Assembly: GCA_021604005.1 (NCBI GenBank)
Contig: BQIV01000023.1
Location: forward strand, 1 to 64,000
DNA from: Nitrospirales bacterium
GTDB lineage: Bacteria; Nitrospirota; Nitrospiria; Nitrospirales; UBA8639
Length of the DNA stretch: 64,000 bases
Direction: 5' to 3'
The notes beneath the pieces are model-generated. The model did no database searches and was not told the origin of the DNA. It saw only the letters and a list, made by a program, of their open reading frames with translations. Position numbers and translations under genes: made by a program. Shown here piece after piece: positions 1-64,000 of this stretch. The stretch's first letter is position 1, and every line of letters begins with the position of its first letter.

Positions 1-150
1 CTCCCACGACCGGTCCGGATACTCGCCCAGGGGGTTGCCCACTTCGATGACCGGTTGCAAGGCCGTTAAGGCTAACGCCTTATCCGCCAACGCCACCGCG
101 GCCACCGTCCCCGCTGAGACTTTTAAAAATTGCCGTCTGGAAAGAAACAT
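1..150 (-). CDS. nxrA: 5' end of a Tat-exported molybdopterin oxidoreductase, probably nitrite oxidoreductase alpha subunit
   Basis: Only the first 50 codons lie in the window; the gene runs off the left edge. The N-terminus carries a twin-arginine signal (SRRQFLK at residues 4-10) followed by a hydrophobic Ala/Val/Leu stretch ending near ALALTA, so the product should be exported folded. The mature start, with NPLGEYPDRSWE, resembles from memory the beginning of periplasmic NxrA proteins of Nitrospira (type II DMSO reductase family), which oxidise nitrite to nitrate. An AGGAGGTGC Shine-Dalgarno just upstream of the ATG fixes the start. Another type II molybdoenzyme (chlorate, selenate or nitrate reductase-like) cannot be excluded because the cofactor-binding region is outside the window. 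Confidence 0.65.
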   Translation of the reverse strand, partial: MFLSRRQFLKVSAGTVAAVALADKALALTALQPVIEVGNPLGEYPDRSWE

Positions 151-608
151 TGCATGCACCTCCTAAATTAACGACCGAACATTCGGCCCAGTGACACTAC
201 ACCTCTTACCATTAAAACCTAAATGAGTTATCACCTCCTTTTTATCTTTTAATTTTAGTTGCTTATGAATAAACATCGAATTATCAATACTGAAACGCTT
301 AATAAATGATGAGCAATATTTGGTCCACTAGAGTATTAATTTTTATTAAACCCATAAATAATTGATAATAAATAACTTACATTACTTTACCTCGATAAAA
401 TCCTATGAATTAACAAAATAAATAATGTATAGTTTTGGTAATGATTATTTTCCATATTTTATAAATATAAAAATTACGCAATGAAACAACAAGTTACAAC
501 AAATTCCATATGCTACAAAAAGGTAACGCAATAAATGCCTTGTAACTTTAAACTCACCAGTTAAAAGGCCTCTATATGCGACAATGAGGGGAGAGGAAAC
601 GCTTGAAG
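151..608. other. AT-rich intergenic leader upstream of the nxrA-like gene
   Basis: No credible gene is seen. The stretch is strongly AT-rich between about 230 and 520, unlike its neighbours, and should hold the promoter and 5' leader of the leftward nxrA-like gene. A short inverted repeat (CCGAA-CA-TTCGG, 175-186) lies just before its ribosome-binding site. The only open frame (445-642, minus) overlaps nth, lacks family features and is not called. Confidence 0.5.
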
Positions 609-1268
609 TTATCGAAAAGAGGTTACGCCGACACTGGCACAATAATTGTTCTGGAGACGACAGCTACTGCAATGTGGAGAAATTGGTTTACAGAGATTTT
701 GCCCGAATGGCACGAGAAGATCATTGAAGTGTATCCAATAGCGACGAGGAAGTTTTTTCCTTAACACTGATTCAGATTCGTCAGGATCTTGGGTCTTGAT
801 GTATCCCCATCGATTACAAATCCGGTGAACATGTACGTCAACGCAAATACCAGGTTTCCCAAACCCTATTGTCACGACAAGGTTTGCGGTTTTTCGTCCG
901 ACTCCATTAAGTGTCAGTAACTCTTCAATAGAATCCGGAACATTTCCATGATAAACAGTGATAAGCCTTTGACAAATATCAAGAATTTGATTAGATTTTG
1001 TACGATAAAAACCTACGGGATGAATAGCCCGCTCAATCACTTCACGCTCCAGATGTCTCATTTCTAAAGGATTGGCAGCCAGAGAGAATAGTCGACGAGC
1101 GGCAGGCGCCGTTACATCATCTTTTGTCCGAAGACTCAGAATACATGTGATGAGTATTTGAAATGGGGAAGAAGACTCGGCAGCTAGAACTCCAAGAAGT
1201 GCAGACGGCCACTGTCGAACTTCTTGTTTAACAACGCGTATAACAGCATGTATATCTTCATCCTGCAT
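609..1268 (-). CDS. nth: Endonuclease III (DNA glycosylase/AP lyase)
   Basis: Base-excision repair enzyme that removes oxidised pyrimidines and cleaves the abasic site. The 219-residue length is normal. The helix-hairpin-helix LNGVGRKTANLV (residues 120-131) includes the catalytic Lys126, and the catalytic Asp144 sits in VDVHVHR. Four cysteines near the C-terminus (193, 200, 203, 210) form the usual [4Fe-4S] site; the last spacing is six residues, one more than the usual five. The gene is leftward and single. The start is an ATG that gives the standard N-terminus before the SLRTKD motif. Confidence 0.93.
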   Translation of the reverse strand: MQDEDIHAVIRVVKQEVRQWPSALLGVLAAESSSPFQILITCILSLRTKDDVTAPAARRLFSLAANPLEMRHLEREVIERAIHPVGFYRTKSNQILDICQRLITVYHGNVPDSIEELLTLNGVGRKTANLVVTIGFGKPGICVDVHVHRICNRWGYIKTQDPDESESVLRKKLPRRYWIHFNDLLVPFGQNLCKPISPHCSSCRLQNNYCASVGVTSFR

Positions 1269-1364
1269 TATGGGTGAAGGCAGAAAAGCTCACCGAAGAA
1301 ACATGGCAAGCACTAAGAAACAGGTATAAATTAGGTGTAAATACGTGGAGTAAATGACGGGAAA

Positions 1365-1559
1365 TTAAAAAACACGATGTTTTGATAACCACTTTTGTCG
1401 ACGTCTTGCAGCTTCGCGCTCTTTAGCTTTTCGTTTGACACTTGGCTTTTGATAGAATCGGCGGGCTTTTAATTCTCTAAAAAGACCATCGGCGGCTAAC
1501 TTCTTTTTCGCGACTTTGAGAGCTTTCTCTACGTTGTTGTTAATGACTCTGACTTCCAT
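1365..1559 (-). CDS. rpsU: 30S ribosomal protein bS21
   Basis: A 64-residue, very basic protein (EVRVINNNVEKALKVAKKKL at the start, then an Arg/Lys-rich tail with KRKAKEREAARRRQKWLSKH) that matches bS21, a small-subunit protein at the mRNA exit region that assists initiation. It stands alone between nth and the transhydrogenase genes. Length and composition are typical and nothing is odd about it. Confidence 0.95.
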   Translation of the reverse strand: MEVRVINNNVEKALKVAKKKLAADGLFRELKARRFYQKPSVKRKAKEREAARRRQKWLSKHRVF

Positions 1560-1701
1560 GATTTCAGCCTTAATTTTCTTAAAGTTTAATAACCAAGGAC
1601 CTTACTTTACCACGCCTTCATGCCCCTAGCAAGAGTCGAATTCTAAATGATAAAATTTAAATAATCCTTTATTTTCAATGTCTTAAGATGAAAAATAGAG
1701 A

Positions 1702-3090
1702 TTAGCTATCTTTTAATGCAGAAACCATATCTAAAACCATTTTTTTCCCGTCACCGAACATCATCAACGAATTATCAAGGGCAAAAAGTGGATTTGGAAT
1801 ACCAGCAAAACCTGGACTGAGGCTCCGTTTAATCACGACAACCGTCTTGGCTTTATCGACATCAATGATTGGCATCCCAGCAATAGGACTAGAAGGGTCG
1901 GTACGTGCAACGGGGTTGACCACATCATTTGCTCCAATGACCAGTGCGACATCGACCTGATCAAATGTCTCATTAATCTCATCCATATCTTTTAGCGCTT
2001 CATACGGAACATCTGCTTCGGCTAGCAGCACATTCATGTGACCAGGCATTCGGCCGGCAACTGGGTGAATCGCATATTCAACTGTTACTCCTCGGCTCTC
2101 AAGCAAAGCAGCCAAACTTGCGACAGGATGTTGGGCCTGAGAAACGGCCATTCCATATCCCGGAACAATCGCAACGCGACGGGCGGCATCAAACAGTAAT
2201 GCGACTTCTTCAGGCGACGCAGATTTGACCTTACCGGCATACACATCATCGGCACTCGGTCCACCGCCGACAGGAGCCAACACCCCAAACAAAACATTCG
2301 TCAACGACCGGTTCATGGCCTTGCACATGATCTGCGTTAAAATCAGACCGGATGCACCAACCAATGACCCAGTGATGATCAAGACATTATTCGACAAAAC
2401 AAAACCATTAGCGGCTGCCGCCAAACCAGAATAGGAATTCAACAACGCGACGACAACGGGCATGTCAGCGCCCCCAATCGGCATGACGAGCAGCACGCCC
2501 AGAATGGAAGCTGTTCCAACAAGACACCAATAGGCCACTGTACTTGTTGGATCGATCACCACCCAGACCGCAAACGACAACGTCACTATTCCCAACACGG
2601 CATTAATGATTTGTTGCCCGGAAAATAAAAACGCATTTTCATTCACAAGGCCTTTTAATTTTCCAAAAGCAACGAGACTTCCCCAAAAAGTGACGGCGCC
2701 GATAAGACCAGAAGCCGCAATGGCAATTGTTAACTGAATAATCGGCACATCTGTACCTTGCGCACTTTCGAATAATGCGGCTCCTGCGACCAACACCGAC
2801 GCAATTCCGCCAAATCCATTAAATAATGCCACGAGCTCGGGCATTTCCGTCATCTGAATTTTTATGGCAAGGACGGCTCCAATTGCTCCTCCAATCACAA
2901 TGCCAATCAAGATCATTTCAAAACTGACAATACGTTGATTAGTGAGCGTTAGGACGACAGCAATGAACATCCCTGTGGCACCTAGAAGATTTCCACGGAC
3001 GGCCGTGCGGGGATGCGTAAGCCCTTTTAACCCTAAAATAAAGAGCACGGAAGCAATCAAATATCCAATATTGATGAGAACGCCAGACAT
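1702..3090 (-). CDS. pntB: NAD(P) transhydrogenase subunit beta
   Basis: Membrane plus NADP(H)-binding subunit of the proton-translocating transhydrogenase, which drives NADPH formation from NADH with the proton gradient. The 462-residue protein has about eight to nine hydrophobic helices up to residue ~275, including GLLLVMPIGGADMPVVVALLNSYSG-type channel helices, followed by domain III. That domain shows IVPGYGMAVSQAQH (NADP-binding loop), VEYAIHPVAGRMPGHMNVLLAEA, and ALVIGANDVVNPVAR. It is last in a leftward pntAA-pntAB-pntB operon with short gaps. In a chemolithoautotroph, reductant for biosynthesis is a plausible role (inference). Confidence 0.95.
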   Translation of the reverse strand: MSGVLINIGYLIASVLFILGLKGLTHPRTAVRGNLLGATGMFIAVVLTLTNQRIVSFEMILIGIVIGGAIGAVLAIKIQMTEMPELVALFNGFGGIASVLVAGAALFESAQGTDVPIIQLTIAIAASGLIGAVTFWGSLVAFGKLKGLVNENAFLFSGQQIINAVLGIVTLSFAVWVVIDPTSTVAYWCLVGTASILGVLLVMPIGGADMPVVVALLNSYSGLAAAANGFVLSNNVLIITGSLVGASGLILTQIMCKAMNRSLTNVLFGVLAPVGGGPSADDVYAGKVKSASPEEVALLFDAARRVAIVPGYGMAVSQAQHPVASLAALLESRGVTVEYAIHPVAGRMPGHMNVLLAEADVPYEALKDMDEINETFDQVDVALVIGANDVVNPVARTDPSSPIAGMPIIDVDKAKTVVVIKRSLSPGFAGIPNPLFALDNSLMMFGDGKKMVLDMVSALKDS

Positions 3091-3136
3091 GAGTTGTAGA
3101 TTATTCCTTGGTTAGTTCACAAAAACGTTTCACGTA

Positions 3137-3415
3137 CTATTTCTTTTTAAACATCGAAAGCATGCGATTGGTCACCATAAAACCTCCTACGACATTAATC
3201 GTGGCAAAAATGACCGCTAAAAGCCCCAAGACCGTTGTGAGCGTCGTGACCTGGGATCCCGCCGATAAGACAGCTCCAACCAATGTAATGCCAGAAATCG
3301 CATTCGACCCTGACATCAAAGGCGTATGCAGAGTTGGGGGGATTTTTGTGATAATTTCAAATCCCACAAAAATGGCGAGCACGAAAATTGTGAAAGCCAT
3401 AATGAACGTTTCCAT
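3137..3415 (-). CDS. pntAB: NAD(P) transhydrogenase alpha subunit, membrane part (alpha-2)
   Basis: This 92-residue protein is the small membrane segment of the alpha subunit, encoded separately as in the split three-gene transhydrogenases. It has three hydrophobic helices (roughly residues 2-22, 34-56 and 60-85), with the family sequence PLMSGSNAISGITLVGA between the first and second. It lies 17 nt downstream of pntAA and 46 nt upstream of pntB on the same strand, so the three are surely co-transcribed. Length is normal for this split form. Confidence 0.94.
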   Translation of the reverse strand: METFIMAFTIFVLAIFVGFEIITKIPPTLHTPLMSGSNAISGITLVGAVLSAGSQVTTLTTVLGLLAVIFATINVVGGFMVTNRMLSMFKKK

Positions 3416-3432
3416 CGTACGAAACCCCTCAC

Positions 3433-4602
3433 CTAAGATTGCGAGCTAGTGGCTAACCCTAATGCTTCTCGAATTTGTGGATGAATGACATCTCCATCCC
3501 GGGTCAGTAATGTTCCCTTGGTGATCTCATCCTCTACATCAATGTTCAATTCGCCTTTTTTCACCAGGTGCTGTAAAAACGTGGCAATATTTTTGGCATA
3601 CATCTGACTGGCATGAAAAGGCACCGTGCTTGGCAGATTTTCCGGACCATGGATGGTCACCCCATTGGAGACAATAACCTGACCGGGCTTCGTCAACTCA
3701 CAGTTTCCGCCTCGTTCAGCCGCTAAATCCACAATGACCGACCCTGGCGTCATGCCTGCCACCATATCAGCCGTAACAAGCACAGGAGCTTTTTTCCCAG
3801 GAACAGCGGCGGTAGAAATGACAACATCGCTCGAGGCAATAACCCGAGCCAGTAATTCTCGTTGTTTTTGATAAAACGCCTCATCCTGAACCTTGGCGTA
3901 TCCACCCTTATCCTCGGCATCCTTGGTTTCAATAGGTAATTCCACGAACTTTGCGCCAAGACTCAGTATCTGCTCTTTCACCGCAGGTCTGATATCATAT
4001 GCCTCAACTGCGGCTCCCAATCGCCGTGCCATGGAAATAGCCTGCAGCCCTGCGACGCCAGCACCAATGATGAGCACTCGTGCAGGAGTTACCGTTCCTG
4101 CAGCCGTCATGAGCATTGGAAACATTTTGGGAAGAGAATTTGCCGCTAAGATGACCGCCTTATACCCCGCCACCGTGCCCATGGCCGACAACACGTCCAT
4201 GCTTTGCGCTCGCGTAATTCGAGGCATCAGTTCCATGGCAAAGACCAGGGCACCACGTTCACCCAGAGTTTTTACGGACTGCGGTTCGGTTAAGGCTTCC
4301 GCCATTCCAATTAAGATTTGCCCGGTTCGAAGTAACGGAAGATCGGCCTGACCTTGATCAAGATTAGCACCTAGTAACCGCATTTGAACGATAAAGTCCG
4401 CAGCTTCAAACACCTGAGCACGCGTCTCGGCAATTTGGGCGCCCTTTTCGGTAAAAGCCGAATCAGGATATCCGGCTTCCTCACCAGCGCCCTTTTCAAC
4501 TAAGACCTCAAGGCCATTTTTTTTCAGTGATTCAAGAACGCCAGGAACTAGGGCTACTCGATGTTCACCTGGGAAAGATTCTTTTGGAACGCCAACAATC
4601 AT
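3433..4602 (-). CDS. pntAA: NAD(P) transhydrogenase alpha subunit, NAD-binding part (alpha-1)
   Basis: Soluble domain I, which binds NAD(H) and passes hydride to domain III of PntB. The 389-residue protein begins VGVPKESFPGEHRVALVPG, typical of the alanine dehydrogenase/PntA family. It contains the Rossmann motif VLIIGAGVAGLQAISMARRLGA near residues 170-190, followed by RPAVKEQILSLGAKF and the mobile-loop region with VIVDLAAERGGNCE. It is first in the pnt operon; the long leader to the right may carry the promoter. Confidence 0.95.
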   Translation of the reverse strand: MIVGVPKESFPGEHRVALVPGVLESLKKNGLEVLVEKGAGEEAGYPDSAFTEKGAQIAETRAQVFEAADFIVQMRLLGANLDQGQADLPLLRTGQILIGMAEALTEPQSVKTLGERGALVFAMELMPRITRAQSMDVLSAMGTVAGYKAVILAANSLPKMFPMLMTAAGTVTPARVLIIGAGVAGLQAISMARRLGAAVEAYDIRPAVKEQILSLGAKFVELPIETKDAEDKGGYAKVQDEAFYQKQRELLARVIASSDVVISTAAVPGKKAPVLVTADMVAGMTPGSVIVDLAAERGGNCELTKPGQVIVSNGVTIHGPENLPSTVPFHASQMYAKNIATFLQHLVKKGELNIDVEDEITKGTLLTRDGDVIHPQIREALGLATSSQS

Positions 4603-5010
4603 AAGAAATGCACCATATTTTTCGATCTATTATGTAAGTCAGACAAACAAAGACCGTAGGGATACCATAGGATTTTTGTTGAAATCAATGTGCCTTTAAG
4701 ACTACTCACTTAGTAGTCCGATCGGGCAGAGACATGTAAGTAGCTGATTTCATGAGAATTTATTTCAATTTCCTGGTATTATAGACGTTCGAATAAAATG
4801 CAAAACATTCCGCAAATACCACCGACTCAGCGCTTAGTGTCCACGTCTATAGCCGTTTCAGTTATGCCGAATCTATATGCCTCCACACTGAATACTGATT
4901 TATCCTTCGCTATTGAACCATCAATCGCCTGTCGGTCATCCAGACGGGCATAACCTTCCTTATGTTCACGCGGTATTGCGCGGGGTTAGTTGATCGACCT
5001 CAGCTGGAAC
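4603..5010. other. Leader/promoter region of the pnt operon
   Basis: No gene is seen. On the minus strand a TATAAT hexamer lies at 4778-4783, about 175 nt before pntAA, with only a weak -35. A small perfect hairpin (GACTACT, 5-nt loop, AGTAGTC; 4700-4718) would lie in the resulting 5' leader. The half nearer 5010 is the tail region behind the next leftward gene. The promoter call is tentative. Confidence 0.35.
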
Positions 5011-6291
5011 TTATTTGGATTCGCTATAGTACAAGCGATTCGTTAATTCTGTCATGTTGAATAACATAGCCCGCTTCTCGGTGTAGCATGCATGTCCAAA
5101 TAAATGTGATCGCGGGGAGGATTCACCATTAACTTGATAGTCCACCAATAAACAACTCCCATCATTTTGACAGCGGGTTCCACGACGAGCGCATTCAAGC
5201 CATCGTTCAAAGCCATCGTATGGTTCTACAATTTCCCGCAATTCTTGATTGACGAGTTCATCCTGCGGTAGCCCAGGAACACTATCCGTTCCGGCTACTG
5301 CAAGTTGCTGGACATAATCGCCGCCGGAGACCAGTGGAAGCTCCCAGGCAATCTGCGGCAGCTCCATTTTGGCCAACCATTGTTTGCCGTCACTTCTCAC
5401 CGTCCTGTGATTCACTACATGCAGTAAATGCCCGAGCCCTCCGGTTTCCCATCCACCACGAACAGGCATTCCATAGGTGACGACATCTAGAGCAGCACCG
5501 CCTAGAAACGGCTGCTCTGTCAATTTACGATACAGCGTCTCAAGCCGGTCAGTCGTGACCTCAGCATCGTGTGTTCGTTCATAATGAGCGGCAAGTACCT
5601 GAAATAATATTTGACGATTCGATGACTCCCCGGGAGCAATTAAATTCGAGACGAGACTCAACATCTGCCCTGCATGACCATGAGCATGCACCACAAGCCG
5701 TTCATTTGCCGATACTGTCAGTTCTTGAGCCCAGCGTTCAAGAAATTCGATCAGATCAAACGCCGCTTTGGCTCGACCGAAATGATGATGTTGACTAGAC
5801 CAGACGAAACGACCAAGTCGCAAAGGTCTTTCTCTTTGATCATGCTGATCAATGGCTCGCTGAAACATAGCCATAGATTCTGATGAAAAGTTCCCGGCAT
5901 CGTTCGCCAACACATCAAGTTGTTTCTGAACCTCAGGAGAATTAACCAACGGCGGCTTGAGCGTATCACTTGCAGAAACAATGTCATTGGTCTCCGGTCG
6001 AAGCAGAGTGAGCAACGATTCTATTCCAGGAATTCCCCTGGAATACCCTCGCTTGAGCCCGCCCACCTCATCTAGTCGACCTACGCCAAATAAATCGCCA
6101 TAGGGAAGTCCATTGATAAATAGCATGCCTCGCACTCCGGCCTCACGCAGTCTCTTCGACACCTCTCCCATCGACGCACACCACTCAGGGCTCTGATAGG
6201 TGTGCCCCTCTTGAAAGGCAAGATACGCAACACGATCGCCAGGATTGGAACGAGTATATTTCGCATGTTGAAAGTTATTATCTTTCGGCAT
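5011..6291 (-). CDS. Probable alpha/beta-hydrolase-fold protein lacking the serine nucleophile
   Basis: The function is not recognised. The 426-residue protein has features of an alpha/beta-hydrolase (lipase-like) fold. A hydrophobic strand reads GMLFINGLPYGDLFG (55-69). A strand-turn-helix, LVVHAHGHAGQMLSLVSNL (about 199-217), sits where the nucleophile elbow GxSxG is expected, but its sequence is GHAG, with Ala207 in place of Ser. VVTYGMPVRGGWE follows where lipases have a conserved TxGxP strand. No signal peptide is seen, and a Cys-rich tail includes CARRGTRCQNDGSC. It is a single leftward gene. It may be a non-catalytic member of the fold; the fold assignment comes from motif reading only. 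Confidence 0.6.
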   Translation of the reverse strand: MPKDNNFQHAKYTRSNPGDRVAYLAFQEGHTYQSPEWCASMGEVSKRLREAGVRGMLFINGLPYGDLFGVGRLDEVGGLKRGYSRGIPGIESLLTLLRPETNDIVSASDTLKPPLVNSPEVQKQLDVLANDAGNFSSESMAMFQRAIDQHDQRERPLRLGRFVWSSQHHHFGRAKAAFDLIEFLERWAQELTVSANERLVVHAHGHAGQMLSLVSNLIAPGESSNRQILFQVLAAHYERTHDAEVTTDRLETLYRKLTEQPFLGGAALDVVTYGMPVRGGWETGGLGHLLHVVNHRTVRSDGKQWLAKMELPQIAWELPLVSGGDYVQQLAVAGTDSVPGLPQDELVNQELREIVEPYDGFERWLECARRGTRCQNDGSCLLVDYQVNGESSPRSHLFGHACYTEKRAMLFNMTELTNRLYYSESK

Positions 6292-6529
6292 AGCACTCTA
6301 TCCTTCACTAATGAATCCCGTTAGCCACAGCGTCCTCTCTTAACCCGAACGGGTGTTCCTACGCAATGGGGCACCAGAGATTTCTCAGCCCTGACAAGAA
6401 AAACCCTCAGCAAAGCCGCGCGGCATTAGACGACCCCACGGTCAGTTGACCGCTTGAAAATTCACATGCTAAGGTTGATGGTTTTCAATCATTATTCCAT
6501 ACATAATTTTCTTTCTGGATGAATGAGAC

Positions 6530-7579
6530 ATGAACTTCACGACGCTTTTTCCACTTTGCTCTCGATATCGTTTTCACGTATCCAAGCTTACCTGGTCCTT
6601 ATCCGCTTTTATACTTACGATTGCAACGGTCCTCGGTCCATCAGAAGCTAAGCAACCCGACCACATTATCTTGGTCGTACTTGAGGGTATTGGCAAAGAT
6701 GCTGTGCTGTCAGGAAACATGCCGACACTCAACTCGCTAGCCAAAGATGGAGCCGTTACATGGTCGGCCGAATCATTGACCCCACCGCTGACCGTTCCAA
6801 CGATGGCCTCACTGCTCACGGGGCTTCCGATCAGCAAACATCGAATTACCGCTGCCTGGGAAGAGTACGACTTTGCCCGTTCCTTCCTTCGAGCTCCCAC
6901 AGTATTTGATTATATGGACCTTGCTGGTGGACGGGACAGTGCGGTGTTTTTCATGGATGAACGGTTTTACCAGCTTTCACGGCCGGAAATTTATGTCGAT
7001 TCTCAAACATGCGGCATCGCGAAACCTCTTTGCAATCCCAATACGATTTCAATTTACATTCGCGATTACCTGAAGAAAGTGACAAGCGACAAAGGCCATG
7101 GTTTTCGCTTAATTGCTGTTCCCAACTTGTTATTGGTTCATATGCCTACAGCATCCAGAAGTGGACAGAAGTACGGGTGGAATTCGGATGCGTACAAAAC
7201 ATCAATCCATGAAATTGACACAGCCATTGGAAAGATACAAGAAAATTACCGAGAACTTCAGGTATTAGATAAAACCATGTTTTTAATTACGAGTTTGAAT
7301 GCGGGAGCCATGCCAACGCCAGGAAAGAATGGCAGTTCCGACAAAACAGACTCAGCCCAGCCCCTCAACCACACCATTCCATGGATCGTTTCCGGTGTGA
7401 ATGTGAAAAAGGGATACGCCATTCAACGCCCTGTCTCACTCTTGGATACGGGAGCCACTATTTTGTATGCTCTTGGACTTAAGACTCATACTGAATGGGA
7501 AAGCCATGCAATTGAAGACATTTTTGAAACCATACCCGAACACCGAACAACGGAAAATGACCTTGAAGGCCTGTATTAA
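6530..7579 (+). CDS. Exported alkaline-phosphatase-superfamily protein with degenerate metal site
   Basis: A 349-residue protein whose N-terminal hydrophobic segment (residues ~20-40) looks like an uncleaved anchor or signal peptide. The fold is suggested by IILVVLEGIG (first strand), MPTLNSLAKDG, and TPPLTVPTMASLLTG with a candidate nucleophile Thr88 or Thr91, the pattern of phosphodiesterase/sulfatase relatives. Metal ligands deviate: the usual first Asp is Glu52 (LEG), the D-x-x-G-H region reads ASRSGQKYG, and the usual TSDHG reads TSLNAG. The late His in NHTIPWIVSG is kept. It is the first gene of a rightward group with the next two. It is probably inactive or altered in activity (inference). 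Confidence 0.65.
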   Translation: MNFTTLFPLCSRYRFHVSKLTWSLSAFILTIATVLGPSEAKQPDHIILVVLEGIGKDAVLSGNMPTLNSLAKDGAVTWSAESLTPPLTVPTMASLLTGLPISKHRITAAWEEYDFARSFLRAPTVFDYMDLAGGRDSAVFFMDERFYQLSRPEIYVDSQTCGIAKPLCNPNTISIYIRDYLKKVTSDKGHGFRLIAVPNLLLVHMPTASRSGQKYGWNSDAYKTSIHEIDTAIGKIQENYRELQVLDKTMFLITSLNAGAMPTPGKNGSSDKTDSAQPLNHTIPWIVSGVNVKKGYAIQRPVSLLDTGATILYALGLKTHTEWESHAIEDIFETIPEHRTTENDLEGLY

Positions 7580-8024
7580 ATCCTTACTGTCTCATCGATT
7601 GCGATACCAAAGCCTGATGGGTGTGTCCTGCATGCTCCTGATGAGTTGTGTCTTCGTAAATGCGGTAGCATTCGCATCTGAACCGACAAACCCGTTGCTC
7701 CGAACATTCACCATAACCGTTGATCCAAGCACACTGCATCCACCCACGAAGTGGCAGGTCCCCGGAATTACCCCGCTCATTTCGATTATGGATCCGGCAA
7801 GCAACCATGCGTATTCAACAGAAGAGGTTAAGTCCCTTGAACTCAAGCCTGGGAAATACCAATTCGGAACCTATACGTTTAGCTTTTTCTTTCACGTCAC
7901 GTTATCGGGCACTCTGAATTATGACAAATCACTTGACCAATGCGTGCAAGGTCGGGGAACCCAACAATTGACGGTAACGTGCAGCCATACTCAGCCTTAC
8001 CCGCAAGAGCCGGATTATTATTGA
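7557..8024 (+). CDS. Small secreted protein of unknown function
   Basis: The chosen ATG gives 155 residues starting MTLKACIKSLLSHRLRYQ, followed by a hydrophobic segment with a plausible signal-peptidase site at VNAVAFA-SEP. A start at 7467 is possible but would put about 30 polar residues before the signal and a longer overlap with the upstream gene. The mature part is about 110 residues with TWQV/ITPLI-type beta strands, two cysteines near the end (DQCVQGRGTQ, VTCSHTQP) and a Pro/Tyr tail. It overlaps the preceding phosphatase-fold gene by 23 nt and is probably translationally coupled to it. No family is recognised. Confidence 0.6.
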   Translation: MTLKACIKSLLSHRLRYQSLMGVSCMLLMSCVFVNAVAFASEPTNPLLRTFTITVDPSTLHPPTKWQVPGITPLISIMDPASNHAYSTEEVKSLELKPGKYQFGTYTFSFFFHVTLSGTLNYDKSLDQCVQGRGTQQLTVTCSHTQPYPQEPDYY

Positions 8025-8056
8025 CAAGTCTCTAGGACGATAGAGAAGGAATTACG

Positions 8057-9442
8057 ATGACACAGACTGCGCAAGATTGGCTCGAAGACCTAGAGGACGT
8101 TGATGATGCCACTCGCGAAGAAGCGGCAAAATCATTGGCTGAACTGGGTGACCCCACAACGCTTGAACCGCTCTTGGCAGCCATTGAAGATGACTATTGG
8201 GCGGTTCGAGTCCAGATAGGATGGGCGCTCGCAAAAATTGGTGGCAAACGAGCTATTGAAGGGCTCATTACCCTGTTTAACGATAATATGATGGAGGTCC
8301 AAAGTGAAGCGGTGCAAGCGATGGCTTCAATCGGCCAGTCAGTTTCACCTCACTTACTTACGTGCTTGAAAGATACACGGTGGAGAGTACGGGAACAGGC
8401 AGCGAAAGTGCTTGGAGAATTGAAAGATGCTCAAGCTGTCAAAGGCCTCACGCTCGCCTGTCGGGACCGTGATGGAGCCGTCAAAAGCGCGGCTGCAGAA
8501 GCGTTAGGAAAAATTGGAGACCCTCAAGGCATTCCTCCACTCATTAAACTCTTTAAAGATACATCGAAGATCGTACGAGAAACTGCAGGGACCGCATTGG
8601 TCACTATTGGCGCACCTTCTGTTGGGGCCTTAATTGAAACGCTCAAAGACCCACATTTTGTCGTTCGATGTCATGGGGTTCGCGCACTCGGCGGCATGAC
8701 AACCGACTATCAGATAGGTCGGGCTTGGGTCAAAGAGACCCGTGTCGTTGAAGCCCTAATTGAACTCCTCAAAGATCCAGATCGGGCCGTTCGAGAAGAT
8801 GCCACCATCGCATTGGGGAATATTGGTGATCCCGCTGCAGTCGATGGCTTACTTGAAGCGATGAAGGATGGATCCGTCAAACGCCATGCCATTGCATCAC
8901 TCGGCATGATTGGCGACCCGCGAGCACTCCCTGCCGTGCTTGACGCACTGAAGGGCAAAGGCATTCATCAGCAGGGTGCGCCAACTCCTGGATGTATTAT
9001 CAGCGAAGAGCAGCTCATCAAAGAAGCAGCTGCAACAGCATTAGGTCACTTTCGACACCCAAGGGTTATTCCCGAACTTATTTTGCTTCTCAAGGATATC
9101 GTGTTACGTGACTATGCTGCAGCTTCCCTCGTACTCATTGGGGATAACGCGATAGAACCTCTCGTGTCATTTTTACATGACCCCGACCTCTCAAAGGTGG
9201 GCAAGGAAAGTGAGCGAGTCTTAGCCTTTGCGTCTACTCGCATGACGGCCTCCAGTGCGCTCAAAAAAGTCATACATGAAACGCTGGACAAATTAGGGTG
9301 GGAACCTGAAGTCGAAGAACAAGAATCCCAACAACAAGACCCTGAATATACAGACACATCAAACGTGCTAGGCTTAGAAGGCCGTTTTGGGACTTCTGGA
9401 GATTTTGCGAAACCCGCTAAAGATCTCAAAATAGAACGATAA
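8057..9442 (+). CDS. HEAT-repeat protein (PBS-lyase-like repeats), 461 aa
   Basis: Built almost wholly of ~31-residue HEAT repeats from residue ~5 to 415, with units such as PLIKLFKDTSKIVRETAGTAL and VEALIELLKDPDRAVREDA. HEAT solenoids bind proteins; no catalytic motif is seen. A break in the repeat occurs at about 300-330 (GAPTPGCIISEEQ), and a charged tail follows LDKLGWEP. No signal peptide is present, so it is probably cytoplasmic. It follows the small secreted protein by 32 nt and ends at a strong terminator, closing the 6530-9442 group. Four further HEAT genes lie at 13.2-16.9 kb, with the methyltransferase and BCCT genes between. Confidence 0.88.
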   Translation: MTQTAQDWLEDLEDVDDATREEAAKSLAELGDPTTLEPLLAAIEDDYWAVRVQIGWALAKIGGKRAIEGLITLFNDNMMEVQSEAVQAMASIGQSVSPHLLTCLKDTRWRVREQAAKVLGELKDAQAVKGLTLACRDRDGAVKSAAAEALGKIGDPQGIPPLIKLFKDTSKIVRETAGTALVTIGAPSVGALIETLKDPHFVVRCHGVRALGGMTTDYQIGRAWVKETRVVEALIELLKDPDRAVREDATIALGNIGDPAAVDGLLEAMKDGSVKRHAIASLGMIGDPRALPAVLDALKGKGIHQQGAPTPGCIISEEQLIKEAAATALGHFRHPRVIPELILLLKDIVLRDYAAASLVLIGDNAIEPLVSFLHDPDLSKVGKESERVLAFASTRMTASSALKKVIHETLDKLGWEPEVEEQESQQQDPEYTDTSNVLGLEGRFGTSGDFAKPAKDLKIER

Positions 9443-9480
9443 CGTTTCTCCCAAACTTTCCTGTTTTTTCCTACCCAATA

Positions 9481-9515
9481 AAAAGGCCCATTCACAAAAG
9501 TGAATGGGCCTTTTT
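9481..9515. terminator. Bidirectional rho-independent terminator
   Basis: A perfect 11-bp stem (GGCCCATTCAC / GTGAATGGGCC, 9485-9510) with a 4-nt AAAA loop is flanked by A-tracts on the left and T-tracts on the right. It can therefore stop both the rightward HEAT gene and the leftward methyltransferase gene, which converge here. Confidence 0.95.
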
Positions 9516-9534
9516 ATTGGGCTTCTTGAAGACC

Positions 9535-11187
9535 TTACACTTTCTGAAAATGAAGAATCCCCCACGTAAGGTGACCAGCGTTTCCACCATCAATCCAATA
9601 CTGCAACCCTTCCTTCATTTTTTCGACATACCCTTCACTACAAACTTGGATGAGTGTATTACGATGTGCACTGATTTCCTTGAGAACTCGTCCATAATGA
9701 TTCGCCAATTGCTCCGAGAGGTCTAACACTTGAATTTCTTTTAGACCGAGCTCTGTTGCAAGCTTACGGTAATAGGGAATCGAACCAAGAGAGTCGAGAT
9801 GGATGCGGTCGAGAATCGGCTTCAATGACGACGATGGACAGTTTTCACTTTGCATCGGGTCGGTAAAAATAAATTGGCCACCTTTAGCTAAGACGCGGAC
9901 GACTTCTTCTATGACACGTTTTCTGTTCCCACTATGGAGAATGGCATCCTGAGACCACACGATATCCACAGATCCGTCAGGCAGTGGAATATCCTCAAAG
10001 CTCCCATCAACGACATTAATAGACAGGCTCATTCCCTGGATAGCATTGAGCTCACGATTCCGTTTATTTTGGATTTCGCTTAGGTTCAGGCACCCAACTT
10101 GACATCCAAAAGTCTTGGCTAAGAAACGTGCAGACCCGCCATATCCGGACCCAATATCAAGGACACGACTCTTTTGATCTATCCCCAGGACACAGGACGC
10201 CATTTTTTCAACAGTCCGCCGGCTGGCCTCTGAAATCGTATCGCTCTCTTTTTCATACAGTCCAACGTGAATATCTTCTCCACCCCAAATGGTGGCATAA
10301 AACCGGTCGGCATCCGAGCTATTATAATACTCTCTTGCCGTATCAACGGTTTGCGAGTAAGTCATTGCTTGGACTGGAGTATGTACCCGCTCTTCATTCC
10401 TATAACGCTTTTCAGCAACGTGGATAAAAAAGTCTGGATCTTCAACCTTATGCGTCTCTTGAAAATCCCCATACGTTTTAATTTGCTGAAACCCAACTTC
10501 ATGCATGAGGCGACGGGTATACTCTTTTCGAAGCGGATACATATTCAGGTGATACTGCGAGCCATCGGGGAATTGGTACTCAAATCGGGCAAGACCTTCG
10601 TCAACGTATTCAGGCTTGGCACTCACATTGTCGCCGCAATAATAATAGACGTGCTTGGATGTAAAACCGTTATCCAAAATACCGTCGTAGTTGCGCTGAT
10701 CAAGAATCAGAACGCCGTCATGCGTGAGCGCCGTATAAAACTCGGCTAAGGCCTTACGCCGATCCTGCTCGGAAAAGAGATGTGTGAGAGAGTTACCTAA
10801 ACAAATCACCGCATCAAACTTATTGTGTATATCCCGGCTAAGCCACCGCCAGTCCGCATGGACGGTCCTCATGATAAACCCGGCCTTGTTCGCATTTTCA
10901 AAGGCTTGTGCCAGCATCTCCGGACTCCCGTCGGCACTGGTTACATCAAACCCTGCTCGCAGAAGTCGTATAGAATGGAATCCTGTTCCAGTCGCAACAT
11001 CCAAAACACGTTTGACCCCTCGCTCCTGGAGAATTCGTATAAAAAAATCACCTTCACTTGACGCGCGAGCATCCCAATCAATCAGAGCATCCCACTTCTG
11101 GACAAAACCTTGCACATACTCCTTTTTATACTGATCGGTTTTCCGCTGAGCGATTGGGTTGTCGCCGTATTGTTGTTCTTTGGCCAT
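9535..11187 (-). CDS. Fused glycine/sarcosine and sarcosine/dimethylglycine N-methyltransferase
   Basis: Makes glycine betaine from glycine by three SAM-dependent methylations. Two class I methyltransferase domains lie in one 550-residue chain. The first (residues ~1-260) has VLDVATGTGFHSIRLL and resembles glycine-sarcosine methyltransferase (GSMT). The second (~280-550) has REYYNSSDADRFYATIWGG and VLDIGSGYGGSARFLA and resembles sarcosine-dimethylglycine methyltransferase (SDMT). The two are separate genes in many halotolerant bacteria and are fused in some actinobacteria (established, from memory). The divergent BCCT carrier 0.4 kb away would import the same solute. Osmotic induction is likely, but no site is identified. 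Confidence 0.9.
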   Translation of the reverse strand: MAKEQQYGDNPIAQRKTDQYKKEYVQGFVQKWDALIDWDARASSEGDFFIRILQERGVKRVLDVATGTGFHSIRLLRAGFDVTSADGSPEMLAQAFENANKAGFIMRTVHADWRWLSRDIHNKFDAVICLGNSLTHLFSEQDRRKALAEFYTALTHDGVLILDQRNYDGILDNGFTSKHVYYYCGDNVSAKPEYVDEGLARFEYQFPDGSQYHLNMYPLRKEYTRRLMHEVGFQQIKTYGDFQETHKVEDPDFFIHVAEKRYRNEERVHTPVQAMTYSQTVDTAREYYNSSDADRFYATIWGGEDIHVGLYEKESDTISEASRRTVEKMASCVLGIDQKSRVLDIGSGYGGSARFLAKTFGCQVGCLNLSEIQNKRNRELNAIQGMSLSINVVDGSFEDIPLPDGSVDIVWSQDAILHSGNRKRVIEEVVRVLAKGGQFIFTDPMQSENCPSSSLKPILDRIHLDSLGSIPYYRKLATELGLKEIQVLDLSEQLANHYGRVLKEISAHRNTLIQVCSEGYVEKMKEGLQYWIDGGNAGHLTWGILHFQKV

Positions 11188-11584
11188 AGGTTGCTCCCGC
11201 TAGCTTTTGCCCAACTGAATTAGGCAGAGTAAAAGGAAAAAGGCAAAATAGCAAAGGACCCATGCGCCCCTACGAGCTGCAGGAAGCCCTCAAAATCTCG
11301 CGACAGTCTAACGAGTTCTAAGACCTCCTGCAACCCCTTCCGGTCTTTATCGACCATTATTTCTGGCATAAATAAATTTAAAAATACAATAAAAACATAT
11401 GCTTGCGTACTCAATTCCGAGAAAGACCCGATGGATGTCGTCCATGAAGACTCTAGGGAACCTCTAGGCTGAACGTCAGTAAAGCCAGTGCTGACAGCGT
11501 TGTTTCCTGGTCCCCGTTATTAGCATGTCTTATACTTTTGTCTTGTTCACGGTAATAATTTGTGCTATCCCCAAGACAATCTGC
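11188..11584. other. Divergent intergenic region between betaine synthesis and BCCT genes
   Basis: Should contain both promoters. No clear -35/-10 pair or operator is seen. A 64-codon leftward frame at 11220-11414 has no family signature and no good ribosome-binding site, so it is not called. Confidence 0.4.
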
Positions 11585-13078
11585 ATGAACATTCAATCAA
11601 CGACCCCTGTCTTCAAAATTTCCCTATTCCTTGCGCTCTCCTTCCTTGGGTGGGGAACTTTTGCACCAAACCATCTCGCCGAAGTGACTGGGGCAGCTCA
11701 AAAATCTCTCTTAGATTCCTTCGGATGGTTTTATGTCCTTGCAGCCTCAACCTTCCTACTCGCGGCTTTGTCTCTCATTTTCTCTCGCTATGGGAATATC
11801 CCTCTGGGCCCTGATGGAGCTAAACCCGAATTTCCCCTGCTTACGTGGTTTGCGATGCTCTTCTGCGCCGGAATGGGTATTGGCCTAGTCTTCTGGGGAG
11901 TGGCCGAACCCAACTCCCACCTCCATGTACCTCCAACAGGACAACCGAATACACCTGAAGCGGCGCGAATGGCCATACGCTATAGCTTCTTTCATTGGGG
12001 CCTTCACCCCTGGGGTATTTACACCATGGTGGCCTTAGTCTTGGCATATTTTCAATTCCGGAAAGGCGTTCCCGGACTCATCAGCCTCAGCTGCAAACCC
12101 ATTATTGGCAAACATGCCAATGGAGTCTTAGGGAGTACCATAGACACCATCGCCGTGTTTGCCACAGTTTTCGGAGTGGCAACATCGTTAGGGTTTGGGG
12201 CGGTACAAATCAGCGGGGGACTTTCCTACCTATTTGGGATACCAAATACATTGGGGACTCAACTGACATTAATTGGCATTGTGACAGTCCTGTATATGCT
12301 TTCGGCTCAGACGGGCTTGCAGCGTGGCATTAGATACTTAAGCAACTTGAACATGATCCTGGCTTCGACGCTTCTGTGTTTCCTCCTTTTTTTAGGACCA
12401 ACAAAGTTTATTATGGAGATCTTCTCCTCTGGGCTCGGAAACTATTTGCAAAACCTCCCCACGATGAGTCTCAACTTAGCCCCGTTGACTGATTCGACTT
12501 GGATTCACGACTGGACACTGTTTTATTGGGCCTGGTGGATTGCCTGGGCGCCGTTTGTAGGAACGTTTATCGCCCGTATCTCCAAAGGACGCACCGTTCG
12601 TGAGTTTGTCCTCGGGACTCTTCTGGTGCCTACACTATTTTGTGCCTTCTGGTTTTCAGTCTTTGGCGGCACGACTATCTCACTTGAATTGTTCAATCAC
12701 GTGCCGATAGGCGAAACCATCGACAAAAACGGTATTGAAGTCGCCTTATTCACGGTTTTAGAACAATTCCCATTGGGAACATTCATGTCGATGATTGCCA
12801 TTTTTCTAATTGGCACATTTTTTATCACCTCTGCGGATTCAGCCACGTTTGTTCTCGGCACTTTGACGACACATGGTAGCTTAAATCCTCCCAACCATAT
12901 TAAGTTCACATGGGGAATCATCCAGTCGGTTTCCGCTGCCGTCCTTCTGTGGTCCGGAGGACTCGAAGCGCTTCAAACAGGGTCCATTATTGCAGCCTTT
13001 CCGTTCGCATTCATCATTATTCTGATGATTCTCTCCCTCTTAAAATCATTCAAACGCGAAGTCCAACCACACCCCTAA
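11585..13078 (+). CDS. BCCT-family betaine/choline/carnitine transporter
   Basis: Secondary uptake system for quaternary-ammonium osmolytes such as glycine betaine. The 497-residue form starts at the ATG at 11585 (MNIQSTTPVFK); an in-frame ATG at 11525 would add 20 hydrophobic residues. There are about twelve membrane helices, with the family signatures GMGIGLVFWGVAEP in helix 3-4 and WTLFYWAWWIAWAPFVGTFIARIS in helix 8, whose Trp-rich segment is part of the betaine-binding site. The short C-terminal tail (RSFKREVQPHP-like) lacks the long regulatory extension of BetP. Its position opposite the GSMT-SDMT fusion supports betaine as substrate; the coupling ion is not determined. Confidence 0.92.
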   Translation: MNIQSTTPVFKISLFLALSFLGWGTFAPNHLAEVTGAAQKSLLDSFGWFYVLAASTFLLAALSLIFSRYGNIPLGPDGAKPEFPLLTWFAMLFCAGMGIGLVFWGVAEPNSHLHVPPTGQPNTPEAARMAIRYSFFHWGLHPWGIYTMVALVLAYFQFRKGVPGLISLSCKPIIGKHANGVLGSTIDTIAVFATVFGVATSLGFGAVQISGGLSYLFGIPNTLGTQLTLIGIVTVLYMLSAQTGLQRGIRYLSNLNMILASTLLCFLLFLGPTKFIMEIFSSGLGNYLQNLPTMSLNLAPLTDSTWIHDWTLFYWAWWIAWAPFVGTFIARISKGRTVREFVLGTLLVPTLFCAFWFSVFGGTTISLELFNHVPIGETIDKNGIEVALFTVLEQFPLGTFMSMIAIFLIGTFFITSADSATFVLGTLTTHGSLNPPNHIKFTWGIIQSVSAAVLLWSGGLEALQTGSIIAAFPFAFIIILMILSLLKSFKREVQPHP

Positions 13079-13228
13079 CCCCCGCATCACGCTAAAGCCA
13101 TCGCATCAGTTGACCCCCCAAAAAACGCTATGCTAACGTGAGTTGGCTCATCACGGAATTTCCACGATTTATCAAAGACCTGGGGCAGGTTCTGATTTTG
13201 CCAGAATATTACCTAGGAATATTTTATT

Positions 13229-14320
13229 ATGGCAGACAGTGTAGCCGAACATATTGCGGCTCTCAACGACAGCGATTGGGGAGTCCGTGAAGACGCGGCC
13301 TCCGCACTGGGAACCTTTCAAGACCCTCGAAGCGTCCAACCACTTATTCGAGCACTTAAAGACTCCGACCGGGCAGTTCGCATGGCAGCTACGGCCTCGC
13401 TCACGGCGATCGGAGAACCTGCCGTCTTGCCCCTCGGTCACTCGCTTCAAGATCTCGACCTCAATGTTCAGGAAATAGCTGCCTCGATTCTTGTCACAAT
13501 TGGCGATACCCGCGTCGTCGACCCTCTGATTGCCGCACTGTTGAACCCGAATTGGATTGTGCGTAGCCATGCCGCCAAGGCACTCGGAAAGATTGGCGAT
13601 CCACGAGCCATCGAGACACTCATCTTATTACTCCAAGACAAGGTTCCCGCTGTACGAGATGACGCAGGAGCAGCCATTGCCGCTTTGGGTGAGGCGTCCA
13701 TCCCTCCCCTGCTACTGCTGTTACAAGATTCAGACTGGAAAGTGCGTCTCCACGCAGTCGAAGCCTTAGCCTTATTGAAACATCAAGCAGCCGTCGAACC
13801 TCTGCTTACGCTTATGACGAACGATCCTGACACAGCCGTCAAGCAGGACGCGATTCGTGCGCTGGGAGAAATAGGTGACCGGAGAGCGGTCAATGCCCTC
13901 TTATCGATTCTTGACCATCCCACGTTAAAAACTCCGGCGATTACGGCGCTCGGTAAGATCGGTGACGCAGAAGCACTCCCCACATTGACGAAGATTATTA
14001 ACGGCTTAGTGACAAAATCCTATGAAGGACGCATGGCGGCGTGCGAAGATAACTTGTATCAGGAAGACCTGCCTCCGGTTGAAGCTGCCGTCAAAGCTTT
14101 AGCGCAAATCGGTGACGCAGGTGCCATTCCAACACTGCAACAGGCATTGAAAAGCACACTCATTCGCGTTGAAGCCGCTGACGCGTTGACCCACTTTGGC
14201 AAACAAGCCGTATCGCCACTTGTGGCTATGTACAAAACTGAAACGGATGACAATATACGGTTCCACGTCAAAGAGACGCTTACGCGCTTAGGCTGGAGAC
14301 CCGGACAAATTCGGCTATAA
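13229..14320 (+). CDS. HEAT-repeat protein, 363 aa
   Basis: About eleven HEAT repeats from residue 3 onward (for example HIAALNDSDWGVREDAASAL and VQPLIRALKDSDRAVRMAA). Near residues 250-285 the pattern is interrupted by a non-repeat insert, YEGRMAACEDNLYQEDL, at the same relative place as the insert of the 8057-9442 protein. The chain ends LTRLGWRPGQIRL, a C-terminal motif shared with three other HEAT genes here. No signal peptide is seen. It is the first of four consecutive rightward HEAT genes, with a 32-nt gap to the next. Probably a protein-binding scaffold; the partner is unknown. Confidence 0.88.
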   Translation: MADSVAEHIAALNDSDWGVREDAASALGTFQDPRSVQPLIRALKDSDRAVRMAATASLTAIGEPAVLPLGHSLQDLDLNVQEIAASILVTIGDTRVVDPLIAALLNPNWIVRSHAAKALGKIGDPRAIETLILLLQDKVPAVRDDAGAAIAALGEASIPPLLLLLQDSDWKVRLHAVEALALLKHQAAVEPLLTLMTNDPDTAVKQDAIRALGEIGDRRAVNALLSILDHPTLKTPAITALGKIGDAEALPTLTKIINGLVTKSYEGRMAACEDNLYQEDLPPVEAAVKALAQIGDAGAIPTLQQALKSTLIRVEAADALTHFGKQAVSPLVAMYKTETDDNIRFHVKETLTRLGWRPGQIRL

Positions 14321-14352
14321 CCAACATTTTCGACACACCTGCGATTGTCAGC

Positions 14353-15438
14353 ATGCCAAAAGAAACATTAGAAACACTCATCTCCGAACTCAATCACGAA
14401 GAAGACTGGCGACGCATGCGCTCAACCGTGGCCTGTCTCAAGGGTGGCCCCCCGGCTGTTGCCGGCTTGATCGAGGCCATGGCACAGGGCACGCCTGAAT
14501 ACAAAGTTGAAGCGGTCAGGATGCTCGCACGCATTCGGGATCCCCATGCCGGTATTCCCATTGTCAAAATGATCGCAGATGAGAATGAGGCCGTGAGCAA
14601 GGCCGCCCTGGCCTCGCTGGAACAGATGGCGGGAATTTTGGATAAACCCACCGCCGCGGAACTGGTGAAACTGCTCAAAGATGAGCAACACAAAGAATCG
14701 GTGACTGCGTTGCTTGGCTCTATTCCCACATCCATTGGGCCATTAACGGAAATGCTCCGTGACCCTGAGGAATCCGCACGAGTTACCGCAGCCACGATTC
14801 TTGACCATCTTCTGGATCCACGCTCAGCGGATGCGTTGGTCGATGCGATGGGCGATCCTGCGATTAGCCATATTACAATGGAGACGCTTCGAAAACTCAG
14901 CGCGATTCGAGATCGCATTAATGAAGTGATGAATGAACTCGCCAATGTTGAAGAATCCGAACTTCGAGAAGGCGCAAGGCAAGAAGCCGTCATTAAGCTC
15001 CATCCCATTGGCCGTCCCGCAGTGGAAATCCTGATTGAATATCTTGAAGACGACGACTGGGTTGTCCGAGAAGCGGCAGCTGATGTCTTGGGGAAAATTT
15101 CAGATGTTCGCGCCGTCGAACCGTTAATGGAACGACTACGCGTCGATGGTGACACAGGCGTGAAAGAGCTGGCCACAAAATCGTTAGGACTTCTGGGCGA
15201 CGCGCGTCCCGTCGACTTGCTTGTCGAAATCATTCCCATTCGCCCTCTGCGTGTGTTAGCTGTTGAGGCATTGGAAAAGATTAAAGATGTCGAAGTGCTG
15301 CGGCCACATGTAGAACTTTTTAAAAAACTGAAGACCGATCGAGACGGATTGATCTCATATAATTCCGGAATCATTCTTGACAAATTGGCCGCGCTTGACG
15401 CTCAATTGGATGAGCAGGCTTGGGCAGGAAAGGAATAA
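14353..15438 (+). CDS. HEAT-repeat protein, 361 aa
   Basis: Second gene of the HEAT run. Repeats are clear but more diverged in the first half (WRRMRSTVACLKGGPPAVAG, MLARIRDPHAGIPIVKMI) and canonical around residues 220-290 (VEILIEYLEDDDWVVREAAA). Two breaks, near residues 120 and 190-215, look like non-repeat helices. Unlike the other four proteins it lacks the terminal LGWxP motif and ends in a charged QLDEQAWAGKE tail. The next gene's ATG lies 5 nt after this stop, so the two are probably translationally coupled. Confidence 0.85.
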   Translation: MPKETLETLISELNHEEDWRRMRSTVACLKGGPPAVAGLIEAMAQGTPEYKVEAVRMLARIRDPHAGIPIVKMIADENEAVSKAALASLEQMAGILDKPTAAELVKLLKDEQHKESVTALLGSIPTSIGPLTEMLRDPEESARVTAATILDHLLDPRSADALVDAMGDPAISHITMETLRKLSAIRDRINEVMNELANVEESELREGARQEAVIKLHPIGRPAVEILIEYLEDDDWVVREAAADVLGKISDVRAVEPLMERLRVDGDTGVKELATKSLGLLGDARPVDLLVEIIPIRPLRVLAVEALEKIKDVEVLRPHVELFKKLKTDRDGLISYNSGIILDKLAALDAQLDEQAWAGKE

Positions 15439-15443
15439 AAACG

Positions 15444-16214
15444 ATGGAGGAATCCAATCGCGTTGAACAACTACTCGCATCTCTTCGGGATGATAACGAA
15501 GCCCTCCGGAATCATGCGGCCACAAATCTGAGTCAAATCGGAGAAGTGGCTGTTCCTAAGTTAATCAATCTCTTCCTGGAAGATGATTTAGTCGTTCGAG
15601 AAGCGGCAGCCAGCGCCGTCGCACAGATAGGGGAACCGGCGATCGAACCATTAATCGAAGCGCTTGCCGAAGATGAAGAATGGATGGTCAGAGAGCAAGC
15701 CGCCTCGGCTCTGGGAAAAATCAAATCACCTCGTGGAGTTGCCCCCCTCATGAAGGCTCTCCAAGGGGATAAAGATGGTGCCGTCCGTAACGCAGCCGTC
15801 TGGGCATTAGAGCGAATTGGCGATCCCGAAGCCGTCCCGGCACTCGTTGAAGCGTTGACGGATGCCACGCTACGCGAAGATGCTGCCCGTGTTTTGAAAA
15901 AAATTGGAGATTCTCGAGCAACAGACGCTCTGATTCAAGAACTGCAAGGACCGAATTGGATCGTCCGCCGGCATGCCGCAGAAGCCCTAGGGAAAATTGG
16001 CGATCCACGTGGCGTCGACCCATTAGTGCAATCCTTAGCCGATGAGGATTGGTTAGTTCGACGAAACGCTGTAGAATCTCTCGCACGATTAGGTGACAAG
16101 CGGGTCGTGACGTCGCTCGTGCCCATGCTGGAAGACGAAAACGAAATGGTTCGAGACACAGTCGAAGGAGCCCTCAGTAGTTTTGGGTGGACTCCGGATT
16201 CCGCAAAATCATAA
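15444..16214 (+). CDS. HEAT-repeat protein, 256 aa
   Basis: The ATG at 15444 is chosen over an in-frame TTG at 15420: it follows a GGAAAGGA ribosome-binding site and removes the overlap with the upstream gene. The protein is eight nearly regular 31-residue HEAT units (for example VPKLINLFLEDDLVVREAAA, VDPLVQSLADEDWLVRRNAV) with an Asp/Glu-rich concave-face pattern and ends LSSFGWTPDSAKS. It is the most regular solenoid of the set. It lacks a signal peptide and any catalytic motif. Confidence 0.87.
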   Translation: MEESNRVEQLLASLRDDNEALRNHAATNLSQIGEVAVPKLINLFLEDDLVVREAAASAVAQIGEPAIEPLIEALAEDEEWMVREQAASALGKIKSPRGVAPLMKALQGDKDGAVRNAAVWALERIGDPEAVPALVEALTDATLREDAARVLKKIGDSRATDALIQELQGPNWIVRRHAAEALGKIGDPRGVDPLVQSLADEDWLVRRNAVESLARLGDKRVVTSLVPMLEDENEMVRDTVEGALSSFGWTPDSAKS

Positions 16215-16261
16215 ACTTTGAATAGACTTCATCTCTGTATAAGAGGGTGAAAGGAGCAATA

Positions 16262-16933
16262 ATGGCAGATGAATCTCCAGTACAACTTGTCCAAATCGGT
16301 CCAAAGAGCGGGACCAAGAAGGACGGGTTTAATCTCGTCACTGAGAATGTCACGGCAATCAATGTCGAAGCGAAACAGATCGAAGTTGAACTCTTGGCGT
16401 ATGATGGCAAGACGGTCTTACTAGACGTCTCGGATGATGCGCTAGAGGACCTCGAGAAAATTCATGTTGGGGATGGCGCAACGCTTCGAGTCATAGAAGA
16501 AGACGGGAAACGACTCGTTAAACAATTCAGGATTCGCGCCAAAGATCCCAATGTACAAAAAGTTGAAGCCGCGTTATTGGACCTTTCCGACACACATTGG
16601 CTCAATAGAAAATACGCAGCAGAAATTCTTGGAGAGCTGAAGGCCGAAGAATCGGTGCAACCACTCGTTGAAGCGCTGAATGATGAAGTCGGGGACGTTC
16701 GGCACCGCGCCTATGAAGCCCTCATTAAAATCGGCGCGCCTTCTGTGACACATGTCATTCCTCTCCTGGTTTCGGAAGAGGATGACATGCGGCAATCTGC
16801 AACAGAGATCTTGCGGAAGATTGGAAAACCGGCGGTGGCTCCGTTGGCTGATGCGTTGGGTGACGCAGACCCGAAACTCACCAAACGCATCATGAAAGTA
16901 TTGGATCGCATGGGCTACAAACCCAAAGCTTAA
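16262..16933 (+). CDS. Beta-rich N-terminal domain fused to HEAT repeats, 223 aa
   Basis: Start ATG at 16262, preceded by GAAAGGAG at the right spacing; an in-frame GTG at 16247 is inside that site. Residues 1-95 are not HEAT repeats but a run of short strands (GFNLVTENVTAINVEAKQ, KTVLLDVSDDA, GDGATLRVIEEDGKRLVK) that suggests a small beta-barrel. Residues ~100-220 hold about four HEAT repeats, ending LDRMGYKPKA, a variant of the LGWxP end motif. It is the last gene of the HEAT run, and a palindromic repeat follows. The function is unknown. Confidence 0.82.
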   Translation: MADESPVQLVQIGPKSGTKKDGFNLVTENVTAINVEAKQIEVELLAYDGKTVLLDVSDDALEDLEKIHVGDGATLRVIEEDGKRLVKQFRIRAKDPNVQKVEAALLDLSDTHWLNRKYAAEILGELKAEESVQPLVEALNDEVGDVRHRAYEALIKIGAPSVTHVIPLLVSEEDDMRQSATEILRKIGKPAVAPLADALGDADPKLTKRIMKVLDRMGYKPKA

Positions 16934-16934
16934 T

Positions 16935-17104
16935 TCGTGAAACGTCGTTCGTAGAAGAAAAAACGTATTTCGTCGTTCGTGAAGCGTATTTCGTAGGAAG
17001 GGTTTTCTGGCTTTTCTTTCACGCTTCACACACGACACTTCACGCTCTTTCTCCAAATTTCACGAGCGACCGGCGGGCACAACAACGCTGTTGGTGACGT
17101 TGTT
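16935..17104. repeat. Imperfect palindromic intergenic repeat
   Basis: Between the convergent HEAT and ugd genes lie repeated TTCGTGAA/CGTATTTCGT words. The arms GTCGTTCGTGAAGCGT (16972-16987) and ACGCTTCACACACGAC (17021-17036) are 14/16 complementary with a 33-nt spacer. A second, smaller hairpin (AACAACG / CGTTGTT, 17081-17104) sits beside the ugd stop. These could act as a weak two-way terminator or be a dispersed REP-like element; no other copy was found in this window. Confidence 0.6.
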
Positions 17105-17114
17105 CAACATTGGA

Positions 17115-18437
17115 TCAAGAAGGGCGGCTTCCGGCAGGTGGCCGTCCAACTGACACATAATAAAATCCCTGCTCCGCCACCCGGTCGGGCTCATAGACAT
17201 TTCTCAAATCAATAAGACATGGAGATTTGACAAGCGTTTTCAGTTGCTCAAAATCGAGGCTCCGGAACTGATTCCATTCAGTCACCAAGATAAGCGCATG
17301 CGCACCCTCTGCGGCATGATAGGCATCCTGACACGCCACTAAACCATTCACCGCTTTCAACGACTCTTCCATCGCTTCCGGATCGTACGCACGCACCGTG
17401 CATCCTTCTTTCAGTAATTGTTCAGCAATCATTAACGCTGGAGAGTCCCGGATATCATCGGTATTTGGCTTAAACGACAAGCCTAATATTGCCACAGTTT
17501 TGCCCTGAACGTTGCCTAAGGTGTCGCGAATTTTATCGAGCATGCGGACTCGCTGCTGTTCATTCACACGCTTGGTTGCTTTCGCAACCTGCATTTCATA
17601 GCCTGCCGTCTCACCAATGTGAATAAGCGCAGCGGTGTCTTTGCCAAAACACGACCCTCCGTATCCGGGACCCGCATGCAAGAACTTTGAACCCACTCGA
17701 TGATCAAGCCCCATGCCCTTGGCAACAACTTGCACATCGGCGCCCACTTTTTCGCAAAGATTGGCCATTTCATTGATAAACGAAATTTTTGTCGCCAAAA
17801 ATACGTTGGACGCATACTTGATCATTTCGGCAGTGGGCACATCGGTAATGACAATCGGCGTTTCAATAAGATAAAGCGGCCGATAGAGATCTTTCATGAT
17901 CGCCACAGACGCTGGACTATCCGCGCCAATGACAACACGGTTAGGGCGCATAAAGTCTTCAATGGCCGATCCTTCGCGTAAAAACTCAGGATTCGAACAC
18001 ACTCCAAACTTTTGAGGTGTTGTTTGATTTTCAGCAATGAGCTTATGCACCCGCTCGGCAGTCCCAACCGGCACGGTAGACTTCGTCACGACAACTTTAT
18101 ACCCCGTCATGCGGCTGCCAATGCTTTTGGCCACTTCATCCACAAATGATAAGTCCGCAGACCCATCGTCTCTAGACGGAGTCCCAACGGCAATAAAGAT
18201 AACGAGCGCCTCATCCACGGCCTTCGAAAGATCGGTTGTGAACTTCAGTCGTCCGGCATTCGTATTTTTTGTGACGAGTTCGGCTAATCCTGGTTCAAAA
18301 AAAGGAATTTCCCCTTTTTCTAATTTGTCGATGCGCTTGGAATCAACATCCATACAGGTCACATTAATGCCATATTCGGCAAAACACGCGCCCGTTACTA
18401 ACCCAACGTAGCCAGTTCCAATGACACTCACATGCAT
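17115..18437 (-). CDS. ugd: UDP-glucose 6-dehydrogenase
   Basis: Oxidises UDP-glucose to UDP-glucuronate for capsule or lipopolysaccharide sugars, using two NAD+. The 440-residue length is normal. Visible motifs are the N-terminal Rossmann GTGYVGLVTGACFAEYG, the catalytic cysteine in GPGYGGSCFGKDTAAL (around residue 260), and the C-terminal nucleotide-binding domain with GLSFKPNTDDIRDSPAL. It is a single leftward gene with no polysaccharide neighbours; the only other sugar gene in the window is the phosphohexomutase at 54-55 kb. Confidence 0.95.
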   Translation of the reverse strand: MHVSVIGTGYVGLVTGACFAEYGINVTCMDVDSKRIDKLEKGEIPFFEPGLAELVTKNTNAGRLKFTTDLSKAVDEALVIFIAVGTPSRDDGSADLSFVDEVAKSIGSRMTGYKVVVTKSTVPVGTAERVHKLIAENQTTPQKFGVCSNPEFLREGSAIEDFMRPNRVVIGADSPASVAIMKDLYRPLYLIETPIVITDVPTAEMIKYASNVFLATKISFINEMANLCEKVGADVQVVAKGMGLDHRVGSKFLHAGPGYGGSCFGKDTAALIHIGETAGYEMQVAKATKRVNEQQRVRMLDKIRDTLGNVQGKTVAILGLSFKPNTDDIRDSPALMIAEQLLKEGCTVRAYDPEAMEESLKAVNGLVACQDAYHAAEGAHALILVTEWNQFRSLDFEQLKTLVKSPCLIDLRNVYEPDRVAEQGFYYVSVGRPPAGSRPS

Positions 18438-18661
18438 GATGACTCCTCCAATTGCTAAGAATGAAGACGTATATAACAGATATTGTATGAGTTTTTCGTA
18501 TTATCGCAAGGATGGTAGTAGAGAAAGTTCCCCGAATAACGTCCGCAGACCTTATATGACTCTCTGTATCGGATTATAGTAGAATCTTCCTAACCCCATG
18601 TCTACAAGAATTCTCCTTCTTACGCATACCATTGTAGAAAAACCTTCGTGAACTCAATGAC

Positions 18662-18690
18662 TTGACAGCCCCAGACTACAACACTAAAAT
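18662..18690 (+). promoter_or_regulatory. Sigma70-type promoter of tRNA-Gly
   Basis: TTGACA (18662-18667), a 17-nt spacer and TAAAAT (18685-18690) lie 23 nt upstream of the tRNA, an almost consensus promoter at the right distance. Confidence 0.8.
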
Positions 18691-18713
18691 CGGAAATCAG
18701 GACTATACAGAGA

Positions 18714-18788
18714 GCGGGAATAGCTCAGTGGTAGAGCATCGCCTTGCCAAGGCGAGGGTCGGGGGTTCAAATCCCCTTTCCCGCTCCA
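18714..18788 (+). tRNA. tRNA-Gly (GCC)
   Basis: The full 75-nt cloverleaf can be folded by eye. The acceptor stem is GCGGGAA/TTCCCGC, the D-arm is GCTC..GAGC, the anticodon stem TCGCC/GGCGA has loop TTGCCAA, and the T-arm GGGGG TTCAAAT CCCCT follows. The discriminator is T, and CCA is encoded. The anticodon GCC (18746-18748) reads GGC and GGU codons. Confidence 0.97.
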
Positions 18789-18886
18789 ATTACCTGTTAG
18801 CGGCATCGACCAGATCAAATCGGTCGACACACGTCAAATCCAGGACATCGAGAGAAAATCCCATCCAACCACACTAGTAAGCGTTG

Positions 18887-19327
18887 CTAGGTGATTACGT
18901 CTTCTAGGCGATAATCTCGGAGTCGTAAAATACGTCCCACTTTGGATGCCTTGCGATAATAGCGGTCATCGGCAGTTATCAATATGGTATCTGGCTGGCA
19001 CAAGGCCACCGCATGATACAAGGTATCAAAAAGATGCTGCTGTAACTTAATAGCCAAATGACACGCTCTCTGGTAAATCTCTGGTCCGTTCAGAACAGGA
19101 ATTTCCATAGCGTATAACAAGTCAACAGATTCTTGTGCGATCTTTGGTGAAAGACGGGAGACGACAGCAGCCATCTCAGCCAACCAATGTGGCGGTTCTT
19201 GTAGTGTGATACGACTATCGTTCATGGCCTGAAGAATATCTAAAGCTTTTCCAGTATCCGGTTCGTTGGCATGATCGGAAAGAATCCATTTCATGATCAC
19301 ACTTGCATCCAAAACTAAACTGATCAT
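18887..19327 (-). CDS. PIN-domain toxin (VapC-like ribonuclease)
   Basis: A 146-residue PIN protein with the four acidic positions of the metal-dependent RNase site: Asp7 in LVLDASVIMKW, Glu50 in LAEMAAVV, and Asp near 100 (LFDTLYHAVAL) and 118-119 (ITADDRYY). It is the second gene of a two-gene leftward toxin-antitoxin module and overlaps the antitoxin by 4 nt. Such toxins cut tRNA or other RNA when the labile antitoxin is lost. The specific target cannot be read from sequence. Confidence 0.88.
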   Translation of the reverse strand: MISLVLDASVIMKWILSDHANEPDTGKALDILQAMNDSRITLQEPPHWLAEMAAVVSRLSPKIAQESVDLLYAMEIPVLNGPEIYQRACHLAIKLQQHLFDTLYHAVALCQPDTILITADDRYYRKASKVGRILRLRDYRLEDVIT

Positions 19328-19557
19328 GAGCGCCCACTCTTCCTCGCTCGCCGTATAGAACTTCCACGAATCGGCTTGACCTTTTTACGCAACTCCAACA
19401 GCTTTTCAATAGCTCGTGACCGCCGTGCCGCACGTTCCCGCTCATCGACAGCCTGTTGCATCAACTGGGAAAGCACCGCACTTTTATTTTCACCAGCAAA
19501 CGTCTTATCAAATGCAGCCTTAACCGGCTCTGGGACACTAAAATTCACCGTCGCCAT
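19324..19557 (-). CDS. Ribbon-helix-helix-type antitoxin of the PIN pair
   Basis: A 77-residue protein with an N-terminal strand ATVNFSVPEPVKAAFDK, a helix pair (SAVLSQLMQQAVDERERAARR) as in ribbon-helix-helix antitoxins, and a basic tail (RKKVKPIRGSSIRRARKSG) probably used to grip the toxin. It lies directly upstream of the PIN toxin. A perfect palindrome just before its start suggests autorepression by this protein. Confidence 0.8.
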   Translation of the reverse strand: MATVNFSVPEPVKAAFDKTFAGENKSAVLSQLMQQAVDERERAARRSRAIEKLLELRKKVKPIRGSSIRRARKSGRS

Positions 19558-19569
19558 ACAGCCTTCCTC

Positions 19570-19612
19570 TTGTTGAAGATTTCAACAATACTATGGGTAG
19601 AAGAATTATAAA
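19570..19612 (-). promoter_or_regulatory. Promoter and palindromic operator of the PIN toxin-antitoxin pair
   Basis: A perfect inverted repeat (TTGTTGAA-GAT-TTCAACAA, 19570-19588) lies 13 nt before the antitoxin ATG. Just upstream on the minus strand is a TTGACA box about 17 nt from a weak CATAGT -10. The layout fits autoregulation, with repressor bound between the start site and the ribosome-binding site. Confidence 0.6.
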
Positions 19613-19724
19613 TGTCAAGCAAAACAGCTCATTCACCATAATCCAATGAATCAGCTGAGAGAGAGGTATGCTAGGATTGGGCAGATGACCTAAGCAATGA
19701 ATCCCGGTGGCGTGGTTTATAGAT

Positions 19725-20684
19725 TTATAGGGTCAAGTCCAGCTTTATTTGTATCAGCAGTTTTTGCAGTTGCCGGTCTTTGGCTAAGCGAGCTTCAAAC
19801 TGGCGAATGCTGCTGCTCGCGCTGGCGTAGTGCTTTAACCCAAACTTCCGTGCGATCTCACGTAATTTCATGTCCGCCACGTGTTGACACAGGTACATCG
19901 CCATGCCTCTGGCTAGGTTGCTCGACGTTCGCCCTCGCTGCAATGCCCATACGCTCTTCGTTTTTACATCCAAGTGTTGACAGACGACCTCGACGATACG
20001 TTTGACCGTTGGCCTGACTCGCGCCTCACGCAGGTCTGGCACATCAATATCTTTAGTGCTGAGTTTGAGATTGTGTTTAAATGTGTCACTGCCCAAAATC
20101 GGAGGCTGCTTGCTCTTGGCATAGAACGCCCGAACTTCTTCATCAGTGCCTTCGGCAATGTAGGCTTTATAGGCGTCAATCGCTCCGTGGGCGGCGAGGG
20201 ATTTCAGGATGTAGTGGCTGGTGAGCCATGGCGGACGTTTGTGTTTGCCGATGTAGGCGGGATAACTGGACCATCGATACTGATCAAGCCGTTTCACCAA
20301 TTTGGCTTCCAATGGATTCCGGTGAATGTAGCGGGATAATTGCGTCCAATATGCCTGTGCCTCTACCAAGATGGCCTTGTATCGGCCCCGAAATAATGGG
20401 CCATCCCGTCCTTCTGTTCGATTGTAAAACTGGGTATACAACCCATTAATATGCCGCATGATCCGTTGTAGATTCGCCTCAGGGGTCCGTACCAGCAAAT
20501 GATAATGAGTGTCCATGAGACAATAGGCATGCCATTCGGCGTTGAAGCGCTCGGAAGTATCAGCCAACAAAGCCAGAAAGTACTGGCGTTGTTCATCCGT
20601 GGTGAATACCTTTCGACGGCAGGCCCCACGGTTCATCACGTGGAACCACGCCCCCTCAAATTCAATGCGAAACGGTCTGGCCAT
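19725..20684 (-). CDS. REP-associated tyrosine transposase (RAYT, Y1 family)
   Basis: A 319-residue IS200-like Y1 transposase domesticated for REP mobility. The first ~130 residues have the RAYT start ARPFRIEFEGAWFHVMNRG, the metal-binding HUH motif in MDTHYHLLVRT, and the family sequence GPLFRGRYKAILVE; the catalytic Tyr should be in the GLYTQFYNR helix. The C-terminal third (TVKRIVEVVCQHLDV and KLREIARKFGLKHYASASSS) resembles a DnaA-type helix-turn-helix, as in longer RAYTs. The last codons (KLDLTL) overlap a terminal repeat that recurs in inverted form upstream and in the 57-59 kb repeats. The gene appears intact. Confidence 0.9.
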   Translation of the reverse strand: MARPFRIEFEGAWFHVMNRGACRRKVFTTDEQRQYFLALLADTSERFNAEWHAYCLMDTHYHLLVRTPEANLQRIMRHINGLYTQFYNRTEGRDGPLFRGRYKAILVEAQAYWTQLSRYIHRNPLEAKLVKRLDQYRWSSYPAYIGKHKRPPWLTSHYILKSLAAHGAIDAYKAYIAEGTDEEVRAFYAKSKQPPILGSDTFKHNLKLSTKDIDVPDLREARVRPTVKRIVEVVCQHLDVKTKSVWALQRGRTSSNLARGMAMYLCQHVADMKLREIARKFGLKHYASASSSIRQFEARLAKDRQLQKLLIQIKLDLTL

Positions 20685-20732
20685 AAGGCTCTACTATAAC
20701 AACTCATAACTTCATAAAACTAGATTTGACCC
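19730..20732. mobile_element. RAYT element bracketed by inverted terminal motifs
   Basis: The transposase gene lies between GGGTCAAGTCCAGCTTTA (from 19730) and the inverted ATAAAACTAGATTTGACCC (20714-20732). The right copy is followed by a second AAATTGACCCTAAAA. The same end sequence occurs six more times at 56.9-59.1 kb, so it is probably the recognition end of this transposase (inference). Confidence 0.65.
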
Positions 20733-20916
20733 TAAAAACAAATTGACCCTAAAAAAGATAAAGTTATATCCTGGAAAGGGTTTAGGGTTCTGGGTCAATA
20801 TGGTTTGTCCCAAGAATTTCAATCAATAGGAACAGGCTCGTTAGCGAAGTTTCTCTCCAGATCCCCGTTTTACCATTTGCCCAACTTTTTCTGCTCTGCT
20901 GGTTATTTAATCAAAT

Positions 20917-20932
20917 AGATAATATATTATCT
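20917..20932. promoter_or_regulatory. Perfect 16-bp palindrome upstream of the PemK-type antitoxin
   Basis: AGATAATATATTATCT is a perfect palindrome ending 17 nt before the antitoxin ATG. The position and AT-rich sequence, which includes potential -10 hexamers, fit an autorepression operator. Confidence 0.6.
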
Positions 20933-20949
20933 GAAAATAGAGGGTCCTG

Positions 20950-21189
20950 ATGGGTGCGATCTCCGTTTCAAAGAAAGAAGAGCAACAAATTGAACGCTTA
21001 CGGAAGGAGCTTCGCATCCCAAGTAAATCCGAGGTCATTCGAGTCACCCTACAAACCCTTGAGATGAAAACGGCCAAAGAACGATTACGTCAAGAAATTC
21101 AGAAGTCCGTTCGACGTTGTGCTCAAGCCGATAAACTTGAGAATCAAACGTTGTTTTTCGGTGCTTTTACTCATGCGCAGTCGGATTAA
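20950..21189 (+). CDS. Ribbon-helix-helix antitoxin (PemI/MazE-like)
   Basis: A 79-residue protein starting ISVSKKEEQQIERLRKEL, followed by IPSKSEVIRVTLQTLEM, the pattern of a ribbon-helix-helix DNA-binding domain, and a C-terminal segment likely to wrap the toxin. It is 3 nt upstream of a PemK/MazF-type gene. The toxin is interrupted, so the antitoxin may now be a relic or may still repress the locus or act on a related toxin elsewhere. Confidence 0.78.
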   Translation: MGAISVSKKEEQQIERLRKELRIPSKSEVIRVTLQTLEMKTAKERLRQEIQKSVRRCAQADKLENQTLFFGAFTHAQSD

Positions 21190-21192
21190 TTT

Positions 21193-21537
21193 ATGGAAAT
21201 CAAACGAGGCTATGTATACATTATCGACTTTAATCCTCAGATTAAAACGAAACGTGGAAAACTTCGTCCTGGATTGGTTCTTCAATCCGACCTTGTCACT
21301 GAAGCAGGCTACCCATCGACCATCGTTGCTCCTGCCACGACTAAATTAGTTGACGATCCGGGAATTCTCAGATTGCGAGTAAAAAAAGGATAAGCTGGAC
21401 TCAAACATGATAGCGACCTCCTGCTTGGGCAATTGATTGCTGTGTCCAATGAATCATTTCGTCAAGAGTTGAGACAATTGCCTGTCAATTTGATGGATGA
21501 AGTGGTAGAACGTACCCGCATCATCTTGAGTCTTTAG
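21193..21537 (+). pseudogene. PemK/MazF-family toxin with one in-frame stop
   Basis: The reading frame starts MEIKRGYVYIIDFNPQIKTK and includes the family core RGKLRPGLVLQSD and TIVAPATTKL. A TAA at codon 67 (21391-21393) interrupts it, and the same frame then continues with LLLGQLIAVSNESF and ends VVERTRIILSL at 21535-21537, giving 114 codons, the normal length for the family. The reading on either side of the stop is well conserved, so inactivation looks recent: a single substitution, unless the stop is read through. Confidence 0.8.
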
Positions 21538-21916
21538 CATGAAAAAAAACAAGGAAAAGAAGACCGATTTCTTTTTCAATGTCAACTCCATTCTTAATTA
21601 ATACGTTCCATTTTTTCTTCTCATGAAGCTGAATTGTTTGCCTGTGATTGCTCCCCTCTTTCCGGGGCATGTTTCTCAGTCCTATACGCATCTATCAGAG
21701 ACCACAGAACTACCCTAACCGTTCTTGGACTGGGGCTGACAATCCTCCAGCCACGTCATCTCATCTACACCCACCACTCCGGATTACCTTTCCCCTGATG
21801 CATTACTACAGTAAAATATTGATATGAAGGTTTATGTGACTCATTATGTGTAAGGGGTAAAGACTAGACATTCTCGAGACGATTGGGTTGTGTACAATTA
21901 GCTCAAGAGGTTCATC
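21538..21916. other. Intergenic region before the diiron protein gene
   Basis: No gene is recognised. A TACAAT hexamer about 20 nt before the next ATG could be a -10, but no good -35 is seen. Confidence 0.35.
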
Positions 21917-22738
21917 ATGAATGCTGTAAAACAAGACCGCTTTGAGGATTTTTGGGGAAACGTACAGGATGAAATCCACAGTCACCCGGTTATCGTTGAT
22001 AATCCTTATTGCAAATGGTTTAAACAGGGCGATGCAACCCAAGGGCAGTTGATTGACTTGTTTGAACAATTTGCCGTCTTTTCAAAATGGTTTTTGTTGG
22101 CCCAATTGATGCGGGTTCTGAATGCATCGGACCTCGAATCGGAAACACATGCACGCTATATTTTAGCGAACGAATTGGGTGTGCGACTCAATTCTGAAGG
22201 CTCCACAGAAAATCAACCATTCAAAACCCAGTGGGCGCATATCAATTGGCTGAGAGAGACTGCCCGTCCGCTTAACCTCGATCCAGAAAAACTTGGGAGT
22301 TGGGATTCGGCCTCCTCTTCTACCCGCGCCTTTATCAAGGGACTAGAAGAAACGTATGGGAACAAGGATGGTGAAGTTGGACGGGGAGCAAGCTATGCCA
22401 TTGAAACCTGGGCGGCGTGGGGCATTGGAAACGGTGAAGTCGTCGAGTCCAATAATTTTTGGAAAGAATTGATTACAGGGATAGAGATGTATAACAAAAA
22501 AAACAATCTGAATGGTGCTTCGGCAATTCCTTTGAAATTTTTCCTATTCCATTTCAACAGTGAAAAAGGGCACGGTGATAACGTCCTGGATGAACTCAAG
22601 GAATCGTTTTCTAAGCCGGAATTCGATGGCAAAAAGTTTATCGATGCTGGGGTCAAGGCCTTGAACTCCATTTATACGTTCTGGTCAGGCCTGGATCAAA
22701 CCCGGAAAGAAATGAAAATAGAGACGGTTCCTTCTTGA
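21917..22738 (+). CDS. Heme-oxygenase-like diiron oxidase/oxygenase family protein
   Basis: A 273-residue all-helical protein of the TenA/PqqC/CADD-like fold. Candidate metal ligands fit the diiron pattern of this superfamily: Glu86 (ANELG), His108 (WAHINWL), Glu163 (AIETWAAWG), and HxxxExxH with His212, Glu216 and His219 (FHFNSEKGHG). The family includes a p-aminobenzoate-forming protein in Chlamydia and a Nitrosomonas relative, and N-oxygenases; the substrate here is unknown. The gene converges on the tyrosine-degradation operon, separated from it by 28 nt with no clear terminator. Confidence 0.72.
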   Translation: MNAVKQDRFEDFWGNVQDEIHSHPVIVDNPYCKWFKQGDATQGQLIDLFEQFAVFSKWFLLAQLMRVLNASDLESETHARYILANELGVRLNSEGSTENQPFKTQWAHINWLRETARPLNLDPEKLGSWDSASSSTRAFIKGLEETYGNKDGEVGRGASYAIETWAAWGIGNGEVVESNNFWKELITGIEMYNKKNNLNGASAIPLKFFLFHFNSEKGHGDNVLDELKESFSKPEFDGKKFIDAGVKALNSIYTFWSGLDQTRKEMKIETVPS

Positions 22739-22766
22739 GTCAATACTTGATGTCCTACAAGCAACA

Positions 22767-24737
22767 TCACCCGCCTTTCCTCAACAATCGGTTGGAGTAA
22801 ATTTCTTCAAATTCCCTTAAACAATCCAGGTTGGCCATGGACGATGTGTTGACCAGAGTTTTTCTCTGAAAAATATCTCGAATCACCGATTCCATTTTTT
22901 TGCCATTTAATGTTTTAGGAACTTCCCTAATCTCGTAGATTTCATGAGGCACATGCCGGGGTGTGGCTTCTTCTCGAAGCCGTCGTTGAATTTTTTCCCT
23001 GCAGAGAGACAAGCCATCGGTCTCTTTCTTTAATACCACGAAAAGAATCATTCGTATGTCATGACCGTCTTCCACACCGATGACCACACTGTCCAACACT
23101 TCTTCCATGCTCTCAACGATTCGGTAGATTTCTGCCGTGCCGATGCGGACACCGCCGGGGTTGAGTGTGGTGTCGCTCCGTCCATATACAATGAGGCTCC
23201 CATCATCCCTGATTTCAATGTAGTCCCCATGTATCCAGACACCGGGGACCTTGTCGTAATAGGCTTTAAAATATTTGGCATCCTCTGGATCATTCCAAAA
23301 AGCTACCGGCATGGACGGGGCGGGAGCACGGCAGGCTAACTCTCCTTTTTGATTGAAGACCGGGCGGTTATTCTCATCCAGGGCCACAACATCCATTCCC
23401 AACCCCAAACATTGAATTTCTTCCGATCGAACGGGGAGCATAGGATTGCCCAGCATGAAGCATGAGATGATGTCTGTCCCTCCACAGATGGATGATAATT
23501 GAACGTCGTGTTTCACAGTGTTGTATATCCAGTTAAAGCATGCTTTATCCAAAGGAGAGCCTGTCGACAAGATCGCTCGAAGCGAAGGGAAGTCGTGTGA
23601 TTTCGATGGGTTCATTCCCTGCTTGAAGTTCTGTGAAATAAATTTCGGGCTGGTTCCAAACACGGTGATTCCCGCCTCATCGATCAAATCCCATAACACG
23701 TGTAAGTCCGGAAAACCAGGGGATCCTTCGTACAGAACGATTGTTGCCTGTTGCGCCAGAGCCGACGCCAACCAGTTCCACATCATCCAACCACAGGTGG
23801 TGTAATAAAACACCACATCCTCCGATCCGATGTCTGTATGCAGAGCATGTTCCTTGTGGTGTTGCAGTAACGTTCCGCCTGCCCCGTGCACAAGGCACTT
23901 TGGCAAACCAGTGGTTCCCGATGAATACATGATGAACAATGGATGATCGAAAGGAAAATGGCTAAATGAAAAACTTGCGTGATCTTCCGTGCTGACAAAT
24001 TGCTCCCAAGTTGAGACCGTAGGAAAGGGCAACCTCTCTGTTACCAACGATGTGTTATCAGGGGAAACGACGACAATCTGCTGCAGGCTAGGAATATCAG
24101 GGATGATAGCCTTCAATGTTTCGATGACCGAATACCGTTTTCCGTTGTAGGTATATCCTTCGACGCAGACCAGCACCCTAGGCTCCACTTGTCCGAATCG
24201 ATCCTTGACCCCTTGCGGTCCGAAATCAGGAGAGCAGGAGGTCCAAATGGCTCCTAGGGCCGCTGTGCCCAACATGGCGATGATGGTTTCAGGGACGTTG
24301 GGAAGATAGCCAGCAACTCGATCTCCAGGTTTTATGCCGCTGGATAAAAGAGACGAGGCAAACCGCTTGACTTGAACCGTGAGCTCGCCGTACGTGAGCG
24401 TCTTATGAGATTGTCCCTCTACTTTACTGAGAATGGCGGTTTTTCTGGGTGGTGCTGTGAGCAGGTTTTCTGCGTAATTGAGTTCTGCGCCAGGGAACCA
24501 GCGAGCGCCGGGCATGGACAGGGATGAGAGGGTTTTGTCTGGGTGGCGGGAAAACCGTATGCCCGAATATCTTCTATAAAAATCCCAAAACGCTTCGATG
24601 TGTTGAATGGACCAGTGATGCAGTTCGGCGTACGAAGTGAAATCCTTGGAGAATTCCCGGTTCACGGCCTGTAAAAACCGGAACATTCTCGACCGTTGCA
24701 CACGTTCAGTCTCGGGTTGCCAGAGGATCTCCTTCAT
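22767..24737 (-). CDS. aacS: Acetoacetyl-CoA synthetase
   Basis: ATP-dependent activation of acetoacetate to acetoacetyl-CoA (ANL adenylating family, 656 residues). Family features are the N-terminal region with YSGIRFSRHPDKTLSS and PGARWFPGAELNYAENLL, the P-loop MYSSGTTGLPKCLVHGAGG, CSPDFGPQGVKDRFGQ, and the hinge/core YGRSDTTLNPGGVRIGTAEIY. The start at 24737 (MKEILWQPE) is preferred over an in-frame start at 24812, which would overlap the thiolase gene by 49 nt. It is the last gene of the homogentisate operon, where it would activate the acetoacetate released by fumarylacetoacetate hydrolysis. Confidence 0.93.
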   Translation of the reverse strand: MKEILWQPETERVQRSRMFRFLQAVNREFSKDFTSYAELHHWSIQHIEAFWDFYRRYSGIRFSRHPDKTLSSLSMPGARWFPGAELNYAENLLTAPPRKTAILSKVEGQSHKTLTYGELTVQVKRFASSLLSSGIKPGDRVAGYLPNVPETIIAMLGTAALGAIWTSCSPDFGPQGVKDRFGQVEPRVLVCVEGYTYNGKRYSVIETLKAIIPDIPSLQQIVVVSPDNTSLVTERLPFPTVSTWEQFVSTEDHASFSFSHFPFDHPLFIMYSSGTTGLPKCLVHGAGGTLLQHHKEHALHTDIGSEDVVFYYTTCGWMMWNWLASALAQQATIVLYEGSPGFPDLHVLWDLIDEAGITVFGTSPKFISQNFKQGMNPSKSHDFPSLRAILSTGSPLDKACFNWIYNTVKHDVQLSSICGGTDIISCFMLGNPMLPVRSEEIQCLGLGMDVVALDENNRPVFNQKGELACRAPAPSMPVAFWNDPEDAKYFKAYYDKVPGVWIHGDYIEIRDDGSLIVYGRSDTTLNPGGVRIGTAEIYRIVESMEEVLDSVVIGVEDGHDIRMILFVVLKKETDGLSLCREKIQRRLREEATPRHVPHEIYEIREVPKTLNGKKMESVIRDIFQRKTLVNTSSMANLDCLREFEEIYSNRLLRKGG

Positions 24738-24763
24738 ACAGGAATCCCTTTGTGGATCGGCGG

Positions 24764-25942
24764 CTACACGATTTCTATGATCATGGCCGTCGCCTCGCCG
24801 CCTCCAATGCATAAACTGGCCAGACCGCGTCGTAACCCTTTGCTTTTCAGAGCATTGATCAGGGTTACAAGAATTCTCGCTCCCGTTGCCCCAATGGGAT
24901 GGCCGAGAGCAATCGATCCTCCATGCACGTTGACTCGTTCAGGATCCAGCCCTAATTGATCGTTCACGATTAAAGACATAGCGGCAAAAGCTTCGTTGAT
25001 CTCAAACAAATCAATATCGTGTAGTTGAAAACGGCACTGCTGAAGGACCTTTTTCACAGCATCAATCGGTGCCAGAGCGAATGTGGCCGGAGACTGTGCG
25101 TGGGTGGCGTACCCTACTATTCTGGCAACGGGTTTGAGATCCGATGATTCTTTACCCACCACCAGTGCAGCAGCTCCGTCGCTGATTTTCGCTCCATTGC
25201 CTTTAGTTATGGTTCCGCCTGTTTTATCGAAGACGGAGGGAAGGGAAGGAAATTGGCCGAGATCATCGCAATCAGGTTGCTCATCGTGCTCAACCACCAC
25301 CGAATGCCCATGTTGGGGTACGTGCACTGGGACGATTTCCCGTTCAAACACGCCGTCTTTCTGTGCCTTCCTGACTCGTTCGTAACTAGTAATTGCATAG
25401 GCGTCTTGCCTTTCACGGGAGACGGAATTCTGTTGCGAAATTTTTTCACTCAATTCTCCCATGTGCCCGTTTTCGTACTGATCCCACAAACCATCCCAGA
25501 TGAGGCTATCAATCATTTGAGCATTTCCCAACTTACGTCCACGGCGCATTTGGGGGACCAGAAAGGGAGCCTGACTCATGCTTTCCATTCCTCCGGCAAC
25601 GATGTATCGGGCTTCATTCAACCGAATCCCTTGATCAGCCATCATGACGGCTTTCATTCCTGATCCGCAGACCTTATTGATAGTGGTAGCACCTATATAA
25701 TCTGACAGGCCGCTTTTCAGAGCAGCTTGTCGGGCAGGAGCTTGACCGACGCCTGCGGACACGACATTTCCGAATATGACTTCATCCACTTGATCGTGAT
25801 CGATTCCAGCTCTCTTGAGCACTTCGGAAATAACGATCGAGCCAAGCTCAGGCGCTGTCAGAGAAGACAAGGCCCCATTGAATGTTCCAATGGGAGTTCG
25901 TAACGCACTGTAGATGTAAGTTTCCTCTTTTGCTGTACCCAT
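24764..25942 (-). CDS. Acetyl-CoA C-acetyltransferase (thiolase)
   Basis: Splits acetoacetyl-CoA with CoA into two acetyl-CoA, or the reverse. The 392-residue protein has the active-site cysteine in NKVCGSGMKAVMMA (around residue 90), the NVHGGSIALGHPIGATGAR histidine motif, and the second cysteine in SLCIGGGEATA near the end. It sits between the flavin-reductase-like gene and aacS, which makes its substrate, so degradation is the likely direction here. A polyhydroxyalkanoate role is possible, but no pha gene is present. Confidence 0.94.
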   Translation of the reverse strand: MGTAKEETYIYSALRTPIGTFNGALSSLTAPELGSIVISEVLKRAGIDHDQVDEVIFGNVVSAGVGQAPARQAALKSGLSDYIGATTINKVCGSGMKAVMMADQGIRLNEARYIVAGGMESMSQAPFLVPQMRRGRKLGNAQMIDSLIWDGLWDQYENGHMGELSEKISQQNSVSRERQDAYAITSYERVRKAQKDGVFEREIVPVHVPQHGHSVVVEHDEQPDCDDLGQFPSLPSVFDKTGGTITKGNGAKISDGAAALVVGKESSDLKPVARIVGYATHAQSPATFALAPIDAVKKVLQQCRFQLHDIDLFEINEAFAAMSLIVNDQLGLDPERVNVHGGSIALGHPIGATGARILVTLINALKSKGLRRGLASLCIGGGEATAMIIEIV

Positions 25943-25958
25943 TTGGTATATTACACCA

Positions 25959-26603
25959 TTATTTGTCTACCGTTGCGCGCGGCATTCGAAACACATCCGA
26001 AGTTTTGGTGTAAAAGTCCTCGCCCATCCGGCCAACGTTGCCCATGAATTCAGGTGCTATTCCCTTTTGCCACTCACTATCTTTGAGTTGTGTAGACAGG
26101 TGGATGTTTCTCACGTTGCCAAGAACAAGGGTTCCCACTCCCGCCCCTTGACCCAGTGGAATGGTTTGATTGAGTTCGCACTCTAATTGAACCGGACTTT
26201 CAGAGATAAACGGCGGTTCCCCGTGACCGCGAAGTATAGGTTGGACTTTGGCCTCATCGAATTCGCTGACATTGGAATCGTAAGGAGCGGAAGAAGCGTT
26301 GGCTTTTTCAGCAGCCTGGAAGGAGACCGTTCCCACCACATATTTCCCCGTGGCCTTGATGTTTTTTAATGTATCTTTTTCCGACCCATCCCGGTTGAAA
26401 AAAATGGAGTTGGAGATGATCGCGGGGTTCATAGAACAAATATTAAAGTAACTGAACGGCGCCAAGTTAAACCTTCCTGTCTCCGACACACTCGAGATCC
26501 AGGCGATGGGACGCGGTTGCACGATGGAGTTCATCAAATGATAGATGTCCACCCAAAAATGGTTAGTGGGATGAATGTCGAAAAACTCTGTGTGAAGGGT
26601 CAT
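25959..26603 (-). CDS. Flavin-reductase-like (FMN-binding split barrel) protein
   Basis: A 214-residue protein of the flavin reductase-like/DIM6-NTAB family: MNSIVQPRPIAWISSVSETGRFNLAPFSYFNICSMNPAII at residues ~26-65 (read in pieces) is the FMN-binding pattern, followed by KDTLKNIKATGKYVVG. Its gene overlaps hmgA by 4 nt and so belongs to the tyrosine operon. Members of this family often accompany aromatic or homogentisate genes, but their reaction is poorly defined; reduced-flavin supply or a side-product role are both possible. Confidence 0.82.
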   Translation of the reverse strand: MTLHTEFFDIHPTNHFWVDIYHLMNSIVQPRPIAWISSVSETGRFNLAPFSYFNICSMNPAIISNSIFFNRDGSEKDTLKNIKATGKYVVGTVSFQAAEKANASSAPYDSNVSEFDEAKVQPILRGHGEPPFISESPVQLECELNQTIPLGQGAGVGTLVLGNVRNIHLSTQLKDSEWQKGIAPEFMGNVGRMGEDFYTKTSDVFRMPRATVDK

Positions 26604-27769
26604 GATGTGCCCTCTTGCCAGCTTGTAGGATAATCGGGATCCTCTAACCCTTCACTTTGCCGTGTCAAAAACAAAGGGGCAAACGTATCGACCATCACAG
26701 CCTGCTCATTAGTTTGTTTGAGCCCAATTGAATTCTTGTAGGCTCCGGGATGCGGGCCATGCGGGATACCAGATGGATGATAGCTGATCGAACCGCGTTC
26801 AATGGTTTTCCGACTGGTAAAATCGCCAGAATGATAAAACAGCAGTTCGTCGCAATCCACGGAAGAATGATAAAAGGGACAGGGAACGGCGTGTTCATCG
26901 AAGTCTAGCACCCGCGGGAGAAAACTCATCACCGCAAATCCTCCACCCGCAAACGTCAAATGTGAAACCGGCGGCAGATGCACCCTGCCAGTTTTCGGTT
27001 GAATGTTGTTCAAATTAATGGCATAGGGATAGACATACCCATCCCATCCGCTCATTTTAAAATAATTGTTTGAATAACATGTGTGCGTGAACGTCCCCTG
27101 CCGTTTACGGACGATAGAAACAGGCTCGTCTCGTTCCATTAACTCAGCATCCCACTCGGGACATTTGAAACTTCGTTCTGAATACGGAGCATCCATTTTC
27201 AACTGGCCGCGAACGTTTATGAAATTGTCAGGAATAGAAAGGTGCTGTTTCGCTTCGACATAGATCAGTTTGGGGGGACTGGAAAAGTTGAACCGGTACG
27301 GGCATGACCGTGGAAGGATCAGATAATCTCCTGATACCAGTTTGAGTTTTCCAAACAGGGTTTGAATATCGATTTCACCCTGGGCCAGAAAAAATAGTTC
27401 ATCTGCATCGTTGTTGGCAAAAAAGGCAGAGTCCAGCTCTGCGGGATGGCACAAGCCATAGGTCAAATCGTCGTTGAAGGCAATCGGAGTGCGACCGCTG
27501 ATAAAGTGACCCTGGGGTTGCTCCTTTGAGCTTCTGAAATGTCGTCTCTGTAACAGTGTGGCGTCCCGTTTTTCGAGAGAACCCCAAGCCGCACCTGTAT
27601 AAGGCATGCTTTCCACTTCACCGGTGGGAGGGTGGTATAAATACAGGATAGAGAATGGTTCCTCAAACCCTTCACGCGTAAAACAATATTCATTCAATAA
27701 ACGATCGCCCGCATAATGAGCGGTATGATGCATTGACGGCATATCTCCCATCTGCAAATATTTGAACAT
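26600..27769 (-). CDS. hmgA: Homogentisate 1,2-dioxygenase
   Basis: Fe(II) enzyme that opens the homogentisate ring to maleylacetoacetate. The 389-residue cupin-type protein has the N-terminal domain with KLVSGDYLILPRSCPYRF and GEIDIQTLFGK. In the C-terminal domain, FYHSSVDCDELLFYHSGDF, SISYHPSGIPHGPHPGAYK and the preceding His/Glu residues give the iron site. It is third in the leftward operon, after hppD and the FAH-family gene. It is shorter than the ~440-residue Pseudomonas enzyme and appears to belong to the shorter bacterial form. Confidence 0.88.
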   Translation of the reverse strand: MFKYLQMGDMPSMHHTAHYAGDRLLNEYCFTREGFEEPFSILYLYHPPTGEVESMPYTGAAWGSLEKRDATLLQRRHFRSSKEQPQGHFISGRTPIAFNDDLTYGLCHPAELDSAFFANNDADELFFLAQGEIDIQTLFGKLKLVSGDYLILPRSCPYRFNFSSPPKLIYVEAKQHLSIPDNFINVRGQLKMDAPYSERSFKCPEWDAELMERDEPVSIVRKRQGTFTHTCYSNNYFKMSGWDGYVYPYAINLNNIQPKTGRVHLPPVSHLTFAGGGFAVMSFLPRVLDFDEHAVPCPFYHSSVDCDELLFYHSGDFTSRKTIERGSISYHPSGIPHGPHPGAYKNSIGLKQTNEQAVMVDTFAPLFLTRQSEGLEDPDYPTSWQEGTS

Positions 27770-27772
27770 CGC

Positions 27773-28624
27773 TCATCCGACCCAATGGGTCAGCCTCCCA
27801 ATACGTTCAATTTCCAATTCCACCTTGTCCCCCGTTTGGAGAAACCGATCCTGTTCAAGACCGCATCCCGTTCCCACCGTACCGCTCGCCAGAATATCTC
27901 CCGGATACAGCGTTTGATTTTCCGAAGCAAATGCAATCATTTGCGCAAAGGTGAAGTGGGATGAACCGCTATTGCCTTCCGACCATAATTTGCCATTCAC
28001 CCAGGCACGCATGTTCAGGCTTCGGGGATCAGGGATTTCTTCGGGTGTGACCAGCCAGGGGCCCAAGCCGGTATTGAAGTCTTTCGCTTTCGCGGGACCA
28101 AGGCCCACCTTCATGATTTTTTCCTGGAGCTGACGGGCGCTAAAGTCGTTCACAACTGTATAGGCGCCAATATAATCAGCCGCCTCCTCAATGCCTATCC
28201 CATGACATGTCTTTTTCATGACTATGGCCAATTCCAGTTCATAATCTTTCTTGTTTTCGTTTTCCGGGAAATGAACCGTTGTGCTATCCCCACTGAAACA
28301 TCGGGTGGACCCATTGTACCAGACAGGAAACTCATACCATTCAGGCACAATGTCCAGACCGCGCTTTTTTCGGGCAGTGCGGACATGGCCTTCAAATGTA
28401 TAAAAATCTAAAAACGCCCCAGGACATTCCACCGGCGGCAGAAGTGTGACCTCCGATAAGGGAATTGGAGATTGTTGCAAAATCTTTTCCCACTGATGGT
28501 CTCCCTCTTTGAGCCGATCCAACGCCTCCGTGGTGGTCATGTGGATCAACGGGTAGATTTCCGTTTCGATCAGCAGACCGTGCCCCTCTGCTCCTGACCG
28601 GGTCACGTATCTCAACAATTTCAT
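27773..28624 (-). CDS. Fumarylacetoacetate hydrolase family protein
   Basis: A 283-residue member of the FAH family expected to split fumaryl- or maleylacetoacetate into acetoacetate and fumarate or maleate. The metal-binding acidic residues are in DYELELAIVMKK, and YTVVNDFSARQLQ, KAKDFNTGLGPWLVTP and ASGTVGTGCGLEQ are family motifs. The classic hepatic-type enzyme is ~420 residues; this is the short form. It overlaps hppD by one nucleotide (TAATG). No maleylacetoacetate isomerase is present in the operon, so this enzyme may act on the cis isomer or an isomerase may be encoded elsewhere. Confidence 0.88.
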   Translation of the reverse strand: MKLLRYVTRSGAEGHGLLIETEIYPLIHMTTTEALDRLKEGDHQWEKILQQSPIPLSEVTLLPPVECPGAFLDFYTFEGHVRTARKKRGLDIVPEWYEFPVWYNGSTRCFSGDSTTVHFPENENKKDYELELAIVMKKTCHGIGIEEAADYIGAYTVVNDFSARQLQEKIMKVGLGPAKAKDFNTGLGPWLVTPEEIPDPRSLNMRAWVNGKLWSEGNSGSSHFTFAQMIAFASENQTLYPGDILASGTVGTGCGLEQDRFLQTGDKVELEIERIGRLTHWVG

Positions 28625-29787
28625 TATTGGGGTTCCTGCAATTCGATGGCTTCAAACAAGGCGCGGAAATTTCCTTCGCCAAATCCTCCATGGCCACACC
28701 GCTGAATGATTTCATAAAAAAATGGCCCTGCACTTTCATCTTGGTAAAGAAGAGAGGCGTCCTTCAGAAAAATTTGCAGCAAGTATTTGCCGTCCTCACC
28801 GTCCACCAATATGCCCTGTCTTTTTAAATCTGCAAGGTCTTCCTTGAGTTCGCCGACGTGTTGTTTGGCCATTCTTTCCGGCAAGAGGTCGTAATACGTA
28901 TCGGGGGTTGTGAGAAATTCAATTCCCTTTGATCGAAATTTTTCCACCGCATCCACCAGATCATCCACGGCCAACGCGATGTGTTGAATCCCCGCTCCAT
29001 GGTTTTTATCCACAAAGGTCTGAATTTGAGAGTCATTGAAATGAGGATACAGTGGTTCGTTGGAAGCAAATTTCACGTGAGAGCCTGGATCATACATAAC
29101 CTGTGAGAACAACCCTGTTCCCTTTTTTCCAGACTTAAAATCCGGCGTATGAAAGGACACGTTCCAAAATTTTTTGAAGTCCATGACCTGCTCGAAGAAA
29201 CTCCAAATGGGATAGATGGTTCTTGCGTTTATCGTGATGTGGTCAATGCTATTCAACGGTGAATGTTCATGCGATGGAGAAGCGATTTGTTCAAACATGG
29301 GAATTTCATCGTCCAGTCCTTCAATTTCCAGGAAGGTGAACTCTAAAAAACCGATTGGAGAGGCGATGGTGATAAAATGGTGGCGACTATTTGGGGAATG
29401 AATGTCTTTTTCTCTGTGGACAAACGTCGCATGGTGATCTTGTAAATAATCGATCGTTCGGTCCAGGTTTTCTACCTGAAGGACAATCTTACGAACTCCC
29501 GGACATAATGTTTTCAAATATTGAGCAGTATAGCTGTGGGTCGTCAGCGGAGATGACACCATGATCTTAATGTCATTGGCAGAAAAATAGATGGCCTTGC
29601 TTTTAAATTTATCCTCCCAATCGCCTGTGGACTGGTGGGTTTCAAGGAATCCCATTTTATTGAGGTAGAAGTCACGACTGCGGTCGAAGTAATCCACCAC
29701 AAATTCAATCGAATACACTTTCTTGATTCCCAGCGCTGATGGCCGTTCCATTGCCCTGTGCCCCATGAATGGAATCGATGTGTCCAC
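28624..29787 (-). CDS. hppD: 4-hydroxyphenylpyruvate dioxygenase
   Basis: Converts 4-hydroxyphenylpyruvate to homogentisate. The 387-residue protein has two VOC-type halves. The iron ligands fit His in IDHITINAR, His in GIQHIALAVDD and Glu in FFYEIIQR near the C-terminus, followed by the hallmark GFGEGNFRALFEAIE. It is first in a six-gene leftward operon leading to acetyl-CoA. The start at 29787 gives an N-terminal extension (RAMERPSALGIKKVYSIEF) normal for the family. An AT-rich TATATAAT stretch lies just upstream at ~29825. Confidence 0.95.
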   Translation of the reverse strand: MDTSIPFMGHRAMERPSALGIKKVYSIEFVVDYFDRSRDFYLNKMGFLETHQSTGDWEDKFKSKAIYFSANDIKIMVSSPLTTHSYTAQYLKTLCPGVRKIVLQVENLDRTIDYLQDHHATFVHREKDIHSPNSRHHFITIASPIGFLEFTFLEIEGLDDEIPMFEQIASPSHEHSPLNSIDHITINARTIYPIWSFFEQVMDFKKFWNVSFHTPDFKSGKKGTGLFSQVMYDPGSHVKFASNEPLYPHFNDSQIQTFVDKNHGAGIQHIALAVDDLVDAVEKFRSKGIEFLTTPDTYYDLLPERMAKQHVGELKEDLADLKRQGILVDGEDGKYLLQIFLKDASLLYQDESAGPFFYEIIQRCGHGGFGEGNFRALFEAIELQEPQ

Positions 29788-30163
29788 TATTGTGTCAAAG
29801 GATGTGACGATACAACGTCTATCATTATTATATAATGAAAATGCTCTTGTTGCCTAATTAACCAGAGATATTGGGCACTTGAACATTCGTCTCACATAGC
29901 GACTAAATGAATGCCACATGAAAACCAATATTCATAATCGGCGGGAATAGTTCAACATCTTCGGTCCATCAATATTCTCACGGCTCGCCTGGTGGACCAT
30001 TGACCAGAAAAGGATCAGCGACGATAAAAAGGGAACGGAAGCTTTTCAAGTCTTTCTCGTTGCCACGGCCCTGTATGTAGCGATTCGTTTGAGTTTTGAG
30101 AAAGAGATCAATACAGGTATAGTGTATTCATTCGCAGGAAGAATAGGCGTATAGACGGAGCAT
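29788..30163. other. Divergent intergenic region between hppD and the PLP enzyme
   Basis: No gene is seen. A TATAAT (minus strand, about 29827-29832) could be the -10 for hppD, without a clear -35. No recognisable SAM or other sulfur riboswitch is seen upstream of the Cys/Met-family gene. Confidence 0.35.
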
Positions 30164-31984
30164 ATGCCCATGGACGGAATAACCCCATCTCAAAAACAGG
30201 TCCTTGCGGGAATGCGGAAGCTGTCGCCAAAACGCAATACAACAGCTGCCAGTAGCGCCGAAGCGCTGGTTGCCGAACAGTTGGCGCATTTTGGAATTGA
30301 TGCCGATAGCGAGTTCGGACAAATTCTCGCCCGAGTGACCCAACGCCTGTATGAATCACAAGCCGACTTCGAATTGTTATGGAACCTAACGCTCACAACC
30401 ATTGGCGAACTCGACCGCAGTGATCAAATCGCCTACTTCAATGCCAAGAAGTTTCTGTCCTTCCAACTGGCGAAATTGTTGGACACCGCGCAAAACCCGT
30501 TTCGGCGAACGTACCAAGCATTGGATTACCACCCATCGACCCGGACAACCAAGGGACCGTACGCCGTCTTCGATAACGTCACCGCCCTTTTTTCGGCCAC
30601 ACCCGTAATCGCCCGAACAGCGACCTACATTTATGCCTGCGCCGAGTGGATCGAAGATGCATTCAAGGGTAAGGAACTTCTTCTGGAAATCTATTCACGA
30701 TTATTGAATCCCACATCGATTTCTCTCGCGAATTTTGTCGTCGACCTTGAAGCCGGACCCTATGCCGATCAATACTTCGCATGGAACTTTAGCAGCGGTA
30801 TGGCCGCTATCGACGGCGTATTGTCACACGTGCTTGGACGTGACGATGTCTTGATCACGAGTCGCAATATTTACGGCGGAGCCCATCAGCTTATTTACGA
30901 TTGGTATGCCAAAAAAGGCAATCTTGAAATTGCCGTTGAACAATTCGATGGATGTGAGGCGGCAGACTTTACCGACTGCTGGACGCACGTTAAAAAGAAG
31001 TACGCCGATCGCTTCGCCACCGGACGTAAGGCCTATTTGTATTTGGAGTCCCCGTCTAATCCACACGGCGACGTCTTGGACGTACCGGAGATCTGTCGAG
31101 AGGCTCACCGCGAAGGGCTCCGGGTCATGCTCGACGCTACGGTTGGCACACCGTTCCTGATCCGCCCCTTGCAGCACGAGGATCCCGACGAACGCCCGGA
31201 CTTTGTAATTCACAGCTATACCAAAGACCTCAGCGGCACCGGCACTGTCATCGCCGGAACAGTTATCGGCCGCACGCATGACATGTTCGCCCCGAAGGGG
31301 TACGAACCCGATGAAACGGCCCAATCCGAGGGCGCTCAATCATGGAGTGATACGATGTTCTGGAATGTGTACTACGTGAAAGGTGCCTTCCTGAACGCCG
31401 ATTCAGCCTTTGAGGTGATTCAGGGCATGCGAACGCTTGACGTACGCATGCTGGCCAAGTGTATCAACACGCAAATCCTCGCCCAGTTCCTCGACACTCA
31501 TCCCCAAATCAACGTGCGTTCGAACGCACTGAACAACCACCCCAATGCGGCTCTGCGAGAGAAACTGTTATTTCTCGGTTTACCCTCACCTCTGTTTACG
31601 ATCGATATGGATCAAATTTCGCGCGACGCGTTTCATCGTTTCTTTGATTCGCTGTCACCCACGTTCGGGCATATGATTTCACTGGGCCAGTCCAACACTA
31701 TCGTCAGCTGTCCGGCGTTGACCACGCATTCCGAGCTCGACGAAACGGCCCTGGCTGAAGCTGGTATTCGCCCGACCACCATTCGATTCGCGATCGGCGA
31801 TGAGCATCCACGTGACCTCATCAATCACTTTCTCAGTGCAGCAAAACTTGCCATCGATCCGACCGACCCGGGTTTTAGCGATCGTTTCAGTTCCCCCTCC
31901 ACTATCGAGGCATTAATTCGAGATTGTTATACCGACATACATCGACGATATATCGAATCGTCGTTGTCCACACAGACGATTTGA
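30164..31984 (+). CDS. PLP-dependent Cys/Met-metabolism family enzyme with N-terminal extension
   Basis: A 606-residue protein. Residues ~135-560 are a fold-type I PLP enzyme of the cystathionine gamma-synthase/methionine gamma-lyase family: SSGMAAIDGVL (about 210-220), Tyr237 in NIYGGAHQL, Asp324 in VMLDATVGTP, and the Schiff-base Lys354 in HSYTKDLSGTGTVIAG. The first ~130 residues are an extra helical region not found in the ~390-residue standard enzymes. Substrate cannot be decided: homoserine sulfhydrylation, cystathionine chemistry and gamma-lyase activity are all possible. The sulfate-activation genes downstream on the other strand suggest a role in sulfur assimilation. Confidence 0.8.
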   Translation: MPMDGITPSQKQVLAGMRKLSPKRNTTAASSAEALVAEQLAHFGIDADSEFGQILARVTQRLYESQADFELLWNLTLTTIGELDRSDQIAYFNAKKFLSFQLAKLLDTAQNPFRRTYQALDYHPSTRTTKGPYAVFDNVTALFSATPVIARTATYIYACAEWIEDAFKGKELLLEIYSRLLNPTSISLANFVVDLEAGPYADQYFAWNFSSGMAAIDGVLSHVLGRDDVLITSRNIYGGAHQLIYDWYAKKGNLEIAVEQFDGCEAADFTDCWTHVKKKYADRFATGRKAYLYLESPSNPHGDVLDVPEICREAHREGLRVMLDATVGTPFLIRPLQHEDPDERPDFVIHSYTKDLSGTGTVIAGTVIGRTHDMFAPKGYEPDETAQSEGAQSWSDTMFWNVYYVKGAFLNADSAFEVIQGMRTLDVRMLAKCINTQILAQFLDTHPQINVRSNALNNHPNAALREKLLFLGLPSPLFTIDMDQISRDAFHRFFDSLSPTFGHMISLGQSNTIVSCPALTTHSELDETALAEAGIRPTTIRFAIGDEHPRDLINHFLSAAKLAIDPTDPGFSDRFSSPSTIEALIRDCYTDIHRRYIESSLSTQTI

Positions 31985-32426
31985 TGATTACAGTACACTT
32001 CTAAAAACCAGGATTTTTTCGTGCGGGCAAGGAAGCCGCTCAAGCAAAACCGCAGAGTCTCGAGCCTTGGCTCATCTTCCAGGACGTAGCCAGAGATCGG
32101 AACTTCCAATTGGCCATGATGACGCAAATGCGAACCAAGCATCATAGCTGTCAAATTGAGCGAGTAGGACTACCACGGCGTTATGTCCCATCACAAGCTT
32201 GGGTATAGCCGATTCTAGGAATTTCCGCTTGTTGAGATATGGTACCGCGCAGAGCTCATAATCTTTTCATGTTTGGAGTGTATGTGGATTCGCTAGAGTC
32301 GATTAACGCGGCGAGAAGCCAATACATGAGGATTTGCGTACACGACTGCCGCTGCAATCGCGGAAAAGGACGGTTTGTAAAAGGTGGCCTTAACCCCTTG
32401 TACAGGAACGTAAGGGTTCAGACATC
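31985..32426. other. Convergent intergenic region, no gene recognised
   Basis: Small open frames here (for example 32239-32430) have no family features. No strong hairpin terminator is seen between the convergent PLP and cysNC genes. Confidence 0.4.
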
Positions 32427-34334
32427 TTAATCACTCGACAAAAGCCTTTTACGATCAAGTTCATCAAAAATGGTTAATGCAGCCTGCTCCGCTGTATCCT
32501 TTGAACCATCGATAATGACTTCAGCATGTTCCGGGCGTTCATATGGAGAATCAATTCCCGTAAAGTTCTTCACTTCGCCGGCTCGAGCTTTTTTGTACAG
32601 CCCCTTCACATCTCGACGTTCGCACACTTCCAGAGGGGTATCGATGAAGACTTCGAGAAACTCGTTGTCTTCCACCATCGTGCGAGCCATTTGCCGTTCA
32701 CTTCGAAAGGGTGAAATAAACGAAACCAGCACAATCAAGCCGGCATCGACCATCAACTTGGCCGTTTCAGCAACGCGGCGAATATTCTCCACGCGATCAG
32801 CATCTGTAAAGCCCAAATCCCGATTCAGGCCGTGCCGCACATTATCACCATCCAACAAATATGTATGATGACCCAGCGAGTGCAGTTTCTTTTCCACCAG
32901 ATTGGCGATTGAGGATTTTCCCGCACCTGATAATCCCGTAAACCACAAGATGAATGGTTTCTGCCCTTTTAATTTTGCTCGAGCCGCTTTGTGGATGTCG
33001 ACGGATTGCCAATGAATATTATGCGCACGGCGCAGGGCGAAATCGATCATTCCGGCGGCAATCGTTCCATTGGTGTACCGATCAATCAGGATAAACGAAC
33101 CGGTTTCTCGATTATCTTGATAGGCATCGAATGACACGGGATGGTCCAGTGAAAAATTGCAGATACCGACTTCGTTGAGCTCTAATGTTTTCGTGGCAAG
33201 ATGTTCAAGCGTATTAATATTGACTTTATATTTCAGTGCGCTGACTTGGGCGGTTCTCGTCTGAAAGCCCATTTTGAGGAGGTAATGACGGCCGGGGAAC
33301 AGCGGCTCTTCATGCATCCAAATGAGTTTGGCCTCAAACTGATCGGCGAAATCCGGCCGTGCACGGGGATCACTCAGGACCTCACCACGACTGACATCAA
33401 TTTCATCGGTTAATGTCACCGTAACGGCCTGACCAGCCACCCCACGCTCAACATCTCCATCAAACGTCACAATTCGTTCGACGGTACTCGTTTTTCCAGA
33501 AGATGGGACGACGACAGAATCACCGGGCAACACAGCTCCGCTGACGATCGTCCCGGAAAAGCCTCGAAAATCCAGGTGCGGACGGTTCACCCACTGCACA
33601 GGCATCCGGAACGGTCTGGCCGTGACATCTTGCTTGATGTTCACCGTCTCCAAATAACTCATGATCGTCGGGCCTTCGTACCAGGGCATGTTTGCACTTC
33701 GATTCAGGAGGTTGTCCCCGTGTAAAGCTGAGATCGGAATGGCCTCGACGTTCTCGAACTCTAATGACGCACGAAAGGACGCATACTCAAATTGAATCGA
33801 GTCGAATTGCTCTTCTGAATAGTCCACCAAATCCATTTTGTTAATCGCAAGAACGATATGTTTGACTCCCAGTAACGACAGGATAAAGCTGTGCCGCTTG
33901 GTCTGCGTCAAAACCCCCTTGCGAGCATCGATCATCAGGACAGCCAAATCAACCGTTGAGGCGCCTGTAGCCATATTCCGTGTGTACTGTTCATGCCCTG
34001 GTGTATCGGCAACGACGAATTTTCGTTTACCGGTCGAAAAAAATCGATAGGCCACATCTATCGTAATGCCCTGTTCGCGTTCAGCTTGCAACCCATCGAC
34101 CAGTAACGCGTAGTCGATATCTCCTTGTTGCGTCCCAACTCTTTTGCTTTCAGATTCCAGCGAGGTGAGTTGATCATCCAAGACGAGTTTCGAGTCCCAT
34201 AACAATCGACCGATAAACGTGCTCTTACCGTCATCCACACTTCCGCAGGTCATAAAACGCAACAACCCAAGTTCGGCGCTCGTTGTGCAGGCGGTCTCAG
34301 GCTCGTGCTGGATTTTGTGAGAATCGTAGGGCAT
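32427..34334 (-). CDS. cysNC: Bifunctional sulfate adenylyltransferase subunit 1 / APS kinase
   Basis: A 635-residue fusion. The N-terminal ~420 residues are CysN, an EF-Tu-like GTPase that drives APS synthesis with CysD: P-loop [16 protein letters not shown]3 [13 protein letters not shown]4 NKMD. The C-terminal ~190 residues are APS kinase (CysC), with its own P-loop in [17 protein letters not shown] and [17 protein letters not shown]. The product is PAPS, for sulfate reduction or sulfation. The gene overlaps cysD by one nucleotide (TAATG). No cysH or sulfite reductase is in the window. Confidence 0.96.
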
Positions 34335-35278
34335 TAGAAGTACCCCTCTTGTTTTTTCTTTTCCATTGAACCGACCGAATCATGATCGATGAGTCGTCCT
34401 TGACGTTCCGAATTTCTTGAACCTAACATCTCCTGAATGATTTCTGGCAAACTAGACGCGGTTGACTCAATCGCCCCCGAGAGGGGATAACAGCCAAGGG
34501 TACGAAACCGTACGGAGCGCATGACTGGCTTTTCACCAGGGCGGAGAGGGAGGCGGTCGTCGTCAACCATGATCAACATGTCATCTCGCTCGACGACTGG
34601 CCGTTCTTTGGCAAAATAGAGCGGCACAACCGGGATTTTTTCCTGATGGATATATTCCCATACATCAATCTCTGTCCAGTTGGACAAGGGAAAAGCTCGA
34701 AGACTTTCTCCATTTCGCACTCGAGTATTATAAATATTCCAAAGCTCTGGGCGCTGATTCTTCGGATCCCATCGATGAGTTGACGTACGAAATGACAACA
34801 CACGCTCTTTCGCACGAGAGGCTTCTTCATCACGGCGCGCCCCACCAAACGCTGCATCATAGCGATATTTCTCGAGCGCTTGCTTCAAGGCCTCGGTTTT
34901 CATCACATCCGTCCATAGCGAGGATCCATGAGTCAGTGGGTTCATGCCTTGTTCGAGACCACGGCTATTCGTATACACAATGAGGTCTAGTCCATACTCA
35001 GCTGCAATCTTTCCACGGAACTCGATCATCTCACTAAATTTCCACGTTGTATCGACATGAAGAAGAGGAAAGGGCAGTTTGGAGGGGGAAAACGCCTTGC
35101 GTGCCAGATGGAGTAGCACCGAGGAATCCTTCCCAATCGAATAAAGCATAACCGGATTTTCGCACTCAGCCACGACCTCACGAAATATATAGATACTTTC
35201 GGCTTCTAACTGCTGCAAATGGGAAGACTTCGAGATGCTCAGGGAAGAACGCTGAGGCTCTTGTACGGAGAATGGCAT
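34334..35278 (-). CDS. cysD: Sulfate adenylyltransferase subunit 2
   Basis: Catalytic subunit of ATP sulfurylase, which makes APS from ATP and sulfate with the help of the CysN GTPase. The 314-residue protein has the PP-loop [20 protein letters not shown] (residues 44-63), HVDTTWKF, and [20 protein letters not shown], all characteristic. It is directly upstream of cysNC. The long region to the right has no gene and should carry the promoter. Confidence 0.96.
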
Positions 35279-36195
35279 AATGACCTCACGAGTAATGGGA
35301 AAATACGCTATGAATTCAGAAGAAAATGATCAAACGACAAGCTGTCGTGTTTGAATAGACAGAGTTGACGACAAAACAGACTACACCTTATCTCGCTTAT
35401 ATGACTATATCAACTGTTTCTACAATCCTACACTCAGATAATTGCATTATACAGAAATCCGCACCTGTGTCGTTTCACAATGCCTGTTGCACAAGACAAC
35501 ATAGCAAATTACGATTTTTCTTGTACGATATCATCACCTTTCTCTAGAAGTAAATCTTATCTAATGAAAAACCTCGATGCCGATAATTGCCCTTCATTCT
35601 CAATACTTTAGAAGCATATATTCAATGGCGGTGACGACAAAACGGTCCAGCTACCACAACGTCCTCATTTGAATGGACCAAATGTGGTACGGAAAATTAA
35701 TAGTCACACAATACGCTCACGGTGACACCTCCAATCCGATGCATGGCAGGAAGTCCCATGAAACGCACAAATTATAGCGAAACCAAACAACTCCCTGCCG
35801 GGTTTCGTCCCGGCGGCCAAGTATGTCACTGAGCGCGTCCCACAGGGCGCACCCATTGTTGTGAAGGCAAAAGGACCCAAAACCATGAACGCCCAGGCCA
35901 GGCTCATCGGATCAGATGAACCCCGTTTGATGTTCACTCAACGGACTCCAGCGAAACCTCATCTTTTCTCACGGAATGCACATGCCTGGTCGAACGCAAG
36001 AACACACGTCAACCATAACCATATGGAAAAGTCGGGGCACAGCTAGAGCCTGTAGGCGTCAGAGCATAGGTACTGAGAAAAAGTTAAAAAACTATATAAC
36101 CCAGTGCTGCGTCTAGAGCTGTCCACGATTTTTACGTTTATCGAGTTGCCAGAGCCTTCGGATCTATTGACAGCATCTTTCCTCAGTGAAGAGAA
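35279..36195. other. Long intergenic region upstream of cysD
   Basis: No convincing gene in 0.9 kb. Most is AT-rich. A GC-rich island at ~35780-35910 has a small hairpin (GCCGGG / CCCGGC around 35798-35814) and short frames in several phases, none with family features. It could be a degraded gene or an RNA; nothing decisive is seen. Confidence 0.35.
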
Positions 36196-36228
36196 TACCG
36201 TTGAATTCCTTCTTGGCATTCAACGGTA
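36196..36228. repeat. Perfect 11-bp inverted repeat upstream of a hypothetical secreted protein
   Basis: TACCGTTGAAT, an 11-nt loop, then ATTCAACGGTA. It ends 16 nt before the preferred start codon at 36245, so it could be a leader hairpin or an operator. There is no T-tract, so an ordinary terminator is unlikely. Confidence 0.6.
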
Positions 36229-36244
36229 CAGATCATCATTGCCA

Positions 36245-36778
36245 ATGAGCTATTTCATGAGATGCCATTCTAGACTCACAATCATTCTCACCTTCCTCAT
36301 CCCACTGCTCAGCTGTGAAGCTTGGCTAGAATGTGCAAATGTTTTTGGAAAATCTGGAAAAAGTGACATCGTGTCGTCTCGCCATGGGAAGCACACCATT
36401 CAAAGCGGTCCAAGACTTCCCACTACCAGAGGGGTAACATCTCAATCAAAGATGACACAGAGACCTGCTCCAAGGGTGCAAATGCCGAGACAAAAACTTA
36501 CATTGAAACGGAGGCGCTTCCAGTCTCCTCAGTTTCATCGTCCAATCCCTTTTTTCTTTCCATCAATAATACCCGAGCACTCAAACTCGATGACCACCGT
36601 CGTGCCGGAAGATAGCCCACCCCCTCAACCTGTCATCAAAGAAAAGCCCAATCCCGCTGAAGTGTCACATCCTCTCGTCATTGAACTACGATGTGGGAAA
36701 TACGTCCGTATCCCCTGGCCAGAGTCAGGCATATTATATTCTGAGGAGAGACAAGAGGAACGATGCGGTTCGCCTTAG
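36245..36778 (+). CDS. Hypothetical exported Pro/Arg-rich protein
   Basis: A 177-residue product from the ATG at 36245. It starts with a hydrophobic segment (LTIILTFLIPLLSC) that could be a signal peptide or lipoprotein signal, followed by a long low-complexity stretch rich in Arg, Pro and Gln. It ends with a more ordered region, VSHPLVIELRCGKYVRIPWP. A GTG at 36104 would add 47 residues, but it lies upstream of the hairpin and is less likely. No family is recognised. It is a single gene upstream of hipBA on the same strand. Confidence 0.5.
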   Translation: MSYFMRCHSRLTIILTFLIPLLSCEAWLECANVFGKSGKSDIVSSRHGKHTIQSGPRLPTTRGVTSQSKMTQRPAPRVQMPRQKLTLKRRRFQSPQFHRPIPFFFPSIIPEHSNSMTTVVPEDSPPPQPVIKEKPNPAEVSHPLVIELRCGKYVRIPWPESGILYSEERQEERCGSP

Positions 36779-36913
36779 GGTATAAAGTCGGGTCTTTCAA
36801 ATGTTTCTCTTCTCCTCACACACAACTGCAATATCTCGATTAACTGTCAAATTCCATTCCTCAAGAACATGCGGTAATAGGCAACTGCATACATCGATCC
36901 TACAATCTACAAA

Positions 36914-36985
36914 TATACAATTTAACGTATAGCAATAAAATATACGCCAATTCGAATATTTCCTAAATATACTATTTAGCGTATA
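36914..36985. promoter_or_regulatory. Three hipBA operators at exact 27-bp spacing
   Basis: TATAC-N8-GTATA occurs at 36914-36931 and 36968-36985, with a near copy TATAC-N8-GAATA at 36941-36958. Starts are 27 bp apart. E. coli HipB binds TATCC-N8-GGATA, the same half-site geometry (established). A TATAAT (36982-36987) overlaps the last operator, so binding would block the promoter. Confidence 0.8.
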
Positions 36986-37009
36986 ATTAGGCTGAATAGA
37001 GGAAAGAGA

Positions 37010-37261
37010 ATGAGCAATCTTGCACGCAACCCGAAACAGATCGGCAATCTGATCCGCCAAGCCCGGAAAGAGCGGAGCTTGAGCCAGGCGCAGCTTGGTG
37101 AAAAGACAGGATTGCGTCAGGCGACTATTTCGCAGATCGAAACCGGGAATCCGGCGGCAACCATGGAAACCATCCTTGCGGTTTTGGCTGTTCTTGATCT
37201 GGAGTTTCGGATCGTGCGTCGATCCAAAGGAACGGCTGCCGCGATCGAGGATATTTTCTGA
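37010..37261 (+). CDS. hipB: HipB-type XRE-family antitoxin/repressor
   Basis: An 83-residue helix-turn-helix protein: IGNLIRQARKERSLSQAQLG followed by RQATISQIETGNPAATMETI at residues ~10-50 is the XRE/Cro fold, with a short C-terminal strand EFRIVRR used for dimer contact in HipB. It lies directly upstream of hipA and overlaps its start (stop/start ATGG junction at 37261). It binds the three upstream palindromes (inference from geometry) and neutralises HipA. Confidence 0.92.
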   Translation: MSNLARNPKQIGNLIRQARKERSLSQAQLGEKTGLRQATISQIETGNPAATMETILAVLAVLDLEFRIVRRSKGTAAAIEDIF

Positions 37262-38586
37262 TGGCACGGTCCCGCCAACATCGTCCGCTACGTGTGCTAT
37301 TAAACAATCGCCTGGTTGGTCAACTTGAGAAGGCGGTGAGCGGAGCTGTCGCTTTTCAGTATGACCAAAGCTGGCTGGCGTGGAAACATGCGATTCCGAT
37401 TTCGCTTTCCCTGCCATTACGGGAAGATCCGTTCCGTGGGGAACCGGTCATGGCAGTGTTTGAAAATCTTTTGCCGGACTCCGACGCACTCCGCCGGCGT
37501 GTGGCGGAAAAAGTTGGCACGGCAGGGACTGATGCCTACAGACTACTTGCGGCCATTGGCCGAGACTGTGTCGGAGCATTGCAATTTATCAGTAACGATG
37601 AAGCGGTTCCTACCTTAGGGGCCATGGACATTTCCGGCGAGGCAGTCACGAATGTAGCCATAGAAAAACTGCTTAATAATTTAGCGCAAGCACCTATGGG
37701 GCTGAGCCGTGATGATGCGTTTCGGATATCAATAGCCGGGGGCCAGGAAAAAACGGCACTACTTCGGTATAAGGGAAAGTGGTTCAAACCACATGGGACG
37801 ACACCGACTACCCATATTTTCAAAAAACAGATCGGTCGGTTACCGAACGGCCTTGATCTTTCGAGCAGTGTCGAAAATGAATATTACTGTCTGAAACTGG
37901 CAGCGGCTTTCGGCCTGCCGGCCGCCAAAGCGGATATTCACACATTTGGTAAGACACAGACACTGGTGATCGAACGCTTTGATCGTCGATGGACCAAAGA
38001 TAAGCGGCTCTTGCGTTTACCACAGGAGGATTGTTGCCAGGCGCTGTCCGTGCCGCCGACTAGAAAATATCAACGTGATGGCGGACCAGGAATAATCAAG
38101 GTTTTGGATCTACTCAAGGGCAGCGACAACCCTGGCGAAGACCAGAAAACCGTGTTGAAAGCACAAATTCTTTTCTGGTTGATTGGTGCCACAGAAGGAC
38201 ATGCCAAGAATTTCAGTCTCTTTCTTGGTCCGGGTGGGAGTTATTCGTTAACGCCGCTCTATGATGTACTCACTGCACAACCAAGCTTCCACGCAGGCCA
38301 GATCCAACGCAAGCAGATGAAACTCGCGATGTCAATTGGCACCAGCCGTCACTACCGAGTCAGCGAAATTATCAGGCGACATTTCATTCAGACTGGTGAT
38401 GCAGCCGGGTTGCCAAAAGCCCTGATTCGCGAATCGATAGAGGAAATGGTGGATAGGGGAAAGACGGCCATTCATACAATAGAAAGCGAATTACCAACTG
38501 ATTTTCCCGAGGTCATTCATACTGCAGTTCGGGATGCTCTGATCGATCGTCTAGCCAAACTACGGGTGAGTCGGCCAGCGGGATAA
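37261..38586 (+). CDS. hipA: HipA-family serine/threonine-kinase toxin
   Basis: A 441-residue HipA kinase; in E. coli it phosphorylates glutamyl-tRNA synthetase and causes growth arrest. Features in order: the N-terminal subdomain with FENLLPDSDALRRR (67-80); the P-loop/autophosphorylation site FRISIAGGQEKTALL (154-168, Ser157 equivalent to Ser150 of E. coli); the catalytic loop ATEGHAKNFS (310-319); and the metal Asp335 in PLYDV. The usual catalytic Asp (D309 in E. coli, 23 residues before the metal Asp) is Glu312 here, which may lower activity. The neighbours are hipB upstream and a decayed IS30 downstream. Confidence 0.92.
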   Translation: MARSRQHRPLRVLLNNRLVGQLEKAVSGAVAFQYDQSWLAWKHAIPISLSLPLREDPFRGEPVMAVFENLLPDSDALRRRVAEKVGTAGTDAYRLLAAIGRDCVGALQFISNDEAVPTLGAMDISGEAVTNVAIEKLLNNLAQAPMGLSRDDAFRISIAGGQEKTALLRYKGKWFKPHGTTPTTHIFKKQIGRLPNGLDLSSSVENEYYCLKLAAAFGLPAAKADIHTFGKTQTLVIERFDRRWTKDKRLLRLPQEDCCQALSVPPTRKYQRDGGPGIIKVLDLLKGSDNPGEDQKTVLKAQILFWLIGATEGHAKNFSLFLGPGGSYSLTPLYDVLTAQPSFHAGQIQRKQMKLAMSIGTSRHYRVSEIIRRHFIQTGDAAGLPKALIRESIEEMVDRGKTAIHTIESELPTDFPEVIHTAVRDALIDRLAKLRVSRPAG

Positions 38587-38945
38587 AAGGAAAATCCTTG
38601 AACCCCATGCTCGTCGACTGCGCTACGATAGGGTGCAGAAATGGTGAAACCACGAAATCAAGGACACATGCAGGGCAAAGCATTTGCCTTGCAATATCGA
38701 GTACTGAATCGAAGACTACGTGTTTTTTGTTTTATTTCCCAATCTGCCTCATAAAGAAACTGACTGCCCTTAGAGGCGATAGTCCAAATTCACTCATAGT
38801 GTGTGCTGAACGAAAGTAATTGAGATGGCGACATTTTTTCATATTATTAATCAAGATACTTGACCCATATTCCCCTTTTCATTCACACGCCCCATATTCT
38901 AAAAGGAAGTGCACCACTGTATCCTTATGCAGAAGGAGGAGGTGT
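38587..38945. other. Region between hipA and the IS30 remnant
   Basis: No gene is recognised. The frame at 38598-38819 has no family features. No clear IS30 inverted-repeat end was identified. Confidence 0.35.
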
Positions 38946-39919
38946 ATGGAAAAGCGGTATCGTCATTTCGATCACAAAGAACGTACACTCATTTATTGGT
39001 GGCAGAAAGAGTACCTTAGCCTCAGAGAAATCGGGCGACACTTGCGGTGCAGTCATACGAGTATAAGTCGCGAACTTCAACGGAACCTCTGGTGTGGGCA
39101 ACACTAGTATCCCCGAGGAGCGGAACTGATCGCGAAGGATCGCTTGCAGGGACGCGTGAAACGTGATCGCTTAAAATTAAATGCGGTCCGAGCATATGTG
39201 CAGCAGAAATTGCAATGTGGCTGGGCCCCGGAATTCATCGCTGGGCGCATACGTCACCAGGGCCAACGGTCTTCGGTCTGCCACGAATCGATCTGCTAAT
39301 ACATTTATGGGTTCGCGCCTCAGTTGATCATCTATTTGCCTCGCCAGCATTCCAAACGGAGAACGAAGCAACCGGCTCGAAAGACCGGTGAACGAATCCA
39401 GAACCAAACAGGCCTAGAGAGACGTCCGAAGGCGGCGACCGGGCGGCGAGTGTGTGATCACTGGGAGGCCGATACGCTGGTGGCGGAGGACAGGAAGCAT
39501 GGCCTGAATGTCTTGGGTGATCGCAGGAGTCGCCTGACTCATCTCAGTGTCTTCGCCACAAAGACGGCTGGAGACACGCAACAGGCCATTCGGCGTCGCT
39601 TGAAGGCCTAACCCAGTGCACTGAAGCAATCCATTACCTATGAGAACGGGAGTGACAATGTCTTCCATGACGAGGTCCATAGAGCCTTAGGCACGACGTC
39701 ATTCTTCTGTGCACCCTGCCATAGTTGGGAGAAAGGCAGTGTGGAGCACGTGAACAGCTTGATCAGACGGTTCCTCCCGAAAGGCACAAACTTTCAGCAC
39801 TTTGGACCGGCGACAGTGAATCGCATCGAAACGTTATTGAACAACCGACCGCGGAAATGTTTACACGATCGGGACCCCTTGAGGTCTTTCGCGAAGCCCG
39901 TCGTGCACTTCCACGTTGA
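38946..39919 (+). pseudogene. IS30-family transposase, decayed
   Basis: From ATG 38946 a single reading phase encodes the IS30 helix-turn-helix (HFDHKERTLIYWWQKEYLSL, LREIGRHLRCSHTSISREL), GWAPEFIAGRI, the DDE catalytic segments RVCDHWEADTLV and the region with TYENGSDNVFHDEV, and GSVEHVNSLIRRFLPKGT. It is interrupted by TAG at 39105, TAA at 39297 and TAA at 39609, all in frame, and needs one frameshift near 39875 to read the usual end PLEVFREARRALPR. The catalytic order is otherwise kept. Confidence 0.88.
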
Positions 39920-39936
39920 ATGTGGCATTTGGATGA

Positions 39937-40809
39937 CTATAACCGATGTATTTCCCGCTGCTCCATCGCATGAGTAACTGACGCGAGGAGGTTCTCATCC
40001 TCCAAAGGTTTGATCAGATAGTTGACGAGCATCCCGTGCGAGACCAGGCTAGCCAATGACTCGTTCTGGTGTAAATGGGTCTCCATCTCCGCCTCGTGCT
40101 GAACGACATTCCAAAGAAGTTTGGCGGATGCGCCTCCCAATACTTCCGTCCCCAGTCCCCTATGCTCAGCAATGAGTTGCTGCATGTGAGAGTCGCCGGT
40201 TACGTCCACGATCAGATCAGTGCCTTCCGAGGCAATCAGACTCATGGCATCGTGGACGACGGGAATACGTAGCTCATTGGCATGTTTCAGTGCTGGTGCG
40301 TCTGGATCTTTGTCGGTGATCCCGACAATCTCAATGCCGGGCATATGGCTGAATAGACTGAGCAGTGCGCTTCCACCTTTGCCGCCTCCTAGGATAGCGA
40401 TTTTTGTTGGTCCGGTATTCCCTGTCTCAAAATGCGGTACCCCGGTCAGGCCAATCAGGGAGATGCTCGGGTAATTCTTCTTGAAATAGGTGATGGCTTC
40501 CAGGCCCTTTTTCTTGGGGATATCCGTGATAATGACATCGACGTCAAAGCTATTCTCGCTCGAACCCATCGCCTCGATAGCTTTATCTCCGTTCTCTGTC
40601 TCAATCACGTCGTATCCGGCCCCCTCGAGCTTTACGCGTATATTTTCTCTGACATCCGACTCATCCTCGACGACCATCACACAGCCCTTTGTCTCCTTAG
40701 CTCTTTTTTTAGGAGACAGGAAACCTAGGCAGAGATACAAGACCCAGACCATCACAGCGAGGGCGACTACAATTCCCAGGTATCCCCAGAATCCCAGTGT
40801 TGTAAACAT
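39937..40809 (-). CDS. Membrane-anchored receiver domain interrupted by an NAD(P)-binding domain
   Basis: A 290-residue protein. Residues ~8-30 form a membrane helix. Residues 42-128 read as the first part of a response-regulator receiver: the acidic pair Glu48/Asp49, phospho-acceptor Asp96 in VIITDIPKKKGLE, and Thr122 in LIGLTG. Residues ~134-245 are a Rossmann domain (KIAILGGGKGGSALLSLF, TDLIVDVTGDS) like the N-terminus of homoserine or inositol dehydrogenases. Residues 250-290 then resume the receiver with the conserved Lys267-Pro268 (NYLIKPLEDENLLASV). The receiver thus seems split by an inserted domain. No kinase lies next to it. Confidence 0.82.
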   Translation of the reverse strand: MFTTLGFWGYLGIVVALAVMVWVLYLCLGFLSPKKRAKETKGCVMVVEDESDVRENIRVKLEGAGYDVIETENGDKAIEAMGSSENSFDVDVIITDIPKKKGLEAITYFKKNYPSISLIGLTGVPHFETGNTGPTKIAILGGGKGGSALLSLFSHMPGIEIVGITDKDPDAPALKHANELRIPVVHDAMSLIASEGTDLIVDVTGDSHMQQLIAEHRGLGTEVLGGASAKLLWNVVQHEAEMETHLHQNESLASLVSHGMLVNYLIKPLEDENLLASVTHAMEQREIHRL

Positions 40810-41108
40810 GTTGCCCCCCTTTCTGCTGTATGCCGCCTCTTAGGGTATATTCCCTGAGGAGACCATTCAGATTCCGCATCCATCGACCTCATGCGCCTAC
40901 TCGAGAAGTTTCCATTTCATTTTCAGCTCAACGCCTGCACAGGCTTCTGATTTTTTCACCGAGAATGAGACGATAACGCCCCCATGAAATTGTTGAGCCT
41001 GTAGTCCCACCTCAGATCGAGGTAGCTCCTCGTAAGGTAGGCAGCTAACCGAATTCCCGTCTGAACCTGTGGGCAGACAAAGTTGGCCCTTTAACCTCGT
41101 ACTGAAAA
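40810..41108. other. Intergenic region upstream of the receiver gene
   Basis: Should contain the promoter of the leftward receiver gene. The 120-codon frame at 40897-41259 lacks family features and overlaps the candidate small RNA; it is not called. Confidence 0.35.
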
Positions 41109-41224
41109 CAAAAAAGCCCTTCAGGCACGTTCTCACCCGAAGAGCTTCCAAGAGCAGTTCTGAATCCAGACGACTTATTGTTAGGCCAGTCACCACATGG
41201 ACACCTCGACTGACTCGTATCAGA
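41109..41224 (-). ncRNA. Candidate small RNA with promoter and terminator
   Basis: On the minus strand a TTGACG (41254-41259), a 17-nt spacer and TAGGCT (41231-41236) would start a transcript near 41224. It would end about 115 nt later at a good hairpin (GCTCTTCGGG / CCTGAAGGGC, 10-nt loop, two G-U pairs) followed by TTTTTT. Internal short stems (CAGTC/GACTG, TCTG/CAGA) are possible. There is no ORF with family features. No known RNA family is recognised. Confidence 0.35.
41110..41145 (-). terminator. Rho-independent terminator (minus strand)
   Basis: A 10-bp stem with two wobble pairs, a 10-nt loop and six T on the minus strand (A at 41110-41115). It may end the small RNA candidate or the transcript of the leftward hypothetical gene at 41407-41829. 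Confidence 0.7.
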
Positions 41225-41291
41225 GCTGTAAGCCTACCCCTTCTTACGAAGTGCGTCAAGCGAGCCTACGTACTAGAGTATACATGGGTGA

Positions 41292-41337
41292 GGGTTAATT
41301 CGCGGGTTTTATAACTCTTTCGAAAAAGAGGTAACCC
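41292..41337. repeat. Nested inverted repeats
   Basis: GGGTTA (41292-41297) pairs with TAACCC (41332-41337) around an inner perfect hairpin CTCTTT-CGAA-AAAGAG (41315-41330). Located just upstream of the small-RNA promoter; the role is unknown. Confidence 0.45.
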
Positions 41338-41406
41338 ATTCTGTGTCGCTTCGAGTTAGCACTCAACATTATGACGCAGGTGATTTGACTCTTTTTGCAA
41401 TCCTTT

Positions 41407-41829
41407 TCATTTTTCTTCGCCTGACGATAGACTCGGAAGCTGCGGATGGGGGACCCGCGAATACAGCAAACTCCTGTTTTTATACTCTTCAATTTCCTCA
41501 TAAGTGGTCACGGCTGCCGTCCCCATATGCTCTATCCACTGTTTATTCCCTGCCCCTTTTATGCGTATCAAATAGAGGCCTGGGTTGAAATCGCTTACCA
41601 GACGTTTGTCCAAAACCCAATAGCAGCCTTCTTCCGTCGGGAATTCTGCCGTCCATTCGCTACACTTTTGAGAAGCGGCTACTCCTATGCGATACGCCTC
41701 ATTCATATGTTCACAGAATGACTCGGCATCAGCAGTACAATCAAATGCTTGGATACGATGAGCCGCACTGTTAAGCACATACGACCGGCCAGTTCCAAGC
41801 GGAGTCTCAATTTTATAAGGACCATTCAT
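41407..41829 (-). CDS. Hypothetical protein, 140 aa
   Basis: No family recognised. The soluble 140-residue protein has an aromatic-rich middle, with EGCYWVLDKRLVSDFNPGLY and GNKQWIEHMGTAAVTTYEE, and a hydrophobic N-terminal strand pattern (YKIETPLGTGRSYVLN). No signal peptide or membrane helix is seen. A preceding purine-rich ribosome-binding site (AGGAG-like, before ATG 41829) supports the start. It is transcribed leftward towards the terminator at 41110-41145. Coding potential seems real from the coherent amino-acid pattern. Confidence 0.55.
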   Translation of the reverse strand: MNGPYKIETPLGTGRSYVLNSAAHRIQAFDCTADAESFCEHMNEAYRIGVAASQKCSEWTAEFPTEEGCYWVLDKRLVSDFNPGLYLIRIKGAGNKQWIEHMGTAAVTTYEEIEEYKNRSLLYSRVPHPQLPSLSSGEEK

Positions 41830-42007
41830 TACACATGAACTCCTTCACTCGCGACCAAACTCATTTTCCTGATAATCATTATTTTACCGTTCATCTTCCT
41901 AGAAAGAATCGATCTTGAATCTGGGGAATCTAGAATATTAGAGGCAAGAACACGGTTAGGTTTCCATGTCGCAAAAAACTGCTTACACATTGTTCCTGAG
42001 ATTGTAA

Positions 42008-44665
42008 CTAATCCCCCGCCTTACCAGCTCTTTGCTGGGCAAAGATCTCGCTGCCCAGATAACGTTCCAGTTTTTCACTGAGGTCCGTTGAAAGACGTTC
42101 CAGTGAGGCCATACGGCATAATTGGGTTTCCATTTTTTCTTGTAAGTCCTGTCGGTATTGTCTGAATTCTTCAAATGCCCCAGTCATTCGTGAAGCCACT
42201 TGGGGATTTTTGGGATCAAGCTCTATGAGAAAGTCCGCAACAAACGCATACCCTGATCCATCTTCCGCATGAAAGCCTTTGGGGTTGCCCTGAGAGAAGC
42301 CCCCATAGAGAGCCCGCATTCTGTTCGGCGTAGGATTTTTAAAGACCTCATGTGCTGTGAGGTCTTTCACGATCTGTAGAATATCATCGGATTGTGATCT
42401 CGCAAATGCACCAATCCACTTATCCACGACCAATGCATCCTGTTCAAATTGATAGTAGAAATGCTGGGTCACGCCGTTCCGATACGATTGAGCCTCATCC
42501 ATATTGATGATGATGTTCAGCGCAGCATAACGGTCGGTCATATTATTGGCCTGACTGTATTGCCGCACGGCCAGCTTCGCAACATCAGCGTCTGCTGAAT
42601 GCGAGAGATAGGAAAGTGCCATATTTTGCAAACTTCGGCGCCCAACATCTTCACGATTATATGGTGTATCTGGCTCGTACTGAGCCGTGTACGTCTCAAA
42701 AAACTCATCGTGTAACTGACGACCAAGTGTTTCTAAAAATGCCTTACGGACCGCCAGTATGGCATGCGGATCAATTACTGCACGCTTAGGTGCCAACTCA
42801 TGATAGAGGGGCAGGCTTAAGGCTAAGCTCATGAGTGCCCGATCCATGTCGGCTCGCTTTAAAATACGACGAAACGAATCCAGAACATCGTCGTGAACAA
42901 CAATTTCTTTTCCATGTTCATAGCGATCAATCTGCTCCAAAAGTTTCGACGTGAGAAATCTGTTGCCTGCTTCCCACTGATTGAATCCATCATGATCATG
43001 CACCATCAAATGACGCAATTGATCATCGGTATACGGAGCATCCAGTTTAACAGGAGCAGAAAAATGGCGGAATAAGGAAGGAACAGAGTCTGGGGGAACC
43101 TGCTCAAATGTAAACGTGTGCGTCGCGTTCGTCAGCTCCAGGACATCATGCAGGATGTCCTGCCCCGCAGGACCAACTAACCCAAATGTTACTGGGATGT
43201 GTCTGGGTTGCCCGTTTGATTGACTGTCTATCATCGGAACAACTTGTTCAAGCGTGAGGGTCAATGTTTGCGTGGGAGTATGATAGGACCAATCGGCTTT
43301 CACTTCAGGCGTGCCAGCCTGCGTATACCACAACATGAACTGACTGAGGTCGCGACCGGAAGCCTCTTCCATACAGTGCACCCAGTCCTCTACGGTGACG
43401 GCATGCCCGTCGAACCGATCAAAATATGCATCCGACACCCTGCGAAAACCTCCTTTTCCCAAGAGTGTCTGCAGCATTCTGTTGAGTTCGGCTCCTTTAT
43501 TATAGACGGTCGCTGTATAAAAATTGTTGATGGTGACAAACCGGTCCGGTCTCGGCGGATGCGCCATCGGCCCGGCATCCTCAGGGAATTGACTCATGCG
43601 AAGACTTCTGACATTGGCAATACGATTCACCGCTTGCGACCCCATATCACCTGAAAACTCCTGATCTCTGAAGACCGTCAACCCTTCCTTCAAACACAGC
43701 TGATACCAGTCCCGGCACGTCACGCGATTGCCTGTCCAGTTGTGGAAGTATTCGTGTGCGACCACACCTTCAACTCCTTCATAATCGGCATCGGTGGCAG
43801 TAGCAGGATGCGCCAACACATACTTGGTATTGAAGATATTGAGCGACTTATTTTCCATGGCACCCATATTAAAATCGTCAACAGCCACAATATTGAACAG
43901 ATCAAGATCGTATTCACGACCATACATGTCTTCATCCCATTTCATGGCTTTTTTGAGCGAGGCCATAGCATGACCGAGTTTATCCAGATCTTTGGCTTCG
44001 GCCCAAATACGCAACGTAACGCGACGGCCGCTTGTCGTCACAAAGGTATCTTCAAGGCGTTCCAACTTACCGCCGACAAGGGCGAACAAATAACTGGGTT
44101 TGGGGAATGGATCTTCCCACACTGCGTAATGACGGCCATCATCTATGTGCCCTTGATCGATGAGATTACCGTTAGAAAGGAGGACAGGCGCTGTGGTTGG
44201 ATCGGCAATAATCTTAGTTGTGTAGGTCGCCATATTATCCGGACGGTCGGAGAAATAGGTAATCCGCCGAAACCCTTCGGCTTCACATTGCGTACACCAA
44301 TTGCCACCTGATGTATACAGTCCTTCAAGTGCCGTATTCTGCTCAGGATGAATTCTGACGAGCGTGTCTACCGTAAACGTATCCTGTGTGGGTTGAAGAG
44401 AGAGGGACGCTGTATCAACCACGTAGCCTTCCGCCAAATTCGTGCCTTTGTTGATGTTTTGGTCATTTAACTTCACAGCCAGTAATTCCAGCTCTTCGCC
44501 ATCGAGCACGAGCGGGTTATGGTGTACCCCATTTTTCACAACATGCAATTTGGCATTGACCAACGTCTCCCCTTCGCGGAGATCAAAAATTACATCAACA
44601 TGCTTCACCCAGTAATCAGGTTGTTTATAGTCTTTCAAGTATTTCACGGTATGTTCTTCAGGCAC
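42008..44665 (-). CDS. pepN: Aminopeptidase N (M1 family)
   Basis: A broad-specificity zinc aminopeptidase acting on intracellular peptides. The 885-residue length matches the E. coli-type PepN. GAMENKSLNIFN (substrate N-terminus recognition) is followed by the zinc motif VVAHEYFHNWTGNRV and the third ligand Glu in LKEGLTVFRDQEF. The C-terminal ~430 residues are helical, as in the family. It is a single leftward gene with no operon partner. Confidence 0.96.
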   Translation of the reverse strand: MPEEHTVKYLKDYKQPDYWVKHVDVIFDLREGETLVNAKLHVVKNGVHHNPLVLDGEELELLAVKLNDQNINKGTNLAEGYVVDTASLSLQPTQDTFTVDTLVRIHPEQNTALEGLYTSGGNWCTQCEAEGFRRITYFSDRPDNMATYTTKIIADPTTAPVLLSNGNLIDQGHIDDGRHYAVWEDPFPKPSYLFALVGGKLERLEDTFVTTSGRRVTLRIWAEAKDLDKLGHAMASLKKAMKWDEDMYGREYDLDLFNIVAVDDFNMGAMENKSLNIFNTKYVLAHPATATDADYEGVEGVVAHEYFHNWTGNRVTCRDWYQLCLKEGLTVFRDQEFSGDMGSQAVNRIANVRSLRMSQFPEDAGPMAHPPRPDRFVTINNFYTATVYNKGAELNRMLQTLLGKGGFRRVSDAYFDRFDGHAVTVEDWVHCMEEASGRDLSQFMLWYTQAGTPEVKADWSYHTPTQTLTLTLEQVVPMIDSQSNGQPRHIPVTFGLVGPAGQDILHDVLELTNATHTFTFEQVPPDSVPSLFRHFSAPVKLDAPYTDDQLRHLMVHDHDGFNQWEAGNRFLTSKLLEQIDRYEHGKEIVVHDDVLDSFRRILKRADMDRALMSLALSLPLYHELAPKRAVIDPHAILAVRKAFLETLGRQLHDEFFETYTAQYEPDTPYNREDVGRRSLQNMALSYLSHSADADVAKLAVRQYSQANNMTDRYAALNIIINMDEAQSYRNGVTQHFYYQFEQDALVVDKWIGAFARSQSDDILQIVKDLTAHEVFKNPTPNRMRALYGGFSQGNPKGFHAEDGSGYAFVADFLIELDPKNPQVASRMTGAFEEFRQYRQDLQEKMETQLCRMASLERLSTDLSEKLERYLGSEIFAQQRAGKAGD

Positions 44666-44784
44666 AGCTTACTCCTCAATTTTTTAAGACTTTTAACTTC
44701 ATAAGTCACAAACTCGTCATGTGATGCAATGAGCAATCATTCGAAGATTCAAGAGCACTGCACTCTCAGCGCTCGAGCAAAACC

Positions 44785-46461
44785 TCACGATGTTGTCGTC
44801 GTCGTTGCTGTACCCTCGGGATACGGCGATCCAATCACTTCAGCAGCATGACGAAGCGCATCCAAACGTTGCGCATACCGATGGCCTGGCCTGATCAAAC
44901 GGAGTACGCCAAGCCCGTCTAGCACTTCGGTAACATGAGGTTGCATCCCGACAAAAAATAAGTGTTGCTTGTGCGCCTGAATGATTCGCAGCATGTCTTC
45001 GATCGCCATAGCCGATGTCCCGTCAATGACCGGCACATCCGATAAATCCAACACACAACTCGTAAACTCTTTGAGGCCCGGAACCGTCTCAATCCGCCTG
45101 ACCATGTGTTTAGCCGACCCAAAACTCATGGGTCCATCAACATGAATTAACACAATTTTTCCGGCATTCTGATCTAAGACGGCTTTTTCCTCCGGCGACA
45201 ACGGCGACTCTTGATGCCCTTCCGTAATCACACTCATATTGGCTAGTTCAAGGTCGGCCATCTCTTTAACAAACAAGATACTCGCTAACACCACCCCAAC
45301 CCCGACTGCCGTAATTAAATCGACGGCCACCGTGATAAACAACACCACGGCCATAATGATGACGTCGGCACGCGGCGCTTGAAAGACATGCCGAAGGAAC
45401 CGCCAATCGATGATATCAACGCCAACCTTGAGCAAAATGCCGGCAAGGACCGCCAAGGGAATTTGCTCGGCAAGGGGCCCCAACCACAGTAAGGTGGCCA
45501 GCAACACCAATCCCATCAACATTCCGGATAAGGGGGTGCGGCCGCCGGAACGAATATTCGCCACCGACCGCATAGTCGCACCCGCACCAGGTAAACCGCC
45601 GAATAAGCCTGAAACCACATTTCCAATCCCTTGACCGATCAATTCTCGATTGGAATCATGTTGCGTTCTGGTCATATTGTCACAGACCAGTGAAGTGAGC
45701 AGACTATCGATCGCACAGAGAAAGGCAATCACAAAGGCCTCTTCAATCATGATGGTCAGCGCATCGATTCGAAAATTAGGAATGAGTAACGCTGGAAACC
45801 CCTGCGGAATGTCACCAATAACTGGCGCGTGAGGAAAAAAGAACACTGCCAACGGCGTACAGACGAGAAGGGCGAGTAATGAGGGTGGAATGAATTTCCC
45901 AATACCTGTCGGCGTTAAATAGACGATAGCTAACGCCAGAACCCCTAGCAGCGTCGCTTGGCTCATCGGCGTACTCACAACATGGGGAAGCGCCATGAGA
46001 TTCTCCACTACCCCTCCGGTTGAATCATGGCCCAACAGTGGCGCAATTTGGAGAATAATAATAATCGCTCCAATTCCGCTCATGAACCCTGAAATCACGG
46101 GGTACGGAACGAGACTAATATACTGTCCAATACTAAACGCTCCCATGAGCATCAGAATGATGCCACCCATGATGACCGTGGTAAAAACAATGGAAGGCTC
46201 ATCGGCAAACAGGGCATACATTCCGGCGAAGACGACCGTCATGGGACCCGTGGGGCCGGACGCTTGCGCAGGAGTTCCCCCAAATACTGCGGCAAAAAAT
46301 CCGACAAAAATAGCGCCGTATAATCCGGCTACCGCCCCCGCTCCCGATGCCACTCCAAAAGCGAGGGCAAGCGGAAGCGCGATGACGGCGGCGACAACGC
46401 CGCCAAACACATCGCCGCGTACATTATTAAAGTGCAGACCGTGGATGAATGTTGATGCCAT
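44785..46461 (-). CDS. SulP-family anion transporter with STAS domain
   Basis: A 558-residue protein with about 11-14 membrane helices. The N-terminal pattern VVAAVIALPLALAFGVASGAGAVAGLYGA and the core GGTPAQASGPTGPMTVV are SulP/SLC26 hallmarks. Residues ~440-540 form a cytoplasmic STAS domain (VLIHVDGPMSFGSAKHM and CVLDLSDVPVIDGTSAMAIEDML). Relatives carry sulfate, bicarbonate or other anions. The cysDNC genes 10 kb away make sulfate plausible; bicarbonate uptake is also plausible in an autotroph. It is divergent from the MscS gene. Confidence 0.93.
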   Translation of the reverse strand: MASTFIHGLHFNNVRGDVFGGVVAAVIALPLALAFGVASGAGAVAGLYGAIFVGFFAAVFGGTPAQASGPTGPMTVVFAGMYALFADEPSIVFTTVIMGGIILMLMGAFSIGQYISLVPYPVISGFMSGIGAIIIILQIAPLLGHDSTGGVVENLMALPHVVSTPMSQATLLGVLALAIVYLTPTGIGKFIPPSLLALLVCTPLAVFFFPHAPVIGDIPQGFPALLIPNFRIDALTIMIEEAFVIAFLCAIDSLLTSLVCDNMTRTQHDSNRELIGQGIGNVVSGLFGGLPGAGATMRSVANIRSGGRTPLSGMLMGLVLLATLLWLGPLAEQIPLAVLAGILLKVGVDIIDWRFLRHVFQAPRADVIIMAVVLFITVAVDLITAVGVGVVLASILFVKEMADLELANMSVITEGHQESPLSPEEKAVLDQNAGKIVLIHVDGPMSFGSAKHMVRRIETVPGLKEFTSCVLDLSDVPVIDGTSAMAIEDMLRIIQAHKQHLFFVGMQPHVTEVLDGLGVLRLIRPGHRYAQRLDALRHAAEVIGSPYPEGTATTTTTS

Positions 46462-46849
46462 AGCGTTCCTTCACTCGTGTATACCGTGGTGAGAGTAGGG
46501 AGAGAAAATTCTACGGAAGTCCAGACGCAAAATGTCTGTCATGTATGAATATAAGAATACAAGAGATCATCCCTCAGCGAAAGTCTGATACGTCACAGAA
46601 CATATTTGTGAACGTGCATACAACGCACTCACACATGGGCATTGGACATGTGTGAAACGGTTCTCAGCCAAGCACTGAGTCCAGTATGCAACATCACGCT
46701 GACTTAATCCGCGAGAAGCGTAATCCTACACGGACCGTAAGGTGTCATGATTCTTTCAAATTAATAGTAGACATTTATCATTTTTCATCTCATAGTTATG
46801 CATATCCCCCCTCGCTTTTCTATTCACCCTAAACGAGGAGTGACGCGCT
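46462..46849. promoter_or_regulatory. Divergent regulatory region between SulP and MscS genes
   Basis: No gene is seen. A perfect inverted repeat TCACACATG-N9-CATGTGTGA (46629-46655) lies midway and may be an operator. An AT-rich stretch at ~46755-46800 probably holds the MscS promoter. Confidence 0.4.
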
Positions 46850-47677
46850 ATGGATCAATTAGAACACACCACCGATTGGGTTCGTGACTTTATTCTCATG
46901 TATGGCCCCAATCTCCTACTGGCTCTCATGACCCTGATCGTCGGGTGGTGGATCGTGAAACGAGTCGTGAAGCTCGTCGACCACACGATGGAACGAAGCC
47001 AAGTTGAAGTGACGTTACGAGGATTCTTGAGTAATATGGTTGGAATCCTTCTGAAGGCTCTGCTGGTAATCAGCGTCGCGTCGATGATCGGCATTGAAAC
47101 CACGTCGTTTATTGCCATGCTTGGGGCCGCTGGTCTAGCCGTTGGGCTCGCGCTACAAGGAAGTTTGGCGAATTTTGCCGGTGGTGTCTTGATCCTCTTT
47201 TTCCAGCCTTTTAAAGTGGGCGACTTGATTGAAGCGCAGGGGTTCTTAGGAGTCGTCAAAGAAATTCAAATCTTTGTGACGATCCTCACGACCCCCGACA
47301 ACCGACGAATTATCATTCCCAATGGGCCATTATCGAATGGCTGTATTACCAACCTCAATGCCGAATCCCATCGCCGAATTGACATGACATTCGGCATTAG
47401 TTATGGCGATGATGTCTTGAAAGCCAAAGATGTCATTCATCAGGTGATCGCCGCCGATGAGAGGATACTTCAATCTCCGGCGCCCGATGTGTATGTCTCC
47501 GAGCATGCGGATAGTTCAGTAAACTTTGCCGTACGCCCTTGGGTCCGTCCCGAGCATTATTGGGCTGTCTATTTTCATATGCATGAACAACTCAAGCTGA
47601 CGTTCGATCGAGAAGGTATCAGTATTCCGTTCCCGCAACGGGATGTGCATCTGTTCAAAGAAGCCGTGCCAGCCTAA
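46850..47677 (+). CDS. Small-conductance mechanosensitive channel (MscS family)
   Basis: Membrane-tension-gated channel that releases solutes on hypo-osmotic shock. The 275-residue length is close to E. coli MscS (286). There are three N-terminal helices. The pore helix is AMLGAAGLAVGLALQGSLANFAGGVLIL (about residues 84-111), with the alternating Ala/Gly packing of TM3. Next come the beta domain (FKVGDLIEAQGFLGVVKEIQIF) and PDNRRIIIPNGPLSNG. It complements the betaine import and synthesis genes in osmotic balance. A strong hairpin follows the stop. Confidence 0.95.
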   Translation: MDQLEHTTDWVRDFILMYGPNLLLALMTLIVGWWIVKRVVKLVDHTMERSQVEVTLRGFLSNMVGILLKALLVISVASMIGIETTSFIAMLGAAGLAVGLALQGSLANFAGGVLILFFQPFKVGDLIEAQGFLGVVKEIQIFVTILTTPDNRRIIIPNGPLSNGCITNLNAESHRRIDMTFGISYGDDVLKAKDVIHQVIAADERILQSPAPDVYVSEHADSSVNFAVRPWVRPEHYWAVYFHMHEQLKLTFDREGISIPFPQRDVHLFKEAVPA

Positions 47678-47698
47678 ACTGAAGCCAGGCAAGAGTAT

Positions 47699-47726
47699 GA
47701 CAGGAGGCTCTGGTCAGCCTCCTGTC
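47699..47726 (+). terminator. Hairpin terminator after the MscS gene
   Basis: A perfect 11-bp stem (GACAGGAGGCT / AGCCTCCTGTC) with a 6-nt loop 22 nt after the stop codon. The following T-run is short (CTTC), so termination may be partial. Confidence 0.7.
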
Positions 47727-47904
47727 TTCACACCGCCAATGCCTTCCTCTTCCAATTTTCTCGATTTCCTTATACATTGAAAGCACGAGAACATTGAGAA
47801 CCCAGTCTGTTTCTGCGCTCACAGCTCTAAACCTATTTCTTACGGTGTTGTGTTCTATGATACTGAAAGTTTCTGTCTGTTTCTGTCCTTTTCTGAGGGA
47901 TCGC

Positions 47905-49878
47905 ATGATTGCGACAATCCGCGCAAGTCTGATCGCCATCCTTATCGTTGCAGAAAGCCTCACGCCTCATCTTTCGTATGGGCAAGTCACCGAAGACGAT
48001 TCCGTCAACTCAGAGGACCACGCAGAAGACCATCTCCGGTTAGGCATCGATTTCTTCTTAACCAATGAACTAGACATTGCTATCGATGAATTTCGAGAGG
48101 CTGCCCGATTACGTTCCGGCTACGCCGATGCGCAGTATAATCTTGGCGTTGTTCTTGCCAAAAGTGGCGATTTGACCGGAGCCATTGCCGCCTGGTCGCA
48201 CGCGCAACGCTTGGACCCTGAGGACGTCCCGATCCAGTATCATCTTTCGGCTCTCGTGTCCTATAACTATGGCGTGAACTTGCTTCGTCAAGGTCAACTT
48301 AACAAGGCGATGAACGAATGGAGCAAGGCACTGCGAATTCAACCCAACTTCGCCGAGGCGCACTATGCGGAAGGTCTCGGATATTTGGCAAAAGGGAACG
48401 CGCTCCAAGCTATTACCAAATTTCAACAGGCCATCGCATGGCATCCCACATGGCCGATGGCTCATCATCAATTAGGGGTTGCCTATTATGAAATTCGCGA
48501 GTTTCACCTCGCAAAAGAAGCCTGGGGCCGTGCCCTTGAGCTGCAACCTCAACTCGCCGAAACCCATGCCAATCTTGGATTAATTCGGTTGCTTGAAGGC
48601 GAGATCGCCCCAGCTATTGAAGCATTCCAGCAAGCCATTGCACTAGACGCCAACCTTCCGGAAGCCTATTTCAACCTGGCCGTCGCGTTCTCACAAAAAA
48701 GGGAATGGCAGGCCGCTCTCAATCCACTTCACAAAGTCTTGCTCAGACAACCACACGCATTCGCAGCCAGACAATTGTTAGGCAGCACATGGGCTCACCT
48801 GGGAGAATGGGCGAAAGCCACAAGCGCATGGCGGAAGGCGCTTCAATCACATCCATCCGACTCGGCAGCCGCATATCTGCATTACGATATTGGCTTGGCA
48901 CTGCTCATGATGGGGGATGTGCAAGGCGCGACGGGGGAGTTTCGACAGGCACTCATGCGTCGCCCTGATTGGGCCGATGCCCATTATCAACTCGGTACGC
49001 TTGCAGTGCTGAACAAGAAATGGGAGACAGGAGTACGACATTTCCAACGGTCGGTCGACCTAAAACCAGGATGGGCACAAGCCTATTTTAGTTTAGGAAA
49101 AGTGCATTATCAGATGGGAGCGGTCTCCAAAGCGATTGACGCGTTGCGCACAGCCACGCAACTTGAGCCACAATTTGCTGATGCCTCGTACCATCTCGGC
49201 GTCATCCTTCGCGCACACAACCGCTCGGAAGAAGCCATCGCACCGTTACAAACAGCCGCGAAAGCGGGCATCGAAGATGCGCAAAGCCTTCTCGCCTCAA
49301 TGTATGCCAACGGAAGCGGCATCGATCAAAACATTCCAATGGCCATGATTTGGTGGGCACGTATGGCTTCCCACGGATCATCGACTAAAACGGCCCAACA
49401 GGCCAAAGCACGGCTTTCACACCTTCGCCGCCAACTCATGATCAACCAACTCTCGTCCTCAAAGGCGCAGGAAATCTTAAGCGGGTTTTTTCTTATTCGC
49501 CAAGCGCTTCGGCAAAACATCCCCAACATTGACGGCTACTCGTTTGAGCAAAGTCTCGGTGCGCAGCTTTTGCAACATGAACGTGTGGGAGAAGCACTAC
49601 CGGTGTTAATCCAAGAAGCCTTCGCGTTTGACGAATCGGCCCATGAACAACTTGAACAGTTGTATGTGCATGGCTTGGGAGAACAATTGAAGCCTCATGA
49701 TGAACGAATTTTAGCGTATTTTCTTGAAACCGCTCAGGAGCAGAAAGCAGGATCCTGTCAATTTTTACGAAGAGTTTCGGTCCATGGCGCGCATCCAGAT
49801 TCAGAAATCCGACAAGTGGCTGAACAGGCGTGTGAGCGATACCGTCGATCAGAAAGTAACACGACCGTTGAACGTTGA
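47905..49878 (+). CDS. Exported TPR and Sel1-repeat protein
   Basis: The ATG at 47905, with a GAGGG site just before it, gives a clear signal peptide (ATIRASLIAILIVAESL, cleavage near YGQ). A TTG at 47794 would add 37 residues and is less likely. About ten tetratricopeptide repeats span residues ~40-410 (for example AIEAFQQAIALDANLPEAYF), and then a Sel1-like unit (AQSLLASMYANGSGIDQNIPMAMIWWARMA). The rest is helical with another Sel1-like HEQLEQLYVHGLGEQL. It is a periplasmic or surface protein-interaction scaffold. Its end overlaps the possible starts of the CHASE2 regulator gene, so the two are probably co-expressed. Confidence 0.85.
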   Translation: MIATIRASLIAILIVAESLTPHLSYGQVTEDDSVNSEDHAEDHLRLGIDFFLTNELDIAIDEFREAARLRSGYADAQYNLGVVLAKSGDLTGAIAAWSHAQRLDPEDVPIQYHLSALVSYNYGVNLLRQGQLNKAMNEWSKALRIQPNFAEAHYAEGLGYLAKGNALQAITKFQQAIAWHPTWPMAHHQLGVAYYEIREFHLAKEAWGRALELQPQLAETHANLGLIRLLEGEIAPAIEAFQQAIALDANLPEAYFNLAVAFSQKREWQAALNPLHKVLLRQPHAFAARQLLGSTWAHLGEWAKATSAWRKALQSHPSDSAAAYLHYDIGLALLMMGDVQGATGEFRQALMRRPDWADAHYQLGTLAVLNKKWETGVRHFQRSVDLKPGWAQAYFSLGKVHYQMGAVSKAIDALRTATQLEPQFADASYHLGVILRAHNRSEEAIAPLQTAAKAGIEDAQSLLASMYANGSGIDQNIPMAMIWWARMASHGSSTKTAQQAKARLSHLRRQLMINQLSSSKAQEILSGFFLIRQALRQNIPNIDGYSFEQSLGAQLLQHERVGEALPVLIQEAFAFDESAHEQLEQLYVHGLGEQLKPHDERILAYFLETAQEQKAGSCQFLRRVSVHGAHPDSEIRQVAEQACERYRRSESNTTVER

Positions 49879-52501
49879 GCATTCCTCTGCAATACAGGCG
49901 AAAACCATCGCAATCGCCGGCTTAATGTTTGGCATATTGGGAATGGTGTGCGGACATGGACTGTTACTCGTGTTCCCTCAAGCAGAAATGGCCGCCTATG
50001 ACTGGCACGTCAAAACCATGTCACCGGCTGCAGTGGACCCGTCGATCATCCTTATCACACTTGATGAGCACGATCCAGCATCATGTAGCCATCACCGTTG
50101 GAATTCATCGATCGTCGCGAGCGCAATTGCCGCATTACACAAAGCCGGAGCTTCCGTCATCGCATCGGCCGTACATATCGACGTCCCTAATTCTCCAGAA
50201 TGCGGTGATGTGCTTGGCAATGCTCAACTCCTGGAAGCCACCAAACAAGCCGGGAATATCGTGTACCCTGCAACGGCCCAACCAATGTTTGCAAAAGAGG
50301 CGCAGGCCATTGGCTGGTTCATGTTGACCGCGGATGAGGACGGAATATTTCGTGGACTTTCATCGAAACAGATATCCAACAATCACAATCAATTGCCATT
50401 TGGACTGGCCATTGCCGCAGCATACAACCCTGACACATCATTGCATGTACCACCACAAGGGTTGATATCGTTTTCCGGACGATGGGCTGACCACCCGTTT
50501 CCCACGTACACATTTTCTGAATTGTTTACACTCGTACAGAACGACGAAAACGCCAAACTCGCCACCCTCGTCCACGAAAGAATAGTCTTACTCTTTCCCG
50601 TCACCCAGAAGACGGACATGTTGGGCACACCATTGGAACCAGCCGCACCACTCGGGTTCGTGCATGCCAATCTCTTAAATTCGGCGCTCACGGATTCGTG
50701 GATTACCCAATCCTCCTGGCTTTCTGGATTCTTACGAACAATGAGTGTGAGTGTGATTATTGCCCTGCTGGCAGCATGGAGACGAGACCGATGGGGATGG
50801 GGTGCGATCGGAGTTGTCGTGCTTGCCTATTATGGCATGACTATGGGGGTGTTCCTGAACACAGGGACCATCTGGCCGATTGTCAGTCCGACATTTGCAA
50901 TCATCGGTACATTAATCGGAGCCACCATGTGGCCCTTCTATCAACAACGGAAAAAAATTCGTGAGCACATCAACGATACCAGTAGGCAATTGACACTCAT
51001 GCAAGAACACGTTGCGAAAAAAGAATTGCGTGTGGAACAACTCGAAGAAGAGTTAGGAGCAGCAAGAGGGCACATCGAGAACACGTCTCAGCAATATGAA
51101 AGTCTGACCATCCAAGAAGACGATACCCGAACACGATTACGTGAAGCCGAAGGAGAAGCCGACGAAGCCCGGCAACAACTTGAACAGCTTCAAGATGAAC
51201 TCAAGAACCTACGCAACATCTCACCGGCACTTTCCCACCACAAGAAATCAACTTGCGAGTCGGACAAACAGGCTCTTCAAGAAGAATGCGCCCGGTTTGG
51301 CATTTTCACCTGTTCTTCGCTCATTGTGAAAACATTTCAGGAATTGAAAAAAGCGGCAATCACCAACAGTCCGATTTTGATTCTCGGAGAAACAGGAACA
51401 GGCAAGGAACTCTTCGCTCACGCAGCCCATCAATTGAGCGACAGATCGCACAACCCGTTTATCTCAGTCAATATGGCGGCGATTCGACCGGAGTTATTTG
51501 AAAGTGAATTGTTTGGACATGTCAAAGGCGCATTCACTGGCGCCATCAGCCGACGTGGATTTCTGGAAACGGCAGATCGGGGAAGTGTATTTTTAGATGA
51601 GATCGGGGAGCTGCCGTTAGATCTTCAAGCCAAATTATTGCGAGTCTTAGAAAATGGCACGTTCTATCGCGTTGGACAATCAATACCAACCGAAGTCGAC
51701 GTTCGTATCATTACCGCGACAAACCGTGACCTAAGCCAGGCGGTAGCTGAAGGGCTCTACCGAGAAGATCTCTACTATCGCCTACGAAGCCTCGTCTTCA
51801 AACTTCCTCCTCTTCGTGAGCGTGGAGAGGAGGATGTGACGCTACTCGTCCAGCACATCATTGCCGACCTTTCGCGTGACCATGACCGGCAGCCAGTTCA
51901 ACTATCACAAGGAGCCATGGACGCCATTCATGCCTATACATGGCCAGGCAATGTACGAGAACTTCGACAAACTCTGGCACAGGCCGTAGCCCTTGCCGAA
52001 GGACCTCTCCTCACAAAAGATGACTTACGCCTTCCTCAACGAGAGAGAGAAGGAACAACTGTACATGCAAACATCCTGGATGAAAAACCCGAGAGTCTTG
52101 GCGGGAAAGATGAGATGGCTCGCCGTGAAGATGCTTTTGTCCTTTCGACACTCCAACAACATGGATTTGATATGCAAGCCACAGCCACAGCCCTTGCCTG
52201 GGATAGAAGTACTGTCACGCAACGCCTGAAAGGACTCGGGTTCCAAGCGTTAGTCGACCATGATTGTGATGTGCAACGCGCAGCCGTTGCGATTGCTGGT
52301 ACATCTTCTCTAGAAAAAATTGCTGAACTCAAATTAAAGGAATACTACCGGAACTTACTCTCTTCGACCACACCGTATAAGACCGCCGAGCAAGCCCTCG
52401 CAAATTGCCGAAAACGTATGCGCAATATTCCTGAACGGCATTTTCCGGCTATAGAATCTCTCATTCGCCAACACTTTACAAACAAGAATCAAGCCGAATA
52501 A
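49784..52501 (+). CDS. CHASE2-sensor sigma54-dependent transcription activator
   Basis: From the ATG at 49784 the product is 905 residues; a later GTG or TTG near 49830-49868 is also possible. In order: a membrane helix (~40-65); an extracytoplasmic CHASE2-like domain (~75-300) with ILITLDEHDPASC, SVIASAVHIDVP and VLLFPVTQKTD; three membrane helices (~315-385); a coiled coil (~390-480); and a sigma54-interacting AAA+ domain (~510-755). The AAA+ domain has Walker A GETGTGKE, GAFTGA for sigma54 contact, Walker B VFLDEIGEL and WPGNVRELRQ. A Fis-like helix-turn-helix (ATALAWDRSTVTQRLKGLGF) follows. CHASE2 more often feeds cyclases or kinases, so direct coupling to a sigma54 activator is unusual. 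Targets are unknown. Confidence 0.88.
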   Translation: MARIQIQKSDKWLNRRVSDTVDQKVTRPLNVEHSSAIQAKTIAIAGLMFGILGMVCGHGLLLVFPQAEMAAYDWHVKTMSPAAVDPSIILITLDEHDPASCSHHRWNSSIVASAIAALHKAGASVIASAVHIDVPNSPECGDVLGNAQLLEATKQAGNIVYPATAQPMFAKEAQAIGWFMLTADEDGIFRGLSSKQISNNHNQLPFGLAIAAAYNPDTSLHVPPQGLISFSGRWADHPFPTYTFSELFTLVQNDENAKLATLVHERIVLLFPVTQKTDMLGTPLEPAAPLGFVHANLLNSALTDSWITQSSWLSGFLRTMSVSVIIALLAAWRRDRWGWGAIGVVVLAYYGMTMGVFLNTGTIWPIVSPTFAIIGTLIGATMWPFYQQRKKIREHINDTSRQLTLMQEHVAKKELRVEQLEEELGAARGHIENTSQQYESLTIQEDDTRTRLREAEGEADEARQQLEQLQDELKNLRNISPALSHHKKSTCESDKQALQEECARFGIFTCSSLIVKTFQELKKAAITNSPILILGETGTGKELFAHAAHQLSDRSHNPFISVNMAAIRPELFESELFGHVKGAFTGAISRRGFLETADRGSVFLDEIGELPLDLQAKLLRVLENGTFYRVGQSIPTEVDVRIITATNRDLSQAVAEGLYREDLYYRLRSLVFKLPPLRERGEEDVTLLVQHIIADLSRDHDRQPVQLSQGAMDAIHAYTWPGNVRELRQTLAQAVALAEGPLLTKDDLRLPQREREGTTVHANILDEKPESLGGKDEMARREDAFVLSTLQQHGFDMQATATALAWDRSTVTQRLKGLGFQALVDHDCDVQRAAVAIAGTSSLEKIAELKLKEYYRNLLSSTTPYKTAEQALANCRKRMRNIPERHFPAIESLIRQHFTNKNQAE

Positions 52502-52662
52502 AAATTCAGATCTGAGAACATATCCGCGATAGCATCTGCCTGAGAATATCCCATAAACATCTCACTTGGTAACGCATATTCGAGTCGGGATATTTCCGTT
52601 GTCCCCACAGCACAAGAAAAGATGACACACATCAACACGCTATAGGTTTGAAGCCAAACGTG

Positions 52663-53163
52663 TTAGGCAGACACAAACGTGAGCGCAGCGGAATTAATGC
52701 AGTACCGCAGGCCAGTTGGTTCAGGCCCATCATCGAAAATATGTCCGAGATGTCCGCCACATCGTCGGCAATGAACTTCGGTTCGAGGATACAACAATTT
52801 CCAATCCGTCTTGGTCCCCACAGCAGACTCAGAAACGGGCTGCCAGAAACTTGGCCATCCGGTCTTACTATCAAACTTGGTGTCTGAAGAAAATAATGGA
52901 AGCTGACATCCGGCACACTCATAGACACCTTTGGCCTTGCTATCATGGTAGGCATTGCTAAATGGTGGTTCAGTGGCTTCTTCACGCAATACCCGATACT
53001 GCATCGGCGTCAAGATGGATTTCCATTCTTCTTCAGACTTCACAATCGAAAATGAAGCCGTCGAGGCCTTCGCCCCTGCAAACCCAAGCCCCGTGGTTTT
53101 CATAAACGTCCCCAACATCACAGCCGCTCCAACTTTCAAAAGATTTCTTCGGCTCATATCCAT
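52663..53163 (-). CDS. msrB: Peptide-methionine (R)-S-oxide reductase, Tat-exported
   Basis: Repairs methionine-R-sulfoxide in exported proteins. The ATG at 53163 (MDMSRRNLLKVG) follows a GGAGGAGGG site; the in-frame start at 53193 would lie upstream of that site. The twin-arginine signal MSRRNLLKVGAAVML is followed by the MsrB domain: zinc pairs CAGC and CRRC, TGWPSFWQPV, HLGHIFDDGP, and the catalytic Cys in LRYCINSAAL. About 166 residues, with ~40 being the leader. The Tat leader places it in the periplasm, consistent with an oxidising respiratory environment. It is leftward and monocistronic. Confidence 0.94.
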   Translation of the reverse strand: MDMSRRNLLKVGAAVMLGTFMKTTGLGFAGAKASTASFSIVKSEEEWKSILTPMQYRVLREEATEPPFSNAYHDSKAKGVYECAGCQLPLFSSDTKFDSKTGWPSFWQPVSESAVGTKTDWKLLYPRTEVHCRRCGGHLGHIFDDGPEPTGLRYCINSAALTFVSA

Positions 53164-53332
53164 ACGTCCCTCCTCCGTGGCTATCGTAAGCACCGTTCAC
53201 CTGCACTCGTATTTTTTATATATCCTGCCTGATAGTCTCTTCGCCCTTGGAACTGTTACAGTGAAAAAGACTATGAGATTCAAAGACATGGCGTCTTTGC
53301 CTATCAAGAAATCATGTGTACACGATTATGTT

Positions 53333-53361
53333 TTGACAGATGGCAAAGAAATTTTTACACT
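53333..53361 (+). promoter_or_regulatory. Sigma70-type promoter of hpf
   Basis: TTGACA (53333-53338), a 17-nt spacer and TACACT (53356-53361), about 92 nt upstream of the hpf ATG. A GAGGAGG ribosome-binding site directly precedes that ATG. Confidence 0.65.
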
Positions 53362-53453
53362 ACGGGAAGGTTTTATCAAGATCTTTATCCGTTTGCCCGA
53401 AACTATTTATAGGCAGTTTATTGGTAATTTTTATGGTGACATGAGGAGGTTCC

Positions 53454-53846
53454 ATGGACATCAAGATTGAAAGCCGCAATGTGGGAATGACCCCTCGTTG
53501 GAAAACGGAAATTGAAAACCGCATGGCGGCACTCGAGACCGATTCCATTCACATTACCCATGCCAGAGTCACATTGACGAAAAATGCTCATCATAAAAAA
53601 GGCGCGGATAATGCCGAAGCCCTCGTGTTGCTCACTATTCCTCGTCGACACACCGTCACCGCCAGAAAAGAAGCGAAAACATTCGAAGAAGCGATTCGTC
53701 ATGCCTTTCAAGCCGTCGAAACCGAAATTAAAAAGATGCATGAGAAGCGAGTCGCCAAAGATACCGTGAAGGCCGACCCTGCGGTTCTTCGAGTTGCCGC
53801 GGAAGAGATACCTGACGAGGACATCGCACAAGCGTCTAATAATTGA
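53454..53846 (+). CDS. hpf: Ribosome hibernation promoting factor / RaiA family
   Basis: A 130-residue protein that binds the 30S A/P sites during stasis and blocks translation. It starts MDIKIESRNVGMTPRWKTEI, the family opening, with RVTLTKNAHHKKG and the later ARKEAKTFEEAIRHAFQAVE typical of the beta-alpha-beta-beta-beta-alpha fold. It lacks the long C-terminal dimerisation domain of long HPF, so it is the short type. It is monocistronic with a good promoter and ribosome-binding site. Confidence 0.9.
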   Translation: MDIKIESRNVGMTPRWKTEIENRMAALETDSIHITHARVTLTKNAHHKKGADNAEALVLLTIPRRHTVTARKEAKTFEEAIRHAFQAVETEIKKMHEKRVAKDTVKADPAVLRVAAEEIPDEDIAQASNN

Positions 53847-53955
53847 CGGTGACGACTTCAATCAGACACAAGTGAGAAGGGAACACTCTCACCACCCAGC
53901 GCGAATGATGTGTTGAGGGAGAAGGGTGTGACTTGTCCACACATCCGAAGAGTTC

Positions 53956-55374
53956 TTAGTGCTTGAGGAGAATCCGACCGGCTTGAACAATCTGATTGAG
54001 ACGCTCTTCTGTTTTGGCCTCGCTATAACAACGAACAATAGGTTCGGTGCCTGACTGCCTGAGAAGAAACCAACTTCCATCTCCGAATAACAATTTACAC
54101 CCATCTAATCGATTCACCTGTACAACATCCGCTCCCGAAAACGATTGAGGGGGGTGATCGAGAATTCCATGTAGTGATTGACGAACACCTTCATCAATCC
54201 TGAAATCCTCTCGTGCCATATAGATCGTCCCGACTCGCTGAAAGAGGTCGTCCCGTAATTCTCGTAATGTTTTCCCTGTGTGCGCCACCATTTCGACGAC
54301 GAGTGCGCAAGCCAGCATCCCATCCTTTTCAGGAACATGTCCTTGAATCGAGAGTCCGGCGCTTTCCTCTCCGCCCATGACGACTTCCCCTTTGGCAAGT
54401 AACTCACCGATATATTTAAACCCGACTGGCGTTTCATGAACAGAGAGTCCATGTACATTGGCGACCGCATCCACGAGATGGGTTGTGGCCACAGACCGGG
54501 CCACCCACCCGGTCCATTTCCGCGTTTGAATCAGGTAGTCCAAGAGCAAGGCAAAAATAAGATTCGGGGCAACAAATGTTCCATCAGTATCAACCACGCC
54601 AAACCGGTCGCCATCCCCATCTGTCGACAACCCCAGATGCGCCTGTTCCCGCCGAACTGCATCTTGAAGATCCCGTAATGTATCCGATGCAGGCTCGGGA
54701 CGTAATCCGCCAAAATACGGATCACGCCAATGATGGAGCATCGCCAATTTACATCCTGCTTGCCTGAGGAATGCATCTAAATACTCTCGCGTGGTGCCAT
54801 AGAGCGGATCCATGATAATGCGAAGACGACGTTCGCGAATTTTTTCACAGTCAACATGGGCCTCGAGACTCGTAAGATATTCCGGCTTCGCATCCAGAGA
54901 ACGGACCAAGCCATCGGCTTTGGCCCGTTCCCAGGGAAGCCACTTGATATATTCGCCATGTAGGAGCGGGATAATACGCTGCTCAATAGCTTTGGTCGTT
55001 TCGGGAAGCGCCGGACCACCCCACGACGGGGTAAATTTTATCCCATTGTAGCTTGGCGGGCTGTGACTCGCAGAAATATTAATACCGCCGGCAAGTTTTC
55101 GGTGGAGTATGTGATAGGAAATCGTCGGAGTCGGCGCGTCTCGATCACAGAGTAGTGAGGGAATACCATGCGCCGACAACACTTCAGCCGCTACCTGCGC
55201 AAAGCGTTCACCCATGAAGCGAGTGTCATATCCGATGATGACTCCACGCTGACCGATTTTTTCCTGGCGCAGGTATTGTGCAATCCCCTGACACACAATA
55301 CGTACGTTTCGAAAGGTAAACTCGTCGGCAACAACCGCCCGCCAACCCGATGTCCCAAATTTAATACTTTCCAT
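53956..55374 (-). CDS. Phosphoglucomutase/phosphomannomutase family protein
   Basis: A phosphohexomutase (alpha-D-phosphohexomutase superfamily, 472 residues) interconverting hexose 1- and 6-phosphates. Motifs: KFGTSGWRAVVADEFT at the N-terminus; the catalytic phosphoserine loop INISASHSPPSYNGIKF (serine in ASHSPP); the metal loop STDGDGDRFGVVD; the sugar loop GGEESAGLSIQGH; and the phosphate-binding RQSGTEPIVRCYSEA. Sugar preference cannot be decided. It could supply glucose-1-phosphate towards UDP-glucose for the ugd product. Confidence 0.93.
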   Translation of the reverse strand: MESIKFGTSGWRAVVADEFTFRNVRIVCQGIAQYLRQEKIGQRGVIIGYDTRFMGERFAQVAAEVLSAHGIPSLLCDRDAPTPTISYHILHRKLAGGINISASHSPPSYNGIKFTPSWGGPALPETTKAIEQRIIPLLHGEYIKWLPWERAKADGLVRSLDAKPEYLTSLEAHVDCEKIRERRLRIIMDPLYGTTREYLDAFLRQAGCKLAMLHHWRDPYFGGLRPEPASDTLRDLQDAVRREQAHLGLSTDGDGDRFGVVDTDGTFVAPNLIFALLLDYLIQTRKWTGWVARSVATTHLVDAVANVHGLSVHETPVGFKYIGELLAKGEVVMGGEESAGLSIQGHVPEKDGMLACALVVEMVAHTGKTLRELRDDLFQRVGTIYMAREDFRIDEGVRQSLHGILDHPPQSFSGADVVQVNRLDGCKLLFGDGSWFLLRQSGTEPIVRCYSEAKTEERLNQIVQAGRILLKH

Positions 55375-55648
55375 AGATTGTTAAATCCGTTCCCAACCAT
55401 CGTAACATACAAAAAATGTCTCGTCTTTATGAGAGAATAGAGAATTTTTCACAACATACGAACTTCTTCTTGGTATCTGATAACTCATTCCAGCAAAAGC
55501 AATCTCGCGAACAGAACTCGAATGCATAAGTATGATGCACGAAAAATTATCGGAACAATTCTACGCCATACACCTGTAATTAGAATGTAAGCAAGCGCGA
55601 TGAACAGTAAAAAATACGATCAAAAATTCTTGTAGGGAAAACGTAGGA

Positions 55649-56422
55649 TTAAGAACTGAACAGTTCGCACCAAACAGGCGTATGGTCTGATGGCTTGTCC
55701 ATTGCGCGTGGACCTCTGTCTACACCGGAGGCTACCAATCGATCTGTGGCCTGAGGAGACAACAGGAGATGATCAATTCGTAATCCCTCGTCTCTATTCC
55801 AACGGCCCGCTTGATAATCCCAATAGGTAAACAATCCACTTTGAGGATTGAGGACACGCAGTGAGTCCGTCAATCCAAGATAACACAATTCACGAAAACG
55901 TGCCCGCGACTCAGGCCGGCACAACGCATCATCCGCAAACCCTTCCGGATCATACGTATCATCATCGGTCGGACAGACATTAAAATCACCACCGAGGACC
56001 AGAGGTTCTTCGTACGACAACAAGCCCCGAACATGTGCCGTCAGGCGATCCATCCACGCCAGTTTGTAGGAAAACTTCTCGCTATCCACCGGATTACCAT
56101 TGGGCAAATAAATCGAAGCGACACGAACATCACCAACCGTTGCTTCCACATACCGCGCTTGCTCATCGGATGAATCGCCAGGAAGAGAGGTCTGCTCAAT
56201 TTCAACGGGAATCTTCGAGAGAATCGCGACCCCGTTATAGGTTTTCTGTCCAACCACAGCAAGGTTGTACCCCAACTCATCGATCGCCTCATGAGGAAAT
56301 TGCTCCTCGGTCGTTTTGAGCTCTTGCAACAACACCACATCAGGCTGTGCCTGCTTCACCCATTCCACGAGATGCGGAATCCTGACCTTTATTGAATTCA
56401 CATTCCACGTTGCGATCTTCAT
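55649..56422 (-). CDS. xthA: Exodeoxyribonuclease III
   Basis: AP endonuclease and 3'-repair exonuclease of the EEP superfamily, 257 residues. KIATWNVNSIKVR (Asn), LLQELKTTEEQFP (metal Glu), LGGDFNVCPTDDD, RIDHLLLSPQ and KPSDHTPVWCEL (Asp-His) are the catalytic blocks in order. Together with nth it provides base-excision repair; the two are not adjacent. It is leftward and monocistronic. Confidence 0.95.
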   Translation of the reverse strand: MKIATWNVNSIKVRIPHLVEWVKQAQPDVVLLQELKTTEEQFPHEAIDELGYNLAVVGQKTYNGVAILSKIPVEIEQTSLPGDSSDEQARYVEATVGDVRVASIYLPNGNPVDSEKFSYKLAWMDRLTAHVRGLLSYEEPLVLGGDFNVCPTDDDTYDPEGFADDALCRPESRARFRELCYLGLTDSLRVLNPQSGLFTYWDYQAGRWNRDEGLRIDHLLLSPQATDRLVASGVDRGPRAMDKPSDHTPVWCELFSS

Positions 56423-56882
56423 GAGACGCCATACTCAGGTGACGGAATTGCTGAACTACAAATACGCCCTTTTCTTATAGATGTGACGAATTTGCTCACC
56501 ATCCCACACATAGCACATATGCTGTCCTTGCCTAAAGCGGGAAAGGGCCGGTGGGTGAAAGACCCCAGCGCAGGCACCATCTCTTCGCCTGACACTATCG
56601 CACACAATTAGTAAGAGACTTAAAGCTCACCAATCCACCCATGTATATTATATTGCGTAAATCCATCAATAGATTCTACGAGAATGGAGAGCAAAACGAA
56701 AGAATAACGATATAGAAGCAAACTTCGGAGTCTTTTATTAATGACCTAGAAAAGGGGCAAGTTGATTTTTTAACTACATAAATTACATTCATATTAAAGA
56801 AGTAAATTACCCCTTTGTCGGAAGCGGGGGTAATAATATCCTCATAAGAAATGCTATGCGAATTGCACATAAGCTAAAGTGA
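56423..56882. other. Intergenic region, AT-rich towards the right
   Basis: No gene is recognised. The first ~170 bases upstream of xthA probably hold its promoter. The rest is AT-rich and ends at a repeat element. Confidence 0.4.
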
Positions 56883-57044
56883 GGACAAGTCTAGTTTTAT
56901 AATAACAAAAACAAAGAAGGGTCGAGTAGACTTCGATTACTCACGATTGATAGCGATCGATTGACCCATCCCACAAATGTATTCCCTAACTGCCTATCAC
57001 GACCCACACATGGCAACATTAATATATAAAACTAGACTTGACCC
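56883..57044. repeat. 162-bp MITE-like repeat A, copy 1
   Basis: Bounded by GACAAGTCTAGTTTTAT on the left and the inverted TATAAAACTAGACTTGACCC on the right, the same ends as the RAYT element at 19.7-20.7 kb. Its interior (AAGGGTCGAGTAGACTTCG; GATAGCGATCGATTGACCC; CATGGCAACATTA) matches copy 2 at 58115. No coding capacity. Confidence 0.8.
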
Positions 57045-57045
57045 T

Positions 57046-57180
57046 TTTAACAAGTTAGGCCAGTGTGCGGAGAAGATCTGGCGACACCTTCGCGGCTTCA
57101 AGCAATTAGCCCAAGTGCTCCAGGGTATTCAATTTGTTGATGGAAGCGAGGACGCAAGACGAGACCCAGTCGCCGCGTGA
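57046..57180 (+). pseudogene. C-terminal remnant of an IS256-type transposase
   Basis: About 44 in-frame codons directly after repeat A copy 1 read KIWRHLRGFKQLAQVLQGIQ and FVDGSED then a stop, resembling the end of IS256 (mutator-type) transposases. The rest of the gene is missing. Its edge coincides with the repeat, which suggests insertion or deletion at that point. Confidence 0.55.
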
Positions 57181-57315
57181 CCAACGGCTCAGACACTACA
57201 TTTGACATTATCTCGGCTCTAAATTGATCGACCTTTACGCGGCCTGACGTCGAGTATACAATTTCTGTGAGAATCTTGTTGGGGTCGAATTTCTAATTTG
57301 GACTATGGAGGATTT

Positions 57316-57555
57316 ATGAACCCAAGGCACGAGGTAGATGTCAAGTCTAAATTTAAGCCAAAGATATTTTCAAAGGTTAACCAGGAAGGGACGTTACAGT
57401 GGTTTATCCGGTTTGAGATCAAGCACGACGAAGAGTTTGGACCGTATAATTCTGAGGCAGAGGCAGAGGCAGAGAAAGCACTGCCGGATGTTAGGGGACA
57501 GTTACAGGAAGTTATAGAGAACGTCATGATTAAAGCTGGTCAAGAATACAGATGA
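57316..57555 (+). CDS. Hypothetical protein, 79 aa
   Basis: ATG at 57316 preceded by GGAGG at good spacing; an in-frame TTG at 57298 lies before that site. The acidic small protein has FSKVNQEGTLQWFIRFEIKH (a likely beta-hairpin) and a helix SEAEAEAEKALPDVRGQLQE encoded over a 6-bp tandem repeat (GAGGCA, ~57455-57475). No family is recognised. It lies in a mosaic of mobile fragments, so it may be a cargo gene. Confidence 0.5.
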   Translation: MNPRHEVDVKSKFKPKIFSKVNQEGTLQWFIRFEIKHDEEFGPYNSEAEAEAEKALPDVRGQLQEVIENVMIKAGQEYR

Positions 57556-57734
57556 TCTTGTCAGCAATCTTTGCGGCCCTTGGGTTGGTCAGGACAATTA
57601 AATAGACGGCGATCGCCGCAGCGCTGAACGGTGAGTAGTACGGTGTGACGACCGATTGAACCTCGTGACGGACCAGTAAAACGCTGCGATACCGCTTAGG
57701 GCGAAACTAGAGGCCAGAAAATGGGGTCGAAATG

Positions 57735-57862
57735 GGGTCAAGACTAGTTTTATAATATTTTCCTGTCTCCCTATGATCCTAAAAACGGCAGTTGGGATTT
57801 GCCTGATGTGATGAGTTCGCTGTATGGTGGCGGCTATGAAGACTTCCCATACCATCCAATGC
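57735..57862. repeat. 128-bp repeat B, copy 1
   Basis: Begins GGGTCAAGACTAGTTTTATAA, the RAYT-type end, and continues through a segment with CCTATGATCCTAAAAAC and GGTGGCGGCTATGAAGACTT. It is about 91% identical by eye to copy 2 at 59026-59153. It is joined directly to the vapB fragment. One frame is open through most of it (YDPKN..WDLPDV..SLYGGGYED), so it may derive from a gene. Confidence 0.8.
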
Positions 57863-58021
57863 GTTCACCGTATCACGGGGATTACAACCAAGAAGGGGGT
57901 GGTAGAAGAAGGGCTCAAGGTCTTGCTTCGCCTTCAACGACAACAGGCGGTCAAGAAGTATCGCGGCAAGCTTAGGTGGACCGGAAACCTCGCAGCCATG
58001 AGACGTGATACCAAATTATGA
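57824..58021 (+). pseudogene. Chimeric vapB antitoxin fragment
   Basis: From about 57870 the sequence matches vapB at 59475-59675 nearly base for base (RITGITTKKGVVEEGLKVLL to the same stop). The first 15 codons, the ribosome-binding site and the operator have been replaced by the end of repeat B, giving an open frame that starts MVAAMKTSHTIQCVH. The VapB N-terminal DNA-binding strand is lost, so it is unlikely to be a working repressor. Confidence 0.85.
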
Positions 58022-58102
58022 CCGTTGTGGATACCTCCGTGTGGATTGATTATTTCAACGACGTCTCCACGCAAGAAATCGAAGTCTTTGATGATCTGTT
58101 GA
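58018..58102 (+). pseudogene. Truncated vapC toxin, 5' fragment
   Basis: The first ~28 codons (TVVDTSVWIDYFNDVSTQE) match vapC at 59672. The match stops at 58102, 12 bp before repeat A copy 2. It lacks the later catalytic acidic residues and cannot be active. Confidence 0.88.
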
Positions 58103-58114
58103 ACTTAGAACTTA

Positions 58115-58275
58115 GGGTCAAGACTAGTTTTATTATAGCCAAGATAAAGAAAAGTCGAGCAGATTTCGCTTTCTCACCATAGATAGCGATCATTGGCTCA
58201 TCTCATAAATTTATCCTCTCACTGCCCAGTACGCCCCACCCATGGCAACACTATTATATAAAACTAGACTTACCC
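58115..58275. repeat. 161-bp MITE-like repeat A, copy 2
   Basis: Ends are GGGTCAAGACTAGTTTTATTATA and the inverted TATAAAACTAGACTTACCCC. The interior aligns with copy 1 along its whole length with scattered changes. It abuts the truncated vapC fragment. Confidence 0.82.
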
Positions 58276-58322
58276 CTATTGTCACAATCTGCAATCATTC
58301 TTACTCTCACGCCTGGCTGGCA

Positions 58323-58652
58323 TTATGGCCAATCACTGCCATTCGAATACTTCTGCCAGTCTGTCTGGTGGAAATGTTCTAGAAAGGTGGTCACAAACGG
58401 TTTTACGGGTTGTTGAGGTAGAGCAACCCGCAGTAATGTCACTGTAGAGGCTTCTTGCATTTGACGAACATTGTGCGCAAAGCCTGCGTCTTTGGTAGAA
58501 CACACATCATAGTTTTGGGCCACGTGGCGGTACAGCGTACCGTTATCAAGCCCCTTGAGACGTAGACTGTTGATGGTGTCGACGTGATGGCCACATTCGC
58601 GAAGCGGATGGGCCAATGATTCTGGCAGATTTTCGTCAAGCAATATTCTCAC
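58323..58652 (-). CDS. DUF5615-family PIN-like toxin
   Basis: A 109-residue protein beginning RILLDENLPESLAHPLRECG, the DUF5615/Mut7-C-like PIN opening with its Asp-Glu pair, then CSTKDAGFAHNV with the second acidic site. It is encoded directly after a DUF433 gene with a 4-nt overlap, a known toxin-antitoxin pairing. It lies between repeat A copy 2 and repeat B copy 2, and appears intact. Confidence 0.85.
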   Translation of the reverse strand: MRILLDENLPESLAHPLRECGHHVDTINSLRLKGLDNGTLYRHVAQNYDVCSTKDAGFAHNVRQMQEASTVTLLRVALPQQPVKPFVTTFLEHFHQTDWQKYSNGSDWP

Positions 58653-58870
58653 GAAGCCCGTAGGAGATCGGAGTGAGCCAGTTCGTCCAGTGTTCCTCGA
58701 ACGGCTTCTTCCGTGAGACTGGGATATTCTTTCACAATCTCAGGAATGGTCATTCCACACGACAGAAGCTCCAGAAGTAACGCCACAGAAATTCGCGCAC
58801 CCTGGATACGCGGGACACCCCCAAGGTGTTCCGGATCAGCTACAATCCATTGAGTCGTTGAGCGTGCCAT
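58649..58870 (-). CDS. DUF433-family antitoxin
   Basis: About 73 residues from ATG 58870 (MARSTTQWIVADPEHLGGVP), with GARISVALLLELLSCGMTIP and IVKEYPSLTEEAVRGTLD, the DUF433 helix-turn-helix. An ATG at 58885 is also possible. The further upstream in-frame GTG at 58942 overlaps the promoter and is excluded. It precedes the DUF5615 toxin with a 4-nt overlap. Confidence 0.82.
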   Translation of the reverse strand: MARSTTQWIVADPEHLGGVPRIQGARISVALLLELLSCGMTIPEIVKEYPSLTEEAVRGTLDELAHSDLLRAS

Positions 58871-58915
58871 AAGGAGTGCTCTCATTGTGTTGAGGAAAGC
58901 GAAAAAGTCTGAATT

Positions 58916-58944
58916 ATTGTAGTACACCCTACTGTTTTCCACAA
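58916..58944 (-). promoter_or_regulatory. Promoter of the DUF433/DUF5615 pair
   Basis: Minus strand TTGTGG (58939-58944), a 17-nt spacer and TACAAT (58916-58921). Transcription would start near 58909, which favours the ATG at 58885 or 58870 for the antitoxin. Confidence 0.6.
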
Positions 58945-59025
58945 CAGCGGCATTGGGCTTAGGTTGCTATTGGAGGAAACCAGTCTCTTCTGCGACATTC
59001 AATCAGATAGTGCACCACGGGACTA

Positions 59026-59153
59026 GGAACAAGACTAGCTTTATAAGGTTTTCCCGTTCCCCTATGATCCTAAAAACAGCAGGTGGGATTTGCCTGATGT
59101 GATAAATTCGCTGTATGGTGGCGGCTATGAAGACTTCCCATACCATCCAATGC
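59026..59153. repeat. 128-bp repeat B, copy 2
   Basis: Starts GGAACAAGACTAGCTTTATAAGG and matches copy 1 at 57735-57862 with about 11 differences, after which the two diverge. It lies 0.3 kb upstream of the intact vapBC genes. In this copy the open frame of the repeat ends soon after (HALSG, stop). Confidence 0.8.
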
Positions 59154-59432
59154 ATGCACTCTCAGGGTAAGTCCCTTCAGTCCTCGTCCCAGCTCGCGAC
59201 TCCCCCGAATCCTGTCGAAACCTATGAGGTTGCATTCATGTGGAATGGTATCAGGGTCAGGTTCCATGTAGCCCTCAATCCTACTCGCGACAAGCCATCT
59301 ACAATGCGTTACCAAGGTTTGACGTCGAAGACCCGTGAATTTCATTCCGAAGCCCGCCCGTTTACTCACGATAGACGGATCCACATGCTCAGATCGTCAT
59401 CATGTCAACCACACGCCCTGCCAAATCCTAAC

Positions 59433-59458
59433 GTGTATAATACTATATAATCATACAC
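59433..59458. promoter_or_regulatory. Palindromic operator of vapBC
   Basis: An AT-rich inverted repeat with GTGTAT and ATACAC outer arms (26 bp in all) contains two TATAAT hexamers (59436-59441 and 59446-59451). It lies 16 nt before the vapB ATG, with AGGAG between. It fits autorepression by the VapBC complex and is missing from the truncated copy. Confidence 0.65.
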
Positions 59459-59474
59459 ATTACAGGAGTTTACC

Positions 59475-59675
59475 ATGCATACCAATATCGTTATAGACGA
59501 CCAATTGCTCGCCGATGCACAACGCATCACGGGCATTACAACCAAGAAGGGAGTGGTAGAAGAAGGGCTGAAGGTCCTGCTTCGCCTTCAACGACAACAG
59601 GCAGTCAAGAAGTATCGCGGCAAGCTTAGGTGGACCGGAAACCTCGCAGCCATGAGACGTGATACCAAATTATGA
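59475..59675 (+). CDS. vapB: VapB-type antitoxin
   Basis: A 66-residue protein with HTNIVIDDQLLADAQRITGI at the start and TKKGVVEEGLKVLLRLQRQQ, the VapB/DUF2191 ribbon-helix-helix pattern, and a basic/Trp tail (KKYRGKLRWTGNLAAMRRD) that binds the toxin. It is preceded by an AGGAG ribosome-binding site and a palindromic operator, and overlaps vapC by 4 nt. A partial copy lies at 57870-58021. Confidence 0.9.
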   Translation: MHTNIVIDDQLLADAQRITGITTKKGVVEEGLKVLLRLQRQQAVKKYRGKLRWTGNLAAMRRDTKL

Positions 59676-60064
59676 CCGTTATGGATACCTCCGTGTGGAT
59701 TGATTATTTCAACGACGTCTCCACGCAAGAAACCGAAGTCTTTGATGACCTGTTGGGTAGTCAAGAGGTCTTGCTTGGAGACCTTATTCTGACTGAAGTC
59801 TTACAAGGATTTCAGCACGATGCTCATTTCGAGACTGCGCGAAAACTTCTCCATGTGTTTCCCCTCGTGCCAATGCTGGGGCCATCTCTTGCCCTTACGA
59901 GCGCACAACACTACCGAACCCTTCGCAAACGTGGCGTCACGGTCCGCAAAACAATCGATGTTATGATTGGGACCTTTTGTATTGCTCAAGACCTCCCTCT
60001 CCTCTACTCCGATCGAGATTTTGACCCAATGGTTCGCTATTTAGGACTTCGCACGGTCCTTTGA
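59672..60064 (+). CDS. vapC: VapC-type PIN-domain ribonuclease toxin
   Basis: A 130-residue PIN protein. Asp5 in VMDTSVWIDYF, Glu in LTEVLQGF (about residue 41), Asp in KTIDVMIGTFCI (about 95) and YSDRDFDPM (about 113-116) complete the metal-binding set. It is the second gene of the intact vapBC pair. A truncated duplicate is at 58018-58102. Confidence 0.92.
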   Translation: MTVMDTSVWIDYFNDVSTQETEVFDDLLGSQEVLLGDLILTEVLQGFQHDAHFETARKLLHVFPLVPMLGPSLALTSAQHYRTLRKRGVTVRKTIDVMIGTFCIAQDLPLLYSDRDFDPMVRYLGLRTVL

Positions 60065-60367
60065 AATTGCTCGTTTAGAACAAAGGGACATTCTTTTTTT
60101 TGACACGCTCTGCTACGCCCTTCTCATCTTGCAGAACAAATCAGTAGGGAATCTTGTCTGATTGAGGTCAGTTCACTTGTTTTATTATGTACCCGCATAC
60201 AATGCCGTCAGCTTGCTTGATTGTGAGATATCCATCTTGGAATCTCTTCTTAGCAGAATGGGTTATGTGGACTTCGTTTCAACAATACTGTCAGAGCTGG
60301 AATGGTCTCCATGATTTTCTCCAAATATTTACCGTTGACCATAGTTCATGACAATAATTAGCAAAGA
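60065..60367. other. Convergent intergenic region between vapC and polA
   Basis: No gene or strong terminator is seen; AT-rich with a single TTTTTTTTTGACA stretch around 60095. Confidence 0.35.
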
Positions 60368-63148
60368 TCAATGCGCTTCGTCCCATGAAGATCCTTGGCC
60401 AACGTCTACGACAAGTGGCACTGATAATTTAAGTGCCGGCAACGTGGCCGATTCCATTACCTGCTTGATGACCTGTGATGTCTGTTCAACGGCCGATTCG
60501 GCGACTTCAAAGATTAACTCATCATGAACGGTTAAGAGCATATAGGCTTTGCTATCCAAGCCATGCTCTTTCAGGGCCGGCGGGACTCGAATCATGGCAC
60601 GTTTCAGCACATCAGCCGCAGCACCTTGAATAGGCGCGTTAATAGCCGCACGTTCGGCAAAATTTCGTTTTGCGGGATTTTTGTCAAGAATTCCCGGCAC
60701 ATGGCACCGTCGGCCAAATAGCGTTTGCACATAGCCATGTTCCCGGCAGAATTGCTTGGTGCGTTCCATATAATCTTGAATACCAGGATATTGTTCAAAG
60801 TACGTTTTCATGTATGTCGCCGCTTCACGTTGCTCAACACTGAGTTGACGCGCTAACCCAAAGGCACTGATGCCATAGATAATGCCAAAGTTAATGGCCT
60901 TGGCCTTTCGACGCATTGACGCGTCGACCTTTTCGACATCAACACCAAAGACTTGACTGGCTGTCAGAGCATGAATGTCCTGCCCCTCTCGAAACGCATG
61001 CTTGAGGACATCAATATCGGCGATATGGGCAAGGAGACGCAGTTCAATTTGCGAATAGTCGAGAGAAAGAAGGACATGCCCAGTTTCTGCGACAAAGGCC
61101 TGACGAATTTTCCGTCCTTCTTCTGTTCGAATCGGAATGTTTTGCAGGTTGGGATTGGTCGATGACAAACGGCCCGTAGACGCGGATGCCATGGCATAGG
61201 ATGTATGGATCCGTTTGGTGACAGGGTTGATCTGTTCGACTAACGCTTCGGTATAGGTACTTCTCAGTTTATCCAGGTGACGCCATTCCAATACTTTTGT
61301 CGGGAGGTCATGGCCTTGCCCTGCAAGAGACTCCAGCACATCGGCACTGGTGGTGTACGTCCCGGATTTGCCTTTCTGACCGCCTTCAAGTCCCAACTCA
61401 TCGAAGAGTATTTCGCCAAGTTGCTTGGGTGACCCAACATTAAAGGATCGTCCTGCAAGTTGATGAATGGCTTTCTCTAATTCCCCTTGACGTGTCATAA
61501 AGTCCGCGCTCAGCCGTGTCAGTTGTGCGAGATCAACTTTTATCCCTTCACTTTCCATTGCGGCAAGCACGGGAATGAGCGGCCGCTCGAGCGTTTCATA
61601 GGTCGTCGCCATATGCTCTCGAACTAATCGGGGTTTAAGTATTTGGTACAGTGTACGCGTGATGTCGGCATCTTCTGCCGCATAATCGACGGCCCGATCG
61701 AGCGGAACTTGATCAAACGTCACTTGCGCCTTTCCACTTCCTGTGACATCTTTGTACTTAATCGTTGTATGGCCAAGGTAGAGTTCGGCAAGTTCATCCA
61801 TACCGTGCCCATGACTTCCTCCCTCCAACACGTAGGAGAGCAACATCGTATCATCGACAGGCGTGACCACCATGTCATAACGGGCCAGCACAACCATGTC
61901 ATACTTAATGTTGTGACCGATTTTTATGACTGACGGATCGGCCAATAACGGACGAAGTACCTCTAACACCTCATTGAGTGGAATTTGTTGAGGCGCGGCA
62001 TCGCCCGGCGTCTGAGGATTACCATGTCCCACCGGGATATAACAGGCCTGAGTCGATTCGACACTCAGAGAAATCCCAACAAGCTCGGCACGGCTTTGAT
62101 CTAACGATGTCGTCTCCGTATCGACAGCCACATATCCTGCGCAATACGCACGCTCAACCCAACCTTGAAGAGCCGATAGAGTGTGAACAAGTTCATATTT
62201 GGTTGACGTGCGTGACGGTTGAACGGGAAGTACCGCTGGATTCGAGATAGGATCTGCTGCAGGGTACTTATGTTGAATTCGATCGATGATGGCTTTGAAA
62301 TCCAGCTTGGAGAGAAAATCCATTAACATCTCTCGATCAACCGGCCGCCGGGCAAGACTTTCTAGCGGCACCGTCAGCGGGACATCTTTTCTGAGCCGGA
62401 CCAGTTCACGAGACAGGCGGGCCTTATCAGCATGCGCAATTAAGTTTTCCCGACGCTTCGTCTGCTTGATTTCCGATGCTCGAGCCAACAACGTATCGAG
62501 TTCGCCATATTCATTAATGAGTTGCGCCGCGGTCTTAATCCCTATGCCGGGCACGCCAGGAACATTATCGGTGGCGTCCCCAGCCAAGGCTTGCACATCG
62601 ACAACCTTTTCAGGCGGTACGCCAAATTTCTCCTTGACTTCTTTGGTCCCAATAAACCGATTCTTAATCCCGTCGTACATCCTGACACGATCGGACACCA
62701 ACTGCATGAGATCTTTGTCGGACGACACAATCGTCACCGTCGCCTCCGTTTGAAGCGCCAAATGCGTATAGGTCGCAATCAGATCATCGGCTTCAAATCC
62801 CGGGGATTCGATACAATCAAGATTAAACGCCCGCGTCGCATCGCGAACGAGTGCAAATTGCGGAATCAATTCATCGGGTGGATCAGGGCGATTGGCTTTA
62901 TATTCCGGAGACAGGTCATTTCGAAAGGTGATCCTCGCAACGTCAAACACCACGGCAACATGCTTTGGTTCCATATCGTCCAATTGCTTCATCAGCATTT
63001 GCATAAATCCGTAGACAGCATTCACCGGGGTTCCATCAGGGGCATTCAGCGGCCTAATGGCATGATAGGCCCGAAAGATGAAGCTCGACGCATCTATGAG
63101 GACAAGATGGCGGAGGGGCAATTCCTCTATTTCTTGACTTTCACTCAC
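60368..63148 (-). CDS. polA: DNA polymerase I
   Basis: A 926-residue repair and Okazaki-processing polymerase with all three domains. The 5'-3' nuclease (residues ~10-300) has LVLIDASSFIFRAYHA, SSDKDLMQLV and ALAGDATDNVPGVPGIG. The 3'-5' proofreading domain (~320-510) keeps its catalytic residues (YVAVDTETTSLD, IGHNIKYDMVV, YAAEDADITRTLY). The polymerase domain (~540-926) has SLDYSQIELRLLAHI, RRKAKAINFGIIYGISAFG and LTVHDELIFEV. Length is standard. It is monocistronic and leftward; the last 850 bases of the window lie upstream. Confidence 0.97.
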   Translation of the reverse strand: MSESQEIEELPLRHLVLIDASSFIFRAYHAIRPLNAPDGTPVNAVYGFMQMLMKQLDDMEPKHVAVVFDVARITFRNDLSPEYKANRPDPPDELIPQFALVRDATRAFNLDCIESPGFEADDLIATYTHLALQTEATVTIVSSDKDLMQLVSDRVRMYDGIKNRFIGTKEVKEKFGVPPEKVVDVQALAGDATDNVPGVPGIGIKTAAQLINEYGELDTLLARASEIKQTKRRENLIAHADKARLSRELVRLRKDVPLTVPLESLARRPVDREMLMDFLSKLDFKAIIDRIQHKYPAADPISNPAVLPVQPSRTSTKYELVHTLSALQGWVERAYCAGYVAVDTETTSLDQSRAELVGISLSVESTQACYIPVGHGNPQTPGDAAPQQIPLNEVLEVLRPLLADPSVIKIGHNIKYDMVVLARYDMVVTPVDDTMLLSYVLEGGSHGHGMDELAELYLGHTTIKYKDVTGSGKAQVTFDQVPLDRAVDYAAEDADITRTLYQILKPRLVREHMATTYETLERPLIPVLAAMESEGIKVDLAQLTRLSADFMTRQGELEKAIHQLAGRSFNVGSPKQLGEILFDELGLEGGQKGKSGTYTTSADVLESLAGQGHDLPTKVLEWRHLDKLRSTYTEALVEQINPVTKRIHTSYAMASASTGRLSSTNPNLQNIPIRTEEGRKIRQAFVAETGHVLLSLDYSQIELRLLAHIADIDVLKHAFREGQDIHALTASQVFGVDVEKVDASMRRKAKAINFGIIYGISAFGLARQLSVEQREAATYMKTYFEQYPGIQDYMERTKQFCREHGYVQTLFGRRCHVPGILDKNPAKRNFAERAAINAPIQGAAADVLKRAMIRVPPALKEHGLDSKAYMLLTVHDELIFEVAESAVEQTSQVIKQVMESATLPALKLSVPLVVDVGQGSSWDEAH

Positions 63149-63789
63149 TATGCATCCTTCACGTTCAGAGAATAATCGCCATGAAACATACCTGATGAAT
63201 CACCTCGTGTCGACAGCAAAGTTTACAAGATCGGTTCGACCTCTGACGTGAGAAGTCGATTGTCTACAAAGTGTGAAATTTTGGAGAGAACAGAAAGAAA
63301 AGACGGGTCCAGCCTTTGAAGAAGCGCGGCACTGGGGTGTGGACCCCAGTGCCTTCATCCAATCCCCGGCTTACATGGCAGGCTCGTACATATTCAAGAT
63401 ACACATCTTAAATTATACGCAGGAGGGATATAGTCATGATGAGAAAATCCACAAGGACCTAAGGCCTGAGGACTTTGAATAAAGAAGAAATCCGGTAGGC
63501 TCAATAAGGGAGGGGATTGGAGATAATCCATCAAACAAACCTTTCAATCGATCAAGACATCATCACAAAGCAGCTATCGCTGACTTGGAAAAAAACATTT
63601 CGCTCATTCAGCAGGGACTTTACTATAAGAAAGCAAACGTAATGCCGATTTTCGTATTCGATACAATCATTTTAAAATCATATAGTTACAAGTTACACTC
63701 CGAGCAGGACCCGCCATTCGAAGCGAAGGGTCCTCCCTTCACCAACGTGTAAAATACCTACATTTTTTAGAGAAATACTGGGGAATTAC
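63149..63789. other. Region upstream of polA without a convincing gene
   Basis: A perfect 10-bp hairpin (GGCACTGGGG / CCCCAGTGCC, 6-nt loop) lies at 63328-63353 without a T-tract. It falls inside a GTG-started 69-codon frame (63273-63482) that has no family features. The polA promoter should be within the first 100-200 bases but is not obvious. Confidence 0.35.
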
Positions 63790-64000
63790 ATGAAAAGGGT
63801 GGATGAACCTACCAAAGAATATGGGAAGGTACGTGCCCGGACAACTTGCAGCACCACGTTAGCGAGACTGAACACCATCCATAACGATATGGATGTGTTA
63901 CCGGATCCTCAAGACAACATGTCTGGCCATTGGCTCGTCCTGCTGCCTAATAGGCATAGTCCGATAGGATGCGTGATTCACGCAAGTCACATCACATTCT
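63790..64000 (+). CDS. Possible 5' end of an open frame running off the window
   Basis: From ATG 63790 (MKRVDEPTKEYGKVRARTTC) the frame stays open for 70 codons to the window edge. There is no recognised domain and only a weak GGGGAA ribosome-binding site. It could be a real gene or chance; the adjacent sequence is needed to decide. Confidence 0.25.
   Translation, partial: MKRVDEPTKEYGKVRARTTCSTTLARLNTIHNDMDVLPDPQDNMSGHWLVLLPNRHSPIGCVIHASHITF

Follow-up and report, generated by a model that had tools for sequence, protein, structure and literature searches.

A receiver domain interrupted by a Rossmann domain in Nitrospirales and its kinship to a regulator-histidine kinase gene pair

Introduction

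Receiver domains are among the commonest domains of bacteria and are normally varied through domains added at their ends. A gene from a Nitrospirales bacterium raises the question of whether a receiver can also be built around another domain. A preliminary description, made from the DNA sequence, had read its product as a receiver whose last strand-helix unit lies beyond an inserted nucleotide-binding domain of the Rossmann type. We asked whether the two receiver segments belong to one domain, where the insert originated and what such a protein might do. By the window we mean the whole stretch of DNA that was analysed, which comprises 64,000 nucleotides of contig BQIV01000023.1.

Gene structure and domain composition

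The gene had been located correctly in the preliminary description, which left its strand unstated; it is encoded on the minus strand (Table 1). Every residue singled out there, namely Glu48/Asp49, Asp96, Thr122, the GGGKGG loop (141-146) and Lys267-Pro268, is found in the 290-residue translation. The insert is about 125 residues long (127-250), and the protein carries no output domain. The HisKA and HATPase_c domains of a related kinase, described below, are absent from it, so that it does not qualify as a histidine kinase. A promoter scan found no sigma-70-like site.

Table 1. Coordinates of the split receiver-Rossmann gene and its parts within the window.
Feature	Position	Strand	Basis
Split receiver-Rossmann coding sequence, 290 aa	39937..40809	-	ATG at 40809, stop 39937-39939; stop-free translation
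AGGGGGG, probable ribosome binding site just 5' of the ATG	40814..40820	-	sequence
Membrane helix at the N-terminus (residues 4-30), with a basic stretch after it	40720..40800	-	hydropathy, AF2; only in the window protein, L009 and L010
Receiver part one, beta1-beta4 (residues 42-126), with Glu48, Asp49, Asp96 and Thr122	40432..40686	-	Pfam Response_reg 44-123; model
Asp96 and shortened beta3-alpha3 loop DIPKKKG (residues 96-102)	40504..40524	-	sequence comparison
Rossmann insert and its C-terminal helix (residues 127-250), in the beta4-alpha4 loop	40060..40431	-	Pfam, homology, model
Dinucleotide-binding loop GGGKGG (residues 141-146, GxGxxG)	40372..40389	-	Gly141, 143, 145 and 146 invariant in 19/19
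Asp166, acidic end of Rossmann beta2, favours NAD(H)	40312..40314	-	invariant in 19/19 split proteins
Receiver part two, alpha4-beta5-alpha5 (residues 251-290)	39940..40059	-	homology, tail profile, model
Lys267-Pro268, conserved receiver Lys-Pro	40006..40011	-	MAFFT alignment, conservation

The membrane tether that had been proposed is real in the window protein, where hydropathy reaches its maximum at residues 13-31 (Kyte-Doolittle 2.77) and AF2 places a helix at 4-30, but, being confined to this protein and its two closest relatives, it lies outside the core architecture. In most other split proteins the N-terminus is the own N-terminal motif of a soluble regulator. In the lineage of the window, the helix would anchor the split protein to the inner membrane.

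Reconstitution of the receiver from its two parts

The Pfam Response_reg match at residues 44-123 scores 44.5 bits (cut-off 30.2) and covers only positions 1-78 of the 111 in the profile. When the insert (residues 126-248) is excised in silico, the score rises to 55.6 bits and the match extends to positions 1-110; a distant relative treated in this way likewise gives 1-110 of 111. When 19 normal response regulators were searched with a profile built from the tails of the split proteins alone, it matched the C-terminus of every one, with scores of 32-54 bits. In an unguided MAFFT alignment with 90 normal receivers, which came from viral contigs and had been pre-chosen for a terminal KP, their KP falls on K267-P268, their Asp on D96 and their Thr/Ser on T122, and the insert columns are empty of normal-receiver residues in 11 of 12 settings.

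Structure prediction depended on the depth of the alignment. With three orthologues only, AF2 left the C-terminus unplaced (pLDDT under 50), which would fit a view of the protein as two adjacent domains, with a truncated receiver and a C-terminal KP segment that packs against the Rossmann domain; the many Foldseek alignments that covered only the first part of the receiver point the same way. With an alignment of 61 rows, to which normal receivers from viral contigs had been added for receiver depth, the residues of both parts close into one receiver (pLDDT 83, with beta5 at 263-266 and alpha5 at 271-289 reaching about 90), and VIA-align superposes 124 residues of the model, spanning 40 to 290, on NtrX at 1.8 A with a Z of 19.5. 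Together with the tail profile, which finds the C-termini of all 19 regulators, and the excision, which makes the receiver whole, this closed model leaves the arrangement as two adjacent domains very unlikely.

Since the 61-row alignment itself contains receivers and leans to the receiver fold, we take the model as support and not as proof. Its alpha4 is short (252-257), and because pLDDT is under 50 in the linkers 127-132 and 242-249, it supports neither a relative orientation of the two domains nor a rigid helix running from the Rossmann domain into alpha4. The excision, the tail profile and the MAFFT alignment thus agree with the predicted structure in returning the last strand-helix unit to the receiver, as the preliminary description had proposed, and closure of the receiver around the insert is supported by the model. 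By score, catalytic residues and predicted (beta-alpha)5 fold the protein belongs to the receiver family (PF00072). What sets it apart, and is its novel feature, is the non-contiguity of the receiver, contiguity being usual in that family and not strictly defining for it.

Catalytic residues and the shortened loop

Conservation was assessed over a set of 19 sequences, the window protein and 18 further ones. E48 and T122 are invariant in all of them, as are K267 and P268 in the 18 that are readable there. All five catalytic positions of the receiver are intact in 15 of the 19; three members carry substitutions (Asp96 to Asn in G066, Asp49 to Gly in the second copy of G006, Asp49 to Glu in G344) and one, from G285, has a masked C-terminus. 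The loop after Asp96, already suspected of being short, lacks two residues relative to ordinary regulators (DI--PKKKG vs DIRMPNMNG) throughout the group (19/19), and this deletion may weaken Mg2+ or phosphoryl chemistry.

These observations bear on the main rival to our interpretation, according to which the protein is a pseudo-receiver, a scaffold or dimerisation module that has lost phosphorylation, with NAD(H) binding by the Rossmann domain as the sole input. The universal deletion after Asp96 would agree with it, as would the three substituted members, in which the Rossmann fingerprint stays invariant, and the receiver score, which even after excision is below that of the normal regulator (55.6 vs 104.4 bits). 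Against this, Glu/Asp, Asp96, Thr122 and Lys267 have been kept in 15 of the 19 sequences through 42-48% identity, which would not be expected had phosphorylation been lost at the origin of the family. We therefore consider a pseudo-receiver unlikely, though not to be dismissed lightly. Among the individual members, L058:68-928 (G066) and L057:1538-2332 (second copy of G006) are two in which a catalytic residue is lost and the NAD(H) fingerprint is intact.

The Rossmann insert

Residues 136-215 give weak Pfam matches to DapB_N (22.5 bits), GFO_IDH_MocA (20.5) and NAD_binding_3 (17.7), all three below the respective cut-offs of 25.6, 24 and 24; the insert is a divergent relative that falls in none of these families. 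It nevertheless has the GxGxxG after beta1 and the acidic residue ending beta2 (G141, G143, G146 and D166 in 19/19), and the residues invariant over the 19 sequences also include G145, D202, T204 and G205. By sequence profile, the solved structures that come closest to it are those of inositol dehydrogenases and of Rex, a sensor of NADH (PDB 5zz5, E 0.0013).

The NAD(P) binding that had been suggested for this domain is thus indicated by the invariant glycines and Asp166 and by distant similarity to inositol dehydrogenase and Rex; it is a prediction, and one that favors NAD(H) over NADP(H). By analogy with Rex and Gfo/Idh proteins, we infer that the domain binds NAD+/NADH. The presence of Gfo/Idh inositol dehydrogenases among the closest solved sequences might suggest a small NAD-dependent enzyme regulated by its receiver. 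This is highly improbable, as the protein has just the Rossmann half and lacks the catalytic C-terminal domain that Gfo/Idh and DapB proteins possess, and a histidine kinase carries this same half at its N-terminus. Without a catalytic domain, sensing is likelier than catalysis.

Origin from a regulator-kinase pair

Within the window, the statement that nearby genes give no partner holds. Elsewhere in the same genome, though, on contig C11, there is a related pair: a 144-residue regulator (L003:1468-1902) is followed 152 bp on by a 381-residue kinase (L003:2055-3200) composed of Rossmann, HisKA and HATPase_c domains. The window protein is 48% identical to the regulator at residues 37-128 and 57% at 253-288, and 50% identical to the kinase at 134-258. 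Many other genomes of the order also have this regulator-Rossmann kinase pair.

The N-terminal motif of the regulator, MxExKxAxMFGS, is retained in most split proteins (MTEPKTAAMFGS vs MSESKSAGMFSG). At the exit junction, homology to the kinase extends to SEKLAGM, directly before its H-box GTFASGIAHDINNP, and alpha4 of the regulator resumes there, which indicates that the Rossmann domain was spliced in before receiver alpha4 along with the helix that feeds the phospho-His helix of the kinase. In an unrooted receiver tree the split proteins form one clade (support 91/90), which is present in 88% of bootstrap trees. In the Rossmann tree one kinase falls among the split proteins, and a single clade is not rejected (p-AU 0.425).

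The simplest reading of these sequence relationships is a single origin from the regulator-Rossmann kinase pair. A stretch of the kinase that begins close to the N-terminus and takes in the Rossmann domain and the helix leading to the phospho-His box would have been inserted between beta4 and alpha4 of the regulator, probably once and within this order of bacteria. Relatives of both source genes still adjoin in the same genome. Sequence comparisons alone establish the split architecture, its conservation and its kinship to both genes of the pair.

The pair is part of a conserved signalling cluster of redox flavour, in which L003:3-3200 encodes a PAS (or receiver-PAS-GAF) kinase, the 144-residue regulator and the Rossmann-HisKA-HATPase kinase; in L251:2424-10059 genes for a dCache-HAMP-PAS kinase and a Tll0287-like protein come after these three. 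That a histidine kinase should have a Rossmann domain at its N-terminus, as its probable sensor, is noteworthy in itself.

Distribution and genomic neighborhoods

Among 236 genomes of the order, 17 have the split arrangement, at 18 loci in all; they represent eight genera and two families. One further sequence, L009, also has it. No full-length match was found outside the order among 396 genomes sampled from the phylum, and a search for viral relatives of the split protein found none. The patchy distribution speaks against an essential role.

L009 (JAALKB010000128.1) is titled Gammaproteobacteria and encodes an orthologue 87% identical to the window protein. Horizontal transfer to Gammaproteobacteria, which this title would imply, was rejected. 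The record is likely mis-binned or misnamed, since proteins of the order considered here share 61-76% identity with a 539-residue neighbor of the gene, which looks NirA-like by eye.

An assembly or binning artefact that fused two genes is made conceivable by the adjoining IS30-like remnant and by the fragmented assembly of 92 contigs. However, the homologue search recovered the same split order in 18 other sequences from many independently assembled genomes, with varied neighborhoods and down to 42% identity, and dN/dS of the window gene is well under 1 (0.26 vs L009, 0.37 vs L010). The 18 relatives rule out assembly error as the source of the split order, and we give the artefact practically no weight.

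The neighborhoods of the split genes differ between genomes. The split gene of G066 is situated upstream of the signalling cluster, at a distance of about 1.5 kb and on the same strand, which is the one case among the split loci in which it was seen to adjoin a regulator-kinase pair and which qualifies the statement that no partner is nearby. The cluster there comprises, in order, a receiver-PAS-GAF kinase, the ordinary regulator, the Rossmann kinase, a dCache-HAMP-PAS kinase and the Tll0287-like protein, after which a succinate dehydrogenase/fumarate reductase-type flavoprotein is encoded. G006 has the regulator, dCache kinase and Tll0287-like gene of the cluster but lacks the intervening Rossmann kinase; it has two split genes. 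In the nine g4 genomes that carry a split gene, a closely related, full-length Rossmann kinase was not seen. It is suggestive that in such genomes (G006, g4) the split gene may functionally replace the Rossmann kinase.

Comparison with known systems

Single-domain response regulators of the CheY, Spo0F and DivK type share with the split protein the acidic pair, phospho-Asp, Thr and Lys as well as the lack of an output domain. The split protein differs from them in the Rossmann domain in its beta4-alpha4 loop, a beta3-alpha3 loop shorter by two residues and an optional membrane helix. The ordinary 144-residue regulator is homologous to it over both receiver parts, and shares its N-terminal motif with most split proteins, but its receiver is contiguous, with no insert and a normal DIRMPNMNG loop, and its gene stands in an operon-like cluster. 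The Rossmann-HisKA-HATPase kinase is about 50% identical to the split protein over the Rossmann domain and C-terminal helix to the H-box; after that helix the kinase continues with HisKA and HATPase, whereas the split protein continues with receiver alpha4-beta5-alpha5.

Rex, a sensor of NADH/NAD+, has a recognisably similar Rossmann domain, joined to a winged-helix DNA-binding domain and not to a receiver. The NAD(P)-binding domains of Gfo/Idh/MocA proteins and DapB have the same N-terminal Rossmann half, with GxGxxG and an acidic end of beta2; the split protein lacks their catalytic or substrate-binding domain and scores below the Pfam cut-offs. A search confined to open-access literature found no report of split or interrupted receivers or of receiver-Rossmann fusions.

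Proposed mechanism

In receivers generally, the beta4 Thr/Ser relays phosphorylation to the face formed by alpha4, beta5 and alpha5. Since the insert lies between that residue and that face, nucleotide binding and phosphorylation can be expected to affect each other. The interpretation that we favor, and hold to be fairly probable, is that of an orphan, effector-less regulator whose receiver is one folded domain with a kinase-family Rossmann domain in the beta4-alpha4 loop, nucleotide binding and phosphorylation being coupled. The nucleotide state of the Rossmann domain would move the beta4-alpha4 region, which rearranges on phosphorylation of the Asp; redox state would then bias phosphorylation or dephosphorylation, and phosphorylation would in turn bias nucleotide binding. 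As there is no output domain, the protein should act by protein contact or as a phosphate sink, and it may serve as a redox-gated sink or compete with the ordinary regulator for the cluster's kinases.

A bolder version, which we regard as possible and on balance doubtful, is that the sensor domain of a kinase was moved into the switch loop of a regulator from the same cluster, where NAD+/NADH binding would directly drive the switch and one domain pair would compute a redox-AND-phosphate signal without a kinase; in lineages that lost the Rossmann kinase, the split regulator would replace its sensing.

The putative allosteric ligand-binding domain occupies the beta4-alpha4 loop, which is the switch of the receiver, and a single small protein may respond to phosphate signals as well as to the redox state of the cell. 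If nucleotide binding and phosphorylation are coupled, the protein would be a natural counterpart of the domain-insertion switches made by engineers and would connect two-component signalling directly, at the molecular level, to NAD redox state.

Other features of the window

The sole PADLOC match to the split protein, PD-T4-6 (17.7 bits), covers residues 35-110, which are receiver; a role as a defence system was dismissed, the match being a generic one to receivers. At 38949-39930 (plus strand) a degenerate remnant of an IS30-like transposase, with its frame broken in several places, reaches the 3' end of the split gene, and its last reading frame (39741-39977) overlaps the stop codon of that gene. 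Positions 37010-38586 (plus strand) encode an HTH_3 regulator and, after it, a HipA-like kinase that has both HipA domains, likely a toxin-antitoxin pair of the HipBA type. Several reading frames at 8057-16214 (plus strand) resemble HEAT-repeat proteins, as judged by eye from their N-termini only.
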